Source of the DNA: Gammaproteobacteria bacterium
GTDB lineage: Bacteria > Pseudomonadota > Gammaproteobacteria > Steroidobacterales > XN24
NCBI GenBank assembly: GCA_024640085.1
Contig: JAHEFR010000001.1
Span: forward strand, 62,001-126,000
DNA: 64,000 bases
Reading direction: 5' to 3'
Position numbers and translations under genes: made by a program. Below are positions 1-64,000 of this stretch, piece after piece (positions within the stretch are counted from its first letter, which is position 1; each line of letters opens with the position of its first letter). The notes beneath the pieces were generated by a model. It ran no database searches. It had not been told where the DNA came from and saw only the letters and a program-made list of their open reading frames with translations.

Positions 1-788
1 GTGGCACCGCGGGCAGGACGACCCTGGCCGGGGAGGGGCTACAGCACCAGGACGGGCACGGTCTGATGCTGGCTTCGACCTTTCCCAACTGCGTGGCATA
101 CGACCCGGCCTACGCTTACGAGATGGCCGTGATTGTCCATGACGGCCTCAGGCGGATGCTCGAAGAGCAGGAGAACGTCTTTTATTACGTCACCTCCATG
201 AATGAGAACTACGAGCAGCCGGCGATGCCAGAGGGTGCGGGGGAGGGCATCCTGCGCGGGATCCACAGGGTGAGGGAGGCGGGTGACGGCAAGCTCCGGG
301 TGCAGTTGTTCGGTTCCGGCACGATCCTGCGGGAAGCGCTGGCCGCTGCCGATCTGCTCCAGGATGATTTTGGCGTGGCGGCCGATGTCTGGAGTGTCAC
401 CAGTTACAACGTGCTCCGCCGGGAGGCCCAGGACGCAGAACGCTGGAACCGGCTGCATCCTGCTGCGGAGTCCCGACGGAGTTTCGTCGAGGATTGCTTC
501 GAGGGGATCGATGGCCCGTTCGTCGCCGCGAGCGACTACATGGCGGCGGTGCCAGACCAGGTCCGGCAGTGGGTCCCCGGGCGCTACGTCGTCCTGGGAA
601 CGGACGGCTACGGTCGCAGTGACGGACGCCAGGCATTGCGCTCGCATTTCGAGGTCGATCGACACCACATCGCCGTCGCGGCGCTCAAGGCGCTGGCCGA
701 CGAAGGCAAGCTGGAGCGGGAAAAGGTCGCCGGGGCCATCGAGCGCTACTCGATCGACCCGGACAAGCCCAATCCCGTGAACGCCTGA
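1..788 (+). CDS. aceE: Pyruvate dehydrogenase E1 component, C-terminal part (5' end outside window)
   Basis: This is the 3' end of the homodimeric E1 subunit, which decarboxylates pyruvate on thiamine diphosphate and acetylates the lipoyl group of E2. The reading frame is open from base 3, giving about 261 residues. The HQDGH segment near residue 20 and the following stretch LASTFPNCVAYDPAYAYE are typical of the AceE transketolase C-terminal half. The C-terminus (DRHHIAVAALKALADEGKL) also matches the family. The full protein is normally about 890 residues, so roughly the first 70 percent lies upstream of the window. The stop is 16 bases before aceF, so the two are probably co-transcribed. Confidence 0.96.
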   Translation, partial: GTAGRTTLAGEGLQHQDGHGLMLASTFPNCVAYDPAYAYEMAVIVHDGLRRMLEEQENVFYYVTSMNENYEQPAMPEGAGEGILRGIHRVREAGDGKLRVQLFGSGTILREALAAADLLQDDFGVAADVWSVTSYNVLRREAQDAERWNRLHPAAESRRSFVEDCFEGIDGPFVAASDYMAAVPDQVRQWVPGRYVVLGTDGYGRSDGRQALRSHFEVDRHHIAVAALKALADEGKLEREKVAGAIERYSIDPDKPNPVNA

Positions 789-804
789 TCCGGGAGAGGT
801 AGCT

Positions 805-2436
805 GTGGCCAGCCAGATAGAGATCAGGGTACCGGACATCGGCGACTTCGCGGACGTGGAGATCGTGGAGGTTCACGTGGCTCCCGGAGACCGCGTGGCA
901 GTGGAGGACCCGCTGATCACACTGGAGACCGACAAGGCCTCCATGGATGTTCCCGCGACCTCGGCGGGCGTCGTCGCCTCGGTGGCGGTGGAAGCCGGCG
1001 GCCGCGTCAGCCAGGGAGACCTGGTGTGTTCGCTTGAGGCGGATGGCGAGGCGGCCGAGGGAACCGGCGAGTCCGCAGAGGGAAGCGGCGGTGGCGATAC
1101 GCCCGATGCCGATCGCGGCGGCAGCGATGAATCGAATCCTGAGGACTCCGATGGCACCGAACCCCGGGAGATCCGGGTGCCGGATATCGGCGACTTCTCC
1201 GACGTGGACGTGATCGAAGTACACGTTTCCGTCGGCGATGCAGTCAAGAAGGAAGATCCCCTGATCACGCTGGAGACCGACAAGGCTTCGATGGACGTGC
1301 CGGCCACCGGCGACGGCGTCGTCAAGTCCATCGCCGTCCAGGCCGGCGGCAAGGTATCCGAGGGCGACCTGATTCTCACACTCGAGGGATCTGGCGGGTC
1401 ACCGCCATCGGGGGCGCCGGCCGAGCCCCCGCCCCGGGCATCCGACGACCAGACGGCCTCTCCCGAAGCGCCCCCGGCGCCGAAAGCCGTGGCGCCTGCT
1501 GCCAAGGTCGACGAGAAAGCGTTCTCGGAGGCCCATGCTGGTCCGTCGGTACGCCGGTTCGCCAGGGAACTGGGTGTCGATCTCGGTCGCCTCCAGGGCT
1601 CGGGGCGCAAGGGACGGATCACCCGGGACGACGTCAAGGCCTTCGTCAAGGCGGCCATGACCGCCGGGCCCGTCGCCACCGTCGTCGCGCCAGCGGCGGC
1701 ACTGCCCAAGGTCCCTGAAGTTGATTTCTCCCGTTTCGGGGACGTCGAGGCGCAGCCCCTGACTCGGATCCAGAAGATCTCTGGTCCCCGGCTGCACGCC
1801 AGCTGGGTCAACCTGCCTCATGTCACCCAGTTCGACGAGGCCGACATCACGGCCCTTGAAGACCGACGCAAGAAGCTGAAAGAGAAGGCAGCGAAACAGG
1901 GGGCACGCCTGACACCCCTGGCATTCCTGGTGGTGGCATGCGTGAACGCCCTGAAAGAATTCCCGCGTTTCAACTCATCGCTCGATGCCACTGGCGAGAA
2001 CCTGATCTTCAAGAAGTACTTCCACGTGGGATTCGCTGCAGACACTCCCAACGGCCTGGTGGTTCCGGTGCTTCGGGACGCCGACAAGATGACTCTCCTC
2101 GAGATCGCCCGGGCGCTGGACGGTCTGTCCGCCAAGGCCCGTGACGGCAAGCTCTCGCCGGGAGACATGCAAGGGGGATGTTTCACGATCTCGAGTCTGG
2201 GGAGTATCGGTGGTACTGCCTTCACCCCGATCATCAACGCGCCGGAGGTCGGTATCCTGGGGGTGTCGCGGGCCTTCATGAAACCGGTGTGGGTGGACGG
2301 TGCGTTCGTCCCGCGCCTGACCTTGCCCCTGTCACTTTCTTACGATCACCGGGTGATCGACGGAGCGGAAGCGGTGCGGTTCACCCGGTTCCTGGCCGAT
2401 CAACTGGAGGATCCCGACGGCCTGATGCTGGCCTGA
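805..2436 (+). CDS. aceF: Dihydrolipoamide acetyltransferase (E2 of pyruvate dehydrogenase)
   Basis: E2 transfers the acetyl group from lipoate to CoA and forms the core of the pyruvate dehydrogenase complex. The 543 residues comprise lipoyl domain 1 (about 5-80, ETDKAS with Lys44), an acidic Gly/Glu linker, lipoyl domain 2 (about 122-197, Lys160), and a Pro/Ala linker. An E3/E1-binding domain follows (about 250-285, VRRFARELGVDLGRLQGSGR), then the catalytic domain from about 310 with DHRVIDG (His515, Asp519) near the end. The start is GTG with gggagaggt just upstream. It lies between aceE and lpd in the usual order. Two lipoyl domains is within the normal range of one to three for this family. 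Confidence 0.97.
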   Translation: MASQIEIRVPDIGDFADVEIVEVHVAPGDRVAVEDPLITLETDKASMDVPATSAGVVASVAVEAGGRVSQGDLVCSLEADGEAAEGTGESAEGSGGGDTPDADRGGSDESNPEDSDGTEPREIRVPDIGDFSDVDVIEVHVSVGDAVKKEDPLITLETDKASMDVPATGDGVVKSIAVQAGGKVSEGDLILTLEGSGGSPPSGAPAEPPPRASDDQTASPEAPPAPKAVAPAAKVDEKAFSEAHAGPSVRRFARELGVDLGRLQGSGRKGRITRDDVKAFVKAAMTAGPVATVVAPAAALPKVPEVDFSRFGDVEAQPLTRIQKISGPRLHASWVNLPHVTQFDEADITALEDRRKKLKEKAAKQGARLTPLAFLVVACVNALKEFPRFNSSLDATGENLIFKKYFHVGFAADTPNGLVVPVLRDADKMTLLEIARALDGLSAKARDGKLSPGDMQGGCFTISSLGSIGGTAFTPIINAPEVGILGVSRAFMKPVWVDGAFVPRLTLPLSLSYDHRVIDGAEAVRFTRFLADQLEDPDGLMLA

Positions 2437-2449
2437 GGAGCGCCATCCG

Positions 2450-4210
2450 ATGAGCGAGACCAAAGACGTCAGGGTCCCGGATATCGGCGACTTCACAGAC
2501 GTGGAGATCATCGAGATCCACGTGCGGGCCGGAGACAAGGTCGCGGCGGAAGACCCGCTGATCACCCTCGAGAGCGACAAGGCGTCCATGGACGTCCCGT
2601 CGCCTGTCGCCGGCGTCGTGGAGTCGGTGCAGGTGGCAGTCGGAGAAAAAGTCTCCGAAGGGTCCCCTATCCTGCTGATGCGGCCCCAGGCCGGGAGCGG
2701 AGAGAAATCGGCCGTGAAAGAAGCGGCGCCCTCAGGCGGCGACGCCCCGGTGGGTGAGTCTCCGGCCACACGCAGCGGCCCGGTCGGGGATGCCGACGTT
2801 TCGGCGCGCCTGGTGGTCCTGGGTGCCGGCCCGGGCGGATACACGGCGGCCTTCAGGGCCGCCGACCTCGGTCTGGACGTTGTACTGGTGGAGCGCTACC
2901 CCACGCTCGGCGGCGTCTGTCTGAACGTGGGCTGTATTCCCTCCAAGGCTTTACTACATGCCGCCAAGGTGGTCGAGGAAGCCGAGAGCATGGCTGGTAA
3001 CGGTATCGTATTCGGATCGCCCACCATCGACATCGAGCGGTTGCGCGGCTGGAAAGAAAGCATCGTCGGGCGCCTGACCAAGGGCCTGGCAGGGCTCGCG
3101 TCGAGCCGCAAGGTCCGGGTGGTCCACGGCAAGGCCAGGTTCGCGTCGGCCAACAATCTCGAGGTGGAGGGAGACGACGGCACGACAGTCGTCGGCTTCG
3201 AGCAATGCATCGTCGCCGCCGGCTCACGGTCGTTCATGCTGCCTGACATGCCGGACGACCCGCGCATCGTGGATTCCACCGGCGCCCTGGAACTGGAGTC
3301 CCTGCCGGAGCGCTTGCTGGTTGTCGGCGGCGGCATCATCGGGCTGGAGATGGCCTGTGTTTACGATGCGTTGGGTGTCAAGGTATCGGTCGTCGAACTG
3401 ACGCCGACGCTGATGCCGGGGTGCGACCCCGATCTGGTACGCCCGTTGCAGAAGCGCATCGACAAGCGCTACGAGAATATCTGGCTCGGCACGCGGGTGA
3501 CCGCCATGGAGGCCACCGACGAGGGCATACGGGTCAGTTTCGACGGCGACAAGGCCCCCGAGACCCAGGTCTTCGGCAAGGTTCTGGTGGCCGTCGGGCG
3601 GGTGCCCAACGGCAAATCCATCGGCGCTGAAAATGCCGGCGTCAACGTCGACGACAAGGGCTTCATCCCGGTGGACGGGCAGATGCGCACCAACGTGGCC
3701 CACATCTTCGCCATCGGCGACATCGTCGGTCAGCCGATGCTGGCGCACAAGGCCAGCCACGAAGGCAAGGTCGCCGCGGAAGTGGCGGCCGGCAGAAAGA
3801 GCGCCTTCGACGCCCGCGTTATCCCGTCAGTGGCGTACACGGATCCGGAAGTGGCCTGGGTGGGTCTCACTGAGACCGAGGCGAAAACCCAGGGAGTCGC
3901 CTACGAGGTGGGCAAGTTTCCCTGGGCCGCCAGCGGGCGGTCCCTCGCCCTGGGGAGGGACGAGGGCATGACCAAGCTCCTGTTCGATCCAGAGACCCAT
4001 CGTCTTCTCGGGGCGGGTATCGTCGGCACCAGCGCGGGTGACCTGATCGGGGAGGCGGGGCTGGCGATCGAGATGGGAGCGGACGCCGCCGATATCGGAC
4101 TGACGATCCATCCCCACCCAACGCTGACCGAGACGGTGGCGATGGCGGCGGAAGCCTTCGAAGGCTCGCTCACCGAGCTGTATCTGCCCAAGCGGAAGAA
4201 GAAGAGCTAG
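2450..4210 (+). CDS. lpdA: Dihydrolipoamide dehydrogenase (E3) with N-terminal lipoyl domain
   Basis: E3 reoxidises dihydrolipoamide with FAD and NAD+. At 586 residues it is about 110 longer than ordinary E3. The extra part is an N-terminal lipoyl domain (1-80, ESDKAS, Lys44) plus a linker. The E3 body shows the FAD site VVLGAGPGGYTAAF (about 122-135), the redox pair GGVCLNVGCIPSK (Cys157 and Cys162), an NAD site GGGIIGLEMA, and the catalytic HPTLTE pair near His556 and Glu561. The C-terminus is KRKKKS. Lipoyl-E3 fusions are known from Neisseria and related PDH clusters. It starts 13 bases after aceF. Its stop is shared with the convergent glycosyltransferase in CTAG at 4207-4210. Confidence 0.97.
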   Translation: MSETKDVRVPDIGDFTDVEIIEIHVRAGDKVAAEDPLITLESDKASMDVPSPVAGVVESVQVAVGEKVSEGSPILLMRPQAGSGEKSAVKEAAPSGGDAPVGESPATRSGPVGDADVSARLVVLGAGPGGYTAAFRAADLGLDVVLVERYPTLGGVCLNVGCIPSKALLHAAKVVEEAESMAGNGIVFGSPTIDIERLRGWKESIVGRLTKGLAGLASSRKVRVVHGKARFASANNLEVEGDDGTTVVGFEQCIVAAGSRSFMLPDMPDDPRIVDSTGALELESLPERLLVVGGGIIGLEMACVYDALGVKVSVVELTPTLMPGCDPDLVRPLQKRIDKRYENIWLGTRVTAMEATDEGIRVSFDGDKAPETQVFGKVLVAVGRVPNGKSIGAENAGVNVDDKGFIPVDGQMRTNVAHIFAIGDIVGQPMLAHKASHEGKVAAEVAAGRKSAFDARVIPSVAYTDPEVAWVGLTETEAKTQGVAYEVGKFPWAASGRSLALGRDEGMTKLLFDPETHRLLGAGIVGTSAGDLIGEAGLAIEMGADAADIGLTIHPHPTLTETVAMAAEAFEGSLTELYLPKRKKKS

Positions 4211-5316
4211 GGTCCGATTGACTGTCCCCGGGAACCCAGGGCGTCCTGGTAGACAGCCAGGGTCCGTTCTATGGTCTCCTGGATATTGAATTTCTCGTCG
4301 ATTCGGCGACGGGCATTGTCGCCCATCGTGCAGGCACCCTCGGGATCCTCGTAGAGCCTCCGGATTGCACCAGCCAGCATCGCCGCGTCCCCCGTCGGCA
4401 CCACCAGTCCGGATTCGCCATGGGCCACCAATTCCGGCGAACCGCCGGTGTCGGTCACCACTGGTGGCACCCCGTACGCCATAGCCTCGATTACCGTTTT
4501 CGGGAGACCTTCCCGCTTCAGGGACGGCAGCACTGCACAGTCGCAGGCCGCAATGATCGTACAGGCATCCGCGCGAAATCCGGTCCTGTGGATGCGGTCG
4601 CGGAAAGGGCTGGAAGCGATGACCCTGGCCAGGCGCGGATCGTCCATGCCGGCACCCACAAGCAACAGGTGGATCGGCGCCCCGTGCGGAAGGTGGCGGG
4701 TGGACTCGATCAGCACATCGATACCCTTGCGCGGTCTGTAATTGGCGACGAGACCCACCACGAAGGCGTCCGGGGCAATCCCGAACTCGGCGTACAGGTC
4801 CGTCGGCTGATCGCTGTACCAGGCCAGGTCGTGACCTTTGTAGACGGTGACGCAACTCGCCGGATCGAGCCTGCGCCTGGCCATGTCGCGACGGACGGCC
4901 TCCGCCACGCAGATCACCCTGTCGATGCGGGGATTGAGGTGGGTCAGCCAGCATATCGGGTCGTAGCGATGCACGTTGCCGGTCTGCCCGCGGTAGGTGA
5001 TCACCCTGACCGGCAGGCCCCGGGCGGCCCTCACGCCATTGGCGATGGCCTTGTTGTTGAACAGGTGCACGATGTCGTGCCGGCCCTCGACCAGGTGCCG
5101 GCGGATGACAGCGACGTCCCGGCGGCCGAACTTGTTCCGCGTGACGAAATCGATGACCCTGATGCCCGCCGCTTCCATGGCGTCCCGGTAGACCGAGTCG
5201 CCCTGGGTCATGATGTCGCACTCCAGCCCCCGGCGTGCCAGGCCGATCAGCGTCTCCGCCTCGGGTCGGATGCTGTTGAGCGTATCGGCGTGGGAGGTTA
5301 TCCAGAGTACTTTCAT
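4207..5316 (-). CDS. Glycosyltransferase, GT4 family
   Basis: This 369-residue protein has a GT-B fold. The N-terminus MKVLWITSHADTLNSIRPEA resembles GT4 acceptor-side domains. The C-terminal half carries the GT4 nucleotide-sugar site: VANYRPRKGIDVLIES, then LKREGLPKTVIEAMAYG with the E-x7-E motif, and VVTDTGGSPELV. No signal peptide or membrane segment is visible, so it is likely cytosolic or peripheral on the inner membrane. It stands alone as a monocistronic gene, so its acceptor cannot be named; surface polysaccharide or LPS assembly is the usual role. It converges on lpd with a 4-base shared stop. No wzx/wzy or other sugar genes are nearby. Confidence 0.88.
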   Translation of the reverse strand: MKVLWITSHADTLNSIRPEAETLIGLARRGLECDIMTQGDSVYRDAMEAAGIRVIDFVTRNKFGRRDVAVIRRHLVEGRHDIVHLFNNKAIANGVRAARGLPVRVITYRGQTGNVHRYDPICWLTHLNPRIDRVICVAEAVRRDMARRRLDPASCVTVYKGHDLAWYSDQPTDLYAEFGIAPDAFVVGLVANYRPRKGIDVLIESTRHLPHGAPIHLLLVGAGMDDPRLARVIASSPFRDRIHRTGFRADACTIIAACDCAVLPSLKREGLPKTVIEAMAYGVPPVVTDTGGSPELVAHGESGLVVPTGDAAMLAGAIRRLYEDPEGACTMGDNARRRIDEKFNIQETIERTLAVYQDALGSRGQSIGP

Positions 5317-5573
5317 GCAGGTATTTGTCAGTCAGGATTCCGCCGTTAGTGCATCATAACGTTCCAGACGCATGCCGGACGGGCGGGTAGGAGCCAACAC
5401 TCAAAATGAGTGCTTGTCAGTAAACGAATTCGGTGGACCGCCCGTACCTGACTTGTCGCTGATAAGCGCCAGGTTGCGCCCAGACCCTGCATTTTGAAAA
5501 TCCGCTTCCGGCTGCGGACTCAATCGGTCGATGCAACATCTAACCCCCGTCGAGGGGAGAGGAGGTGTTGCAG
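5317..5573. other. Intergenic stretch upstream of GT4 gene with short palindrome and IS left flank
   Basis: No gene is visible here. It contains a perfect 6-base inverted repeat with a 3-base loop (CACTCA AAA TGAGTG, 5398-5412). Its position suggests an operator or a small hairpin for the GT4 gene. The motif TTGTCAGT occurs near both 5327 and 5415. The stretch 5515-5573 directly precedes the IS30-type transposase fragment and should contain the left end of that element. It includes a strong ribosome binding site (gaggggagaggagg, about 5551-5565) for the fragment. I could not find a matching right end. Confidence 0.4.
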
Positions 5574-5672
5574 ATGGAATATCCGACAACGATCTATTAC
5601 ACCGAGGCGGACAAGGCCTTGATGTGGGATCGCCGGGAGCTATCTATCGCCGGAATCTTTCCCAGCCGTTGA
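5574..5672 (+). pseudogene. IS30-family transposase, N-terminal remnant
   Basis: A 32-codon frame begins MEYPTTIYYTEADKALMWDR. From memory of the family, this is the conserved N-terminus of a group of IS30-type transposases, which normally continue with a helix-turn-helix for several hundred residues. Here the match stops after about 20 residues (near base 5633). The frame then runs antisense through the last codons of the TPR gene to a stop at 5670-5672. A purine-rich ribosome binding site sits 8-20 bases upstream. The rest of the element, including the DDE catalytic domain, is missing. It is a relic of an insertion followed by a deletion that ended at the 3' end of the neighbouring gene. 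Confidence 0.6.
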
Positions 5673-7913
5673 CTTTCTGCTCTCGCGGACTTCGTCCAGC
5701 AACGCCTGGAAATCTTCCTCGGCGTCGATCCGCTGCACCTCGGCCCGCTGCCGGTCCACGTCGGCTTTGACTTCGGCCGTCAGCGCCTGGTAACGGGGAT
5801 CGTTTCTCAGCGCACCCCACCGTGGATCATGCTTGTCGATGTAGTATCGGCGCCATCCGGCTTTCACCGCCTGCTCCAGCCGGTCCAGAGCCAGCTCCTT
5901 GTCGTCCATAAGGACGGCATTCCGGGCTGCCCCATAAAGCTCCCAACTTTGCATCGTCTCGACAGAGGCACGCTTCTGAAGAAACCATTGCTCCACGATC
6001 TCCAGCCGCTGTCGAGCCATGTCCGGCATGCCTGTCTGGCGGTAGGCCCACGCAAGGGACTGGTAAGCGTCCATCCCGTAAAAGCGACTTAGGCTTCGGA
6101 TAGCCACTTCACCAGCATTCGGAAGCCACTCCGCCAGCATGTCAACGGCCTCGCGATAGTCGCCGGAAAGAGCCACGTTGATGCCAACGAAGTCCCTTTC
6201 TGTGGGCGATAGCTCGGTCACGGAAACTCCACTGGCATCGCGTGCCCGTCGCATCTCTTCTGTTGCCTGATCGTATTCCCCCTGCCAGTAAGGGATATAG
6301 GCTTGCATCCAGCCTGTCATGACCCACGGCCGTTCCGGATATTCCTCGGCCGTTGCTGAAATCAGGTTCGTCGCGGTTTGAAACTGGCCCAGCATGGCGT
6401 AGTTCTCGGCGAGAAGAATATACGAGAGCACTCGATCGCTTGACAGCACCAGGCGCTTGGCCATCCTGTTGGCATCAATCAGCCGGCCGGTGCGCCTATA
6501 GAAAGACGACAGCATATGGATCGCGGATACAGGCGGTTCCGGAAGATCCACCAGGCGCCGCAGTATCCACTCTGCCCGGTCTGGATTGCCGCCCTCCCAG
6601 ACTTTGAAAGCCATATTGGTGGCGATACTTCCCTGGAAGGGGTCGAGCGCGTAGGCCCTCTCGATCCACTCGTCTGCCTCCTCCTGCCTGCCCTGGAGGT
6701 TCACTACCTGTGCCAACCAGTTCATGGCATCCACCATGTTGGGGTCGCCGCTGAGCGCCTCGCGCAACGCAGCCTCTGATGCATCCAGATCAGGGGCGCG
6801 TCGCGAATTCAGGAACAATCCGCGGGCCGCCAATGCCCGCGGCAAATCCGGGGCCAGATCGAGCGCCGTTATGACAGCGGCGTCAGCCTTCTGCAAGTCT
6901 TGCTGGTCGACTTTGCCGATCAGCAGGCTGATGGCGTACTCGGCGTGGGCCTCCGCATAATCGGGATCCAGTTTGATGGCCAGCGCCAGTTCTTCTCTGG
7001 CCGCCACGGTATCCCTCCTGTAAAGCAAGTCCCGCCCCGCAACGAAATGCTTGTAGGCGTCCAGGGACGGTTTGTAGCCGCCTCCGAAATTGGCGACGAC
7101 CTGGGGCGCCACTTCGGTCGCGACAAGACTGGCGATCTCATCCTGGATGGCGAAAATATCTTCCAACACCCGGTCATAGTTCTTGCTCCACAGCTGGGTG
7201 CCCTTGTCTGCCACAAGCTGGGCCGACACGCGGATGCGATCGCCTTGCGTGCGAACGCTGCCCTTCACGAGATAGCGGACTCCAAGAAGGTCGCTGATTC
7301 TGGGAATGGCGTAGTCGCTGCCCTTGAACTGGTTTGATGACGTCCGCGCAATGACCTTCAGCTCGCCGTATTGTCCCAGCCGGTTGCGAATTTCCTCCGA
7401 GACCCCGTCGGAGAACACGTCGTTCTCCGGATCGGTGCTGATGTTGTCAAACGGAAGCACGGCGATGGAGTTGGGCAGCTTTTCCGTCGGTGCCAGATCG
7501 ATTCGGGCTTCAATCCCGCTCGCGTCGGTCCGTGGCAGGGTCAGGGTCCTGTACGCCGCGAAATAGACGATGACGCCGGCGGTCAACACCAATACCCCGA
7601 GGACGATGTAGTCATTACGCTCGAGTGGCCGGGGTTCTACTGCGCCAACGTCGCCCGCCGGCATCGTGCGCCTGATCCCATGAGCCGTGATATTGAAGAA
7701 CCATCCGAACACCAGGGCCAGGGGAAAGCCGACAATGGCGGCGATCAACAGCACGTTGATGCCCGTGTCCGGAATACCCCAGCCGGGGAAGAACACGTCG
7801 GCCGCTTGCATCACCAGCCAGGCGCCCACGACGTACAGACCGGCCGTAGTGAATACCCGGCGGCGACGGAATTCCCTGGCCAAGCGGACAAGTGCGGGAG
7901 GGCGGCTAGTCAT
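5640..7913 (-). CDS. TPR-repeat membrane protein with TolB/FlgO-like domain
   Basis: This 757-residue protein has a short basic cytosolic N-terminus (RREFRRRR-type) and two hydrophobic segments (about 22-40 and 50-72). A third transmembrane segment (about 100-120) precedes a TolB/FlgO-like domain beginning NSIAVLPFDNISTDPENDVF and continuing ELKVIARTSSNQFKG. The C-terminal 450 residues are helical TPR-like repeats (for example DPDYAEAHAEYAISLLIG). Proteins of this layout are often annotated as adenylate cyclase-like TPR proteins and are abundant in some marine gammaproteobacteria. There is no cyclase domain here and no function can be assigned. Its last codons abut the IS30 remnant, yet the C-terminus looks intact. 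Confidence 0.8.
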   Translation of the reverse strand: MTSRPPALVRLAREFRRRRVFTTAGLYVVGAWLVMQAADVFFPGWGIPDTGINVLLIAAIVGFPLALVFGWFFNITAHGIRRTMPAGDVGAVEPRPLERNDYIVLGVLVLTAGVIVYFAAYRTLTLPRTDASGIEARIDLAPTEKLPNSIAVLPFDNISTDPENDVFSDGVSEEIRNRLGQYGELKVIARTSSNQFKGSDYAIPRISDLLGVRYLVKGSVRTQGDRIRVSAQLVADKGTQLWSKNYDRVLEDIFAIQDEIASLVATEVAPQVVANFGGGYKPSLDAYKHFVAGRDLLYRRDTVAAREELALAIKLDPDYAEAHAEYAISLLIGKVDQQDLQKADAAVITALDLAPDLPRALAARGLFLNSRRAPDLDASEAALREALSGDPNMVDAMNWLAQVVNLQGRQEEADEWIERAYALDPFQGSIATNMAFKVWEGGNPDRAEWILRRLVDLPEPPVSAIHMLSSFYRRTGRLIDANRMAKRLVLSSDRVLSYILLAENYAMLGQFQTATNLISATAEEYPERPWVMTGWMQAYIPYWQGEYDQATEEMRRARDASGVSVTELSPTERDFVGINVALSGDYREAVDMLAEWLPNAGEVAIRSLSRFYGMDAYQSLAWAYRQTGMPDMARQRLEIVEQWFLQKRASVETMQSWELYGAARNAVLMDDKELALDRLEQAVKAGWRRYYIDKHDPRWGALRNDPRYQALTAEVKADVDRQRAEVQRIDAEEDFQALLDEVRESRKSTAGKDSGDR

Positions 7914-8318
7914 GACGTCACCGGCGCCTTTACACGCGATTCACGTCACTATACCAAGAAGGTCAGGATGCGGTTGCCGTCACGGTCGTGCCGGTACTGC
8001 TGCCATCGAAAAACGCGGAGATCTGCTTCGGGTGGGAAGCAGACGCTCAGGGTTTCACCGGAAGCTCGTCTACATTCCGGTGATAGGTCGCTCATGCAAC
8101 TGATTGTTTCCTGTACCCGGTCGCTGTAGGGCTGCAGTCGTTCGTACTCCGAGGGAGTGACATCGACGAGGACGCGGCCCAGGGGATGGCTGGATTTCAG
8201 GCACCCCTTACGGCGGCGGTCGTTGGGGCGGATAGAGTTGGTCCGGGGGGACGACCTGCCCCCCGCGGCGAATCACCGGTGCCCGTCAAGTCGCGCCGTG
8301 ACGCCGGCCCCCTGTGGA
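7914..8318. other. 405-base gap; possible decayed small gene on minus strand
   Basis: No gene with a normal start is present. On the minus strand a frame is open from 8272 to a TAG at 7949-7951 (107 codons). It reads plausibly in its second half (VDVTPSEYERLQPYSDRVQE near the middle, QYRHDRDGNRILTFLV at the end), but has no usable ATG or GTG before an internal ATG 40 codons from the end. A second short minus frame ends at 8208 with QVVPPDQLYPPQRPPP. This looks like either a degraded gene behind doxX or chance open frames in GC-rich DNA. I recognise no family. Confidence 0.3.
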
Positions 8319-8849
8319 TCAGTGACCCACGAGCCGACGGCGGATAGCGTAGTCGAGGCTTGCTTTCCCGGGACCGTTGAGGATCAGGGGGATGAACATC
8401 ACCAGGTAGAGCAGCGGCAGCTTGTAATTGCCGAAGCCCTTGTTGGTGATCGCGTAGCCCTTGAGCATCTCCGAAAAGCTTTCGTAGCCGCGCACGTCCC
8501 CGGACCATACGTCGCCCACGCCCCAATGGACGGCGGCGACGGCGACGATCGTGAGGATGGAGAGGCTCACCGCCCAGAACCGAGTGAATAGTCCGACCAG
8601 GATCAGGACGCCTCCCACGAGTTCGAACCAGGTTGCCATGAGCCAGCTGACGTCCGGCGGCACCATGTTGAAAGGGAACGGAAAGTTGTCCTGGATGCTG
8701 CCGAACCAGTTGGATCCGCTGTACTTGGCGAGCCCGGCCTCGACAAATTCCCAGGCAAGAATGATCCTCAGAACAAGAGGGCCGATCCAGTCCCCGATTC
8801 CCTCCAGAAGGTCTGTCAGGCGGACCCAGGCGCCGGAAATCAACCCCAT
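8319..8849 (-). CDS. DoxX family membrane protein
   Basis: This small inner-membrane protein has about 176 residues and four hydrophobic helices (PLVLRIILAWEFVEAGLAK, WLMATWFELVGGVLILVGLF, AVSLSILTIVAVAAVHWGVG, LPLLYLVMFIPLIL). These match the DoxX fold found in quinol-linked and metal or thiol-stress operons. The start at 8849 is preferred over the upstream in-frame ATG at 8930. It begins MGLISGAWVRL, has gaggagag immediately upstream, and avoids overlap with the preceding gene. It lies 10 bases after the DUF2063 gene and completes a DUF692-DUF2063-DoxX operon like those making bufferin-type metal-binding peptides, where the DoxX member is the fourth gene (bufD). Confidence 0.88.
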   Translation of the reverse strand: MGLISGAWVRLTDLLEGIGDWIGPLVLRIILAWEFVEAGLAKYSGSNWFGSIQDNFPFPFNMVPPDVSWLMATWFELVGGVLILVGLFTRFWAVSLSILTIVAVAAVHWGVGDVWSGDVRGYESFSEMLKGYAITNKGFGNYKLPLLYLVMFIPLILNGPGKASLDYAIRRRLVGH

Positions 8850-8859
8850 CTGCCTCTCC

Positions 8860-9630
8860 TCATATGGTCTTCCGCGTACCAAGAACAACCTGTCGTTGCC
8901 GCAATTCCTCGAGGATATCCAGACCGCCATCGACGACCGTCTGTGGTCGCGGGTGGTCCAGTTCCTCTGCGATCTGGGTCAGCGCCGCCCGGCCGGATTC
9001 CACATCGGCTTCCACCAGCAATTCGAGCAGCCGGGCGGTGACCGGATTGACTTCCAGGAAGCTCACGCGACCTTCCTGGTCGCGACACACCACCAGATGC
9101 GTCGGGGTTTCGGACGGCTCGGACGGCTGGTTTTCCGGTGATATCGTGTGTACCGGGAACCGGTATTGCAGCGACCAGGCGAGAGGCGAGACCTCCGGGC
9201 GACCTTCGAGCAGGTCCCCTCGTGGATCGATGCCGTCGAGCCCGGGCTCGGCCTCGTCAATGGATAAGGCCAGTTCCACCCATTCGTAATGGGCGAGTTC
9301 GTACATGAACGGTCTGTCGCCATCCACCTCACCCCGCTCTTTCTCCAGATAGCCGAGAAACTCCCGCGGCATCTCCAGGAACAGGGGAGTGTGGGCCTCG
9401 TGGCGGGCGAAGTAATCGCGGACCAGGGTCTCCCACTCCGATTTCCCCAGGATCTTGTGCAACACTGGAAACGTTCGTGACAGGAGTTGGCAGACGTTGC
9501 TGAAGAACAATCGCCGATAGATCTCCATCCGCCGATCCTCGACGTCAGACGGAGCCTCTCGTTGCCCCGGGTCCCGGATATTCCCGGCGAACGCATACTG
9601 GATATCCTGGAAACGGGGTCTGTCAGCCAC
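8860..9630 (-). CDS. DUF2063 / HvfC-BufC family partner protein
   Basis: The 256 residues begin [18 protein letters not shown] and continue [20 protein letters not shown], the conserved N-terminal helical region of DUF2063 proteins. [20 protein letters not shown] and [10 protein letters not shown] follow. In characterised DUF692 systems this protein is the partner that presents the precursor peptide to the iron enzyme. The C-terminal part contains a winged-helix-like region ([21 protein letters not shown]), which explains why many databases call the family putative DNA-binding. The gene overlaps the upstream DUF692 gene by 8 bases, so they are translationally coupled. Confidence 0.9.
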
Positions 9631-10474
9631 CTGCCGACCTCGCTCCTTCCGGGGCCGCGGCGGCGGCCTGCAGGTTGCGGATCTGTCCGATCTCCCCCAT
9701 CAGCCCCTCCAGCGGCGGGATATTGAAGTCTCTCTCGAGCAATGTCGGGACCACGCCACAATGCTCATATGCCGTCTCGAGCAGCGTCCAGACGGGATCG
9801 CAGACGTCCGAGCCGTGGGTATCCACCCGCAGGTCCTCGGCCTCGACATAATGACCGGCGACATGAAGATAGGCGACGCGTTCCGGCGGCAGGGCCTCCA
9901 GGAACGTCTTGGCGTCGTACCCGTGATTGATGCTGTTGACGTAGATGTTGTTGACGTCCAGCAGCAGATCGCAATCGGCTTCCTCGACCACGGCGCGGAC
10001 GAAATCGATCTCGTCCAGTTCCTTACCTGGCGCCGCGTAATACGAGACGTTTTCCACCGCGATCCGCCGTTCGAGGATTTCCTGGGTCCGCCGGATCCTC
10101 GCGGCGGTGTAGGTGACGGCGTCTCCCGTGAACGGGATCGGCATCAGGTCGTAAAGATGGCCGTCGTCGCCACAGTAGCTGAGGTGCTCTGTGTAGCACC
10201 GGATGTCGTTGGATTCCAGGAACGATTTCAATCGGTGCAGGAAATGCTCGTCCAGGGGCGCCGGTCCGCCGAGGGACAGCGAGAGGCCATGGCAGACCAG
10301 GGGGTAACGTTCCGTGAACCAGCGGAACTTTCGGCCGAGCGGTCCGCCGACTCCGATCCAGTTCTCCGGCGCCACCTCCATGAAGTCCACCTCCGGAGGT
10401 GTCTTCATGCAGCTGGCCATCATGCTCCGGCGGAGGCCGAGTCCGGCGCCGGAAACGGTATATCGCGCGGTCAT
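9623..10474 (-). CDS. DUF692 multinuclear iron oxidase (HvfB/BufB/MbnB-like)
   Basis: A 283-residue TIM-barrel enzyme of the DUF692 family, which uses two or three iron ions to oxidise cysteines of ribosomally made peptides. Expected metal-ligand segments are present in order: [60 protein letters not shown] and [12 protein letters not shown]. It starts at ATG with GATGGAAG upstream. It heads a DUF692-DUF2063-DoxX operon, but no small Cys-rich DUF2282-type precursor gene is visible in the 165 bases before it or between the genes. The substrate is therefore unknown or encoded elsewhere. Confidence 0.93.
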
Positions 10475-10575
10475 TGGATTGGTTCTTCCATCTCTGCTCT
10501 CAGTGTCGAGGATACGTGAAGCCGCGTCGCCCGTGTAGCGGACGCGGTGTGGCCACCCTCATGGCAGATGACCGC

Positions 10576-10604
10576 CGCGGCGCGGATATTATTTCTGCGC
10601 CGCG
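10576..10604 (-). terminator. GC-rich stem-loop between DUF4397 lipoprotein and DUF692 operon
   Basis: A perfect 8-base inverted repeat (CGCGGCGC at 10576-10583 with GCGCCGCG at 10597-10604) encloses a 13-base AT-rich loop, 36 bases after the stop of the DUF4397 gene. There is no T-run on the minus strand after the stem. It is therefore not a classic intrinsic terminator, though it could pause polymerase or protect a transcript 3' end. Confidence 0.35.
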
Positions 10605-10639
10605 CGGCCGCCGCCTTTTCTGGCCGGATCGGGACGCCG

Positions 10640-12058
10640 TCAGAGATCGTCCTGGAGGATCGCCTGCACGGTCTCCGTGCTGCCCGCCGGCGGTGGCAAC
10701 AACAACAGGGTCTTCACGTCACCGCCCGCCAGGTCGATCTCGTAGGGCCCGAAAGCCACCACCTCCTCGTCGTTGGTCGGGTCCGTGTCGTCGGCATTTT
10801 CGATCGTGACCACGGTGACAAAGGTGGTTCCGGGATCACGCGCGTAGCGGCCGAAGATACCCGGTGGGTCGGTCCTGAGGACGACGCGGAAGCCGTATTC
10901 ACCGGCGCCGGCATCCACCTGGTCCGGGTAACCCAGGTATACCGTGACCAATTCGTCTTCCGGTGCGCCGACGAGGATGTCGAGGCGAGCCGACGTCACC
11001 ACCGAGCGCCGGTTTTCGATCTGGAGCACTCCAACCGGCTGCGCGTGGGAGTCAATAATGTTAAGAGCGTATTCGTTTCCGGGGCTCGTTTCGACGGTGT
11101 CCTCCAGCAGGACGTCCGACGGCTGTCCTGTCGCCGTGAGGGTGACCAGGTATTCATCGGGAGACAACGCACGGAAATTCGAGCTTTCCAGATAGCCCAG
11201 GTCCGTGGCAAGCGGGCTGCTGGCATCGCCGTCGAGCAGGGCGTCCACCGGGCCGATGGTGGTGGCGGACTGTCTTACCCGCAGCGAGGAATTGTCGCCC
11301 TCACCGGGGATCGAGAACGATGACCCGCCGTCGGTCAGGTAGCCGAGAATGGGCCATTGAACCGTGTCCGGGCCGTCGAAGATTGTGAACAGCCAGTCGT
11401 GCCCGCCACGACCATCTTCCGCGTCGTCGTCGCGGAAGAATACCAATAGTCCCGAGTCATAGATCAGGGTACCGTCACTGGCCCGGAGGATCCGGATCCG
11501 GTATTCGCCCTCCGGAATGAGTTCCGGCTCGCTGGACTCTGTCGGCGCCAACGTGGCGAAGGGTGTGGCGTTGGCAAGGTCTTCGTCCGGGGCCGTCAGG
11601 TAGAACTCCAGCTCGGCCTCCAGCGTGGACGTATGCGCCATCATGATATAGATGTCGGCGAACGGTCGCCGGACCCGTTCCCTGGTGATTGCGAACGAGA
11701 CCGGTGCGTCCACGTACCCCGTGGTGACGAACGTGTACTCGACGCCCGTCTGGAAGCGCAGGCCGTCGATCGTGTCGATATCGAACCGGCTGCGATCGGG
11801 GAGCCACCCCTGGACGAGCACGCTGGTGTCGAAGGACGCAAAGATCGAGAACGGCGTTACCGTCGCGTAGGGCAACTCGGGGATGAAACGCACCGGCCCC
11901 ACCACCATAGTCTGGTTCGGGGAGTCCAGGGTAGCGTTGATCCCGCGGGCATAGATGAACGCAGTGTCGACGTAATCATCGGCATTGTTGCCGCCACAGC
12001 CAGTCAGGGCCTGGCTGGCAAGCAGCAGTACGCCAAACAGGCGGAGCACATCTCTCAT
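10640..12058 (-). CDS. DUF4397 domain-containing lipoprotein
   Basis: This 472-residue exported protein has a signal peptide ending in a lipobox (LASQALTGC, Cys near residue 21), so it is probably anchored to the outer membrane. The mature part starts with a region typical of DUF4397 (FIYARGINATLDSPNQTM, then PYATVTPFSIFASFDTSV). It continues as beta-rich sandwich-like repeats, which also appear around 240-330. A late segment (VVTSARLDILVGAPEDELVT) looks like another sandwich domain. The C-terminus TETVQAILQDDL has no sorting tag. The function of DUF4397 proteins is unknown; they are presumed surface or periplasmic binding proteins. It lies on the same strand upstream of the DUF692 operon but is separated by 165 bases. 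Confidence 0.83.
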   Translation of the reverse strand: MRDVLRLFGVLLLASQALTGCGGNNADDYVDTAFIYARGINATLDSPNQTMVVGPVRFIPELPYATVTPFSIFASFDTSVLVQGWLPDRSRFDIDTIDGLRFQTGVEYTFVTTGYVDAPVSFAITRERVRRPFADIYIMMAHTSTLEAELEFYLTAPDEDLANATPFATLAPTESSEPELIPEGEYRIRILRASDGTLIYDSGLLVFFRDDDAEDGRGGHDWLFTIFDGPDTVQWPILGYLTDGGSSFSIPGEGDNSSLRVRQSATTIGPVDALLDGDASSPLATDLGYLESSNFRALSPDEYLVTLTATGQPSDVLLEDTVETSPGNEYALNIIDSHAQPVGVLQIENRRSVVTSARLDILVGAPEDELVTVYLGYPDQVDAGAGEYGFRVVLRTDPPGIFGRYARDPGTTFVTVVTIENADDTDPTNDEEVVAFGPYEIDLAGGDVKTLLLLPPPAGSTETVQAILQDDL

Positions 12059-12157
12059 CGGGAACTCGTCAGCGGATGACGGCCGGATTTTACCTGTTTC
12101 CAGGCCCCTGTGCCTGCCGGGTGGGGGTGCCGCGGCAGGCCGCGACCTCGCGCCGGG

Positions 12158-12586
12158 TTACAGCCTGCGCAGCGCCTCTAGATAGGCGCGCTCGTCGGGG
12201 ATGAGCCCTCGGCGCTGGGCCTCCCAGAGGGCAGCGCCGAGGCACTCCGCCATGGCGTGTTCGACGGAGTGACGATCTCCCAGCCGCGCCAGTAGCCCCG
12301 CATGAATCTCGGCGATGCCTGCTGGCCGGTCGGTCATCACCTGCTCTCGCACCGCCAGGTGCATCCCCATATGAAGAAAGGGATTGGTCTGGCCTCCTTC
12401 GGGGGTCCAATCTGCCTGCAGGGCATCGTCCGGTCCCTCGAGGAGGCCGTGATATTCCGGGTGGATGGTGACTACGTCGACGATCTGGGCCTGCAGCGGC
12501 TCGATGGGCATGCCCCTCAGGTGCCGACGCCAGGCGTCTGCATACATGCGCCGCAGGGCATTTCTGTCATCGGGGAAGACGTTCAT
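12158..12586 (-). CDS. DUF1841 family protein
   Basis: A cytosolic protein of about 142 residues. It starts MNVFPDDRNALRRMYADAWR and continues LQAQIVDVVTIHPEYHGLLE, then NPFLHMGMHLAVREQV. This matches the DUF1841 family common in beta- and gammaproteobacteria. The in-frame upstream ATG (12673) would add 29 residues antagonistic to the family N-terminus. The chosen start overlaps the nth stop in ATGA, the usual coupling in this genome. Conserved His and Glu residues (HPEYH, HMGMH) suggest a possible metal site, but no activity is known. It is the last gene of the rnf-nth transcription unit. Confidence 0.85.
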   Translation of the reverse strand: MNVFPDDRNALRRMYADAWRRHLRGMPIEPLQAQIVDVVTIHPEYHGLLEGPDDALQADWTPEGGQTNPFLHMGMHLAVREQVMTDRPAGIAEIHAGLLARLGDRHSVEHAMAECLGAALWEAQRRGLIPDERAYLEALRRL

Positions 12587-13251
12587 CGGCCAGGGGCTAA
12601 CGGCAGGGCAGAGGGCTCGCTGGCCGTCTTCCCCCGATACTCGCACAGATCGGCGATGATGCAGCGCTGGCACTCCGGACGACGGGCCTTGCAGACATAT
12701 CGGCCGTGCAGGATGAGCCAGTGATGGGCGTCGTGCAGGAACTCGCTGGGAGTCGCGCGCAGCAGCCGCTTCTCTACCGCCAGCGGCGTCTTGCCCGTGG
12801 CCAGCCTTGTCCGATTGGCCACCCGGAAGATATGGGTGTCCACCGCAATAGTGGGGTGGCCGAAGGCCGTGTTGAGAACGACGTTGGCCGTTTTCCTGCC
12901 CACTCCCGGGAGCGACTGCAGGGCCTCCCGATCATCCGGGACCTTTCCATCATGTCGCTCGAGCAGGATCTGACAGGTGGCGATGATGTTCCTCGCCTTG
13001 TTGTTGTAAAGGCCTATGGTTCTGATGTGTTCGGACAGGCCCTCGAGTCCGAGGCGAAGGATCGCCCCGGGCGTGCCGGCGATGGGGAACAGCCGGGCGG
13101 TGGCCGCGTTTACGCTTTTGTCTGTCGCCTGCGCGGAAAGAATGACGGCGACCAGTAGCTGGAACGGTGTCGAATACTGGAGCTCCGTGGTCGGATGCGG
13201 GTTCGCCTGCCGGAACCGACGGAAGATTTCGGCGCGTTTTTCGCTGTTCAC
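12583..13251 (-). CDS. nth: Endonuclease III (DNA glycosylase/AP lyase)
   Basis: A base-excision repair enzyme that removes oxidised pyrimidines and nicks abasic sites. The 222 residues contain the helix-hairpin-helix LQSLPGVGRKTANVVLNTAFG with the catalytic Lys in GVGRKTA, and the catalytic Asp in AVDTHIFRV. The C-terminal [4Fe-4S] loop has Cys187, Cys194, Cys197 and Cys203 with the standard C-x6-C-x2-C-x5-C spacing. Length is close to the E. coli enzyme. It follows rnfE by 10 bases, the classical rnf-nth arrangement of gammaproteobacteria. Confidence 0.97.
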   Translation of the reverse strand: MNSEKRAEIFRRFRQANPHPTTELQYSTPFQLLVAVILSAQATDKSVNAATARLFPIAGTPGAILRLGLEGLSEHIRTIGLYNNKARNIIATCQILLERHDGKVPDDREALQSLPGVGRKTANVVLNTAFGHPTIAVDTHIFRVANRTRLATGKTPLAVEKRLLRATPSEFLHDAHHWLILHGRYVCKARRPECQRCIIADLCEYRGKTASEPSALPLAPGR

Positions 13252-13261
13252 GGCGCGGACC

Positions 13262-13939
13262 TCAGGCGGTTCGTTCGGCAGGCTCTCCCGCGGGCACGGC
13301 GGCGGGTCGGGGCGCCTGGAGCCGCCCGTCGATGACGTTCTTGAGGGCCACCATCAGACCGAGCCCGATAAACGCCCCGGGCGGCAGCAGCGCCAGCAGG
13401 AATCCGCCCTGACTGAGGTGGATTGTCAGGTCAGCCCCGCCGCCCAGCATCATGTGGGCTCCGGACAGGAGCGTCCCTTGTCCCAGCAATTCCCTGGCGC
13501 TCCCCAGCACGACCAGGACCGCGGTGAATCCGGCGCCCATCATCAATCCGTCCGCCAGTGCGGGGGCCGGACGGTTCCTGGACGCGAACGCCTCGGCCCG
13601 GCCGATGATGGCGCAATTGGTGACGATCAGCGGGATAAAGATGCCGAGGACCCGGTAGAGCTCGTGGAACCACGCGTTGATCGCCAGCTCGACTGCAGTG
13701 ACCAGCGACGCGATGATAATGACGTAGGTGGGGATGCGGATCTCCGGCCTGACCACGTCGCGGAGGAGCGACACGGAGAGATTGGATAAGGCGAGCACCG
13801 CGGTGGTGGCGATGCCGAGCCCCAGGCCGTTGACAGTGCTTGTTGTGACGGCCAGCAGCGGACAGAGACCGAGGAGCTGAACCAGCCCCGGGTTGTTGTG
13901 CCACAGGCCGTCGAGAGCGATCTGTCGGTACTGGCTCAC
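13262..13939 (-). CDS. rnfE: Rnf electron transport complex subunit E
   Basis: An integral membrane subunit (225 residues, about six helices) of the ion-pumping ferredoxin:NAD+ oxidoreductase (Rnf), also called Rsx in E. coli. It starts [20 protein letters not shown] and contains [21 protein letters not shown], the Cys-bearing motif shared by RnfA and RnfE that helps hold the membrane iron-sulfur centre. [17 protein letters not shown] is the second conserved Cys motif. The start overlaps the end of rnfG by 4 bases. Confidence 0.96.
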
Positions 13940-14595
13940 GAGGGGTCAATATCCAGGTCGGGTGGGTGGGCAAACAGCGATTGTCGATTGGCATCGAAGT
14001 ATATCAGCGCATTCCTGACAGCCTTGACCACCGCCCGCGGCGTCACGGTGGCGCCGGTCAGCTGGTCGAATTCGCCGCCATCGCGCTTGACGGACCAGCG
14101 CGCCATGGGCGGATCGCCGAGGGATCGGCCGTCGAATCCCAGGGTCCAGTCCGAGCGCTCGGCCTCTATAGCATCTCCCAGGCCCGGTGTCTCCCGGTGA
14201 GCGGTGACGCGGACACCTGTTATGTTGCCGCCCACATCGATGCCCACGAGCAGGCGGATGACGCCACTGTACCCGTCCGGGGCTACGGGCGTGATGATCA
14301 CGGCCACCGGCTTACTATCGCGGAAGGCCCGGTAGACGGTCACGGGCTCCTGTGTCCCCAGCAGCTCCGGATCCTTCACCTCGACGGTGTCGTTAAACAG
14401 GTCGTTGTCGTAGCGGTCCGCCGGCAGGACGTCGTTTAGCGTGCGCAGTAAGAACGCCTTCTCATTGGCGGCGATGCGCTGGCGGGTGGCGTCCTCGGTA
14501 AGAGCAACAAGACCGACGCCGACTGCCGCGAAGACTGCCAGCGCGCCGGCCGCAGCCGCCATTGCGCCGGCTATCCTCTCCCGTTCAGCGCCCAT
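13936..14595 (-). CDS. rnfG: Rnf electron transport complex subunit G
   Basis: A membrane-anchored, periplasm-facing flavoprotein subunit of about 219 residues. One N-terminal helix ([20 protein letters not shown]) is followed by an FMN-binding domain. [19 protein letters not shown] carries the S/T-GAT signature whose last Thr bears covalent FMN. The start at 14595 ([10 protein letters not shown]) is preferred over 14628 because it gives the usual short cytosolic tail and an 11-base overlap with rnfD. Confidence 0.94.
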
Positions 14596-15625
14596 GCCCG
14601 TAGACCCTCGGCACCGTGTAGCGGTCAATGGCCGGCACCGCCATATTCATCAACAGGACGGCGAACGCGAGCCCGTCCGGGTATCCGCCCCAGGTCCGGA
14701 TCACGTAGGTGAGGACGCCGATCCCGGCGCCGTAGATCAGCCGGCCCCGGCCCGTCGTAGCCGCGCTGACCGGATCGGTGGCGATGAAAAACGCGCCCAG
14801 CATGACGGCTCCACTGAAGACATGAAATGCCGGCGGCGGGTAATTGCCCGGTTCCACGAGGTAGAACACGGTGGCGGGAACGATAAGCCCGAGGAGGACC
14901 GCCACGGGGATGTGCCATTGAATCACCCGCCGGTAGATCAGCCAGATGCCCCCCAGGGCGACATAATTGTTGACCCACTCCCAACCGCGCGCCCCGAAAT
15001 CCCCGTAAAGGGCTGTCGAGCGGATCTCGTCCACGGTCCTTGCGAGAGCCAGCTGGGTCTTCACCTCGTCCAGGGGCGTCGCACCGCCTATCGAGTCCCA
15101 GCCGAGTGGGTTGGGAAGGTGGCTTGTGAACAGATAAGTGAGGCTGGCAAAGAGGTCGGCTCGCTCGGGCGCCAGGCCCAGACCAGATGGCGGCAGCCAG
15201 TGTGTCATCTCGGCCGGAAATGAGATCAGCAACACGACATAGCCGGCCATGGCGGGATTGAAAGGGTTGTAGCCCAGCCCACCGTAAAGCTGTTTTGCGA
15301 ACACGATGGCGAAGGCCGCCCCGGTAGCCGTGACCCACCAGGGCGTCAGGGGGGGCAGTGCGAAAGCCAGCAGGACTGCGCTGAGGACGGCGGTCAGGTC
15401 CTGCAGCCGAGGCATCACCTCCCGGTTCCTGACTGCCAGTACCGCTGCCTCTGCAGCGACGGCGACCGCCGTCGCCACCGCCATGTTCAAGAGCAGCCCC
15501 GGCCCGAAATACCACACATAGGCGACGGTGGCCGGTAACAGGGCGATCAGGACCTCCCCCATGAGTCGCGGAATGCTGGCGGCGGGGCGCAGGTGGGGCG
15601 CCATCGTGCGTTCGAAGGTCCTCAC
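14585..15625 (-). CDS. rnfD: Rnf electron transport complex subunit D
   Basis: A 346-residue polytopic membrane subunit related to NqrB. The conserved segments are YGGLGYNPFNPAMAGYVVLL near the first third, and the flavinylation motif IGGATPLDEVK, whose Thr is the expected covalent FMN site. TDPVSAATTGRGRLIYGAGI lies near the end. It overlaps rnfC by 4 bases and rnfG by 11. Within the complex it moves electrons between periplasm-facing flavins across the membrane. Confidence 0.95.
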   Translation of the reverse strand: MRTFERTMAPHLRPAASIPRLMGEVLIALLPATVAYVWYFGPGLLLNMAVATAVAVAAEAAVLAVRNREVMPRLQDLTAVLSAVLLAFALPPLTPWWVTATGAAFAIVFAKQLYGGLGYNPFNPAMAGYVVLLISFPAEMTHWLPPSGLGLAPERADLFASLTYLFTSHLPNPLGWDSIGGATPLDEVKTQLALARTVDEIRSTALYGDFGARGWEWVNNYVALGGIWLIYRRVIQWHIPVAVLLGLIVPATVFYLVEPGNYPPPAFHVFSGAVMLGAFFIATDPVSAATTGRGRLIYGAGIGVLTYVIRTWGGYPDGLAFAVLLMNMAVPAIDRYTVPRVYGHGR

Positions 15626-17175
15626 TCCCGGGTATCCTCGGCGGAGTCCGGCGTCTTTCTCTCCCGGACCCGTTTCATGACCTCGTCGATCATCGCTTTC
15701 CGTGTGTCCTCGTCCTGGCTCGCCTTGCCCAGTGCCCGGGTCTTCGCCTCCAGGCGACGCTTTCTTTCGGCTTCTTCCAGGTCGATTCGTGTCTTTCGCG
15801 CCTCGAATCGATTACGGGCATGGTCCGATCTGGCCCGCTCCTGCCTCCGGTTCCAGATCTCAGTTTTCGCATAGCGGAAATACTGGGTCAGGGGGATATG
15901 GCTCGGACACACCAGGTCGCAGCACCCGCACTCGATACAGTCGTACAGATTCAGCGCCTCCACTTCGTCGAAGTCTTCCGCGCGCGTCGACCACTGCAGC
16001 TGCTGTGGCAGCAACGAGGCGGGACACGCCCTGGCGCACTCTCCGCAGCGGATACACGGCTGTTCCGGGGGGCGCGGTCGGACATCTTCTGCCGACGCCA
16101 CGAAGAGGCAGTTCGTCGCCTTGATCAGCGGCATGTCGTCGTGATTCAGCGGGAAGCCCATCATCGCGCCACCCATGATCAGGTGGCGGGCGGACTCCGT
16201 GTAGCCGCCGCAGGCATCAATGACTTTCGCGATCGGAGTCCCGAGCCTGACGTCCAGGTTGCGGGGCTGGCGGACTCCCGATCCGGTCACGGTCACGACC
16301 CTGGAGATTAACGGCTCTCCCCGGAGCACGGCGCTGGCGACCGCGGCCGCCGTGCCCACGTTCTGGCACAGATAGCCGATGTCTGCCGGGATGCCGTCGG
16401 CGGGCACCTCGTGTCCTGTCAAGACCTGGATGAGCTGGCGCTCGCCTCCGGCCGGGTAGATCGCGGGCATCGTGACGACCTCGATCCGTGTGTCACCGAT
16501 CTCGGCCACGCGAGCCGTCAGAGCTTCCAGCGCCTCGGGTTTGTCTTCCTCGATGGCGATACAGCAGTGGCGGATCTCCAGGGCGTGCAACATCACCTGG
16601 GCGCCGGCGACCACGTCGGCGGCGCGGTGGCGCAACAGCATGTCGTCGCAGCTGATATACGGTTCGCATTCGGCGGCATTGAGTATCAGGCTTTTGAGAC
16701 CCACGCCGACGTTGAGCTTGACCGAGGTCGGGAAGGCAGCCCCGCCGAGGCCGACGATGCCGCATTCCCGGACTCGCGCGCGGAGCGCCGGGGCGTTGAG
16801 AGTCTCGTAGTTCGTCAGGGCGTCATAGCCGGTAAAAGGCGCGTCCTCGCCGTCGGTCCGGATAACCACGCAGTCTGCAGACAGGCCGCTGGGATGGGGC
16901 ACAGGTCTCGAACCCACTTCCACGACCGTGCCCGAGCTGCCGGCGTGTACCGGGCTGCCGACATATCCGGTGGCCCTGGCGACAGGCTGTCCCCGGAGCA
17001 CGCGCTCGCCCGGGGCGACGATGGCTTCGGCCGGCGAGCCGACGTGCTGGGATAGCGGATGGATCAACATCTCCGGTATGCCCGTCGCCTCCAGGGGAAT
17101 GGAGGTTGAAACCCGCTTGTGGCCGGGCAGCGGCATGCCGCCGTGGAACTGCCAGAGGCGTTTGTCCCCGGACAT
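15622..17175 (-). CDS. rnfC: Rnf electron transport complex subunit C
   Basis: A cytosolic 517-residue subunit homologous to NuoF/Nqo1 that binds NAD(H), FMN and two [4Fe-4S] clusters. Visible are the Gly-rich flavin/NAD region GIVGLGGAAFPTSVKL and the two cluster motifs CIRCGECARACP and CIECGCCDLVCP. The last 70 residues form a charged, probably helical tail (ARSDHARNRFEARKTRIDLE). This is much shorter than the long Ala/Lys-rich repeats of enterobacterial RnfC/RsxC. It starts MSGDKRLWQFHGGMPLPGHK as usual and follows rnfB by 3 bases. Confidence 0.96.
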   Translation of the reverse strand: MSGDKRLWQFHGGMPLPGHKRVSTSIPLEATGIPEMLIHPLSQHVGSPAEAIVAPGERVLRGQPVARATGYVGSPVHAGSSGTVVEVGSRPVPHPSGLSADCVVIRTDGEDAPFTGYDALTNYETLNAPALRARVRECGIVGLGGAAFPTSVKLNVGVGLKSLILNAAECEPYISCDDMLLRHRAADVVAGAQVMLHALEIRHCCIAIEEDKPEALEALTARVAEIGDTRIEVVTMPAIYPAGGERQLIQVLTGHEVPADGIPADIGYLCQNVGTAAAVASAVLRGEPLISRVVTVTGSGVRQPRNLDVRLGTPIAKVIDACGGYTESARHLIMGGAMMGFPLNHDDMPLIKATNCLFVASAEDVRPRPPEQPCIRCGECARACPASLLPQQLQWSTRAEDFDEVEALNLYDCIECGCCDLVCPSHIPLTQYFRYAKTEIWNRRQERARSDHARNRFEARKTRIDLEEAERKRRLEAKTRALGKASQDEDTRKAMIDEVMKRVRERKTPDSAEDTRE

Positions 17176-17178
17176 GGC

Positions 17179-17748
17179 TCAGCCGCTCTCCGCAACCCGA
17201 CCGGCTGCAGGGGATCGTGAGCCAGGCTTCGGCCACCGCCATGCCGTCACGGTGGGTGGCGGCTGGATCATCTCGACGCAATCTACCGGACAGGGCTCGA
17301 CGCACAGTTCGCAGCCGGTGCATTCGGCCGTGATGACGGTGTGCATCTGTTTGCCGGCACCGAGGATGGCGTCCACCGGACAGGCCTGGATACAGAGAGT
17401 ACAACCGATACAGAGATCCTCGTGGATGATCGCCACCTCTTTCGGCTTCTCCACGCCCCGCTCGGGGTCCAGTGGCCGGGGTTCCCGGTCGAGAAGATCG
17501 GCCAGCAGGCGGATGGTCGCCTCTCCGCCCGGCGGGCAGCGATTGATGTCCGCCTCGCCGGCGACGATCGCCTCCGCGTAGGGGCGGCAGCCCGGGAATC
17601 CGCACTGGGCGCACTGGGTCTGGGGCAGCAGGCCGTCGACCTTCTCGACGACCGGGTCGCCGTCGGTCCGGAACCGGACTGCCGCAAACCCCAGCAGCAC
17701 GCCGAACAGGGCAGCCAGTGAAGTCAGGGTGATGACGGCGGCGAGCAT
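17179..17748 (-). CDS. rnfB: Rnf electron transport complex subunit B
   Basis: A 189-residue ferredoxin-like subunit with an N-terminal membrane anchor ([19 protein letters not shown]). A four-Cys motif follows in [17 protein letters not shown] and RCPPGG. Two bacterial ferredoxin clusters come next: [16 protein letters not shown] and [16 protein letters not shown]. RnfB accepts electrons from ferredoxin in the cytosol. The short Pro-rich C-terminus follows the second cluster immediately. It is 2 bases downstream of rnfA. Confidence 0.96.
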
Positions 17749-17750
17749 GC

Positions 17751-18332
17751 CTAGCCTTTCACCAGTCCGGCGAACCCCATGAACGCGAGCGCCATCATCC
17801 CCGCCGTAATCAGCGCGATGGAGGCGCCGCGAAAGGGCTCCGGCACGTCCGCGGCCGCGATCCGCTCGCGGACACCGGCAAATAGCACCATCACCAGGGA
17901 AAACCCGGCGGCGGCGCCGAAGCCGTAGACCAGCGATTCCAGGAACCCGTGGGACTCCTGGATATTGAGCAGGGCCACGCCGAGGACGGCGCAGTTGGTC
18001 GTGATCAGCGGCAGGTAGATCCCCAGCACCTGGTAGAGGAGCGGGCTGGTCTTCTCGACGACCATCTCCGTGAATTGGACGACAGCCGCGATCACCAGGA
18101 TGAAGGCGATCGTGCGCAGATAGCCCAGCCCCAAGGGTTGCAGGAGATAGGCGTTAACGAGATAGCTGCAGACCGCCGACAGGGTCAGCACGAAAGTCGT
18201 GGCCAGCGCCATCCCGGTGGCGGTCTCGAGTTTGCGGGACACGCCCATGAAGGGGCACAGCCCGAGAAACTTCACGAGCACGAAGTTGTTGACCAGGACG
18301 GTCGCGACGAGGATCAGCGCGAGATCGGTCAT
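17751..18332 (-). CDS. rnfA: Rnf electron transport complex subunit A
   Basis: A 193-residue integral membrane subunit (six helices). It contains [20 protein letters not shown] and [19 protein letters not shown], the Cys motifs that with RnfE coordinate the membrane iron-sulfur centre. It is the first gene of the rnfABCDGE operon. Only 68 bases separate it from metG on the same strand, so the operon may be read partly from upstream. Confidence 0.96.
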
Positions 18333-18400
18333 ATCAGGGTGACGGAGCGCGCCGCCCGGGGACGCCGCGCAATACGAATGAATGCCCTAGTATATCTCGA

Positions 18401-20425
18401 TCAGGTAATCCGCATCCCCGGCGCCGCTCCCGTGTCAGGCGAAAGGAGAAAGACCTCATCCCCGCCGGGCCCGGCCGCCAAGATCATGCCCTCGGAGACG
18501 CCGAACCGCATCTTTCTGGGCGTCAGGTTAGCCACCACGATCACCATCCGGTCCACCAGGTCTTCGGGCCGATAGGCGGTCCGGATTCCTGCCAGCACCT
18601 GTCTGCGGTCCTCGCCGAGGTCCAGGGTCAGCCGTAACAGCTTGTCTGCTCCCTCGACGGGATCCGCTTGCAGAACCCGGGCCACTCTGAGGTCGATCTT
18701 GCGGAAATCGTCGATGCCGATCTCCGGCGAAGCGGAATCCGGTTCGGCGGTTTCGGTGGATTTACCGGTACCGGCGAGGCTGTCTCGGGAAGCGTCCAGC
18801 ATGGCCGTGACGGCCTTGGGGTCGATCCGCTTCATCAGGGGCCGAAACTGCATGATTTGGCTGCCGAGAAGTGGTCTCTCCAGGTCCGACCAGGCCAGGT
18901 CCCCTTCGCCAAGAAACTCCTCCGAGGCAGCGGCCAGCGCCGGCAACACCGGCTTGAGCATGATGATGAGGCATCGAAAGGCGTTCAGGCCCTGGGTGCA
19001 GACCGCCTGCACTTCGCGCTCCCGGCCCGCCTCCTTGGCCATGAGCCAGGGCTTGTGGTGGTCGATGTACTGATTGGCCTGGTCTGCCAGTGCCATGATC
19101 TGGCGGGTGGCCCGGCTGAAGTTCCTGGCCTCGTATGCTGCGGCGATCTCCTCGGCCGCGGCCACGAAAGTTTCGTGCAGCAGCGGCTCCGGGAGCTCGT
19201 CCGACAGCCGGCCGCCGGACAGGCGGCTGATAAATCCGGCGCAGCGGCTGGCGATGTTGACCAGCTTTCCGACCAGGTCCGAGTTCACTTTCTGGACGAA
19301 ATCCTCCATGTTGAGGTCGATGTCCTCGACCCCCGGCCCCAGCTTGGATGCGTAGTAGTACCTGAGATACTCCGGGTCGAGGTGATCAAGGTATGTCCGG
19401 GCGGTGATGAAGGTCCCGCGGGACTTGGACATCTTCTCGCCGTTCACGGTAAGGAACCCGTGGACGAACACCGCGCTGGGGAGCCGGTAGCCCGAAGCCT
19501 CGAGCACCGCCGGCCAGAACAGGGAATGGAAGTAGACGATGTCCTTGCCGATGAAGTGATAGAGTTCGGCCTGGCTGTCAGCGGCCCAGAATTCGTCGAA
19601 ATTTACGTCCTGTCGCTCTTTCGCCAGATGGGCGAGGCTGGCCATGTATCCCACCGGCGCGTCGAGCCAGACGTAGAAGTACTTGCCCGGCATGTCGGGA
19701 ATCTCGAATCCGAAGTAGGGCGCGTCGCGGCTGATGTCCCAGTCCTGCAGACCGGACTCGAACCACTCGTCCAGCTTCTTGCGGACGCTGTCCTGAAGCG
19801 CTCCGCCCGCCACCCATTCCCTGAGCGAGGCATCGAAGTCGCTGAGCCGGAAAAAGAGGTGTTCCGACTCACGTTCGACCGGTCGGGTGCCGGACAGGGT
19901 CGATATCGGCCCGATCAGCTCCGATGGGCTGTAGGTGGCCCCACAGACCTCGCAACTGTCCCCGTACTGGTCTTCCGCACCACAGCGCGGACACGTCCCG
20001 CGCACGAACCGGTCGGGCAGGAACATGCCCTCCGCCTCGTCGTATGACTGGCGTATTGTCCTCTCATCCAGGTGCCCGCCGGACCTGAGGGCGGCGTAGA
20101 TGCCTTCTACCAGTTCCCGATTCTCTGTCGAATGCGTGCTGTGGAAGTTGTCGAACCGGATATTGAAGGCCGCGAAATCCTCCACATAGCGTTGGTGGTA
20201 ATGGCTGATGATCTGCTCGGGGTCGATGTCGTCCTTGCGGGCCCGGATCATGATCGGAGTCCCGTGAGCGTCGCTGGCGCAGACAAAAATGCAGCGGTTG
20301 CCCATGAGCTTCTGGAATCGGACCCAGATATCGGTCTGGACGTATTCAACCAGGTGGCCCATATGTGCCAGGCCATTGGCATAGGGCAGGGCCGCGGTGA
20401 CTAGTATGGAACGGATCTTGGTCAT
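18401..20425 (-). CDS. metG: Methionyl-tRNA synthetase
   Basis: A 674-residue class Ia synthetase. It has the HIGH-type motif in [13 protein letters not shown], a zinc knuckle [18 protein letters not shown], and KMSKS in [13 protein letters not shown]-terminal tRNA-binding dimerisation domain ([20 protein letters not shown] to the end) is typical of the long bacterial form. The start at 20425 ([15 protein letters not shown]) is chosen over 20458 by the family N-terminus. In many gammaproteobacteria metG neighbours mrp/apbC and dcd. Here those genes lie just beyond the kinase-pilT-pilU insertion. Confidence 0.97.
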
Positions 20426-20497
20426 GTTGGTGGCAGACGGGTCGCGAGGGCTGCGCATTATCTCACAGGCCCGCCAGGCGTCGGGACAGCTGCGCGG

Positions 20498-21565
20498 TCA
20501 GCGATTGGGCTGATCGGCGTAAATCCGGAAGCGGTCCTTGGAGATGGCTTTTTCATACGCCTCCCGTCCGGCGATGAACCTCCGATCCAACAGGTCCTGG
20601 AGAGCGGTATCCATGGTGAGCATGCCCGCCTTGGCGCCGGCCTGCATGGCGCTCTCGATCTGGTCGAGCTTGCCCTGGCGCAGCAGGTTGCTGACCGCAG
20701 CCGTGTTGACCATCACCTCGAAGGCCGGGACGCGACCCTCGGCGCCTTTTTTCTTGCACAGCTGCTGGGAGATAACGCCCCGCAGCGACGTGGACAGCAT
20801 GGTGCGCACGTGAGATTGCTTCTCGGAGGGAAACGCATTGACGATCCGGTCCACGGTCTGGATTGCGCCATTCGTATGCAGCGTGCCCATCACCAGGATA
20901 CCCATCTCTGCTGCGGTAATCGCAGTGCTCATGGTCTCCAGGTCACGCAGTTCGCCGACCAGGATCACGTCGGGGTCCTCGCGTAGGGCTGAATGGAGGG
21001 CGTCGGCGAAGCTCGGGCTGTGGAGGCCTATCTCACGCTGACTGATCAGGCAGTTCTTGCGCTCGTGTACGAATTCGATCGGATCCTCGATGGTCAGGAT
21101 ATGGCCCTTCATGCGCCGGTTGATATCATCGACCATTGCCGCCAGGGTCGTCGATTTTCCCGAGCCTGTCTTCCCGGTGACGAGGATCAGTCCGGAACTT
21201 TCCTTACAGAGCTGGCCGATGACGTCGGGCAACCGGAGCTCTTCAAGGCTCTGGGCCTCCGCCGGGATACTGCGCATGATCGCCCCCATCCCCCCCAGGT
21301 GGCGGAATGCGTTGACCCTGAACCTGGCAAGGCCCTCAACTGCATACGCGAAATCGACCTGGTCGTTGCGGGCCAGGGTATCGGTCGCCGAAGTCGGAAT
21401 GATCTCGCTGAGCGCTTCCCTCAGGGCGTCCTGGGCCAGTGGTTCCTCGCGCATGGTGATGAGGTCGCCGTATAGCCGCATGCGCGGCGGGTCACCCGCG
21501 ATCAGATGCAAGTCGGAGCCGTCGCGCTCTATCACTTCCCGGAGTAAGTCGCCGACCACGCTCAT
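20498..21565 (-). CDS. PilT/PilU family twitching-motility ATPase (downstream copy)
   Basis: A 355-residue hexameric retraction ATPase of type IV pili. It has Walker A GKTGSGKST, the Asp box ILTIEDPIEFVHERKN, Walker B DPDVILVGELRDLET, and the His box LVMGTLHTNGAIQTVDR. The start at 21565 (MSVVGDLLREVIERDGSDLHL) is chosen because the upstream in-frame ATG (21703) would run into the neighbouring gene. It sits 4 bases after a second PilT-type gene, as in pilT-pilU pairs. The core pilT genes usually sit near proC/yggS, so this pair may be an extra, kinase-linked set. Confidence 0.9.
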   Translation of the reverse strand: MSVVGDLLREVIERDGSDLHLIAGDPPRMRLYGDLITMREEPLAQDALREALSEIIPTSATDTLARNDQVDFAYAVEGLARFRVNAFRHLGGMGAIMRSIPAEAQSLEELRLPDVIGQLCKESSGLILVTGKTGSGKSTTLAAMVDDINRRMKGHILTIEDPIEFVHERKNCLISQREIGLHSPSFADALHSALREDPDVILVGELRDLETMSTAITAAEMGILVMGTLHTNGAIQTVDRIVNAFPSEKQSHVRTMLSTSLRGVISQQLCKKKGAEGRVPAFEVMVNTAAVSNLLRQGKLDQIESAMQAGAKAGMLTMDTALQDLLDRRFIAGREAYEKAISKDRFRIYADQPNR

Positions 21566-21569
21566 GTGC

Positions 21570-22673
21570 CTACCCTGCCCCTGAATCTTCCATGTCCAGC
21601 TTCGGAAGTATGCTGGTATCGGTGACGAAGCGGACGAACTTCTTCTTGTCCTCGGCAAAGCGGTAGGCATCGTCGGGATCGACTTCACGGGCGTTGATCG
21701 CATCGAGCAAGGCCTGATCCATCAGCTGCATGCCTACAGACTTACCGGTTTGCAGCTGCGAGGGGATGAGATGGACCTGGTCGGCCGTGATCAGTTTCGC
21801 GATTGCCTTGGTGTGGGTCATGATCTCGAAGACAGCCCGGCGGGCCCGGCCGTCGGCCGTGCGCACCAGCACCTGGGTGACGACGCCGACCAGGCTCTGG
21901 GAGAGGAACGTCTTGGCCTGACCCCGCTCCATGGCGGGCAATGCGTCGATGATCCTGTCGAGGGTCTTGACCGCGCTGGTGGTGTGCAACGTCCCCAGCA
22001 CGAGATGGCCGGTTTCGGCTGCCGTCATTGCCATGCGGATGGTCTCGGTGTCGCGCATCTCTCCGACCAGGACGACATCCGGGTCCTGTCGCATTGCCGC
22101 TCTGACCGCCTCGGCGAAACTCTTGAAATGGGTGCCGTACTCACGCTGGACGATCTGTGACTTCTTGCTCCCGTGGACAAACTCGATGGGGTCTTCCAGG
22201 CTGATGATATTCTGCTGCCGCGTCGTGTTGATGTGATCCAGCATCGCTGCGAGGGTAGTCGATTTGCCGGTTCCCGTTGCGCCGGTCACCAGGACCATGC
22301 CCTGGTGGTGATCGCAGAGTTCGCGCACGATCTCGGGTATGCCGAGGCTCTCCATGGTGGGGACCTCGTTCGGGATGTACCGGAAGACCGCGCCGACGCC
22401 GGTGTCCTTGTGGAAGACATTGACCCTGAATCGGCCACCGTCCTCGGCCACATAAGCGAAATCCAGATCGTTACCGCCCGTAAACCGGTCCTTCTGGGAC
22501 TCGGTCAGGATCTCGAGCACGTATCCCTCAAGCTCGGCGTCCGAGAGATCGCGGAACTTGATCGGCATCAGATCGCCCCGCAGGCGGAGCATCGGCGGAA
22601 TTCCGACGGCCAGATGAATGTCGGAGCATCCCTGGGCCAGGCCGAGTTTCAGGAACGCGTCAATTCGAGCCAA
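21570..22673 (-). CDS. PilT/PilU family twitching-motility ATPase (upstream copy)
   Basis: A 367-residue PilT-type ATPase. It begins MARIDAFLKLGLAQGCSDIHL and has Walker A GATGTGKSTTL, Asp box ISLEDPIEFVHGSKK, Walker B DPDVVLVGEMRDTET and His box LVLGTLHTTSAVKTLDR. The C-terminal tail (FAEDKKKFVRFVTDTSILPK) extends beyond PilT and resembles the longer PilU-like or accessory PilT homologues. It is only 3 bases downstream of the HEAT-kinase gene, so the three are almost certainly one operon. The two ATPases are clearly different in sequence and are not a recent duplication. Confidence 0.9.
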   Translation of the reverse strand: MARIDAFLKLGLAQGCSDIHLAVGIPPMLRLRGDLMPIKFRDLSDAELEGYVLEILTESQKDRFTGGNDLDFAYVAEDGGRFRVNVFHKDTGVGAVFRYIPNEVPTMESLGIPEIVRELCDHHQGMVLVTGATGTGKSTTLAAMLDHINTTRQQNIISLEDPIEFVHGSKKSQIVQREYGTHFKSFAEAVRAAMRQDPDVVLVGEMRDTETIRMAMTAAETGHLVLGTLHTTSAVKTLDRIIDALPAMERGQAKTFLSQSLVGVVTQVLVRTADGRARRAVFEIMTHTKAIAKLITADQVHLIPSQLQTGKSVGMQLMDQALLDAINAREVDPDDAYRFAEDKKKFVRFVTDTSILPKLDMEDSGAG

Positions 22674-22676
22674 GTA

Positions 22677-25073
22677 TCAGACCTCTCCGGGCAGGAAGCG
22701 TTCGAACATCTCTTTCAACTCTTCCATTGAATCATACCGTTTGGCTTTGTCCACGGACATGCACCGGGAGACGCATTCAGAAAGATCCTCCGGTAGAGTT
22801 TCGTTGATCTCGTGGGCTTTCTTGGCCTTGCCCTGGACATGCTGGTACATCACCGACATGTGGTCGCCCCGGCTGTAGGGCGGGATACCAGTCAGCATCT
22901 CGTACATGATCACGCCGAGGCTGTAGATGTCAGCCTTCTCGTCCACCTGCTTGCCCAGGATCTGCTCGGGGGCCATGTATTTCGGCGATCCGATCACGTA
23001 CCCGGTCTTGGTCAGCTGTGTATCGCCGCTGCTGCGGGCCGCGGCCACGCCGAAATCCACGATCTTCACCAGTTGCTCGTCATTGATCAGGATGTTGGCG
23101 GGTTTCAGATCGCGGTGGACGATACCGGCATGATGCGCCACGGCCATGCCCGTGGCGATGTCGCGACCGAATCGCATCGCCTTCTCGATGGGCAGCGGCT
23201 CCTCGTCCTTCACCTCGTCCCCGAGGGTGTGGGACGGGAAATACTCCATTGAGATGGCATACAGCCCTCCCATATAGAGGAAGTCGTAGATCCTGATAAC
23301 GTTCTTGTGTGTGATCATCCTCGAATAGCGCAACTCGTGCACGAAGCGCTTCATCATCTCCTCGTCGGAGGCGATGTTGGGATTCAGGAATTTCAGGATC
23401 AGATTCTCTTCCACGACCTGGTCGTTCATCAGCAGGACCGTGCCAAAGGCACCCTTGCCGATCTTCTTGATGAACTTGTACCGGCCTTCGATGACGTCCC
23501 CTGATTTCAGGTCGGTGATGTTCAGTTGCTGCTGGACGCCCCCCTGGCCTCCCATCATGGCGCCGATATTCCTGCCCTCGACCAGCAGTGTCTTGGTGGG
23601 TTCCGCAAATCGCTCTGCCTTCTCTGCCTCCCGTATCTGAGACGGGGAGAAGCGTTCGTCCAGTGTCTTGATCGCGGCGATGGCCGCCTGTCTGATGGCC
23701 TTGTCCGGATTCTCGAGATGTCTCGCTACGGCCTCACGAATCTCGGTGGCGCGATTCGAATCCGCCAGACGCGCCAGGGCGGCGATGGCTTCAACCTGCA
23801 CCTCGCGCTCGGTGTGGTCCACCAGGTCCATCAACCTCGGGATGTGCCGCTCGTCGCCCAGCTTGGCGACGCCGCGGATGGCGGTCGGGATAGAACGGGT
23901 CTCGCCGTGAAGCATTTTCTCCAGCGCGGGCAGGGCCCGCGTGTCACCGATCTCGGCCAATGCGTCCGCAGCGCGTTCCCTGACCCACCAATCCGGATCC
24001 TCGGTGGCCTCGATCAGCTTCTTGACCGCTCTCTCGTCGCGGGTGCTGTTCAACAGCTCGATCGCGGCGCGGCGGATGTCGTCATTCTTGTCGTTGATGA
24101 GTTCCACGACTGCGTCCACGACCCGCGGTCCCCCGATCTTTGCCAGGGCGTCCGTGGCCCGGGCGCGCACCCACCAGTCGTCGTCGCCGAGGGCCTCCAG
24201 CAGGTCCTTGATGGAGCGCGGGTCGGCAATCTCGTTGAGCACCTCGACCGCTGCCCGTCGGGCATACTCCGAATCGTCTTTCAGAGCGACGATCAGATGC
24301 CGGACGGTATCGGGATGACGGTGCCTGACGATGGTCTCGACCGCCTTGTTCTGGACCTCGACGTCCGGGTCGCACAACAGGCTGCACAGGAGTTCGATAT
24401 CCGGACTACCCTCCATGCGGCCGAGGGCGTGGATCGCTGCCTGACGGATCAGCTTGCTCGAATCTTTGAGTTGCCCCTGGATTGCCTGGAAGGCCTCGGG
24501 GCGATTCAATCTTGAAAGGATGTCGATGATATGAGCCTTGGCCACGATGTCCTTGCCTGTCAGCCGGCTCACCAGTTCAGGCATGTCATTCTCGCCTGCG
24601 GTCTCCGCGATGATCCTGAAAAGCACCGCTTTTTCGGTGGACTCCTCCTGATAGGCCTGGGTGAGTACGCGCCGTACGTCCAGTCGGCCTTTCTGGTGGG
24701 AGAGTGCCTCGCACAGGGGCGCCTTGGGGACCGACGCGTCTTTCAGGAAATCCAGGAGTCGATTGGCATTGAATCGCCGGCCCCGCCCGAGGGCCCATGC
24801 GACGGCGCCCACAACCTTCTGGCTGTCAGATTTCAGACCCCGGATCGCCTGGTCCAGGCTCTTGTCGGAGACCACCCGTGACAGCAGGTCCGCCATCCGG
24901 CGGGTCCCGGCCTTGTCAGCTGTCTCGATGCCTTCGACGATCTTCTTGACAGCTGCGCCGCCCAGCAAGCGAAGGCTCTCCACGGCCTTCTTCCCATCGC
25001 TGTCGTCGAGATCGTACTGCTGGTCTATCTTGGCGATCAGCCGGCTCGCACGAATGCCACCAAGGACGTTCAC
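22677..25073 (-). CDS. HEAT-repeat Ser/Thr protein kinase
   Basis: About 798 residues. The N-terminal 450 are HEAT/PBS-lyase-like repeats (for example DDDWWVRARATDALAKIGG and DPDWWVRERAADALAEIGD). A linker follows, then a Hanks-type kinase domain of about 265 residues at the C-terminus. Kinase motifs are complete: KIGKGAFGTV loop, LILKFL Lys, HRDLKPANIL, VDFG, MAPEQ and DIYSLGVIMYEML. No membrane segment follows the kinase, so it is cytosolic. The GTG start at 25073 has GAGGG 4 bases upstream; an ATG at 25193 would add 40 residues of Arg/Pro-rich sequence. It heads an operon with two PilT/PilU ATPases, which suggests phosphorylation-based control of pilus retraction (inference). Confidence 0.88.
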   Translation of the reverse strand: MNVLGGIRASRLIAKIDQQYDLDDSDGKKAVESLRLLGGAAVKKIVEGIETADKAGTRRMADLLSRVVSDKSLDQAIRGLKSDSQKVVGAVAWALGRGRRFNANRLLDFLKDASVPKAPLCEALSHQKGRLDVRRVLTQAYQEESTEKAVLFRIIAETAGENDMPELVSRLTGKDIVAKAHIIDILSRLNRPEAFQAIQGQLKDSSKLIRQAAIHALGRMEGSPDIELLCSLLCDPDVEVQNKAVETIVRHRHPDTVRHLIVALKDDSEYARRAAVEVLNEIADPRSIKDLLEALGDDDWWVRARATDALAKIGGPRVVDAVVELINDKNDDIRRAAIELLNSTRDERAVKKLIEATEDPDWWVRERAADALAEIGDTRALPALEKMLHGETRSIPTAIRGVAKLGDERHIPRLMDLVDHTEREVQVEAIAALARLADSNRATEIREAVARHLENPDKAIRQAAIAAIKTLDERFSPSQIREAEKAERFAEPTKTLLVEGRNIGAMMGGQGGVQQQLNITDLKSGDVIEGRYKFIKKIGKGAFGTVLLMNDQVVEENLILKFLNPNIASDEEMMKRFVHELRYSRMITHKNVIRIYDFLYMGGLYAISMEYFPSHTLGDEVKDEEPLPIEKAMRFGRDIATGMAVAHHAGIVHRDLKPANILINDEQLVKIVDFGVAAARSSGDTQLTKTGYVIGSPKYMAPEQILGKQVDEKADIYSLGVIMYEMLTGIPPYSRGDHMSVMYQHVQGKAKKAHEINETLPEDLSECVSRCMSVDKAKRYDSMEELKEMFERFLPGEV

Positions 25074-25364
25074 GGAGCCCTCGAGGCGTCGTCGCCGCAG
25101 GGGCGCGCTGTCACCAAGTCCGGCGGCGCGTGGGGACGGGGCAAAAACCGCTCGGGCAAGCCCCGGAAAGTGACGGGCAAGCTCGCGCTCCACGGGGTCC
25201 CGCGACCTGAAAAATGTCCTTTATTCCACCCGCCGGAAATCATCACAGCTACCTTACACGGCACCCGCAAGTTCGCCAAGCATACACGGCCCCCGGGTCA
25301 GGGCCGGATTGGGCTACAATTGCTCGCTCGTCTGGTCTCATCGAATCCAATCCGGAGGAGTCCC

Positions 25365-26459
25365 TTGAGTGAGTCATTGGAGTCGAGCGTCCGCTCGGCC
25401 ATCGCCAACTACACAGACCCGGTGCTGGACAAGCCGTTGGAGGACGTCGCCACCGTATCCGATGTGAAGATCGCATCGGGGGCGGTAGAAGCCTCCGTCT
25501 GTCTGTCCTTCCCGGCCTCGCGGTACGCGCCCGTCCTCGGGGCTGCCCTGGAGGAGAAGCTGCGGACTCTACCCGATGTCGAACAGGCGACAGTCAAGGT
25601 CGAGTGGGACATCCCCGCAGCACCGGTCCAGGGCGGGGTTGAGCCTCTGCCGGGCGTCAGGAACGTCGTGGCCGTGTCGTCCGGCAAGGGCGGCGTCGGC
25701 AAGTCCACGACAGCGGTGAATCTCGCCCTGGCGCTGGCCGCGGAGGGTGCGCGCGTCGGGATGCTGGACGCGGATATTTACGGCCCAAGCCAGCCCCGGA
25801 TGTTGGGCCTCAGCGGTCGACGGCCCACCAGCCCGGACGGCAAGAAGCTGGATCCTCTGATCGGTTACGGTATCCAGTGCATGTCCATCGGCTTTCTCGT
25901 CGACGAGGACGAGGCCGTCGTGTGGCGGGGTCCTATGGCTACAGGCGCCCTGGTGCAGTTGCTGAGCGAAACACTTTGGGACGACGTGGATTACCTGGTG
26001 GTAGATATGCCGCCGGGGACTGGCGACATCCAGCTCACGCTGGCCCAGCGGGTACCGGTCAGCGGAGCCCTGATCGTGACGACGCCTCAGGATATCGCTC
26101 TCCAGGACGCCATCAAGGGACTGCGGATGTTCCAGCAGGTGGAGATCCCGGTGCTCGGCGTGGTCGAGAATATGAGCGTGCATATCTGCTCCCAATGCGG
26201 ACACCGGGATCCGATCTTCGGGGAGGGCGGCGCCGAGCGCATGTCCCAGACATACAGTGTGCCGGTCATGGGCCGCCTGCCCCTGGACAGCAGGATCCGG
26301 CAAGAGGCCGATGGCGGCAGGCCGTCGGTGGCGTCTGATCCGGACAGCCCGGTGTCGGCGGCCTATATGGAACTGGCCAGGAGAACCGCGGCTGCCCTGG
26401 GAGGCCTGGCCGGAGGCGGCAGCCAGACATTCCCGAACATCGTCGTCGAGGATGACTGA
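25365..26459 (+). CDS. mrp: Mrp/NBP35 family Fe-S cluster carrier ATPase
   Basis: A 364-residue P-loop ATPase that carries and delivers [4Fe-4S] clusters (ApbC/Mrp). An N-terminal DUF59/MIP18 domain (about 1-80) is followed by VVAVSSGKGGVGKSTTAVNL with the deviant Walker A. GMLDADIYGPSQPRML and CSQCGHRDPIFGEGG follow; the last supplies the C-x2-C cluster ligands. The TTG start at 25365 has GGAGGAG 4 bases upstream. It is preferred over the ATG at 25170, which would overlap the divergent kinase gene. A possible -10 TACAAT lies at 25315-25320. The gene runs directly into dcd. Confidence 0.95.
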   Translation: MSESLESSVRSAIANYTDPVLDKPLEDVATVSDVKIASGAVEASVCLSFPASRYAPVLGAALEEKLRTLPDVEQATVKVEWDIPAAPVQGGVEPLPGVRNVVAVSSGKGGVGKSTTAVNLALALAAEGARVGMLDADIYGPSQPRMLGLSGRRPTSPDGKKLDPLIGYGIQCMSIGFLVDEDEAVVWRGPMATGALVQLLSETLWDDVDYLVVDMPPGTGDIQLTLAQRVPVSGALIVTTPQDIALQDAIKGLRMFQQVEIPVLGVVENMSVHICSQCGHRDPIFGEGGAERMSQTYSVPVMGRLPLDSRIRQEADGGRPSVASDPDSPVSAAYMELARRTAAALGGLAGGGSQTFPNIVVEDD

Positions 26460-27026
26460 ATGAGCATCAAGTCAGACCGATGGATCCGCCGCATGGCGGC
26501 GGAACACGGCATGATCGAACCTTTCGAGGCCGGCCAGGTACGGACCGCGGCCGGCGTCCGGCTGGTGAGTTATGGGACCTCGAGCTACGGGTACGATGTG
26601 CGCTGCGCGCCGGAGTTCAAGATCTTCACGAACATCAACTCGGCGGTGGTGGATCCGAAGCACTTCGACGAGAGCAGCTTTGTAAACGTGAGCGGCGAAA
26701 TCTGCATCATCCCTCCCAATTCCTTCGCGCTGGCCCGGACCGTCGAATATTTTCGGATCCCCCGCAGCGTCCTTACGATCTGCGTGGGCAAATCTACCTA
26801 CGCTCGTTGCGGGATCATCGTCAATGTGACGCCGCTGGAGCCGGAGTGGGAAGGGCATGTGACTCTGGAGTTCTCGAATACCACACCGCTGCCAGCCAAG
26901 GTCTACGCCAACGAAGGCGTCGCCCAGATGCTCTTCTTCGAGTCCGACGAGGTCTGCGAGACCTCCTACCAGGACCGCGGCGGGAAATATCAGGGCCAGA
27001 CCGGCGTCACGCTTCCGAAGACCTGA
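26460..27026 (+). CDS. dcd: dCTP deaminase
   Basis: Converts dCTP to dUTP for thymidylate synthesis. The 188 residues have the trimeric dUTPase-like fold. Expected motifs are [18 protein letters not shown] near the start, [20 protein letters not shown] with the catalytic Glu, and a C-terminal [15 protein letters not shown] phosphate-binding tail. It starts immediately after the mrp stop (TGA then ATG). It converges on purN with a 20-base overlap of the 3' ends. The mrp-dcd order is common in gammaproteobacteria. Confidence 0.97.
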
Positions 27027-27681
27027 GCCACTCCTCTTCGTCGCGGACGAGGGGGCCCTCCAGGAGCCTGCCGTCGATTTCCACATGGTCGCCGACCATC
27101 CTGACCCTGCCCCTGGCCAGCCAACCGAGGACGGCGGGGTACATGCGGTGTTCCAGGGCCTGGATCCTCCGGTTGAGACTGTCCTCCGTGTCGCCTGGCC
27201 GGATCTTCAGCCGCGCCTGGGCAATCACGGGACCGCCGTCGAGTTCCGCGGTGACAAAATGAATGCTGGTACCGTGCAGGCTCTCACCGGCTTCCAGTAC
27301 GCGGCGGTGCGTGTGCAGGCCCCGGTAACCCGGTAACAGTGACGGGTGCACGTTGAGCATGCGGCCGCGCCAGCGCTGCACCAGAGGGCCGGTCAGGATC
27401 CGCATGAACCCGGCCAGGGCGACCAGGTCCGGATCGATCTCGTCCAGGATGGCTCCCAGGGCGCGGTCGTAGACGTCCCTGTCGGCGTAGCCTCTGGCCG
27501 ACAGTATCCGGGTCGCGATCCCGGCCTTCTCGGCCCGCCGCAGACCATAGGCCTCCGGCTGGTCGCTGATCACGCTGACCACTTCGACCGGGATCTCTCC
27601 CCGGCTGGCGGCGTCGATAATCGCCTGGAGGTTGGTGCCGCCGCCGGAGATGAGGACGGCGAGCCGAGACGGTGGCGTCAT
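27007..27681 (-). CDS. purN: Phosphoribosylglycinamide formyltransferase
   Basis: Transfers formyl from 10-formyl-tetrahydrofolate to GAR in purine synthesis. About 224 residues, starting [18 protein letters not shown]. The catalytic region [20 protein letters not shown] contains the Asn and His, and [10 protein letters not shown] holds the catalytic Asp. The start at 27681 shares one base with the purM stop (TGATG), so translation is coupled. The longer ATG at 27747 would enter purM. The C-terminus has a short extension ([20 protein letters not shown]). Confidence 0.96.
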
Positions 27682-28709
27682 CAGATAATGTCCACGGCTA
27701 CCTCGCCGGCCGTGATCTCGCCGGCGACCCAGGCCGTCTCCCCGCAACGATTGAGCAGATCGGCCGCGGTTGCGGCGGCGTCAGCCGGCACGACGAAGGC
27801 CATGCCCACCCCACAGTTGAAGGTCCGCAACATCTCAGCATCCGCGACATTGCCCTGTTGCTTCAGCCATTCGAAGATGGGGGGCGTCACCCACGAATCC
27901 CGCCTGACAAGGGCCCGGCAATCCTCTGGCAGGACACGGGGCAGATTCTCCGGCAGACCCCCGCCGGTGATATGGGCGATCCCGTGCACATCCACCGCAT
28001 CGATAAGCGCCAGCGTCGGCCGGACATAGATACGGGTCGGAGCCAGCAGCCAATCTCCGAGCGTGCCGCCCTCGAAGGCGTCGTCGAGCCCGGCCCCGCT
28101 GGCCGCGAGGATACGTCGGATCAGGGAGTAGCCGTTGGAGTGTGGCCCGGAAGATGCGACAGCGACGATCACGTCGCCGGGCGCCACCCGGGACCCGTCG
28201 ATGATCCGGTCCTTCTCGACGATCCCCACGCAGAACCCGGCGAGGTCGTAGTCGTCGTTCTGGTACATGCCAGGCAACTCGGCGGTCTCTCCACCGATCA
28301 GGGCGCACCCGGCCTGGCGGCACCCTTCGGCGATACCCGCAACGACCGCGGTCGCCGTTTCCACGTCCAGGCGCCCGGTGGCGTAGTAGTCGAGGAAGAA
28401 CAGCGGTTCGGCACCCTGCACGATGACGTCATTGACACACATGCCCACCAGATCGATGCCTATGGTGTCGTGTCTGCCCATGGCAAGAGCAAGCTTGAGC
28501 TTGGTGCCCACGCCGTCCGTCCCGGAGACCAGGACAGGCACCCGGTACCCGGCCGGCAGCGCGAACAGGCCCCCGAACCCTCCCAGTCCGGCCAGCACCT
28601 CCGCCCGGCGGGTGGTTGCGACCAGGGGTTTGATCCGTTCCACCAGCGTGTTGCCGGCGTCGATGTCCACGCCGGCGTCCTTGTAGGTGAGGGGAGATTT
28701 GTCTGTCAT
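27681..28709 (-). CDS. purM: Phosphoribosylformylglycinamidine cyclo-ligase
   Basis: Closes the imidazole ring to form AIR in purine synthesis (PurM/ThiL superfamily). About 342 residues. Characteristic segments are [32 protein letters not shown], and [32 protein letters not shown] and [16 protein letters not shown] follow. The start is set at 28709 ([13 protein letters not shown]), although an ATG 12 bases further upstream is equally close to a weak ribosome binding site. It is divergent from the DUF2066 gene across 112 bases, which may hold a shared promoter region. I saw no purine riboswitch. Confidence 0.97.
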
Positions 28710-28821
28710 AGGCGCGGGCATCCCAGGGAGATTTCCGGGTCTTCGGCAGCGCATTCGACCGACCCGGGGAGAAAGCGAACTATGGTATTTTACATCACCC
28801 CTCTGCCCGGAAAGTTAAAGG

Positions 28822-29895
28822 GTGACCCACTCCAACCGCCACTTTACCCGGCCCCTGTGGCTGATACTCGTCCTGGGCTTTGTCGCTGCGCCCGACGCAC
28901 TGGCCGTGGCCGTCCAGGGTCTTTACCAGGCCGAGGTGCCGATTGAGCAGGATACGCAGGGCATGAGGGCGGCCGCGTTCAGGGAAGCCATGGGCATCGT
29001 CCTGGTCCGGCTCACCGGTCGCGCGGACGCGGCGGCAAGCCCGGAGACCGAGGATATCCGCAGGGCTGCGGAGCGCTATGTTCAGCAGTACCGCCTGACT
29101 CGGGAAGGCAAGCTCTGGGTATCGTTCGACAGTGCCGCCCTGGACGCCGCGCTGGCAGAGCGCGGTCTTCCGATCTGGGGCGTCGAGCGGCCCGCGGTTC
29201 TGCTGATCCTGGCCGTGGATCAGGGCGGTGGCCAGCGTTTCGTGCTCTCCGCCGAGGATGAGATGCCGAATCCGGTCGCGGCGGAGCTTCGCGACAGGAT
29301 GCTGGGGTTGTCGGACAATCGGGGAGTGCCCATTATCCTGCCGCTGATGGACGCTCAGGATCAGACTGTCATCTCCTTCAGCGAGGCCTGGGGGGGCTTC
29401 GACCAGGCGCTGGAATCGGCGGGAGCGCGTTACGGTACGGATTCTGTCCTTCTCGGCCGGCTGATGATGGACGCAGAGTATCGCGTACGGTGGACCCTTT
29501 TCTCCCGCGACCAGTCCTACCGCTGGACCGGTGGTGTGGATGACGGAATCAACGGAGTCAGCGACCGGCTGGCCCAGCGTTACGCCGTGACCACGGGCGC
29601 TGCGGTGGAGGGCGAGATCGGGCTGGCGGTGACCAACGTCTCTTCGCTGGCGGATTACGCCAGGGTCCTCGCCTATCTGGAGAGGCTGACGGCAGTGCGG
29701 GCAGTAAATGTGCGCCGACTCCGAGACGACACGGCCGTTTTCGGCCTGCAACTCATCGGCAGCCTCGAGAACGTGGATCGTGCCATCCGCCTTGGCAGCC
29801 TGCTGAGCCCCGAGGCAGGCGCAAGGCCGGACTTGCCGACGATCGGGGTTCCGGGTTCCAGACCGGTCGTGCTGACCTATCGACTGCTGCCTTGA
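28822..29895 (+). CDS. DUF2066 domain-containing exported protein
   Basis: This 357-residue protein starts at GTG, with a signal peptide (LWLILVLGFVAAPDALA) cleaved near residue 30. The mature part has the DUF2066 region (VPIEQDTQGMRAAAFREAMG, then IVLVRLTGRADAAASPET). Later beta-strand-rich segments resemble periplasmic lipoprotein-like domains. The family sits next to purM/purN and hda throughout gammaproteobacteria, but its role is unknown; envelope function is presumed. It overlaps the next gene by 4 bases (TTGA). Confidence 0.87.
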   Translation: MTHSNRHFTRPLWLILVLGFVAAPDALAVAVQGLYQAEVPIEQDTQGMRAAAFREAMGIVLVRLTGRADAAASPETEDIRRAAERYVQQYRLTREGKLWVSFDSAALDAALAERGLPIWGVERPAVLLILAVDQGGGQRFVLSAEDEMPNPVAAELRDRMLGLSDNRGVPIILPLMDAQDQTVISFSEAWGGFDQALESAGARYGTDSVLLGRLMMDAEYRVRWTLFSRDQSYRWTGGVDDGINGVSDRLAQRYAVTTGAAVEGEIGLAVTNVSSLADYARVLAYLERLTAVRAVNVRRLRDDTAVFGLQLIGSLENVDRAIRLGSLLSPEAGARPDLPTIGVPGSRPVVLTYRLLP

Positions 29896-30446
29896 GACCC
29901 CGGGATATACCAAACGCGCTCTGCATCCTCAGGATGCTGATGGTCGCCCCGATCGTCTGGTGGTTGCTGTCGGGATCCTATGCCTGGGTCCTGGTCGTGT
30001 TTTTCGTGGCCGGGTTCACCGACGGTCTGGATGGTTTCCTGGCCAAGCGTTTCGAGTGGCGATCGAGGCTGGGAGGGATCCTCGACCCACTGGCCGACAA
30101 GCTGCTGCTTGTCAGTTCCTTCATCACACTAGGGTACATTGGCCTGGCGCCACTCTGGTTGCTGGTGGTGGTGGTGGCGCGGGATCTCATCATCGTCGCC
30201 GGCGCCGTGTCCTACCGCCTGTTCATCGGCAAGTTCGAAGCCAGTCCGACAACGGTCAGCAAGGCGAACTCGGCCTTGCAACTCCTCTATGTCCTCGGGG
30301 TCGTCGCCGATGCGGGATTCGCAGTGCCGGGCCGGCCGGTGGTGGATCTGATCGGCTACGGTGTGCTCGCCACAACTGCAGTGAGCGGCATCGACTACAT
30401 GGTGACCTGGGGTGTGCGCGCCTGGCAGGCCGGTCATCGCTCGTGA
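29892..30446 (+). CDS. CDP-alcohol phosphatidyltransferase family protein (PgsA-like)
   Basis: A 184-residue integral membrane enzyme that exchanges CMP of CDP-diacylglycerol for an alcohol phosphate. The catalytic signature D-x2-DG-x2-A-x9-G-x3-D-x3-D is present in TDGLDGFLAKRFEWRSRLGG and ILDPLADKLL. There are about five hydrophobic helices. The start is TTG, overlapping the DUF2066 stop. It is a paralogue of the main PgsA with unknown alcohol substrate; the linkage DUF2066-PgsA-like-hda is standard in this class. It is followed by hda after 13 bases. Confidence 0.9.
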   Translation: MRPRDIPNALCILRMLMVAPIVWWLLSGSYAWVLVVFFVAGFTDGLDGFLAKRFEWRSRLGGILDPLADKLLLVSSFITLGYIGLAPLWLLVVVVARDLIIVAGAVSYRLFIGKFEASPTTVSKANSALQLLYVLGVVADAGFAVPGRPVVDLIGYGVLATTAVSGIDYMVTWGVRAWQAGHRS

Positions 30447-30459
30447 CAGGCTGGGGACC

Positions 30460-31163
30460 GTGAAGCAGATCCCCTTGCCCGTCAAGCTCCGGGATACGGC
30501 AACCTTCTCTACCTACCGGGCCGGTCCCAACGGTGTTGCCGTTGACTACCTGCGCGCGCTGGCGAAGCGCGGATCCGGGGCCGGTGCCTGGATCTGGGGG
30601 CTGGCAGGCAGCGGCAAGAGCCACCTGCTGCAGGCCGTCTGCGCCGAAGCCGCGGAGCACGGCCACCGAGCCGCCTATCTGCCCATGACCGAGTTCGGGC
30701 CCATGGGCGCCGAAGCACTCGAGGGCTGGGCAGGAAACGCCATCGTTGCGGTGGACGAGGTGAGCGAGATTCTCGGCGACGTTCAACTGGAGACCGCCCT
30801 GTTCATGCTCTACAACGAGCTGGCCGAGACTGGCGGCGCGCTGCTGGCGGCAACCGCGGCGCCGCCATCGGCTGCGGGGGCATCCCTGCCGGATCTGCGC
30901 TCCCGGCTGGCGGCGGGGGCGGTTTTCCAACTCGTCCCCCTGGACGAGGCGGATGCCACCGTCGCGCTTCAATGTCGCGCCCGGAGCCGCGGGCTGGATC
31001 TCCCCGTGGAGACGGCCCGATACCTGCTCCACCGGGTTCCGCGGGATATGGCGTCATTATGCGACTGGCTGGATCGTCTGGACCTTGCCTCTCTGGCCGC
31101 TCAGCGACGACTCACCGTGCCCTTCGTGCGTGGCGTGCTGTCGGACGAGGGCGCCGGCCCGGG

Positions 31164-31167
<4 letters not shown>
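30460..31167 (+). CDS. hda: DnaA regulatory inactivator Hda
   Basis: A 235-residue AAA+ protein that promotes DnaA-ATP hydrolysis together with the sliding clamp (regulatory inactivation of DnaA). The N-terminus KQIPLPVKL is the beta-clamp-binding motif. Walker A GLAGSGKSHLLQAV and Walker B AIVAVDEVSEI follow, and the C-terminal lid helices are present. The GTG start at 30460 has tgggga upstream and places the clamp motif at residues 2-7; an in-frame ATG at 30412 overlaps the upstream gene and would bury it. The 3' end shares TTAG with the convergent DUF2069 gene. Confidence 0.93.
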
Positions 31168-32480
<1,313 letters not shown>

Positions 32481-32596
32481 GATTTGCCTTGTGTTTCTCA
32501 TGATCGGCCCCGTCGGCCGCTATGGTGACGGAGAGTCGTATGGAGTATATTTCGCGGAGTTTCACACCATCGCTGGCGTGAACGGTACAACAACCG

Positions 32597-32905
32597 ATGT
32601 TCAGAACCATAACAAGATCGCTGGCAGGAATTGCCGGACTCCTGGTGTTGCTGGTCCTATCCGCCTGCGCAGCCCCGCCGGTGCAGGAGATGAGCGATGC
32701 CCGGCAGGCGATCCAGGCGGCGCAGTCAGCAGGCGCGCAGAAATATGCGCCGGTCGTACTGCAGCAGGCCATGGATTACCTGAACAGCGCCGAGCGGAAG
32801 CTCGAGAAACGGGCGTACAACGGCGCCAAGAATGACGCTCGTCTGGCCAAGCAAAAGGCGACCCACGCCCGATCCATCGCCGAGACCATCGGCGGCGCCA
32901 ACTGA
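32597..32905 (+). CDS. DUF4398 domain-containing lipoprotein
   Basis: A 102-residue lipoprotein. The signal peptide LAGIAGLLVLLVLSAC has its lipobox at LSAC (Cys near 24). The mature part is mostly helical (EMSDARQAIQAAQSAGAQKY, then PVVLQQAMDYLNSAERKLEK), matching DUF4398. Related domains occur at the N-terminus of OmpA-type lipoproteins; this one ends after the helical region. The gene is divergent from arsC. A possible -10 TATATT lies at 32546-32551. Confidence 0.87.
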   Translation: MFRTITRSLAGIAGLLVLLVLSACAAPPVQEMSDARQAIQAAQSAGAQKYAPVVLQQAMDYLNSAERKLEKRAYNGAKNDARLAKQKATHARSIAETIGGAN

Positions 32906-32957
32906 GGCGGCGCAACTCGACCCATGCCCCGCAAATCAGGCACCCCAGCCCGTCACC

Positions 32958-33236
32958 GTGGCTGATTGTTGTCGCCGATGCCTAGTAAGCGGCCGGGTAC
33001 AGGGAGTCTTCTTCCGGGCCAGTACCGCCCGGCAGGCCCGCGCCCTCGGTATCACCGGCCACGCTATCAATCTGCCTGACGGCCGCGTGGAGGTCCTAGC
33101 CTGCGGGTCAACCGAGGCAGTGGACACGCTTTGCCGATGGCTCGGGAGGGGACCGTCCGCTGCCCGGGTGGATGAACTCGCCGTCGAGATGGCGGAATGT
33201 CCCGGCGGGGTTCCCGCGTCGTTCACGACCGGTTGA
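32958..33236 (+). CDS. acyP: Acylphosphatase
   Basis: A 92-residue ferredoxin-like fold enzyme that hydrolyses acyl phosphates. The catalytic Arg lies in VSGRVQGVFFRASTARQ and the catalytic Asn in GHAINLPDGRVEV. The GTG at 32958 is chosen because it gives the usual length of about 90 residues. An ATG at 32832 would overlap the DUF4398 gene and add 42 residues unlike the family. The upstream ribosome binding site is weak. Its stop is 5 bases from the convergent lytic transglycosylase. Confidence 0.86.
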   Translation: MADCCRRCLVSGRVQGVFFRASTARQARALGITGHAINLPDGRVEVLACGSTEAVDTLCRWLGRGPSAARVDELAVEMAECPGGVPASFTTG

Positions 33237-33241
33237 GCCGG

Positions 33242-33802
33242 TTACTGCTGATACCACTTTTCGCTGAGTCGGCGCATGACCCGGTCCGGATACCAGCGCT
33301 TGCCGGTGCTGCCGTTGTACCGCGACAGGGTCCGCGACAGATCTCCTGCCTCCATGTCGTAGTAGTACCGCAGGATGGTGCAGCCATAGCGCAGGTTCGT
33401 CCCGATCTCGAACAGGTTGTCGTCGGGGCGCCCGATCTCGTCGACCCAGAAGGGCATCACTTGCATCAGCCCCCGGGCGCCGGCCTCCGACAGGGCGAAA
33501 CGGTCGAAATTGCTTTCCACGTCCATGACCGCGAGGACCAGTTCCGGCGGCAAATCCACGCGACTCGCCTCCGCATGGGCCAGCCTCAGGATCGACAGGC
33601 GCTCGTCGTCTTCCGGGACCTGCCGGGCCAGTCTTGCGGACATGTCGGTCAGCCAGACCTGAGCGTCAAAACGGTCCACGAAACTGTCCGCTTCCGCGGC
33701 TGCGCTGGCCAGCCTCTGCTTGAGCAGCGGGTCGACCTGGCCGGGGTCCGCTGAGGCGGTGGCGGACAGGACCGCGGTGAGGAGGAGGACTCGCAGGATC
33801 AT
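33242..33802 (-). CDS. Lytic transglycosylase, SLT domain
   Basis: A 186-residue exported protein. The signal peptide ends near ATASA (residue 18). A helical segment is followed by an SLT-type domain: ELVLAVMDVESNFDRFALSE with the catalytic Glu96, GARGLMQVMPFWVDEIG, and GCTILRYYYDMEAGDLSRTL with RYNGSTGKRWYPDRVM. It cleaves peptidoglycan glycan strands to 1,6-anhydro products in the periplasm. It lies 3 bases downstream of proS, which is a common gammaproteobacterial arrangement. Confidence 0.92.
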   Translation of the reverse strand: MILRVLLLTAVLSATASADPGQVDPLLKQRLASAAAEADSFVDRFDAQVWLTDMSARLARQVPEDDERLSILRLAHAEASRVDLPPELVLAVMDVESNFDRFALSEAGARGLMQVMPFWVDEIGRPDDNLFEIGTNLRYGCTILRYYYDMEAGDLSRTLSRYNGSTGKRWYPDRVMRRLSEKWYQQ

Positions 33803-33805
33803 CGG

Positions 33806-35530
33806 TCAATCTGTCCCGAGGCCCTCGCGGACCAGCCTGACGGCGGTGTCTGCCAGTCCCTCGCAGGGAAGCCGACCCGATTCTTCCTGCCGGCGGTGCT
33901 TGTATTCCACCTGACCTTCATCCAGGGCCCGCTCGCCGATGACGATGCGGTGAGGGATGCCGATGAGATCGCAATCGGCGAATTTCACGCCCGGGCGCGC
34001 GTCCCTGTCGTCGTAGAGGACCTCGATCCCTCGGGCCCGCAGTTCATCGTACAGGGACTCCGATGCCTCTTTGACGCGAGGCGATTTCTGCAGATTGATC
34101 GGTACCAGCACTACCTGGAAAGGGGCGATGGGTTCCGGCCACACGATGCCCCGATCGTCATGGTTCTGCTCGATGGCGGCCGCCACGAATCGCGTCACGC
34201 CGATCCCGTAGCATCCCATCAGCATCGGCCGATCCTGGCCGCTGTCGTCGAGCACCGTGGCACCCATTGCCTCGCTGTACTTGCGTCCGAGCTGGAACAC
34301 GTGACCGACTTCGATGCCCCGGGCGATCTCCATAGGGCCTGATCCGTCAGGACTCTGATCGCCGGAGACCACATTTCTCAGATCGACGAACCGCGGCTCC
34401 GGGAGGTCCCGCTCCCAATTGACACCAACCAGATGGGCATCGTCTTCGTTGGCGCCGGTCACGAAGTCCGCCATGGAGGCTGTGGCATGATCGGCGTAGA
34501 CCGGGCAGGTCAGACCTACCGGTCCGATGAATCCCGCCTCGCAGCCGGCGGTGGTTCGGATGGCGTCTGGCCCGGCCATCTTCAGGGGCGCCGCGATACC
34601 ATCGATCTTGGCAGCCTTGATAGCGTTCAATTCGTGATCGCCGCGGATCACCAGGGCCACGGGAGTGCCGTCCTCACCGTCCACCAGCAGCGTCTTTACG
34701 CACCGCGCCGGGTCGATCTCCAAATGGGCGGTCAGTTCGGCGATGGTTCTGATGCCGGGGGTGGCAACCTTGTCCAGGACAGCGGCCGGCGCGGGACGCT
34801 CGTCCCCGGGCGCCAGGGCCCGGGCCATCTCGACGTTGGCCGCGTAGTCACCGTCCACGGCGTAGGCGATGGCGTCTTCGCCGGAGTCGGCCAGGACATG
34901 GAATTCGTGGGAGACGCTGCCGCCGATGGCTCCTGTATCCGCCTCCACGGCTCGGAACCTGAGCCCCATGCGTGAGCAGACGGCGGCGTAGGCCTCGTAC
35001 ATGCGGCGATAGGTCTTATCGAGGCAGGCCTCGTCCAGATGGAAGGAGTACGCGTCCTTCATGATGAACTCCCGGGCGCGCATCACCCCGAAACGGGGCC
35101 GGATCTCGTCCCGGAACTTGGTCTGGATCTGGTAGTAGTTGACGGGGAGCTGCCGGTAGCTTTTCAGTTCCCGACGAGCGATGTCCGTGATGACTTCCTC
35201 GTGGGTCGGGCCGAGGCAGAAGCCGCGGTCGTGCCGGTCGGTGAACCGGAGCAGTTCCGGCCCGAAATGGCTCCAACGCCCCGATTCCTCCCAGAGCTCC
35301 GCCGGCTGGACCACCGGCATCAACAACTCCAGGGCGCCGGTCGCATCCATCTCTTCCCTCACGATGCGTTCCACTTTCCGCAGGACCCGCAGGCCCAGCG
35401 GCATCCAGGTATAAAGGCCCGAGGCGAGAGGCCGGATCATGCCGGCCCGCAGCATGAGCTGGTGGCTGACCACCTCCGCACCGGCGGGCACTTCCTTGAG
35501 TGTGACGAGGGGATATTGAGAGAGACGCAT
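33806..35530 (-). CDS. proS: Prolyl-tRNA synthetase, bacterial type with editing domain
   Basis: A 574-residue class II synthetase. Motif 2 is in [20 protein letters not shown] and motif 3 in [20 protein letters not shown]. An inserted YbaK-like editing domain (about 225-390) lies between them, with [20 protein letters not shown]. The C-terminal anticodon-binding domain ends with the tail [18 protein letters not shown]. It begins [20 protein letters not shown] as in bacterial proteins. It is divergent from the KARI-like gene. Confidence 0.97.
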
Positions 35531-35582
35531 CGGGATATCCTGGGCGCTGGTGTAGTCTTCAGGTGGATCGCTGCGGGCCGTA

Positions 35583-35612
35583 TTGTAAGCGGTCGGGCGA
35601 AGTTTGTACTGT
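35583..35612 (+). promoter_or_regulatory. Candidate sigma-70 promoter for KARI-like gene
   Basis: TTGTAA at 35583-35588, an 18-base spacer, and TACTGT at 35607-35612 lie in the 121-base region between divergent proS and the ilvC-like gene. It would give a leader of about 35 bases before the ATG at 35652. No leader peptide or attenuator rich in Leu/Ile/Val codons is visible. Confidence 0.3.
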
Positions 35613-35651
35613 CGCCGCCCACAGGCTGGCGCCGGCGGAGGTGGAGACGGA

Positions 35652-36644
35652 ATGCGCAGGTATTACGACAAGGACATCGATCACGACTGCATCAAGGGAT
35701 GCAAGGTGGCCGTGATGGGCTTCGGGGCCCAGGGCCGGGCGCATGCCCGGAACCTGGCCGATTCCAGCGTGGATGTGGTCGTCGGGCTGCGCGCCGATTC
35801 GCCGTCGCGGAGATCTTGCGAGGCCCTCGGTCTGTCGGTGGCGGACCCCCGGGAGGCCGCAATCGCAGCCGATCTGGTTGTGATGCTTGTGCCAGACGCG
35901 GACCAGCCCGCCCTGTACCGGAGCGTGCTCGAGGCAGCCATGAAGCCCGGGTCGGCCCTGGTTTTCGCTCACGGCTACAACATCCACTTCGGCCACATCC
36001 AGCCGAGGCCCGACCTGGACGTGATCATGGTGGCGCCGCTGGGGATTGGGGAACAGGTGCGCAGGACCTACGTCGCGGGCGGGGGTGTCCCCGCCCTTCT
36101 TGCCGTGTCCCGGGATGCGAGCGGCAGAGCGGTTGATCTCGCGCTCGCTTACGCGGGCGCCAACGGTCATGGCCGCGCCGGCATCTTCGAGACGAGCTTC
36201 CGCGAGGAGACCGAGACGGACCTGTTTGCGGAACAGGCCGTGCTCTGTGGCGGCCTGACGCACCTGATCGTCGCCGCGTACGAGACCCTCGTCGGCGCGG
36301 GCTATCCGGAGGAACTGGCGTACTTCGGCTGCCTGCACGAGGTCAAGCTCATCGCCGACCTCGTACACAGCCGGGGGATCGCGGGAATGCGGGGATCCAT
36401 CTCCAGCACCGCCGCCTTTGGCGACTATTCCCGGGGGCCTCGGGTCATCAACGATCGCAGCCGCGAAGAGATGGCGAAGATGCTCGAGGAGATTCGCAAC
36501 GGCGAGTTCGACCGGGAACTCTCCGCCGAGGCCCGTGCTGGATTCCCGGTACTCCGCCGCGAGCGCGCCCGGGCCGAATCTCATTCCATCGAACAGGTGG
36601 GTAGTCGCCTCCGTGCCATGATGCCGTGGCTTGACGAGGACTAG
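35652..36644 (+). CDS. Ketol-acid reductoisomerase-like protein with altered active site
   Basis: A 330-residue IlvC homologue, close to the 338 of class I KARI and alignable without gaps up to residue 251. The NADP loop is [15 protein letters not shown]. His107, Asp190, Glu194, Glu230 and Ser251 are present, in [24 protein letters not shown] and SISSTA. Two invariant residues are changed: Lys130 is Leu (VAPLGIGEQ instead of APKxPGH) and Glu226 is Gly (YFGCLHE instead of YFECLHE). Both are needed for the magnesium-dependent isomerisation in characterised enzymes. The neighbour pssA is the usual ilvC neighbour, but ilvB/ilvN are absent. A normal KARI should exist elsewhere. It may be a reductase with another substrate. 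Confidence 0.85.
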
Positions 36645-36720
36645 GGCTGGTCCGGCGCCGTCATTGGAGCCCCCACGATGTGGCGCGCGGTGTGCGGATG
36701 GGTCTAAAGTGTAATCCTTG

Positions 36721-36737
36721 GCCGGGGATATCCCGGC
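36721..36737 (+). promoter_or_regulatory. Inverted repeat just upstream of pssA ribosome binding site
   Basis: GCCGGG (36721-36726) and CCCGGC (36732-36737) form a 6-base stem around GATAT, ending 7 bases before the AGGAGG Shine-Dalgarno at 36745-36750. It could be a small leader hairpin affecting access to the ATT start, or a protein-binding palindrome. Nothing else distinguishes the 114-base gap. Confidence 0.3.
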
Positions 36738-36758
36738 ACTGAACAGGAGGGCGTAACC

Positions 36759-37517
36759 ATTCGCCGGGGAATCTACCTTCTGCCGAATCTGATCACGACG
36801 GCGGCCCTCTTTGCGGGGTTCTTCGCTGTTGTCGCGGCCATGGACGGCAACTTCCACAAGGCCGCGGTGGCGATCTTTGTCGCCATGGTGATGGACGGTC
36901 TGGACGGCCGTGTCGCACGCCTGACCAGTACCGAGAGCGATTTCGGCAAGGAATACGACAGCCTGGCGGACATGGTGTCTTTCGGCATGGCGCCGGCGCT
37001 GGTCGTATACCAGTGGGGTGTGGTGAATCTGGCGGAATACGCCTGGCTGTGGGGCCGGCTTGGCTGGCTTACGGCGTTCTTCTACGCGGTGTGCGCGGCT
37101 TTCCGCCTCGCCCGGTACAACACGCGATTCGGTCTGGCGGACAAGCGGTTCTTCGAAGGTCTTCCGAGTCCGTCGGGCGCGGCTGTCGTGGCGGGGATGG
37201 TGTGGCTGTGCACCAAGTACGATTTCATTGGGCCCGTGGCATTTGCTCTGGTATTTGTCATCACGGCCGCGGCCGGCGCGCTGATGGTGAGCAACTTCGC
37301 CTTCTACAGCGGCCGGGATTTCAATCTGGGTGAGCGTATCCCGTTCGCATATCTCCTCGTCATCCCCGCGGTGTTCATGGTCATCTCCCTGGATCCGCCG
37401 CTGGTGCTGTTCGGACTGTTTTCCCTCTATGCCCTGTCCGGCCCCATCCTGAGCGGCTACCGGCTTGTCAGGCGCCGTCGCCGCCGGGCCGAGAGGGACC
37501 AAAGCAAGGCCGCCTGA
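36759..37517 (+). CDS. pssA: CDP-diacylglycerol--serine O-phosphatidyltransferase
   Basis: Makes phosphatidylserine, the precursor of phosphatidylethanolamine. A 252-residue membrane protein with the signature MDGLDGRVARLTSTESDFGK and EYDSLADMVSFG, and about seven hydrophobic segments. The family N-terminus RRGIYLLPNLITTAALFAG runs well upstream of the first ATG (36840), which would delete 27 conserved residues. No ATG, GTG or TTG exists in frame between the upstream TAA (36705-36707) and that region. ATT at 36759 has an ideal AGGAGG 8 bases before it and gives the conserved start. An AUU start is therefore inferred, as known for infC and pcnB of E. coli. It lies downstream of the ilvC-like gene as in relatives. 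Confidence 0.9.
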   Translation: MRRGIYLLPNLITTAALFAGFFAVVAAMDGNFHKAAVAIFVAMVMDGLDGRVARLTSTESDFGKEYDSLADMVSFGMAPALVVYQWGVVNLAEYAWLWGRLGWLTAFFYAVCAAFRLARYNTRFGLADKRFFEGLPSPSGAAVVAGMVWLCTKYDFIGPVAFALVFVITAAAGALMVSNFAFYSGRDFNLGERIPFAYLLVIPAVFMVISLDPPLVLFGLFSLYALSGPILSGYRLVRRRRRRAERDQSKAA

Positions 37518-37525
37518 AACCGCAG

Positions 37526-38167
37526 ATGGACCCTGTTCGCACTCGTTATCTCGAGGCCATGGGCATAACGCCGTGGGTGGCTCGGACGGCGACGCCGGAT
37601 CAGCGTCGTGACTGGCAGGAATTGCGGCAGAGCGTCGCCGGATGTGTGCTCTGCCCGCTGCATGAGGGGCGCACCCAGACCGTCTTCGGGGTGGGGAGCG
37701 AGTCTGCCGACTGGATGGTGATAGGAGAGGCTCCAGGTGCAGAGGAGGACCGTCTCGGCGAGCCTTTCGTCGGCCGTGCCGGCCAGTTGCTGGACGAGAT
37801 GCTAAAGGCTCTCGGGCAGTCCAGGGAAACGGCGTTTATCGCGAATATCCTGAAATGCCGGCCGCCGAACAACCGGGACCCCCAACCCGAGGAGGCCGCC
37901 TGTTGCGCGCCCTATCTCGAGCGTCAGATCGAAATGGTGGCGCCCCGTATCATCCTTGCGGTGGGGCGTATTGCCGCTCAGAACCTGCTTTCGACGGATT
38001 CCCCGATCGGCCGCATGCGCGGCCGCGTCTTCCACTATGGCGCCCGGCGCGTGCCGGTCGTGGTCACGTACCATCCGGCCTATCTGCTGCGGCGGCCTTC
38101 GGAGAAGGGCAAGGTCTGGCGTGATTTGCTGTTCGCTGCCAACCTGGTCGCCGGGTCTTCTCGATGA
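37526..38167 (+). CDS. Uracil-DNA glycosylase, family 4 (Fe-S)
   Basis: Removes uracil from DNA. The 213 residues include motif [21 protein letters not shown] and motif [16 protein letters not shown]. Four cluster Cys are placed as in family 4: Cys40 and Cys43 (CVLC), Cys111 and Cys127 ([10 protein letters not shown] then CCAPY). The N-terminal 35 residues are an extension resembling those fused in some gammaproteobacterial versions. It is followed by rimI with a 4-base overlap, so the two are coupled. Confidence 0.93.
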
Positions 38168-38640
38168 TCGCCCGCGTCATCGCCCGCGCACCACTGCTGC
38201 GCCGGATGCTGGCGGCCGACATCCCCGCCGTGGCGGAGATGGAGAGGCAGGCTTACGAATTCCCATGGACCGAGGGAATATTCCGGGACTGCCTGAGGGT
38301 TGGCTACGACTGCCGGGTCCTGGAAGGCAACGGCGGGGCGCTGCAGGGATACGTCGTCCTTTCGGTGGCCGTCGCGGAGGCCCATTTGCTGAACCTGTGC
38401 GTACATCCCGACCGCCGCCGCTGTGGCCTTGGCAGGGACATGCTGAATCACGCCATGATTACGGCGAGAATCGCCGGAGCGGAGCGGATGTTCCTGGAGG
38501 TGCGGCCTTCGAATGCGCCGGCACTGAAGCTTTACGACGAAGAGGGATTCGTCTGTATCGGGCGTCGTCCGCAGTACTACCGGTCGCGCACGGGCCGCGA
38601 GGACGCGGTCGTCCTGGCGCGGGAACTGGGTAAGGCATGA
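38164..38640 (+). CDS. rimI: Ribosomal protein S18 alanine N-acetyltransferase
   Basis: A 158-residue GNAT acetyltransferase. MERQAYEFPWTEGIFRDCL is the RimI-type acceptor region, LNLCVHPDRRRCGLGRDML carries the acetyl-CoA loop R-x2-G-x-G, and LEVRPSNAPALKLYDEEGFV is the conserved C-terminal part. It overlaps the glycosylase gene in ATGA. The UDG4-rimI order is common in gammaproteobacteria and supports the assignment over a generic GNAT. Confidence 0.92.
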   Translation: MIARVIARAPLLRRMLAADIPAVAEMERQAYEFPWTEGIFRDCLRVGYDCRVLEGNGGALQGYVVLSVAVAEAHLLNLCVHPDRRRCGLGRDMLNHAMITARIAGAERMFLEVRPSNAPALKLYDEEGFVCIGRRPQYYRSRTGREDAVVLARELGKA

Positions 38641-38698
38641 TCCTGCCGCGGGCTGGCGCCTGAGGTACAATACGCCGCCCTGATTCCGACCCCTGACC

Positions 38699-40288
38699 AT
38701 GAATCCGAATACCGACGCCATCCGACGTCGGCGGACGTTTGCGATCATCTCGCATCCGGATGCCGGCAAGACCACTCTCACCGAGAAGCTGCTGCTTTTT
38801 GGCGGTGCCATCAAGCTGGCCGGAGCAGTGAAGGGTCGCAAAGCCGCCAGGCACGCCACCTCGGACTGGATGGCCATGGAGCAGGAACGGGGTATCTCCG
38901 TGACGTCCTCGGTAATGCAGTTCCCGTTCGAGGACAGGATCGTAAACCTGCTGGACACGCCCGGGCACGGCGATTTCTCCGAGGACACTTATCGGACGCT
39001 GACCGCCGTCGATTCGGCGCTGATGGTCATCGACTGCGCCAAGGGCGTGGAGGAACGCACCATCAAGCTGATGGAAGTCTGTCGCCTGCGCGACACGCCC
39101 ATCGTCACTTTCGTCAACAAGCTGGACCGTGACGGCCGCGAGCCCATGGAGTTGCTGGATGAGATCGAGGAGGTCCTCGGCATCCGCTGCTGCCCGATCA
39201 CCTGGCCGATAGGCATGGGCCGGGATCTTCGCGGTGTATATCACCTGCTGGAGGACCGTATCTACATCTATCGTCCCGGAGAGCACGGCGCCCTCGGCCG
39301 GACAGAGACGATCGACGGCCTGGAGGGAGAGGCCGCGGCGGCGCTGCTGCGACACCAGGCCGGGACCTTTCGCGACGAGGTCGATCTGATCGGGGGAGCG
39401 AGTAACGAGTGGGACCTCGAGGCCTACCTGTCCGGCGAGCTGACACCGGTGTTCTTCGGATCCGCCATCAACGCCTTCGGCGTGAGGGAACTGTTGTCCG
39501 CATTCGTGGACTGGGCGCCCGCGCCGCGATCCCGCCAGTCCCTGGAAAGACAGGTCCGGCCGGATGAGGCGGCGTTCTCAGGTTTCATATTCAAGATCCA
39601 GGCGAATATGGATCCCGCTCACCGGGACCGCATCGCCTTTCTCCGGGTATGCTCCGGCCGCTACCACCCCGGGATCAGGCTGCGTCATGTGCGCACGGGC
39701 AAAGAGATCCGGGTCGCGGACGCCTTGACGTTCCTGGCCTCGGATCGCCAGCATGCGGAGGACGCTTGCGCCGGAGACATCCTCGGCCTGCACAACCACG
39801 GCACCATCAATATTGGCGACACGTTTACCGAGGGCGAGTCACTGCATTTCACCGGCATCCCGAATTTTGCTCCGGAGTTGTTCCGCCGCGCCATCCTGCG
39901 GGACCCGCTGAAAATGAAAGCCCTGCAGAGGGGCCTGGATCAGCTATGCGAGGAGGGCGCCACCCAGCTCTTCAGACCCCTGAGGAACAATGACCTGATC
40001 CTCGGTGCGGTCGGGCCGCTACAGTTCGATGTGGTGGCCTTCCGTCTGCGGTCCGAGTACGGCGTAGACTGCAGCTTCGAGAACGTTGCGGTCGCCACCG
40101 CGCGCTGGGTCGACGCAGACGATCCGTCGCGGTTGAAGGATTTTGAGCGCAAGGCCCATGAACACCTGGCGCGTGATCACAGCGACGCGCTGGTCTATAT
40201 CGCGCCCACGCGGGTCAACCTCAACCTGACGGAGGAACGCTGGCCAGAAATCCGCTTCCGGCCGACCCGCGAGCAGGCGGCAGCCTGA
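38699..40288 (+). CDS. prfC: Peptide chain release factor 3
   Basis: A 529-residue GTPase that recycles RF1/RF2 from the ribosome. G1 is HPDAGKTT, G2 lies around [11 protein letters not shown]3 is [16 protein letters not shown], and G4 is [15 protein letters not shown]. The C-terminal domains II and III contain [20 protein letters not shown] and [13 protein letters not shown]. Length matches E. coli RF3. A possible -10 TACAAT (38666-38671) lies 28 bases before the ATG, but no good -35 is visible. Confidence 0.97.
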
Positions 40289-40290
40289 TG

Positions 40291-40320
40291 ATGACCGCCG
40301 GTTCCGCGAGTCGGTATAGT
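40291..40320 (+). promoter_or_regulatory. Candidate sigma-70 promoter for MFS transporter
   Basis: ATGACC (40291-40296), an 18-base spacer and TATAGT (40315-40320) lie between prfC and the transporter gene. The -10 differs from consensus at one base and the -35 at two. It would give a leader of about 40 bases before the ATG at 40368. Confidence 0.35.
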
Positions 40321-40367
40321 ATCGGCACCGTGGGCTGGCTGGCATGTGCGAAGGGTGGGGACAGGGC

Positions 40368-41699
40368 ATGCTGAAGGTGCTTCTCCGCAAACCGGTGCTG
40401 GGATGGGCTCTCTACGACTGGGGCAACTCGGCCTTCGCCACCACCGTCATGGCCGGTTTCTTCCCGGCGTTCTACAGTTTCCTCAGTACGGATCTCAGCA
40501 CCAAGGACTCCCAGTTCTGGTTCAACATGACGCTGGCCGGAGCCAGCATCGCGGTCGCGATCTCCGCACCGATCCTGGGCGCCGTCGCCGATCGTGGCGG
40601 CAGCCGCAAGAAGTTCCTCGCCACCTTCGCTCTGCTCGGTGTCGTGATGACTGTGTCCATGGCCTGGGTCAACGCCGGTCAGTGGCAACTCGGTCTTCTG
40701 TTTTATGCCATCGGCACCATCGGCTTCTCCGGCGCCAACGTCTTCTATGACTCCATGCTCGTCGATGTCGCCGGCGAACGTGAGTTCGACATGGTCTCGG
40801 CGTTCGGTTACGGCATGGGTTATGTCGGCGGCGGACTGCTGTTCCTCGTGAATGTGCTGATGATCAATGACCCGAACATGTTCGGCATTGGGGACCGGAT
40901 CGGGGCAGTCAAATGGTCCTTCATATCCGTGGGAGTGTGGTGGGCCGCTTTCACGCTCCCGTTGCTCTTCTCGGTGCGGGAGACGCCGACGGAACATAAG
41001 GCGCCTCCCTTGCAGGCTGTCCGGGAAGGCATGGCTCAGTTGATCGGCACTTTCCGGGAGGTTCGGCAGTTACGGGTCCTGCTCCTGTTCCTGGTCGGGT
41101 ACTGGCTTTACATCGACGCCGTCAACACCGTGATCAAGACCGCCGTCTTCTTCGGGGATCGGGTGCTGAGCCTGCCCGCCGCCGACCTGATGAAGGCCTT
41201 GCTGGTGACACAGTTCGTGGCCTTCCCGGCGGCTCTGGCCTTTGGCTGGCTGGGGCAGCGGATCGGCCCGCGGCGGGCCATCCTGATCGGTCTGTCCGTG
41301 TACGTGGCGGCGTTGTTTTATGCCTGGCGCTGGCTCAGCGACAGCGGAGACTTCTATCTGCTAGCGATCTCCATCGGACTGGTCCAGGGCGGCGTCCAGA
41401 GTCTCAGCCGATCCCTTTACGCCCGCCTGATCCCGGTGTCCAAGACCGCGGAGTTCTTCGGATTCTTCAACATGGTAGGAAAGTTTGCCGCAATCCTCGG
41501 TCCGCTTCTGATGGCGGTGACGCCCCTGGTGCTCTCCGGGGCAGACCAGCGCGACAGCATCCTGTCGCTGAATCTCCTGTTCTTCGCGGGCGGCTACCTT
41601 TTGTGGCAGGTCGACGTCGAGGCCGGAACGAAGGCGGCGCGGGAGATGGAGGACGGCTACGCCCTGCGGCCGGGGCCGGCGGCGGGACCGCCGGACTAG
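40368..41699 (+). CDS. MFS transporter, Atg22-like (UMF1 family)
   Basis: A 443-residue protein with about 12 hydrophobic segments. It begins VLGWALYDWGNSAFATTVMA, the signature of Atg22/UMF1-type transporters of the major facilitator superfamily. GAVADRGGSRKKFLATFALL and SLSRSLYARLIPVSKTAEFF are the A-like motif and the late conserved loop. The start at 40368 has ggggacaggg before it; the in-frame ATG at 40344 is 8 codons upstream. The substrate is unknown; vacuolar yeast relatives export amino acids. It ends 26 bases from the convergent transglutaminase gene. Confidence 0.88.
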   Translation: MLKVLLRKPVLGWALYDWGNSAFATTVMAGFFPAFYSFLSTDLSTKDSQFWFNMTLAGASIAVAISAPILGAVADRGGSRKKFLATFALLGVVMTVSMAWVNAGQWQLGLLFYAIGTIGFSGANVFYDSMLVDVAGEREFDMVSAFGYGMGYVGGGLLFLVNVLMINDPNMFGIGDRIGAVKWSFISVGVWWAAFTLPLLFSVRETPTEHKAPPLQAVREGMAQLIGTFREVRQLRVLLLFLVGYWLYIDAVNTVIKTAVFFGDRVLSLPAADLMKALLVTQFVAFPAALAFGWLGQRIGPRRAILIGLSVYVAALFYAWRWLSDSGDFYLLAISIGLVQGGVQSLSRSLYARLIPVSKTAEFFGFFNMVGKFAAILGPLLMAVTPLVLSGADQRDSILSLNLLFFAGGYLLWQVDVEAGTKAAREMEDGYALRPGPAAGPPD

Positions 41700-41725
41700 A
41701 GCCAGGCCGACAGAGTAAAACGGGC

Positions 41726-43684
41726 CTAGGGGCGGAACGAGCGCAGCAGACCGCGTATGCGATCGAGCTCGCGCGGGTCGGACTCCGGCCCGTATCGCAG
41801 GCGCACATAGCCGGTGGTGATCCGGCGGATCGCTCCGGCGTGGGCTGGCAGAAGCCCGGCGGCCCTGCTCGAGAAGTCCTGTGGACCTTCCCACGGTTCT
41901 CGGCGGACTCCCTGTCTCGCGAGACGGTCCGTAAAGCGGCGGTAAAGCCGCAGGAGTTCGTCAGGGGTCGGCGGCCGATATCGCCATGCGAGCCATGCGG
42001 TGAGTCCGACCAGGATGATGCCCAGACCGATCGCCATCGCCGCTGTGAGCGAACGCCAATCGGGATCGCCCACTCCCATGCTTCGCAATAAGGCGATCTG
42101 GCGGTCCGGCCCGTAGCCCAGGACCCATTCGTTCCATGCGCTGTCGATGGCGTCCCAGCTGATCTGGAGGCGTTGCAGCAGTGCGACGCGGCGAAGGATA
42201 GATCCCGGTGCAGCGTCGCTGGCGGGCACGGCGTCCGCGAGTCCCAGCTCGATCCGGTTAGGCGCAACGGCGGCGGTCGGATCTACACGAACCCAACCCT
42301 CACCGGTCAGCCACACCTCCGCCCACGCGTGGGCGTCCGACTGTCTCACCGTGAGCCGATTGCTGATCGGGTTCAGGTGTCCGCCCTGGTAGCCCGTGAC
42401 CACGCGGGCCGGGATCCCAGCGGCCCTCATCAGCACGGTAAAGGCGGATGCATAGTGCTCGCAAAATCCGCGCCGGGTCTCGAACAGGAATTCGTCCACC
42501 GGGTGGGCGCCGATCAGCGCCCGCGGGCGGAGCGTATAGACGTACTCCTGCTCGGTGAATCGCCGCAGGGCGGCGGTCACCAGATCTCTGTCGGCCGCAT
42601 AGTCACGCCGCAATTGCCTGCCGAGGTCTACCGTCTGCGGGTTACGTCCCTCGGGTAACTGCAGGCTCCAGGACCGGATCCAGTCGCTGATTTCCGGATC
42701 GATGACCGCTTCAGGATAGGAGATGACGTCGTAGGCAGTCAGCTGGTCTACGGGTCGTCGCGCTACAAGCTTGTAGTCGAAAGTCATAAAGGCGCGGACG
42801 CCGGTCCAGGACTGGGGGAAGTCCAGGGCCAGTAGCCAGGGCCGGTCGTGGGGCTCCAGGATGATGCGGTACCGGATCTCCGGACCCCGGGGCTCTGTCA
42901 CCGACCGCCACATGGGCATGCGGCCGGCTTCACGCCAGGTGGCGCCGTCGAACTGGTGCAGGACGGGCCCGCGCCAGTACCGCTGCCGCGGCGGCGGCAC
43001 GGGACCCTCGAAAGTCACCCGGAAAGCCACATCGTCCGAGAGGCTCAGGGCATTGATGCTCCCTGGTGACATTTCGTCATCCAGGCCGGTGCTTGCAGCT
43101 CCGCCCCGGGTCGGCATGGACCAGAAGGGGCCGGGCACCCGGGGGAATAGCAGGAACATCAGCAACATAACCGGCATGGCGAGACCCACCATTCTCGCCA
43201 CCAGGCGGGTGGCGGTAGCGACCGGCAGGGGCCGTTCCTCGCGCACGACTTGCATCAGTGCGACCGTTGTGAGCCATACGGAAACGGCCATGTATGCGAG
43301 TGTCCACATGGCCGGTTCGAACAGGAGTTGGGCCATGACCAGGAAGTAGGCAATGAACATCAGCACCTGGAAATCGCGTTTCCGCGAGGTTTCCAGCAGC
43401 TTCATGTCCATCATGACCATCAACAGGGCGCTGCCGGCCTCGATGCCGTTGATGGTGCCGTAGGTGGCGTAGACGCCGACGAATACGATCAGGGCGAGGA
43501 GCATCCGTAACCATCGCCACAGAGGCGGCCAACGTCTGACGGCCGCGGTCAGTCGCCAGCCGAAAGCCGCAAGGGTCAGGACGGTGATCCACACCGGCAT
43601 GCGCGGCAGATGGGGCAGGGCGCTGCATGCAAGCGCTGCCGCCGCCCAGCAGAGCCTGGTCACCATGCTGCCTGCGTCAGCCAC
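41726..43684 (-). CDS. tgpA: DUF3488/transglutaminase-like membrane protein, TgpA type
   Basis: A 652-residue inner-membrane protein. The N-terminal 170 residues hold six hydrophobic helices (DUF3488 region). A periplasmic transglutaminase-like domain follows, with Cys in TRRGFCEHYASAFTVLM, His in DAHAWAEVWL and Asp in RVDPTAAVAP. One more helix (AMAIGLGIILVGLTAWLAW) leads to a cytosolic DUF4129-like tail. P. aeruginosa TgpA has the same layout and is essential there. It overlaps the DUF58 gene by 8 bases in the operon moxR-DUF58-tgpA, a standard gene set. Confidence 0.93.
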   Translation of the reverse strand: MADAGSMVTRLCWAAAALACSALPHLPRMPVWITVLTLAAFGWRLTAAVRRWPPLWRWLRMLLALIVFVGVYATYGTINGIEAGSALLMVMMDMKLLETSRKRDFQVLMFIAYFLVMAQLLFEPAMWTLAYMAVSVWLTTVALMQVVREERPLPVATATRLVARMVGLAMPVMLLMFLLFPRVPGPFWSMPTRGGAASTGLDDEMSPGSINALSLSDDVAFRVTFEGPVPPPRQRYWRGPVLHQFDGATWREAGRMPMWRSVTEPRGPEIRYRIILEPHDRPWLLALDFPQSWTGVRAFMTFDYKLVARRPVDQLTAYDVISYPEAVIDPEISDWIRSWSLQLPEGRNPQTVDLGRQLRRDYAADRDLVTAALRRFTEQEYVYTLRPRALIGAHPVDEFLFETRRGFCEHYASAFTVLMRAAGIPARVVTGYQGGHLNPISNRLTVRQSDAHAWAEVWLTGEGWVRVDPTAAVAPNRIELGLADAVPASDAAPGSILRRVALLQRLQISWDAIDSAWNEWVLGYGPDRQIALLRSMGVGDPDWRSLTAAMAIGLGIILVGLTAWLAWRYRPPTPDELLRLYRRFTDRLARQGVRREPWEGPQDFSSRAAGLLPAHAGAIRRITTGYVRLRYGPESDPRELDRIRGLLRSFRP

Positions 43685-44669
43685 GTGGGCTCCCTGGATA
43701 TTCGGCCAGCGCCGTCAGGCAGCGGTGACGGTGACGGCGCCCGATAGCGGGCGGGAAATGTGACGCGGGGAGGCGCAGCCCGTAGGCATGGCCTTCCGAG
43801 TGGGCGTCGATGATCCAGCGGCAGAGCTTCGACAGTCGGGCCTCCGGGTCCATTCCCTCGAGGGCATCCCAGTCCATCCAGTGGGTCGTGACATCGGTAC
43901 CGGCGAACTGCTTCACCAGCAACTCGCCGTCCCGGGCCGCCGCCTTCCAGGCGACGTGCCGCGGCGAATCCCCGGGCCGGAAGGCGCGGAGGCCGGCAAA
44001 ATCGTCCTCGCCGCGACGATCGTCCTGGGCGCCCCCCACGTCGGTGCTGTCCGGCGGTGGCGGTTCCGCCGGGACCGCGGGCTTCGGGTAGACGACCCCC
44101 GACAGCTCCGGATGGAGCCAGGTCCAGCAAGTGAACAGGCTGAACGGGAACCGGGTGAACACACGGATGCCACTGACCGGTTGTCGACCGCGCCGCCGCG
44201 TCGGCAGTTCGATCCGGACGGTGGCCGAATCGCCAGGTTCCAGTTCCACCGGATCGGCAATCTGGTCCTCGCATGCGAATCCGAGTTCATAGCGGGCGCC
44301 CCGGGAGGGGTTTTCGACGATCAGTTCCAGTGCCAGTGACTGGCCCGCGAAAGCCGGTTTGACCGTATACCCGCGGAGCTTCAGACCGACAAGATTCTGG
44401 TGGCACCAGTGCATCGAAACCAGGCCAATCCCGGCCAGCAGGAAGGTCAGGCCGAATCCCATGCTGCTGTTGTAATTCATCGATGCAAGCAGCATCGCGA
44501 ACAGGACCAGGCCGAAGCCGAGGCCGAGCCCAGTCGGGAAGATATAAGTGCGCCGGCGGTGGAGGACGACAGGGTCCGGGTCGATGCCCTGGCGGCGCTT
44601 AGCCCAGGCTCTCGCCCGCTTCTGGATCCAGGCGACGGGTCGGTCGAGCTTGCGACGCAACCTCGCCAT
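43677..44669 (-). CDS. DUF58 domain-containing protein
   Basis: A 330-residue membrane-linked protein with two N-terminal helices (FPTGLGLGFGLVLFAMLLAS, then GFGLTFLLAGIGLVSMHWC). A beta-rich region is followed by the conserved DUF58 segment EDDFAGLRAFRPGDSPRHVA with WKAAARDGELLVKQF. It has a von Willebrand-A-like C-terminal part and works with a MoxR ATPase. Its start shares one base with the moxR stop, so translation is coupled. The exact role is unknown; envelope protein maturation is inferred from the operon. Confidence 0.92.
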   Translation of the reverse strand: MARLRRKLDRPVAWIQKRARAWAKRRQGIDPDPVVLHRRRTYIFPTGLGLGFGLVLFAMLLASMNYNSSMGFGLTFLLAGIGLVSMHWCHQNLVGLKLRGYTVKPAFAGQSLALELIVENPSRGARYELGFACEDQIADPVELEPGDSATVRIELPTRRRGRQPVSGIRVFTRFPFSLFTCWTWLHPELSGVVYPKPAVPAEPPPPDSTDVGGAQDDRRGEDDFAGLRAFRPGDSPRHVAWKAAARDGELLVKQFAGTDVTTHWMDWDALEGMDPEARLSKLCRWIIDAHSEGHAYGLRLPASHFPPAIGRRHRHRCLTALAEYPGSPRG

Positions 44670-45634
44670 CAGGGTATCGGCACTGCCTCCAGCAGTGTCC
44701 TCGCGACTCTGTCTGGATCAGTGACGGATCCGTCCTGGCGGGACCGCAGCCGGTGGCCGACGACAGCAGGCAGCACCGCCTGTACATCCTCGGGCAGAAC
44801 GGCGTTGCGATGATGGAGCATGGCCCAGGCCTGGGACGCCCGCAGCAGGGAGATCGCTGCCCGGGGCGACAAGCCGGACTCGTAGTCCGTCTCTTCCCTG
44901 GTATGACGGACAATGGCCTGCAGGTAGTCGAGCAGGGCGTCCGAGGTGAAGATGCCGGGTACCCTCGACTGCAGTCGGTCGATGAGATCCGGGGTGATGG
45001 CCGGGTTGGCGACCGCGAGCATGGCCCGGCGGTCGTCCCCCTTGAGCAGGACACGCTCCATGGCGGGGCCCGGATACCCCAGCCGGATCCGCATGAGAAA
45101 GCGGTCGAGCTGGGACTCGGGCAGCGGGAATGTGCCGATCTGATATGTCGGGTTCTGAGTTGCGACGACGAAAAAGGGCTGGGGCAGCGGGTGTGTTTCG
45201 CCGTCAGCCGTGACCTGGCCCTCCTCCATCGCCTCCAGCAGTGCGCTCTGTGTCTTGGGTGTGGCGCGGTTGACTTCATCGGCGAGCACGAGATTGGAAA
45301 AAATCGGTCCGCGGTGAAACCGGAACCGATTCTGGTCCCTGTCGTACACGGAGACACCAGTGATATCCGCGGGCAGGAGGTCGCTGGTGAACTGGATGCG
45401 CTGATAGCTCAGACCGAGGATCCGCGCCAGCGCATGGGCCAGCGTCGTCTTGCCCACGCCGGGAATGTCCTCGATCAGCAAGTGCCCCTGCGCCAGCATG
45501 CAGGCCACGCACAGTCGAACCTGGACGGTCTTGCCCAGAATGATCTCGTTCAGTGCCGATATGGCGGCGTCCAGGTGCCGAGTCTGCTCGGCGACGCCAG
45601 CGCTATCTTCGGGCAGAGCGATTTTTCCTTGCAT
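44669..45634 (-). CDS. MoxR family AAA+ ATPase
   Basis: A 321-residue chaperone-like ATPase. Walker A is in LIEDIPGVGKTTLAHALARI, Walker B in LVLADEVNRATPKTQSALLE, and sensor 1 in FFVVATQNPTYQIGTFPLPE. It starts at 45634 (MQGKIALPEDSAG). The in-frame ATG at 45691 would overlap the end of valS. It is 4 bases downstream of valS on the same strand and leads the DUF58-TgpA operon. Confidence 0.94.
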   Translation of the reverse strand: MQGKIALPEDSAGVAEQTRHLDAAISALNEIILGKTVQVRLCVACMLAQGHLLIEDIPGVGKTTLAHALARILGLSYQRIQFTSDLLPADITGVSVYDRDQNRFRFHRGPIFSNLVLADEVNRATPKTQSALLEAMEEGQVTADGETHPLPQPFFVVATQNPTYQIGTFPLPESQLDRFLMRIRLGYPGPAMERVLLKGDDRRAMLAVANPAITPDLIDRLQSRVPGIFTSDALLDYLQAIVRHTREETDYESGLSPRAAISLLRASQAWAMLHHRNAVLPEDVQAVLPAVVGHRLRSRQDGSVTDPDRVARTLLEAVPIP

Positions 45635-45638
45635 CGTT

Positions 45639-48416
45639 TCAGGAAACCTCGAGGCCGGCCATGATTTCGAGTTGCTGGTCGATCTTGCCAATGGCTGCCC
45701 GCAGTTCGTCAGCCCTCGCCCGCTCTTTCGCCACCACGTCTGCAGGCGCGTTGGCCATGAATTTGGCGTTGGCGAGCTTGCTGTCAGCCTTGCTCAGATC
45801 AGAGCCAAGCTTCTCACGCTGTCGGGTGAGCCGAGACACTTCCTTCTCCACGTCGATGAGACCGGCCATGGGGACCAGGATGGTGGCATCCCCCAGCAGG
45901 GCGGTGGCAGCGGGGGGCGCTTGCTCTTGGGCATCCAGCAGGCGGATTTCGCCGAGCCGCGCCAGCCGGGTCAGGAAGCGATCGTGCCGCTTTAGCAGGG
46001 ATCGATCACGGTCCGACGCGTTCTGCAGCATGACGGGGAGATCCTTGCCCGGCGGGATCTGCATTTCGCCGCGGATCTGGCGTGCGCCGAGGACGAACAG
46101 CCGGACCCATTCCAGATCCGTCTCGGCCACCTCGTCCAACGGGTAGGCCTCGGGGTCGGGATAAGCCTGGGTACTGACCGTCTCGCCGCTGGCGCCGGCG
46201 AGGGGGGCCACTCGCCGCCAGATCTCCTCGGTGATAAACGGCATGACCGGATGCATCAGCCGCAGCAGGACTTCGAGCACTTCCACCAGAGTGCGGCGGG
46301 TGCCCCGCCGCTGGGCGTCGGTGCTGTCGGCGCTCTGCAGGATGGGTTTGGATAACTCCAGGTACCAGTCGCAGAACTCGTTCCAGGTAAACTCGTACAG
46401 GGCCCGAGCCGCCAGGTCGAGCCGGTAGGCGTCGAACGACTCCAGAGTAGTGCGGATGGTCCGGCCGAGCCGGGAGCGGATCCACTGGTCAGCCAGGCTC
46501 AGCTCCACGTCGCCCTCCGGCCCGCAGTCATGCTCTTCCGTATTCATGATCACGTAGCGCGAGGCATTCCAGAGCTTGTTGCAGAAATTCCGGTAGCCCT
46601 CGACTCGTCCCAGGTCGAAACGGATGTCCCTGCCGGTCGTCGCCAGCGCCGCGAAGGTAAATCGCAGGGCGTCGGTGCCGAAGGCGGGGATACCGTCGGG
46701 GAATTGTCGGCGGGTGGCCTTCTCGATGCGTTTCTGCAAGTGGGGCTGCATCAGACCGGTGGTCCGCTTCGCCACCAGCGTGTCCAGATCGACACCGTCA
46801 ATCAGATCCAGCGGATCGAGGACGTTACCCTTCGATTTGGACATCTTCTGACCATCGTGGTCGCGGATCAGACCATGGATGTAGACCTCCCGAAAGGGTA
46901 CGTCGTCCATGAATTTCAGCCCCATCATGATCATCCTGGCGACCCAGAAGAAGATAATGTCGAAACCGGTGACCAGTACGCTGGTGGGGTAGAAGCGGGC
47001 CAGCTCCGGCGTCGCATCCGGCCAGCCCAGGGTGGAGAATGGCCAGAGGGCGGATGAGAACCAGGTGTCCAGCACGTCCTCGTCCTGCTCGAGGGCCACG
47101 TCGGCGCCTTTCCGCCGTCGCGCCAGGGACGCCGCATCCTCTTCGGTGCGCGCCACGTAGATGTCGCCGTCGCCGTCGTACCACGCCGGTATTCTGTGAC
47201 CCCACCAGAGTTGTCGGCTGATGCACCAGTCCTGGATATTGCGCATCCATTCGAAATAGGTCTTGGACCAGTTCTCGGGCACGAAACGAATGCGGCCGTC
47301 CTCCACCGCTTCGATGGCCGGATTGGCCAGGGATTCGATAGCGACGTACCACTGGTCGGTAAGATACGGCTCGATCACCGCGCCGCTGCGGTCCCCCCGC
47401 GGGACCATGAGGCGGTGGTCCTCGATCTTCTCCACCAGGCCCATGGAACCCATGGCCTCGACCACCCGTTCACGGGCCTCGAACCGGTCCAGGCCACGAA
47501 ATGCGTCCGGGGAGTTTTCGTTCAAGACGGCATCGACGTCGAAAATGTTGATCTTTTCGAGACCGTGGCGCTCGCCGATCTCGTAGTCATTGAAGTCGTG
47601 AGCCGGGGTGATCTTGACGCAACCGCTGCCGAATTCCGGGTCCACGTACTCGTCGGCGATCACCGGGATCAGCCGCTCGGCTAGGGGCAGGCGCACCTGC
47701 TGGCCGATGAGGTGACCGTAGCGTTCGTCATCGGGGTGCACGGCCACGGCGGTATCACCGAGCATGGTCTCTGGCCGGGTGGTGGCCACCACCAGGTGTC
47801 CGCTACCGTCGGCCAGCGGATAACGGAAGTGCCAAAGGTGCCCCGTTTCCTCCTCGGACAGCACCTCCAGGTCCGACAGGGCCGTGTGGAGTACAGGGTC
47901 CCAGTTGACCAGTCGTTTCCCTCTGTAGATCAAGCCTTCGTCGTAAAGCCTGACGAACACCTCGGTCACGGCCCGCGACAGGCCCTCGTCCATGGTGAAT
48001 CGTTCCCGGGACCAGTCGACCGACGATCCGAGTCGCCGCAGCTGGTTGCCGATAGTCCCGCCCGAGTGCTCCTTCCATTCCCAGACGCGCTCGACGAAAG
48101 CCTCGCGGCCGATGCCGGTTCGGGTCTTGCCTTCTGCGTTGAGCTGGCGCTCCACCACCATCTGGGTGGCGATCCCGGCGTGATCCATGCCCGGCTGCCA
48201 GAGAGTATCGAAGCCCTGCATCCGCTTCAGCCTGACCAGGCTGTCCATGATGGTGTCCTGGAATGCATGTCCCATGTGCAGGGTGCCGGTGACGTTCGGT
48301 GGCGGGATCATGATGCAGTAGGCCGGGCCCCGACCCGAGGGAGCGAAGAAACCTTTCTCCTCCCAGAACCGGTAGATGCGGTCCTCGATCTGCTCCGGGC
48401 TGTAGGTCTTTTCCAT
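45639..48416 (-). CDS. valS: Valyl-tRNA synthetase
   Basis: A 925-residue class Ia synthetase, starting [20 protein letters not shown]. The HIGH motif is in [19 protein letters not shown] and KMSKS in [19 protein letters not shown]. An editing domain contains [19 protein letters not shown]. The C-terminal coiled coil ([19 protein letters not shown] to the end) is present, so it is full length. It follows the small unknown gene after 66 bases. I saw no T-box or leader structure. Confidence 0.98.
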
Positions 48417-48482
48417 CCGGGGGTCCTTGCTGCCTGCGCGGCGTCGGCTGGCGATTATATCGGAGGGGGGAGCCGCGGGCCC

Positions 48483-48794
48483 TCAATCCCCCGAATCGAG
48501 GTTTTCCCGGAGGACTCTTTCGATAAGGGCGGGCAGTTCTTCACGCAGGCGATTCGAAACCTGTTCGACCAGGGCCGCCTCCATATCGCGCATGGCGTGG
48601 TCCAGAAGGCGGTCGGCCAGATCCCGGGTCAGGCTCGTGAGTTCCGCCTGCACGGAGGCCAGCTGATCCTCGGTAATCCTCGGCGGCGGTGGCTCCTCGG
48701 CATCCTGCAGCACAGGGATATCCCGGGGCACCGCCGTCACCGGATCGTCTAGGATCGGCACCTCTGGTCGGGCAATGTCGTCATCCGAACTCAA
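48483..48794 (-). CDS. Hypothetical protein between holC and valS
   Basis: A 103-residue protein. The N-terminal half is acidic and Pro-rich (DDDIARPEVPILDDPVTAVP). The C-terminal half is a long amphipathic helix (LASVQAELTSLTRDLADRLL, then LVEQVSNRLREELPALIERV). The TTG start at 48794 is preferred because GAGG lies 8 bases upstream and it begins 10 bases after the holC stop. The ATG at 48869 would lie inside holC. A small unknown gene also sits at this place in Pseudomonas. No family is assigned and no membrane segment is seen; a coiled-coil or subunit-docking role is only a guess. Confidence 0.7.
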   Translation of the reverse strand: MSSDDDIARPEVPILDDPVTAVPRDIPVLQDAEEPPPPRITEDQLASVQAELTSLTRDLADRLLDHAMRDMEAALVEQVSNRLREELPALIERVLRENLDSGD

Positions 48795-48804
48795 TGGCCG
48801 AGCC

Positions 48805-49242
48805 TCACAGGTTATGGGTCTCCAACTCGTAGCCGCGGTCGCGATAGAAGCGGAAACGTTCCCGGGCAAGCGCCTTGTCGGATTCTTCCCCGCTGACGAT
48901 CTCGGCCACGCGCTGGAACTGGCTGAAGAAGCCCGGAACGGCGCCAGACAGGTTGATCAACAAGCCGTCATGGGGGTCAGGCATATCGCCGTGACCGATC
49001 ACGATCGGCGTCAACTGATCCCGGTCGCACTGTCGGGCGTCCTCGGCTGGCAGATGCGGGAGGAAGCTGCCGTCGCGGAAAGTCCAGAGCAATTCGTCCA
49101 AACACGCTGTTTCCTCGGCGTCGTCGGTATGGATGTAAATCCTGAGGCCATGGCCGAGCGCCTTCTCTGCCAGCCTGCACGCGAAGACCTGACGCTGTCG
49201 GCCGGAACCGGCATTGAGCACATAGAAGTTGACGCGGGTCAT
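48805..49242 (-). CDS. holC: DNA polymerase III subunit chi
   Basis: A 145-residue clamp-loader accessory subunit that contacts SSB. The N-terminus TRVNFYVLNAGSGRQRQVFA and the later segment RIYIHTDDAEETACLDELLW are typical. SFLPHLPAEDARQCDRDQL and the C-terminal RFRFYRDRGYELETHNL also match HolC. The start at 49242 gives the family length, while the ATG at 49404 lies within pepA. It follows pepA by 20 bases in the widespread pepA-holC-valS order. Confidence 0.92.
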   Translation of the reverse strand: MTRVNFYVLNAGSGRQRQVFACRLAEKALGHGLRIYIHTDDAEETACLDELLWTFRDGSFLPHLPAEDARQCDRDQLTPIVIGHGDMPDPHDGLLINLSGAVPGFFSQFQRVAEIVSGEESDKALARERFRFYRDRGYELETHNL

Positions 49243-49262
49243 CTGTGCCCGGGATCCCGGCT

Positions 49263-50738
49263 CTATGCCGCGTCGAGAAGAAACTGGACCAGCAGGGGGA
49301 CGGGTCGGCCAGTCGCGCCCTTGTCTGAGCCGGTCCGCCATGCCGTCCCTGCCACGTCCAGGTGCGCCCACTCCAGCCCTTCGGTGAAACGGGCAAGAAA
49401 ACAACCGGCGATGAGCGCGCCACCCTCACGACTGCCCACGTTGGCGAAGTCGGCAAAATTGCTCTTGAGGGACTGATCGTATTCCTCGGTGATCGGCAGC
49501 CGCCACGCCGGATCCTCGGCGGCGATGCCGGCCCCGAGGAGCTTGCCGGCCAGCTCGTCGCTCTTCGACATCAGTCCAGACATGTGATGACCCAGGGAGA
49601 TGACGCAGGCGCCGGTGAGGGTGGCGACGTCGATGACGACGTCGGGGCGGAAGCGGCGGGTGTATGTCAGGGCATCGCAGAGGATGAGACGGCCTTCCGC
49701 ATCGGTATTCAGTATCTCGATGGTCTTGCCGGACATGGATTTGACGATGTCGCCCGGCCGCGTTGCCTTACCGCTCGGCATGTTCTCGCAGGCCGGTACA
49801 ACGGCCACGACATTGATGGCGGGTTGCAGCCTCGCCACGGCCGCCATGGCGCCGATGACGCCCGCCGCGCCGCCCATGTCGAACTTCATTTCGTCCATCC
49901 CCGGCGGTGGCTTAAGGGACACTCCTCCGGAATCGAAGGTCACGCCCTTGCCCACCAGCGCGACTGTCTTGCCACCGGGCTTGCCCCGGTAGTTGAGCAC
50001 GATCAGCCTGGCGGGCTCGTCCGTGCCGGCAGTCACGGACAAGAGTGCCCCCATGCCCAGCTTCTTCATCTGGGTTTCGCCAATGATGTCCGCCTTCATC
50101 CGGCGAGACTTACCTGCCAGCTTGCGAGCGAACGAGGCTAGGTAGGACGGCGTACAGCGATTGGCGGGCAGGTTGGCGAGGCGACGTGCCACCCCCGAGC
50201 CCTCGGCGACAGCCTCACCGTATTCGATTCCGCGGGCGGCCTGGGCTCGCCCCTTGGCATCGTCCAGGTGGATGCCGAGTTTCTTCAGCTTGAGGTCCTT
50301 GGCCTTGTTCTCGGTCTTCAGTTCGTCGAACCGGTAGAACGCGTCTTCGGCAGCCTCGACGCCGTGTCGGGCCCTCCCGTACGCGTCCATCCCGGGCGTC
50401 GCGAGCAGGAACACGGCGTCCGAGGCCCCGAGACGCTGCAGCTGACGGGCGGCTGAGCCGACGGCGCGGCGATATTGTTTGATGCAGTAACGGTCCCTCT
50501 TGCCGCAGCCGACGACGAGCATGCGGCGCGCCGCCAGGCCGTCGGGCGCAGACACGACCAGGGTTTCCCCGGCCTTCCGGGGGAGGTCGCCTGCCCGACG
50601 CAGGGCCTTCAGAAGATCGTCGACGGCGCTACCCGGACCGCTCTCTGGCCCCGTGCTCGATCCGTCGTCGAACAAGCCGACTACCAGGCAGCCGGTCCTG
50701 ATCCGCGCGGTGGCGCCGCTCCTGATGAAATACTGCAT
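49263..50738 (-). CDS. pepA: Leucyl aminopeptidase (cytosol aminopeptidase, PepA)
   Basis: A 491-residue M17 peptidase, hexameric with two metal ions. The metal-binding signatures are ALVGKGVTFDSGGVSLKPPP, MKFDMGGAAGVIGAMAAVAR and LNTDAEGRLILCDALTY. PepA in enterobacteria also binds DNA in site-specific recombination and regulation. It starts at ATG 50738 and is divergent from lptF across 203 bases that contain no other gene. Confidence 0.96.
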   Translation of the reverse strand: MQYFIRSGATARIRTGCLVVGLFDDGSSTGPESGPGSAVDDLLKALRRAGDLPRKAGETLVVSAPDGLAARRMLVVGCGKRDRYCIKQYRRAVGSAARQLQRLGASDAVFLLATPGMDAYGRARHGVEAAEDAFYRFDELKTENKAKDLKLKKLGIHLDDAKGRAQAARGIEYGEAVAEGSGVARRLANLPANRCTPSYLASFARKLAGKSRRMKADIIGETQMKKLGMGALLSVTAGTDEPARLIVLNYRGKPGGKTVALVGKGVTFDSGGVSLKPPPGMDEMKFDMGGAAGVIGAMAAVARLQPAINVVAVVPACENMPSGKATRPGDIVKSMSGKTIEILNTDAEGRLILCDALTYTRRFRPDVVIDVATLTGACVISLGHHMSGLMSKSDELAGKLLGAGIAAEDPAWRLPITEEYDQSLKSNFADFANVGSREGGALIAGCFLARFTEGLEWAHLDVAGTAWRTGSDKGATGRPVPLLVQFLLDAA

Positions 50739-50941
50739 AGACCTGTCTCCTGCCGACTTCCCTGGCTGGTCGGCATACTCTGCCGCGATTGAGCCGTCGC
50801 CCGAACTGATTTACCGTTGCAGCAGCCGCAACCGGGCGCAATCGGCGTCCCGAGGACGGGCAGCGAAGCCGGTGGGCTGGCCATGAAGTCTCAGAGTCTA
50901 TCTGATATCAGGAATCCCGCGAAGAACGCAGGGCAGGACCG

Positions 50942-52033
50942 GTGACCGGAATAATCGATCGATACGTCGTACGAGAGGTCGTCCGCACCTGTGCAGGAGT
51001 GACGCCGGTGTTGTTGATCATCCTCGTCGGGACCCAGTTTGCGCGGGTCCTTTCGAGGGCGGCGGCAGATCGATTGCCCCGGGACGTCATGTTCCAGCTT
51101 ATGGGACTGAAGACCGTCGAGTACCTCACGGTCCTGGTCCCGCTGGCGGTCTTCTTCTCCATCGTGCTCGCACTCGGCCGGCTGTATCGCGACAGCGAAA
51201 TGACCGTGATGGCCGCCTGCGGAGTCGGTCCCGCCAGGCTCTATCGACCCGTTCTGCTGTTCGCCGGCTTCACCGCGGCGATGTTGGCGTGGCTCGCGTT
51301 CGATGTCCGCCCGGTGGTGGCCTACCGTTCGCACGTGGTCAAGCTCGAGGCCCAGCGCGATCTGCGCGCGAACCTTATCACGGCCAGTCGTTTCCGCAGT
51401 ACGCCGGACGGCTCGCTGGTGTTCTATGCCCGGGCGGCGGAGGAAGACGGATCGTTGCGAGGCGTTTTCATCCAGAGGCGACGCGGTGACACTGTCGAAC
51501 TGGCCGTGGCTACCCGGGGCGTGCAGCGGCCCACCGCCGACGGTCAGGGCAGGGAATTGATCCTTTACGACGGCCGCCGATTCGTCGGCACCCCGGGCAC
51601 TACCGATCTCCGTATCGTGGATTTCGAGGAACATGGCATCCCCGTCGTTCTGCCGCAGGCGGATACCCGACCTGACGACCCGGAGATGGTGCTGACCACG
51701 GACCTTCTGGCGACCCGCACGGCTGAAGACTGGGCGGAACTGCATTGGCGCCTGGCCTCGCCGATCTCCCTCATGATCCTCGCTCTGCTTGCCGTTCCCC
51801 TGTCCCGCAGCGGCAGCCGAGCCAGCCGCTACGACCGCTTGGGCTACGCCATACTGGTCTACCTGATCTACAGCAACCTGCTCGGGGTCGCCTATTCCAT
51901 GGTGGCGAAGGAAAAGATAGCCCCTTGGCTTGGATTCTGGTGGGTCCACGTACCACTTGCGGCGCTGGCTTTCGTGCTAATGGCGTGGCAGTCCGGCTGG
52001 CGACCGCTGCGCGGCCTCAGGCGTGCCTCGTGA
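50942..52033 (+). CDS. lptF: LPS export ABC transporter permease LptF
   Basis: A 363-residue YjgP/YjgQ-family permease that with LptG and LptB2 extracts lipopolysaccharide from the inner membrane. The start is GTG: IIDRYVVREVVRTCAGVTPV. Helices lie at the N-terminus and after a large periplasmic beta-jellyroll domain (about 130-265). The C-terminal helices include ISLMILALLAVPLSRSGSRA. The stop overlaps the lptG start in GTGA, so the two permeases are coupled. Confidence 0.95.
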   Translation: MTGIIDRYVVREVVRTCAGVTPVLLIILVGTQFARVLSRAAADRLPRDVMFQLMGLKTVEYLTVLVPLAVFFSIVLALGRLYRDSEMTVMAACGVGPARLYRPVLLFAGFTAAMLAWLAFDVRPVVAYRSHVVKLEAQRDLRANLITASRFRSTPDGSLVFYARAAEEDGSLRGVFIQRRRGDTVELAVATRGVQRPTADGQGRELILYDGRRFVGTPGTTDLRIVDFEEHGIPVVLPQADTRPDDPEMVLTTDLLATRTAEDWAELHWRLASPISLMILALLAVPLSRSGSRASRYDRLGYAILVYLIYSNLLGVAYSMVAKEKIAPWLGFWWVHVPLAALAFVLMAWQSGWRPLRGLRRAS

Positions 52034-53097
52034 ATATTCTGGATCGCTATCTGCTAAACACCATCGCCAGGAACAGCCTGATGGTTATGCTCGTGCTCCT
52101 GGCTCTGTCGGGTTTCATCAATCTGGCGGATCAACTGGAGGACGTGGGCGTCGGGCGCTTCGAGACCGTCGATGCATTTTTCATGGTGCTGTTCCTGTGG
52201 CCCCAGCATGCCTTCGAGATGTTTCCCATGGCCGTGCTCATGGGCGCCATGTTCGGGCTGGGAGCCCTGGCCAACCATAGCGAGCTCATCGCGATCCGGG
52301 CGGCGGGAGTCAGCCTCTCCAGGCTGGCTCTGGCCACGCTCCTTGCGGGAGTCGTCCTGGCGGCGTTCGCCGCGGTGATCGGGGAATTCATCGTGCCCCC
52401 GGCAGAACGGTTCGCCCAGACCTACAAAACAGAGTTGGAGCAGGAAAAGACGTCCATCAGCCGCCTTGCCGGCGCCTGGTTTCGCGATGGGCCGAGAATC
52501 GTAAATATCCTGCAGGTGCAGGGCCAGACGCGGCTGCTGGGTGTCTACACGTACGAGTTCCAGCCGGACGGAAAATTGCTGGCTGTGGGACGGGCGCCGA
52601 CTGCCGAGTTGATCGGCGACAAGAGCCTGTTGCTGAAGGATTACGCCGTGACGATGGTGGAGGGCGATGTGGCCAGCGTCGAGCGTGTCGGTCGGAAGCA
52701 GATCGATACCGAGTTGGCCGCAGATCTGCTTGAGAGTTCCGTGATCGAACCGCAGTCGATGTCGGCGGGGAATCTGCTGGAGTACGTCCGATATCTGAAG
52801 GATAACGACCTGCAGTCGGTCCGGTACGAGCTTGCCTTCTGGTCGCGCATTGCCAATGTGGCCGCGGTTGCCCTCATGTCGTTGCTGGCCCTGCCGTTCG
52901 TCTTCGGCACGCTGAGGAGCGGTAGCCAGGGGGTGCGATTGCTGATCGGGGTGCTCGTCGGTGTGATCTTCTTTCTCGCAGGTGGCGCGCTGGCCGACAG
53001 CGCGACTGTGTATGGCATCCCGCCGGTCGCCGCCGCCTGGATTCCCGTGGCCCTGCTGTTGATGGCGGCGGGGATCGGACTGTTCAAAGTCCGCTAG
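52030..53097 (+). CDS. lptG: LPS export ABC transporter permease LptG
   Basis: A 355-residue partner permease of LptF. It begins NILDRYLLNTIARNSLMVML at GTG 52030, which overlaps the lptF stop by 4 bases. An ATG far upstream (51745) lies in lptF and is not used. Six helices flank the periplasmic jellyroll domain. ALLLMAAGIGLFKVR ends the protein. The stop shares CTAG with the convergent RDD gene. Together with LptF and the LptA-E bridge it sends LPS to the outer membrane, which identifies the organism as Gram-negative with LPS. Confidence 0.95.
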   Translation: MNILDRYLLNTIARNSLMVMLVLLALSGFINLADQLEDVGVGRFETVDAFFMVLFLWPQHAFEMFPMAVLMGAMFGLGALANHSELIAIRAAGVSLSRLALATLLAGVVLAAFAAVIGEFIVPPAERFAQTYKTELEQEKTSISRLAGAWFRDGPRIVNILQVQGQTRLLGVYTYEFQPDGKLLAVGRAPTAELIGDKSLLLKDYAVTMVEGDVASVERVGRKQIDTELAADLLESSVIEPQSMSAGNLLEYVRYLKDNDLQSVRYELAFWSRIANVAAVALMSLLALPFVFGTLRSGSQGVRLLIGVLVGVIFFLAGGALADSATVYGIPPVAAAWIPVALLLMAAGIGLFKVR

Positions 53098-53531
53098 CGT
53101 CTCTTGGGCAGCCGCTGCACCCGGGTGCCGGCGACTCTGTCATGCCAGGTCAGGGCCTCGGCGTCGACCAGTGCCCAGAGGAACCCGAGGCCGAGACAGG
53201 CCAACGAGATGCAGGCTGCGAGGAAACGGCCGGCGCAGGCCCCCCATGACAACTCCCCGCCGTCACGTGCCACAATTTTGATGCGCCAGGCTTTCATCCC
53301 CGCCGTCTGACCGTCCCGCTTCCAGAAGCCGATGAAGAAGATGGCGGCCACCAGGAAAAGCAGGCACTGGAACCATGGGCTGCCGGTCGGGACGGGTGTT
53401 CCGCCCCGTAAAGCGAGGGTCGCAAAGCCAGTAATCATCCACAGGGCGGCGATCAGCAACAGATCGTAGAACAGGGCGGCGATCCGCCGGACAAGATAGG
53501 CGCGCGCAATGGGGGGGGGCTGATCGGTCAT
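53094..53531 (-). CDS. RDD family membrane protein
   Basis: A 145-residue protein, starting MTDQPPPIARAYLVRRIAAL. Three hydrophobic segments are visible (ALFYDLLLIAALWMITGF, WFQCLLFLVAAIFFIGFW and FLAACISLACLGLGFLWALV). The Arg/Asp/Asp pattern includes RRIAALFYDLLL, and LTWHDRVAGTRV closes the domain. The function is unknown; the gene is a regular neighbour of lptFG. The start at 53531 is taken because the upstream ATG (53570) has no family support. Confidence 0.9.
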   Translation of the reverse strand: MTDQPPPIARAYLVRRIAALFYDLLLIAALWMITGFATLALRGGTPVPTGSPWFQCLLFLVAAIFFIGFWKRDGQTAGMKAWRIKIVARDGGELSWGACAGRFLAACISLACLGLGFLWALVDAEALTWHDRVAGTRVQRLPKRR

Positions 53532-53600
53532 GGGAGCGGAGCTTAGCCTGTTACAGGCGTCAGTCGACAAGACACCCCGCCGGGCGGCGCCAAACGGGCG

Positions 53601-55550
53601 TCACCAGCGTCGTCGACGGAGCACCGCTGCAAGTGACAGCAGCGGAAGCCACCAGAGCGAGGCGCCGCCGCCCCCGCCCGATCCACCCGAGGGTGGCGGA
53701 GTCGTCGGTGGGGTGACCGCGGTCTCACGGCAACCGTCGGGCGCCGCAGGGGCTGGCGACGTGGGGTCCGAGGCCACGAACGGGGCGAAACTGCAATCCG
53801 TGCCCCCCAGGTCCGTCGGGCTACCGTCCTCGTCTTCGTATCCGACCCAGTGGCCGTTGCTCCAGTTCACCGACGTGGCCGGATCGGCGTCGAGGCGCGA
53901 ACCGGTGATGTCCCTGGCGTCGACGGCCACGATCATGGCGACGGGTGTCGCCGCCGGGAATGACGCGGGCACGATGAAGCCGGTCTCAAGGGCGTCGTCG
54001 CTGTAGCGCACGACGCCGTCCTCGCCGATTGCGGTGCGCCAGGACAAGGCGTCGCCCGACACCGTCTGGTCGCTGGTCGCAGCAAGCGCGGGGAACTGCA
54101 GCCTGATGTAAGGAAAGACAGGCACCGACAGCCCCCGGTAATTGGTCAGGACGCCCTGGGCGTTGCGCCAGCGCATGGGCCTGTTGAAGCCCAGCCACAG
54201 GCGGTAGCTGCGGCCGGGGACCAGGGCCCGGTTGATTCCCACATCCAGGCGGCGGCCGGCGCCTTCCGCGACCCAGGCGGCGTCGTAGCGGATCTCTCCG
54301 GTTTCGGCATCCCGAATGCGGGCCGCCCGCAGAGCCGGCTTGCCTGCCTGGGTGTAGAAACCGGCCAGCAGCATGTCAGCGATCTCGTCCCGCATCCGGG
54401 CGACCTCGCTGTCCGGCAGGATGAATCCGCTGTGGCCGTGGTCCGTCCCGAAATCGCCTGGCTGCAGCGGCTCGATCTCGAGGGTCCAGGAGGGGATGCG
54501 CAGCGTGCTGGCAAAGTAGTCGGCCGTCGTCCCGATGAGATTAGTGGATGGTCCGTAACGGTACTTGCCGTTGAGAACTGAGCGCATGACGCTGACCAGG
54601 TCCCGGGTGATCGCATCACGCCGGTTGTCGCCGATGAGCGGCGCCAGGAAGATCCGGGAGAACGAGTGGGCATCCGTGAACATGCGCAGGCGATTGGCCG
54701 GCCCGAGGTCGGCTGCCGCCAGCAAGGCCGCTGACTCGGATTCGCTCTGGGGCTGCGGTCCCCGGTAGACCAGGCTTATACGGTTGTTGCTGGAGCCGCC
54801 ATTCTGTCCGAAGCCCCTCGGATGGTTTCGGTTCAGATCCACGCCATAGAAATTGTCGGCGGTAAGGTCGATGTCCTCGTCCACTACGCCACCGCTGGAC
54901 GGGTGTCGCATGTTCTTGCGCCGCATTCGACCATCCCGGGGCTGGAGTTCGCTGGCCGTGGTCCGGTCGGGGAATCGCTGCGCCTGCAGGAAACCGTCCA
55001 CGTTGAGCACCGGGACGATGACCACGTTGAAGTTCTCGTGGAGGTACTGGCCGAACCCCCCGTCGTTGGCGATCTCGGTCAGTTGCTCGAAGACTTCCGT
55101 CACCGCTTCCGGTGACTGCCACTCCCTGGCGTGGATCGTACCGTTGATCAATGCGGCGCCCTCGGTGACGCCGTCCACGGTGCTGCTATTCGTATCGCCG
55201 ATTCGATAGGCCCAGATATCCCGACCGGCGGCAGTCTGGCCGACGATGACGCCCTCGACACCCGTGGAAGCCGCATCCAGGCTCTGATGGCGTTCGTGCA
55301 GGCTCTGGTAACTGCGGAATCCGTCGATTCCCGTGAGCGAGTCCACCGGTATGGGCACGTCGAAACCGAGCGCGATGTTGTTGCCCGTGTTGTCGTTCCG
55401 GGTGTAGGTCAACTGGACGTCCCGGCAGCTGGGATCATCGGGGTTGACGATGTCGCCGAAGTCGTCGAACACGCATACGGCGCTGGCCAGCATGGGCAGA
55501 CCCGCCAGCGCCACGCCCATCGATATCCTAGCGATTAATCGCGTAGCCAC
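53601..55550 (-). CDS. Zinc carboxypeptidase, M14 family, with GlyGly-CTERM sorting tail
   Basis: A 649-residue secreted metallopeptidase. The signal peptide is MGVALAGLPMLASA. The M14 catalytic domain has zinc ligands in NGTIHAREWQSPE (His140, Glu143) and FTDAHSFSRIF (His295). The catalytic Glu lies in WTLEIEPLQ near residue 358. A beta-rich C-terminal region follows, then a Pro/Gly linker, and the last 25 residues GGGGGASLWWLPLL plus AAVLRRRRW. This is a GlyGly-CTERM tail, the recognition sequence for rhombosortase. No rhombosortase gene is visible here. It overlaps the upstream gene by 16 bases. Confidence 0.92.
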   Translation of the reverse strand: MATRLIARISMGVALAGLPMLASAVCVFDDFGDIVNPDDPSCRDVQLTYTRNDNTGNNIALGFDVPIPVDSLTGIDGFRSYQSLHERHQSLDAASTGVEGVIVGQTAAGRDIWAYRIGDTNSSTVDGVTEGAALINGTIHAREWQSPEAVTEVFEQLTEIANDGGFGQYLHENFNVVIVPVLNVDGFLQAQRFPDRTTASELQPRDGRMRRKNMRHPSSGGVVDEDIDLTADNFYGVDLNRNHPRGFGQNGGSSNNRISLVYRGPQPQSESESAALLAAADLGPANRLRMFTDAHSFSRIFLAPLIGDNRRDAITRDLVSVMRSVLNGKYRYGPSTNLIGTTADYFASTLRIPSWTLEIEPLQPGDFGTDHGHSGFILPDSEVARMRDEIADMLLAGFYTQAGKPALRAARIRDAETGEIRYDAAWVAEGAGRRLDVGINRALVPGRSYRLWLGFNRPMRWRNAQGVLTNYRGLSVPVFPYIRLQFPALAATSDQTVSGDALSWRTAIGEDGVVRYSDDALETGFIVPASFPAATPVAMIVAVDARDITGSRLDADPATSVNWSNGHWVGYEDEDGSPTDLGGTDCSFAPFVASDPTSPAPAAPDGCRETAVTPPTTPPPSGGSGGGGGASLWWLPLLSLAAVLRRRRW

Positions 55551-56638
55551 GTGGGCACCTCTGCCACCAGTCGGGGCGGCGCCTCCGGGTCGTGGGCGAA
55601 ATCCGCAAGCGCCTTTGCGGCAGTCTGCGACGCGCTCAGTCTCAGACCGAGGAGGGCGTGACGACGGGTCGCCTCGTCTGTCTGCGACCCGAGCACGTTG
55701 GAGAGCCGCGCGATGACCTCATCATCTCCGAGCCGTGCCAGGGCGGCGGCCGCGCTGGGCCCGGACGCCGCCCCCAGGGCGCGAAACAGGAAGTTCAGGG
55801 CGTCGGGTTCCGTGGCCGCCAGGCGTCCGAGCGCCAGGACGGCAGCCGAACCGACGTCGTCTCTGGCCGAGGCGATCACCAGCAGCGGGACGGATTCTCC
55901 GCCCCATGCGGGTGACTGAATCTCCCTGATCGACAACAGTGCGGCGTCCGCTGCCCCCTCGGCCAGCACCTTTGACATCAGCGCCACGTCCCGGGTCCTG
56001 GCCGCCACCGCGGCCGCGAACATGCCCACCGGTTCGCCGTCGTCGAGGGCGCTCATCAGCGCCGGCTGGAAGATCGCCAGGTACCCGGGCGGTGCTTCCC
56101 GCACCGCGTCGACAGCGCCTTCGCGCTCCGCGTCCGAGGCCCGGGCAAACGTTGCGACAACGGCGAGATCGCCGGCGGCCAGGGATCGGGCCGCTCGTGA
56201 TCTGGCGGCGTCTTCGGACCACGCTCTTCTCACGTAGCGGGTGGTGGCCGTGAAGTCGTAAAGCGGCCTGACCTCGCGGTAGCCGTGTTCGTCGGTCCAT
56301 ATCAGGGTCTGGCTCTCGTAGTTCCCCAGTTCCCTGATCTGGTTCTCCAGGGCGGCGTCAGGCTGCACCCCGGCGGCGGCCATTATGCCATCGTGCAGGA
56401 GGCGCTCCCGGGCCGGATCGGCCAGCCCGGGTTCCGCCTTCATCGTGGCCAGATGGTTCGCAAGACCGGCGGCGTCTCCGTCCCGGGCGAGGACATCCGC
56501 TTTTCTGGCCATGGACTCGTAACGGGGGTCCGCGGATGCTTTCATTGCCTGCCCGAGCGACATTGTCTTGGGTCCGGCCGCGGCGGAGGCCGCCAGCAGC
56601 ACGGCGATAATCCCGACAAATTTCAGCGGACTACGCAT
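55535..56638 (-). CDS. Secreted alpha-helical repeat protein of unknown function
   Basis: A 367-residue protein with an N-terminal signal peptide (VGIIAVLLAASAAAG). The mature part is entirely helical and Ala-rich (LANHLATMKAEPGLADPARE, then VGSAAVLALGRLAATEPDAL). Short repeats of about 30 residues in the second half resemble HEAT-type solenoids (GPSAAAALARLGDDEVIARL). I could not place it in a named family. It is co-transcribed with the M14 peptidase downstream, with a 16-base overlap. It lies divergent from the M1 peptidase, so a role in the same exported-protein set is inferred. Confidence 0.7.
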   Translation of the reverse strand: MRSPLKFVGIIAVLLAASAAAGPKTMSLGQAMKASADPRYESMARKADVLARDGDAAGLANHLATMKAEPGLADPARERLLHDGIMAAAGVQPDAALENQIRELGNYESQTLIWTDEHGYREVRPLYDFTATTRYVRRAWSEDAARSRAARSLAAGDLAVVATFARASDAEREGAVDAVREAPPGYLAIFQPALMSALDDGEPVGMFAAAVAARTRDVALMSKVLAEGAADAALLSIREIQSPAWGGESVPLLVIASARDDVGSAAVLALGRLAATEPDALNFLFRALGAASGPSAAAALARLGDDEVIARLSNVLGSQTDEATRRHALLGLRLSASQTAAKALADFAHDPEAPPRLVAEVPTWLRD

Positions 56639-56726
56639 CAGGGCACCAACGTACGAATTTCTTCGGAGTTTATCCCGAACCCAGGGCTACCAGCAATCGC
56701 AAGAGGTTCAGCTACCCGGCGTTTCC

Positions 56727-56755
56727 TTATCAGAGCCTGTTTTGGCCCTTATAGT
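56727..56755 (+). promoter_or_regulatory. Candidate sigma-70 promoter for M1 aminopeptidase
   Basis: TTATCA (56727-56732), a 17-base spacer and TATAGT (56750-56755) lie in the 178-base divergent region. Each hexamer departs from consensus at one or two bases. The predicted transcript starts about 55 bases before the ATG at 56817. Confidence 0.45.
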
Positions 56756-56816
56756 TCTCCTCGGAGTGATCCCGGACGCCGCCAATCCCGGGAGGTCCGG
56801 TCATAATGGGTCCCCC

Positions 56817-59534
56817 ATGAAGACATACCATCCGGTCGCGGACACAGCGATTGACAGTCGGGGTCGGCGGTGGCGCAGCGCCGCGGTAGTGGCGGCGATC
56901 CTGCCCGTTTTGTTGGGGGCTTGCGAAAGGGGGGCGCCCGTGACGCCGATCGAAGAAGGTATATCTCACGACCTGGCCGAGCAAAGAAAGGCCACGATCT
57001 CCGATATCCGGTACGGCTTTTCCCTCGTGGTGCCGCCTGACGCCGGAGTCCCCGTCACCGGTACGGCTGAGGTCAGCTTCTACTGGCACGATCCCCGTTC
57101 GCGAGGCGTGGTGCTGGATTTCAACCGCGCCGAGGAGCGTGTGCGATCGGTGACCGTCAACGGGAAGTCCGTGGAGCCGGCTTACCAGGCGGACCACCTG
57201 GTGATTCCGCCGGCGGAGCTGGACGCGGATGCCGACAACCGGATGGCCATAGAGTTTGTTGCCGGCGACGAGGCGCTCAACAGAAACGAGGAGTTCCTCT
57301 ATACCCTGTTCGTGCCCGACCGCGCCCATTTTAGCCTGCCGGTATTCGATCAGCCGGATCTAAAGGGTCGGGTCTCCTGGACGCTGTCTCTCCCGGACGG
57401 GTGGGCGGCCATCGCCAACGGGCCGGAGACGGGACGATCGGCCGTAAACGAAGATACGCTCTCGGGCGTGGCCGGCGTAAACGTGGAATTTGCCGAGAGT
57501 GAGCCGCTGCCGACCTATCTGTTCGCGTTCGCTGCCGGGCGATTCCAGATCGTGCGGGACGAACGGGACGGGCGGGTTATGGAGATGCTGCACCGGGAGA
57601 CAGACGCCGACCTTCTGGCCCGGAACAGTGAAGAGATCTTCGATCTGCATGGAGCCGCCCTGAGATGGCTTGAGGACTACACGGGTATCGAATATCCGTT
57701 CGCCAAATTCGGCTTCGTCCTGATCCCTTCCTTCCAGTATGGTGGCATGGAACATCCGGGAGCCATTACCTATCGAGCCTCGTCCCTGCTGCTGGAGGAG
57801 AGCGCCACGCAGGATCAGCTGATGGGGCGGGCCTCGCTGATCGCCCACGAAAGCGCCCACATGTGGTTCGGAGATCTGGTCACCATGGCCTGGTTCGACG
57901 ACGTGTGGACCAAGGAGGTCTTTGCCAATTTCATGGCGGCGAAGATCGTGCATCCCGCATTCCCCGATGTGGACCACGACCTGCGTTTCCTTCTGGCGCA
58001 TCATCCCCGCGCCTATGCCGTGGATCGGTCCCGCGGCGCCAATGCAATCCGCCAGTCGCTGGAAAATCTCGATCAGGCCGGCACGCTCTACGGGGCAATC
58101 ATCTATCAGAAGGCACCCGTGGTCATGAAGCAGCTCGAGCGCATGATGGGCGAGACCGCGCTGCAGTCCGGCCTGCAGGAGTATCTGTCACGCTACGCCT
58201 ATAGCAACGCGACCTGGCCACAACTGATCGATATCCTGGACTCGCTGGACGATGCCGACCTGGCGTCATGGAGCAAGGTGTGGGTCGACGAGGCTGGCAG
58301 GCCGACTGTCACCGTAGATCGCGTCTCGGATGGGACGGGACCCGCGGGTGTTTCCCGGCAAGGCGGGGGCTTCATCCTGAGCCAGTCCGATCCCAGGGCC
58401 CGTGGGCGCGTCTGGCCTCAGCGGCTGGCGCTCGAGGCCTACGACGTGGGCGCCGATCCCGTACCCAGGCTGGCCATTCGCCAGGAAGCAGACCTGGCAG
58501 GCGACCCGATCGCATTCATTCCCGGTGCGGCTCCCGAAGGGTCGGACTGGATGGTCATCGCCAACGGGGCAGGAGTCGAATACGGCTTGTTCCGTCCCGA
58601 TGTCCGATCCCTGGACCTGATGCTCTCCAACGGATTGAGCGCGGGCGCGCCGGTGGTCCGAGGTACCGTCTGGCTGACGCTTTGGGATGCCATGCTGGAG
58701 GGCGCAATAGCCCCCCAAGATCTGCTGCGTTCGGGGATGGCGGCGTTGTCCCTTGAATCCGAGGAGCAACTGGTGGCGCGGATCGTCCGTGACATGTCGC
58801 AGGCCTACTGGAGGTTCCTGCCGCCAGAGAGTCGGGCGCGATGGGCGCCGAGATTAGAGACCGCGATCTGGTCAAGCCTGCAGACGAGTGCCACCAAGAC
58901 CCGCCGGGCCACCCTGTTCGAGTCCTACGTCGATATCGCGACCACGGCGGCGGCGACGGAAAGACTTGCGGGATTGTGGGCCGGAGACGACGAGGTACCC
59001 GGATTGGCGTTGTCGGAAAAGGATCATATCGGTCTGGCCCGGGCCCTGGCGCTCAGGGAGGCGCCAGGTTGGCGGGAAATCCTGGCCGCCCAGGAAGCCC
59101 GGATAGACAACCCCGACCGGCTGGCAGAGTTCCGTTTCCTGCTTCCCTCCCTGGATGCCGACCCGGCCGTGCGCGGAGAATTCTTCGAGTCGCTGCGGGA
59201 TCCGGCGAACCGACTCAGGGAACCGTGGGTTCTGCAGGGACTGGAGAATCTGCACCACCCGGTGCGGGCGGCAGATGCCGTGCGGTTCGTGCAACCATCG
59301 CTGGAGATGCTGGAGGAGATCCAGCGGACCGGTGATATTTTTTTCCCGGCCGGATGGATGACCGCGACCCTGAGCGGTCACAACTCACCGGAAGTCGTGG
59401 ATATCGTCGACGGTTTCCTGCTCGCCCGGCCGACCTACCCTCCGAGACTGGCTCGGAAGATCCTGCAGGCGCAGGATATGGTCGAACGTTCCGCACGCAC
59501 TGTATACGGTGCAGCAGCCCTGTTCGATGACTGA
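56817..59534 (+). CDS. M1 family aminopeptidase, lipoprotein
   Basis: A 905-residue zinc aminopeptidase. A signal peptide ends in a lipobox (LPVLLGAC, Cys36), so it is anchored to a membrane outside the cytosol. The N-terminal beta domain is followed by the exopeptidase segment GGMEHPGAITYR (a GAMEN variant). HESAHMWFGDLVTMAWFDDV then supplies zinc ligands His344, His348 and Glu367 with catalytic Glu345. A helical C-terminal domain (about 560-905) ends in ARTVYGAAALFDD. A start at ATG 56568 would lie in the divergent gene, so 56817 is chosen. An exported M1 enzyme next to an exported M14 enzyme suggests a peptide-scavenging set. Confidence 0.92.
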   Translation: MKTYHPVADTAIDSRGRRWRSAAVVAAILPVLLGACERGAPVTPIEEGISHDLAEQRKATISDIRYGFSLVVPPDAGVPVTGTAEVSFYWHDPRSRGVVLDFNRAEERVRSVTVNGKSVEPAYQADHLVIPPAELDADADNRMAIEFVAGDEALNRNEEFLYTLFVPDRAHFSLPVFDQPDLKGRVSWTLSLPDGWAAIANGPETGRSAVNEDTLSGVAGVNVEFAESEPLPTYLFAFAAGRFQIVRDERDGRVMEMLHRETDADLLARNSEEIFDLHGAALRWLEDYTGIEYPFAKFGFVLIPSFQYGGMEHPGAITYRASSLLLEESATQDQLMGRASLIAHESAHMWFGDLVTMAWFDDVWTKEVFANFMAAKIVHPAFPDVDHDLRFLLAHHPRAYAVDRSRGANAIRQSLENLDQAGTLYGAIIYQKAPVVMKQLERMMGETALQSGLQEYLSRYAYSNATWPQLIDILDSLDDADLASWSKVWVDEAGRPTVTVDRVSDGTGPAGVSRQGGGFILSQSDPRARGRVWPQRLALEAYDVGADPVPRLAIRQEADLAGDPIAFIPGAAPEGSDWMVIANGAGVEYGLFRPDVRSLDLMLSNGLSAGAPVVRGTVWLTLWDAMLEGAIAPQDLLRSGMAALSLESEEQLVARIVRDMSQAYWRFLPPESRARWAPRLETAIWSSLQTSATKTRRATLFESYVDIATTAAATERLAGLWAGDDEVPGLALSEKDHIGLARALALREAPGWREILAAQEARIDNPDRLAEFRFLLPSLDADPAVRGEFFESLRDPANRLREPWVLQGLENLHHPVRAADAVRFVQPSLEMLEEIQRTGDIFFPAGWMTATLSGHNSPEVVDIVDGFLLARPTYPPRLARKILQAQDMVERSARTVYGAAALFDD

Positions 59535-59579
59535 GGGGATGACTCGCACCCGTCGGCTGCGCCGCCTGCGCGTTGTCTC

Positions 59580-59620
59580 GCCCGACAGCGTCGGGCTCGG
59601 CTCGAACCGCGCTGGTTCGC
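59580..59620. repeat. Two adjacent short inverted repeats downstream of M1 gene
   Basis: GCCCGAC (59580-59586) and GTCGGGC (59590-59596) form a perfect 7-base stem with a 3-base loop. CGAACC (59604-59609) and GGTTCG (59615-59620) form a 6-base stem with a 5-base loop. They lie 45 bases after the M1 stop and have no T-run. They may end the M1 transcript in a rho-dependent way or be a repeat remnant. The rest of 59535-59659 holds nothing recognisable. Confidence 0.4.
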
Positions 59621-59659
59621 TTCGCTCATCACCGGGTTCTCAGCCGCGTAGGGTGCCCG

Positions 59660-59700
59660 ATATCTGAAAAACCCGACCGCTGGCCGGGCCTTTCAGATAT
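59660..59700 (-). terminator. Terminator of tRNA-Glu inside a 10-base inverted repeat
   Basis: Read on the minus strand after the tRNA, CCCGGCC-AGC-GGTCGGG forms a 7-base stem with one G-U pair, followed by TTTTT. This is a standard intrinsic terminator. It is framed by a perfect 10-base inverted repeat, ATATCTGAAA at 59660-59669 and TTTCAGATAT at 59691-59700, whose outer arm touches the CCA end of the tRNA. Confidence 0.65.
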
Positions 59701-59774
59701 GGCGCTCCCTAGGGGATTCGAACCCCTGTTGCCGGCGTGAGAGGCCGGAGTCCTTACCACTAGACGAAGGGAGC
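59700..59774 (-). tRNA. tRNA-Glu (anticodon CTC)
   Basis: A 75-nucleotide tRNA with CCA encoded. The acceptor stem GCTCCCT pairs with AGGGAGC and the discriminator is G. The anticodon stem CCGGC/GCCGG encloses loop CTCTCAC, giving anticodon CTC for codon GAG. The T arm is AGGGG-TTCGAAT-CCCCT. The overall sequence closely resembles bacterial tRNA-Glu. It sits divergent from pcnB and has its own terminator. Confidence 0.95.
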
Positions 59775-59837
59775 GGCGCCTGATCCAAGGCTCCCGGGCA
59801 GGCCGTTTCTGTGGCGTCAGGCCTCAGGAGGCGTGGT

Positions 59838-59865
59838 ATTATACGCCCGGAAAAACAAGGCACAA
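59838..59865 (-). promoter_or_regulatory. Promoter of tRNA-Glu
   Basis: On the minus strand TTGTGC (59865-59860), a 16-base spacer, and a perfect TATAAT (59843-59838). Transcription would begin near 59831, giving a leader of about 57 bases before the mature tRNA, to be trimmed by RNase P. The motif overlaps the region upstream of pcnB. Confidence 0.55.
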
Positions 59866-59881
59866 GCGGAACAAAGGCTGT

Positions 59882-61195
59882 TTGAACGACTCACCTGATA
59901 CCACGCGCCGAGTCCCGGTCATCATCCCCCGCCCAGAGCACAATGTCTCGCGGGCACAAATTTCCAACAACGCTCTCAAGGTCCTTTACCGTTTGAAGGA
60001 CGCGGGGTTCAAGGCGTTTATTGTTGGTGGGGGGGTGCGGGATCTGCTCCTGGGGCGGGAGCCCAAGGATTTCGACGTGGCTACCGACGCCCACCCCGAG
60101 GAGGTGAGGCGCCTGTTCCGTAATTGCCGGCTGATCGGCCGGCGGTTCAGGCTGGCCCACGTCCATTTCGGCCGGGACATCATCGAGGTGGCGACATTTC
60201 GCGGCGGCCCGGTGCAGGAGGACGAGCCCCATCACGTGACTACCGACGAGGGCCGGATCCTGCGCGACAATGTCTACGGGGATATCCACGAGGATGTCTG
60301 GCGCCGCGATTTCACGGCCAACGCCCTCTACTACAACATCGCCGATTTCTCGATCTGGGACTATGTTGGCGGAGCCGAGGACGTGCGTGAGGGTGTCATG
60401 CGCCTGATCGGCGACCCGGAGGAGCGTTACCGGGAAGATCCGGTCCGGATGCTGAGAGCCGTGCGCTTCGCGGCCAAGCTCGGCTTCCGTATTGACCCGG
60501 CCAGCGAGGCGCCCCTGTTCAAGCTGGGAGAGTTGCTCGCGGTCATGCCGCCGGCGCGCCTGTTCGACGAATGCCAGAAGCTGTTCCTGTCCGGTCACGC
60601 GGTCCAGTCTTTCGAGCACCTGCGCCACTACGGGATTTTCCGCCTTCTCTTCCCCACCGCGGATGCCGAGATGGACTCCCTCGAGGGCGAGGTCTTCCGC
60701 GCCCTGGTCCTGAAGGCGCTGGAGAACACGGATCGGCGGGTGGCGGAGGGCAAGCCGGTGACGCCGACTTTTCTGTTCGCCGTATTCCTCTGGGGCGCGG
60801 TCACCCGCATGGCCAAGGAGCTGCGGGAGGCCGGTGGCGCTCCCATGCAGGCCTTGCTCGACTCGGCAGACACCATCCTCCGGTCGCAACAGCGGCATAT
60901 CTCGATCCCGCGTCGCTTCGGTGTGCCCATGAAGGACATCATGGCGATGCAGCTCAGGTTCACGCACCAGCACGGTCGGCGGGCGCTGCGGACTATGGAA
61001 CATCCGTCTTTCCGCGCGGCTTACGACTTCCTCCTGCTGCGGGTCGAGGCGGGAGACGAGCCCGCGGAGACGGCGGAATTCTGGACCAAGCTGCAGGACA
61101 TGGATTCGGAGCACAGGCGATCGGCCGTCCAGCCAAAGCGCGGCCGGACAAGGAAGCGGCGGCGGCCGCCACGCCGAAAACGTCCCGCCGGTTGA
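59882..61195 (+). CDS. pcnB: Poly(A) polymerase I
   Basis: Adds 3' poly(A) tails that promote RNA decay. 437 residues. The nucleotidyltransferase head is IVGGGVRDLLLGREPKDFDV with the catalytic DFD. RRLFRNCRLIGRRFRLAHVH and DVWRRDFTANALYYNIADFS follow. The C-terminal tail is extremely basic (KRGRTRKRRRPPRRKRPAG), as is usual for PcnB and distinguishes it from CCA-adding enzymes. The start is TTG at 59882 with AAAGG 6 bases before it. It leads the folK-dNK-panB-panC cluster. Confidence 0.95.
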   Translation: MNDSPDTTRRVPVIIPRPEHNVSRAQISNNALKVLYRLKDAGFKAFIVGGGVRDLLLGREPKDFDVATDAHPEEVRRLFRNCRLIGRRFRLAHVHFGRDIIEVATFRGGPVQEDEPHHVTTDEGRILRDNVYGDIHEDVWRRDFTANALYYNIADFSIWDYVGGAEDVREGVMRLIGDPEERYREDPVRMLRAVRFAAKLGFRIDPASEAPLFKLGELLAVMPPARLFDECQKLFLSGHAVQSFEHLRHYGIFRLLFPTADAEMDSLEGEVFRALVLKALENTDRRVAEGKPVTPTFLFAVFLWGAVTRMAKELREAGGAPMQALLDSADTILRSQQRHISIPRRFGVPMKDIMAMQLRFTHQHGRRALRTMEHPSFRAAYDFLLLRVEAGDEPAETAEFWTKLQDMDSEHRRSAVQPKRGRTRKRRRPPRRKRPAG

Positions 61196-61202
61196 CCCGA
61201 TC

Positions 61203-61700
61203 ATGGGCTACGGCAACCCTGCATACGTAGGGCTTGGCAGCAACCTGGACGATCCCGTCGGTCATGTTCATCGCGCACTCGCCGAGCTTCAGGCCGTGGA
61301 GGGATGCGAGGTCACCGCAACGTCGCCCCTGTTCCGCTCCGCACCCATGGGTCCCCCCGACCAGGGCTGGTACGTGAACGCAGTGGCCGCACTGGAGGTT
61401 GCCCTCGGTCCCCGCGCGCTCCTCGATCGCCTGCAGGCGATCGAGCAGGTCCATGGCCGCAATCGTTCCGGGCAACGCTGGGGGCCCAGGACCCTGGACC
61501 TGGATCTTCTGCTCTATGGTGACCGGGTGATCGACGAGGCCGGGCTGCAGATTCCGCATCCGGGGCTGACAAAGAGGAACTTCGTCGTCTACCCTCTGCT
61601 GCTCGTCGCACCGGAGCTGGTCCTGCCCAACGGCAGGCCTCTGTCCGAGGTTGCGTCGGCGCTGGATCATAAGGGCCTCGAGCGTATGGACAACGAATAG
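61203..61700 (+). CDS. folK: 2-amino-4-hydroxy-6-hydroxymethyldihydropteridine pyrophosphokinase
   Basis: The 165-residue HPPK of folate synthesis transfers pyrophosphate from ATP to the pterin. It begins NPAYVGLGSNLDDPVGHVHR. SAPMGPPDQGWYVNAVAALE and the loop RWGPRTLDLDLLLYGDRVID carry the metal-binding Asp pair. The C-terminal HPGLTKRNFVVYPLLLVAPE is conserved. It starts 7 bases after pcnB. Confidence 0.96.
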   Translation: MGYGNPAYVGLGSNLDDPVGHVHRALAELQAVEGCEVTATSPLFRSAPMGPPDQGWYVNAVAALEVALGPRALLDRLQAIEQVHGRNRSGQRWGPRTLDLDLLLYGDRVIDEAGLQIPHPGLTKRNFVVYPLLLVAPELVLPNGRPLSEVASALDHKGLERMDNE

Positions 61701-62378
61701 ATGGGTGCGCGGCAACCAGACAGGGCGACGAGAGTCCCGCCGAGATTCATCGCCTTCGAGGGTCCGATCGGTGTCGGCAAGACGAGTCTCGCCCGGAAGG
61801 TCGCCGCAAGCCTCGAGTGCGAACTGCTGCTGGAACGGGCTGAGGAGAATCCCTTCCTGGAAAGGTTCTACAAGGATCCGGTCCACGCGGCCCTGCCGAC
61901 CCAGTTGTACTTCCTGTTCCAACGGGCCCGCCAGATCCAGGAGATGCGGCAGAGCGATCTGTTCGCGCCAGTCCGGGTCACTGACTTCCTCCTGGAGAAG
62001 GACCAACTCTTCGCCAAGCTCACGCTCGAGGATCAGGAATACAGGCTTTACGAACAGATCTACCGGCATCTCGCCATCGACGCCCCGGTGCCGGACCTGG
62101 TGGTGTACCTCCAGGCGCCTGTGGACGTGTTGATCGAACGGGTGCGCCGCCGGGGGCTCGATTACGAGATCAACATCCAGCCGGACTACCTCAGGCGATT
62201 GAGCGAAGCCTATCTACAATTCTTCTATCGTTACGAGCGTTCGCCGCTATTGATCGTCAACGCGGAATCCATCGATCCGGTCAACAATCCTGGCGATTTC
62301 AAGATGCTCCTGGACCGGATCATGACCGCCGGCCCTGGGAGGGAATTCTTCAATCCAGCCCCCTTCAGCGCGGACTGA
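61701..62378 (+). CDS. Deoxynucleoside kinase (dCK/dGK type)
   Basis: A 225-residue P-loop kinase of the deoxyadenosine/deoxyguanosine kinase family. Walker A is FIAFEGPIGVGKTSLARKVA. The nucleoside-site segment is ENPFLERFYKDPVHAALPTQ with LYFLFQRARQIQE, and the DRY-like region is VTDFLLEKDQLFAK. The LID carries RVRRRGLDYE. It begins directly after the folK stop. This kinase between folK and panB is a regular feature of gammaproteobacterial pan clusters, though its link to folate or pantothenate is unclear. Confidence 0.93.
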   Translation: MGARQPDRATRVPPRFIAFEGPIGVGKTSLARKVAASLECELLLERAEENPFLERFYKDPVHAALPTQLYFLFQRARQIQEMRQSDLFAPVRVTDFLLEKDQLFAKLTLEDQEYRLYEQIYRHLAIDAPVPDLVVYLQAPVDVLIERVRRRGLDYEINIQPDYLRRLSEAYLQFFYRYERSPLLIVNAESIDPVNNPGDFKMLLDRIMTAGPGREFFNPAPFSAD

Positions 62379-62445
62379 GGGTGGCGTTGATGTTTGCGGG
62401 AGGGTGGTCCATGCTCTTCCGCTTTGCTGTTGCGAGGGCGGAATC

Positions 62446-63282
62446 ATGAGCCTGTACGGCCATCTGCAGGAGCGCCGGCCCGACGAGAAGCCGGTGACCA
62501 TCTCCACCCTTGCCCGAATGCGGGCCGAAAGCGTGCCGATCGCCTGCATCACCGCATACGATGCCAGTTTTGGCAATCTGGTGGACATCGCCGGTGTTGA
62601 CGTCGTGCTGGTCGGGGATTCGCTCGGTATGGCGATCCAGGGCCACAGCACCACCGTGCCGGTCAGCATGGATGCCATGGTCTATCACGCCCGCTGTGTC
62701 TCACGCGGACTGCAGCGACCCCTCCTCATCGCCGATATGCCCTTCGCCAGTTACGCGCTCCCGGAGATGGCATTCAACAATGCCGCGCGCCTGATGCAGG
62801 AAGGCGGCGCGCAGATGGTCAAGCTTGAAGGCGGCATGGTGCAGGTGCGGACCGTCGAATTTCTGAGCACCCGGGATATCCCCGTGTGTGCGCACATCGG
62901 CCTGACACCCCAGTCCGTGCACAAGCTGGGAGGATTCAAGGTCCAGGGCCGCGAAACCGGCGCGGCGGAGCGTATGGTCGACGAGGCGAAGGCCCTGGAG
63001 GAAGCGGGGGCAGACATCGTCCTGCTGGAGTGTGTCCCGTCGGACGTAGGCGCCGCCGTCAGGGCCGCCGTGGACGTGCCGGTCATCGGAATCGGGGCCG
63101 GGCCCAAGGTCGACGGCCAGATCCTCGTCCTGTACGACATCATCGGGCTGACGTCAGGGCGTAAACCGCGGTTCGTGCGTGACTACTCCGTGGAGACACA
63201 GAATCCGCTACAGGCCGTCCAGGCCTACGTGGCATCGGTCAAGGACGGCAGCTACCCGGCGCCGGAGCACTGCTTCAGCTGA
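62446..63282 (+). CDS. panB: 3-methyl-2-oxobutanoate hydroxymethyltransferase
   Basis: Makes ketopantoate from ketoisovalerate and methylene-tetrahydrofolate, the first step of pantothenate synthesis. 278 residues with a TIM-barrel. ITAYDASFGNLVDIAGVDVV, VGDSLGMAIQGHSTTVPVSM, and KLEGGMVQVRTVEFLSTRDI are typical. The catalytic Glu is in VLLECVPSDVG, and GIGAGPKVDGQILVLYD follows. The start at 62446 fits the family; the ATG at 62404 adds a Cys-rich tail not seen elsewhere. Confidence 0.96.
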   Translation: MSLYGHLQERRPDEKPVTISTLARMRAESVPIACITAYDASFGNLVDIAGVDVVLVGDSLGMAIQGHSTTVPVSMDAMVYHARCVSRGLQRPLLIADMPFASYALPEMAFNNAARLMQEGGAQMVKLEGGMVQVRTVEFLSTRDIPVCAHIGLTPQSVHKLGGFKVQGRETGAAERMVDEAKALEEAGADIVLLECVPSDVGAAVRAAVDVPVIGIGAGPKVDGQILVLYDIIGLTSGRKPRFVRDYSVETQNPLQAVQAYVASVKDGSYPAPEHCFS

Positions 63283-63310
63283 GCCCTCAGGGTCCAGGCA
63301 ATCACCGACC

Positions 63311-64000
63311 ATGGAAGTCTTTGCCACGATCGAGGAGCTGAAGTCGGCCGTCAGGGCCTGGCGGCGGGAGGGCCAGGTCATCGGCTTCGTACCCACCATG
63401 GGCAACCTTCACGACGGACACCTGTCACTGATCAACGTCGCCCGGTCGCGGGCCGACCGGGTGGTAGCCAGCATCTTCGTCAATCCGCTGCAGTTCGGCG
63501 AAGGAGAGGATTTTTCGAGCTACCCGCGGACGGAGGATCGGGACAAGACATTGCTCGAGGAGAACGGTTGCGACGCCTTGTTCATGCCGGCGGTCAGGGA
63601 GTTGTATCCGGAGCGGGGCATGCCGGTCACCATCGTAGAGGTGCCCGAACTGTCAAACATCCTCTGTGGCGCACACCGGCCGGGGCATTTCCGTGGTGTC
63701 GCCACCGTTGTCGCGAAGCTCTTCAACCTGGTGGAGCCGGACCTGGCGGTGTTCGGCGAGAAGGACTATCAGCAGCTGGTGGTCATACGGCGCATGGTCG
63801 AGGACTTGTGTTTCCCGGTGGAGATCGTCGGCGCGCCCACCGGTCGCGAGGACGACGGGCTGGCCATGAGTTCCAGGAACCAGTATCTGACCGAGTCCGA
63901 GCGCAGGACCGCACCGGCCCTGCATCGGGAACTTGCCCGGGCAGCGGGGGCCATCGCAGATGGCGAGCAGGATTTCGGCAAGATCTGTGACCGGTCCCTG
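63311..64000 (+). CDS. panC: Pantothenate synthetase (3' end outside window)
   Basis: Joins pantoate and beta-alanine using ATP. The first 230 residues are present out of about 280. Motifs seen are FVPTMGNLHDGHLSLINVAR with the HIGH-like HDGH, VASIFVNPLQFGEGEDFSSY, HRPGHFRGVATVVAKLFNLV, FGEKDYQQL and MSSRNQYL. It follows panB by 28 bases. The gene runs off the window end in frame. Confidence 0.96.
   Translation, partial: MEVFATIEELKSAVRAWRREGQVIGFVPTMGNLHDGHLSLINVARSRADRVVASIFVNPLQFGEGEDFSSYPRTEDRDKTLLEENGCDALFMPAVRELYPERGMPVTIVEVPELSNILCGAHRPGHFRGVATVVAKLFNLVEPDLAVFGEKDYQQLVVIRRMVEDLCFPVEIVGAPTGREDDGLAMSSRNQYLTESERRTAPALHRELARAAGAIADGEQDFGKICDRSL

Follow-up and report, generated by a model that had tools for sequence, protein, structure and literature searches.

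What is a Ser/Thr kinase with a long HEAT-repeat arm doing directly in front of two ATPases of the PilT family? This question is raised by a locus in the window, by which we mean the whole stretch of 64,000 nucleotides that was analyzed, from a gammaproteobacterium of the order Steroidobacterales. The initial annotation suggested that the kinase acts on pilus retraction motors, or on a protein bound by its HEAT region, and based this on the tight spacing of the genes. We have therefore asked what the three proteins are, whether they are inherited together, and what the kinase might do to the ATPases, or the ATPases to the kinase.

The three genes and their products

All three genes lie on the minus strand, which the initial annotation left unstated. 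The kinase gene KIN (22677..25073; GTG start, 798 aa) is followed after a gap of 3 bases by PTA (21570..22673; TTG start, 367 aa) and, after a further 4 bases, by PTB (20498..21565; ATG start, 355 aa), so that the coordinates and gaps first given for the locus are confirmed. The GTG start of KIN is supported by orthologs, which share its start residue. Divergently upstream is the gene of an Mrp/ApbC-type P-loop protein (25170..26459, plus strand; the listed reading frame may begin too early), and downstream are metG (18401..20458, minus strand) and then rnfABC, a context that is conserved within the window's order only. Across orthologs, the gaps between KIN, PTA and PTB range from -14 to 146 bases, and the exact 3 and 4 bases are thus not a conserved feature. 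The argument from tight spacing does not hold for this reason, and conserved gene order and co-occurrence serve in its place: the order and strand of KIN, PTA and PTB are conserved far beyond chance.

KIN consists of HEAT helices (residues ~2-474), a linker (~475-525) and a kinase domain (532-787). It is a HEAT-repeat protein, as seen from six stretches matching Pfam HEAT_2 (PF13646, 7e-65) and from an all-helical model of residues 2-474 of high confidence, and it is a Hanks-type Ser/Thr kinase with a Pkinase match (PF00069, 5e-53) over residues 532-787 and a complete set of catalytic residues. The AlphaFold model of the protein (mean pLDDT 83.6, pTM 0.50) has helical repeats up to ~474, a disordered linker and a kinase fold, and it fixes the domains, not their relative placement. 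In a Foldseek search with this model, the kinase fold was nearest to PknB (4e-17, ~32% identity); the matches were dominated by kinases and are uninformative on relatives of the HEAT region.

The kinase motifs are intact, as had been claimed: the window's KIN has G539/G541 in the glycine loop, K561, E580, H653-R654-D655, K657, N660, D673, G675 and P702-E703, and every residue of this list from K561 onward is identical in 64/64 orthologs. A reading of KIN as a pseudokinase was rejected on account of this retention. In the activation loop (LTKTGYVIG..., around T685, T688 and T690; 22985..23020, minus strand), T688 is found in all 64 orthologs, which without exception have T or S at T690; these two positions lie where PknB autophosphorylates. 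The description of the kinase as cytosolic also holds, since KIN has no stretch hydrophobic enough for a membrane span (maximum of 1.06 on the Kyte-Doolittle scale over 19 residues). An assignment to the PASTA kinases as an equivalog of PknB/Stk1 was rejected, because KIN scores 277 bits against a cut-off of 450 and has neither a PASTA domain nor a membrane span.

Conservation along KIN is uneven. When majority identity is calculated per 20-residue block, HEAT residues 261-376 (23946..24293, minus strand) reach 0.64-0.83, as compared to 0.42-0.60 in the HEAT repeats of residues 1-260 and 0.28-0.50 in residues 381-520. The four repeats at ~261-376, which include two DxWWVR repeats, are thus conserved to the same degree as the kinase core. 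This suggests a fixed ligand, such that the HEAT arm would be more than a spacer, and it points to a dedicated docking surface at this position.

The initial annotation regarded the two ATPases as PilT and PilU. Their membership in the family stands: PTA and PTB score 419.5 and 448.4 bits with the NCBIfam model pilT_fam (TIGR01420; cut-off 319.1), which places both among the PilT/PilU family ATPases of type IVa pili (T4aP), and neither protein varies in the Walker A motif, in the catalytic glutamates, with that of Walker B, or in the His box (K137, E160, E205 and H230). The assignment as a PilT/PilU pair does not stand. In a tree of 191 sequences, which included the solved PilT and PilU references, 66 PTA and 64 PTB sequences, PTA and PTB form two pure clades that are each other's sisters (support 1.0), and the two together join the canonical PilT of Gammaproteobacteria as its sister group (support 0.93), at a distance from PilU. 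This indicates that a gene of the PilT lineage was duplicated once, long ago, and that the pilT-pilU pair was not copied. Accordingly, neither protein can be taken for the canonical PilU, as both are on the PilT side of the tree, nor for the canonical PilT, as they have a clade of their own and canonical pilT is located elsewhere. The window's genome encodes seven T2SSE ATPases, among them canonical pilT, with a yggS-like gene as its neighbor, and a third PilU-like gene, both on contig C20, as well as pilU (L068:7800-9002; best solved match 9n32 PilU), so that a separate canonical pilT and pilU, for which a search had been proposed, are indeed present.

Two features of sequence set PTA apart. 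The AIRNLIRE-like motif is gone from PTA and is partly kept in PTB (NLIRQGKLDQ); by this divergence from PilT, PTA is perhaps no retraction motor of the standard kind, which is a point against the retraction module proposed below. Furthermore, the C-terminal tail of PTA, RFVTDT..LPK, is conserved and specific to this protein, with T or S at the position of T351 in 63/66 sequences. T351 is a candidate phosphosite only.

Conservation and co-inheritance of the unit

Within the window's order, we searched 39 genomes, of which one was the window's own and the other 38 were those of relatives. In most of them there is a full-length relative of KIN, whose identity of 45-72% is well beyond that of other kinases, and KIN-PTA-PTB was found in 29/29 loci where the contig continues. 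The layout there is dcd and mrp (divergent), KIN, PTA, PTB, metG, and then the rnf genes where the contig reaches them. Pseudomonas aeruginosa presumably has dcd, apbC and metG close together as well, without the triplet. Since the whole region from dcd and mrp to metG and rnf is conserved in the order, linkage there proves little, and it would fit a kinase with an unrelated target in a triplet that is merely a stable neighborhood.

This explanation fares badly outside the order. Among 276 evenly sampled Gammaproteobacteria, a KIN search at 1e-60 matched 46 genomes, 35 of which, including the window's, bear an ortholog as judged by score. Outside the window's order, the dcd, mrp, metG and rnf neighbors are gone, and PTA and PTB still follow KIN. 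Counting the order sample and other orders together, the triplet spreads over ~32 family labels, and the idea that it might be found only in this genome is thereby dismissed. About ten ortholog-bearing genomes, all uncultured (labeled Gammaproteobacteria, Proteobacteria/Pseudomonadota or Chromatiales), came from a contig scan with general kinase peptides, and no additional KIN carriers were found in 298 other genomes sampled from across the phylum, among which well-finished members of this same class are strongly represented. Three distant HEAT kinases, one in G174 and two in G271, were rejected as members of the KIN family, since they are only 27-29% identical and have no PilT neighbors.

The presence of PTA follows that of KIN closely. 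A PTA model separates its orthologs (541-716 bits) from the next group, PTB and then PilT, at no more than 428 bits. By this measure, PTA is present in 34 of the 35 KIN carriers among the 276 genomes, 33 times in full and once as a cut copy (G299), and in the remaining carrier, G196, it is cut by a contig end; PTA without KIN occurs in 0 of the 276. The corresponding Fisher p of ~1e-42 is an overstatement, because species share ancestry. In G037, the missing KIN is an assembly gap, as the contig ends inside PTA. There are also informative cases within genera: G203 has neither KIN nor PTA and its genus-mate G077 has both, and G034 lacks KIN and has three PilT-family genes only, while its genus-mate G021 has KIN and five. 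In G183, KIN is on one contig and PTA-PTB on another, with neither break at a contig end, which indicates that the set is retained together even when unlinked.

The trees of the three proteins tell the same story. Their distances correlate at 0.91, 0.86 and 0.82, and 24-26 well-supported splits are shared, whereas of the 36 well-supported splits of the KIN tree, 1 and 2 conflict. Since the triplet is conserved outside the order and the presence and absence of KIN and PTA are locked, a chance neighborhood was rejected. The retention of both parts in G183 likewise argues against a merely stable neighborhood, which we hold to be highly improbable, and a bystander kinase is unlikely. A functional linkage of KIN, PTA and PTB is well supported.

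A kinase acting on pilus motors, or the reverse

The unit occurs together with the T4aP machine. Among 61 KIN carriers, canonical PilT exceeds 490 bits in 58 and PilQ is above its cut-off in 57; the gaps are mostly in incomplete or fragmented genomes, and one genome that is 98% complete (G069) has no PilQ above the cut-off. All 35 KIN carriers in the sample of 276 are among the 226 genomes with a PilT-like match (p ~5e-4), and five genomes of the window's order that lack any PilT-family gene (G011, G017, G018, G030 and G031) also lack KIN. A conserved and co-inherited unit of a kinase and a duplicated PilT in T4aP-bearing Gammaproteobacteria is established.

It could be argued that PTA and PTB power a different filament or secretion machine under kinase control, such as a second pilus or a pseudopilus like that of the T2SS, given that canonical PilT and PilU are already present and that the window's order has several secretins besides PilQ. 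But other pilus or secretion genes were not seen as recurrent neighbors of the unit in any lineage at the loci examined, genomes of the order without PilT-family genes are also without the unit, and the nearest relative of PTA and PTB is PilT, not DotB, TraJ or GspE. A separate machine is therefore distinctly unlikely.

We slightly favor the view that KIN-PTA-PTB is an accessory retraction-motor module of the type IVa pilus under Ser/Thr-phosphorylation control. PTA and PTB would be two active PilT-type ATPases, duplicated from an ancestor in the PilT lineage and working beside canonical PilT and PilU, probably as hexamers able to dock on the same PilC platform. KIN would be an active PknB-like kinase, for which autophosphorylation is expected on T688 and T690, and a partner would be bound by the conserved face of its HEAT solenoid at ~261-376, the simplest candidates being PTA, PTB and the pilus platform. 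A phosphate placed on a motor, for which T351 in the PTA tail is a candidate acceptor, would then switch the engagement or the activity of the accessory motors. Our inferences concern the direction from kinase to motor, the identity of the partner and of the site, the consequences for pilus dynamics, and the control of the accessory motors via the HEAT arm. On a more general note, the genes of a conserved operon can share a pathway without their products being related as kinase and substrate, which is a point against this module.

Outside the window's order, additional genes accompany the unit. A small gene (~155 aa, with sub-threshold similarity to DUF6812) is located ahead of KIN in 26 loci, and an FHA gene behind PTB in 15. 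Upstream on the opposite strand there is a PP2C gene in 9 loci and a second FHA gene in 7; a few of all these loci derive from one genome or from near-identical ones. In the window's order, the unit has none of the three kinds of gene nearby, and the small gene was not found in 17 genomes of the order that were searched, including the window's; its two-row structure model (mean pLDDT 37) is too poor for a claim on its fold. The window's genome does have a separate kinase-PP2C-FHA cluster ~100 kb away on the same contig, with a different kinase, and its FHA protein is 49% identical to the FHA protein linked to the unit elsewhere. Taken together, this evidence supports phosphothreonine signaling as the business of the unit. 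In the other orders, the FHA protein might read and the PP2C phosphatase erase the mark. That in the window's order such genes are with a different kinase ~100 kb off, and not at the unit, is a point against the proposed module.

The main rival is a reverse flow of information, in which the input comes from PTA/PTB or the engaged pilus machine, the state of the motor (retraction, load or surface contact) is sensed by the HEAT arm, and the kinase broadcasts this to cytoplasmic targets, for instance FHA proteins. The conserved HEAT face would fit a sensor of motor state, a readout could be provided by the FHA and PP2C genes that neighbor the unit outside the window's order, and canonical type IV pili already signal surface contact via Pil-Chp, as stated in passages of a review (PMC11656802). 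Against this, the unit has no dedicated output gene in the window's order, and the motors are the sole constant partners of KIN, so that we consider a motor-sensing kinase unlikely. The opposite direction in its most specific form, a new Ser/Thr system that directly controls pilus retraction, with a HEAT-arm kinase binding and phosphorylating the PilT-derived motor pair and, in some orders, FHA proteins reading the mark and a PP2C phosphatase erasing it, is put forward tentatively, at somewhat less than even chances.

So far, control of type IV pili has been explained by chemotaxis-like histidine signaling, c-di-GMP and transcription, mostly on the extension motor. If our preferred reading is true, a conserved kinase tied to a PilT paralog pair of its own would provide the retraction side with a dedicated phosphorylation switch, and it would also explain why many Gammaproteobacteria keep at least four PilT-family genes. 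Pili would have a regulated second gear, and bacteria may tune the pulling on their surface hairs by phosphorylation. The gene set is compact and the idea testable, with G077/G203 in one genus and G021/G034 in another as natural comparisons of presence and absence.

Relation to known systems

The individual parts of the unit have known counterparts. KIN resembles the PknB-type kinases, such as PknB of M. tuberculosis and Stk1 of S. aureus, in its kinase fold and in the paired threonines of its activation loop, but differs from them in lacking PASTA domains and a membrane region and in having an N-terminal HEAT solenoid. A grouping of kinase, phosphatase and FHA protein is found in PpkA-PppA-Fha, which regulates type VI secretion. 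The loci of other orders are similar to this system in that kinase, FHA and PP2C genes are grouped beside an ATPase component of a machine; the difference is that this component is the PilT pair, and that the locus showed no cluster of secretion-system genes.

With respect to the motors, PilU is a PilT-dependent retraction motor that is encoded in tandem with PilT in T4aP systems (PMC6762196). PTA and PTB share with PilT/PilU the TIGR01420 family, all ATPase motifs and the side-by-side arrangement of the motor genes, but they form a sister clade of their own beside PilT and sit with a kinase, not with yggS/proC. Additional PilT-family motors beside a canonical one have been described, namely PilT2 of Neisseria (PMC10790696), PilT1-4 of Geobacter (PMC5065972) and PilT2 of cyanobacteria (PMC12288463). 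Unlike for PTA/PTB, a kinase partner is not mentioned in the relevant abstracts or passages of these papers, with which PTA/PTB are compared by description.

As to regulation, Pil-Chp, PilZ/FimX and c-di-GMP control type IV pili by a histidine-aspartate phosphorelay or by c-di-GMP, mainly on PilB, according to passages of a 2024 review of pilus motors (PMC11656802), and what we propose for KIN is like these in being a post-translational control of pilus motors. The passages on phosphorylation in the same review do not mention a Ser/Thr kinase acting on PilT. Likewise, in the open-access literature we found nothing relevant on PilT phosphorylation or on loci combining kinase, FHA and PilT genes, in keeping with the remark in the initial annotation that no such control of PilT had been described. 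The parts are therefore of a known kind, while their combination in KIN-PTA-PTB appears to be new.

Integrity of the kinase-ATPase unit

At the junction between the HEAT-repeat kinase and PTA, the first of the two sister PilT-family ATPases directly downstream of it, the PTA start lies in frame with the kinase stop codon TGA (TGA TAC TTG, window 22671-22679), an arrangement that raises the question of a read-through fusion of the two proteins. The length of the gap varies among relatives, however, and a meaningful role for such a fusion is therefore unlikely. In genome G183, the kinase and the ATPase pair reside on separate contigs (loci L192 and L237), neither of them at a contig end. This genome thus is a natural example of a unit that has been broken apart but retained.

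Distant kinases and PilT-family paralogues

HEAT-repeat kinases of G174 and G271 (L205, L208 and L209) are distant, with 27-29% identity, and have no PilT neighbours; possibly, they are an outgroup of the family with a different partner. Most genomes carrying the kinase have at least five PilT-family genes, such that retraction-type paralogues are numerous in the order to which the window belongs. The canonical pilT-pilU of the window's genome is followed directly by a third PilU-like gene (contig C20, L068:6729-7799).

Neighbouring and separate genes

Two long minus-strand ORFs of the window (35559-37502 and 55535-56638) gave no Pfam match at 1e-5. At 26 loci of other orders, a conserved gene of approximately 155 aa with sub-threshold similarity to DUF6812 adjoins the kinase on its upstream side, in the region about 0.5 kb ahead of it (L187, L191, L194, L195, L198, L202 and others). 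The window's genome also harbors a small Hanks kinase, separate from the HEAT-kinase unit, in one row with a PP2C and an FHA protein (L239, contig C44, approximately 186.5-189 kb), and these FHA and PP2C proteins are similar to those adjoining the HEAT-kinase unit in other orders.
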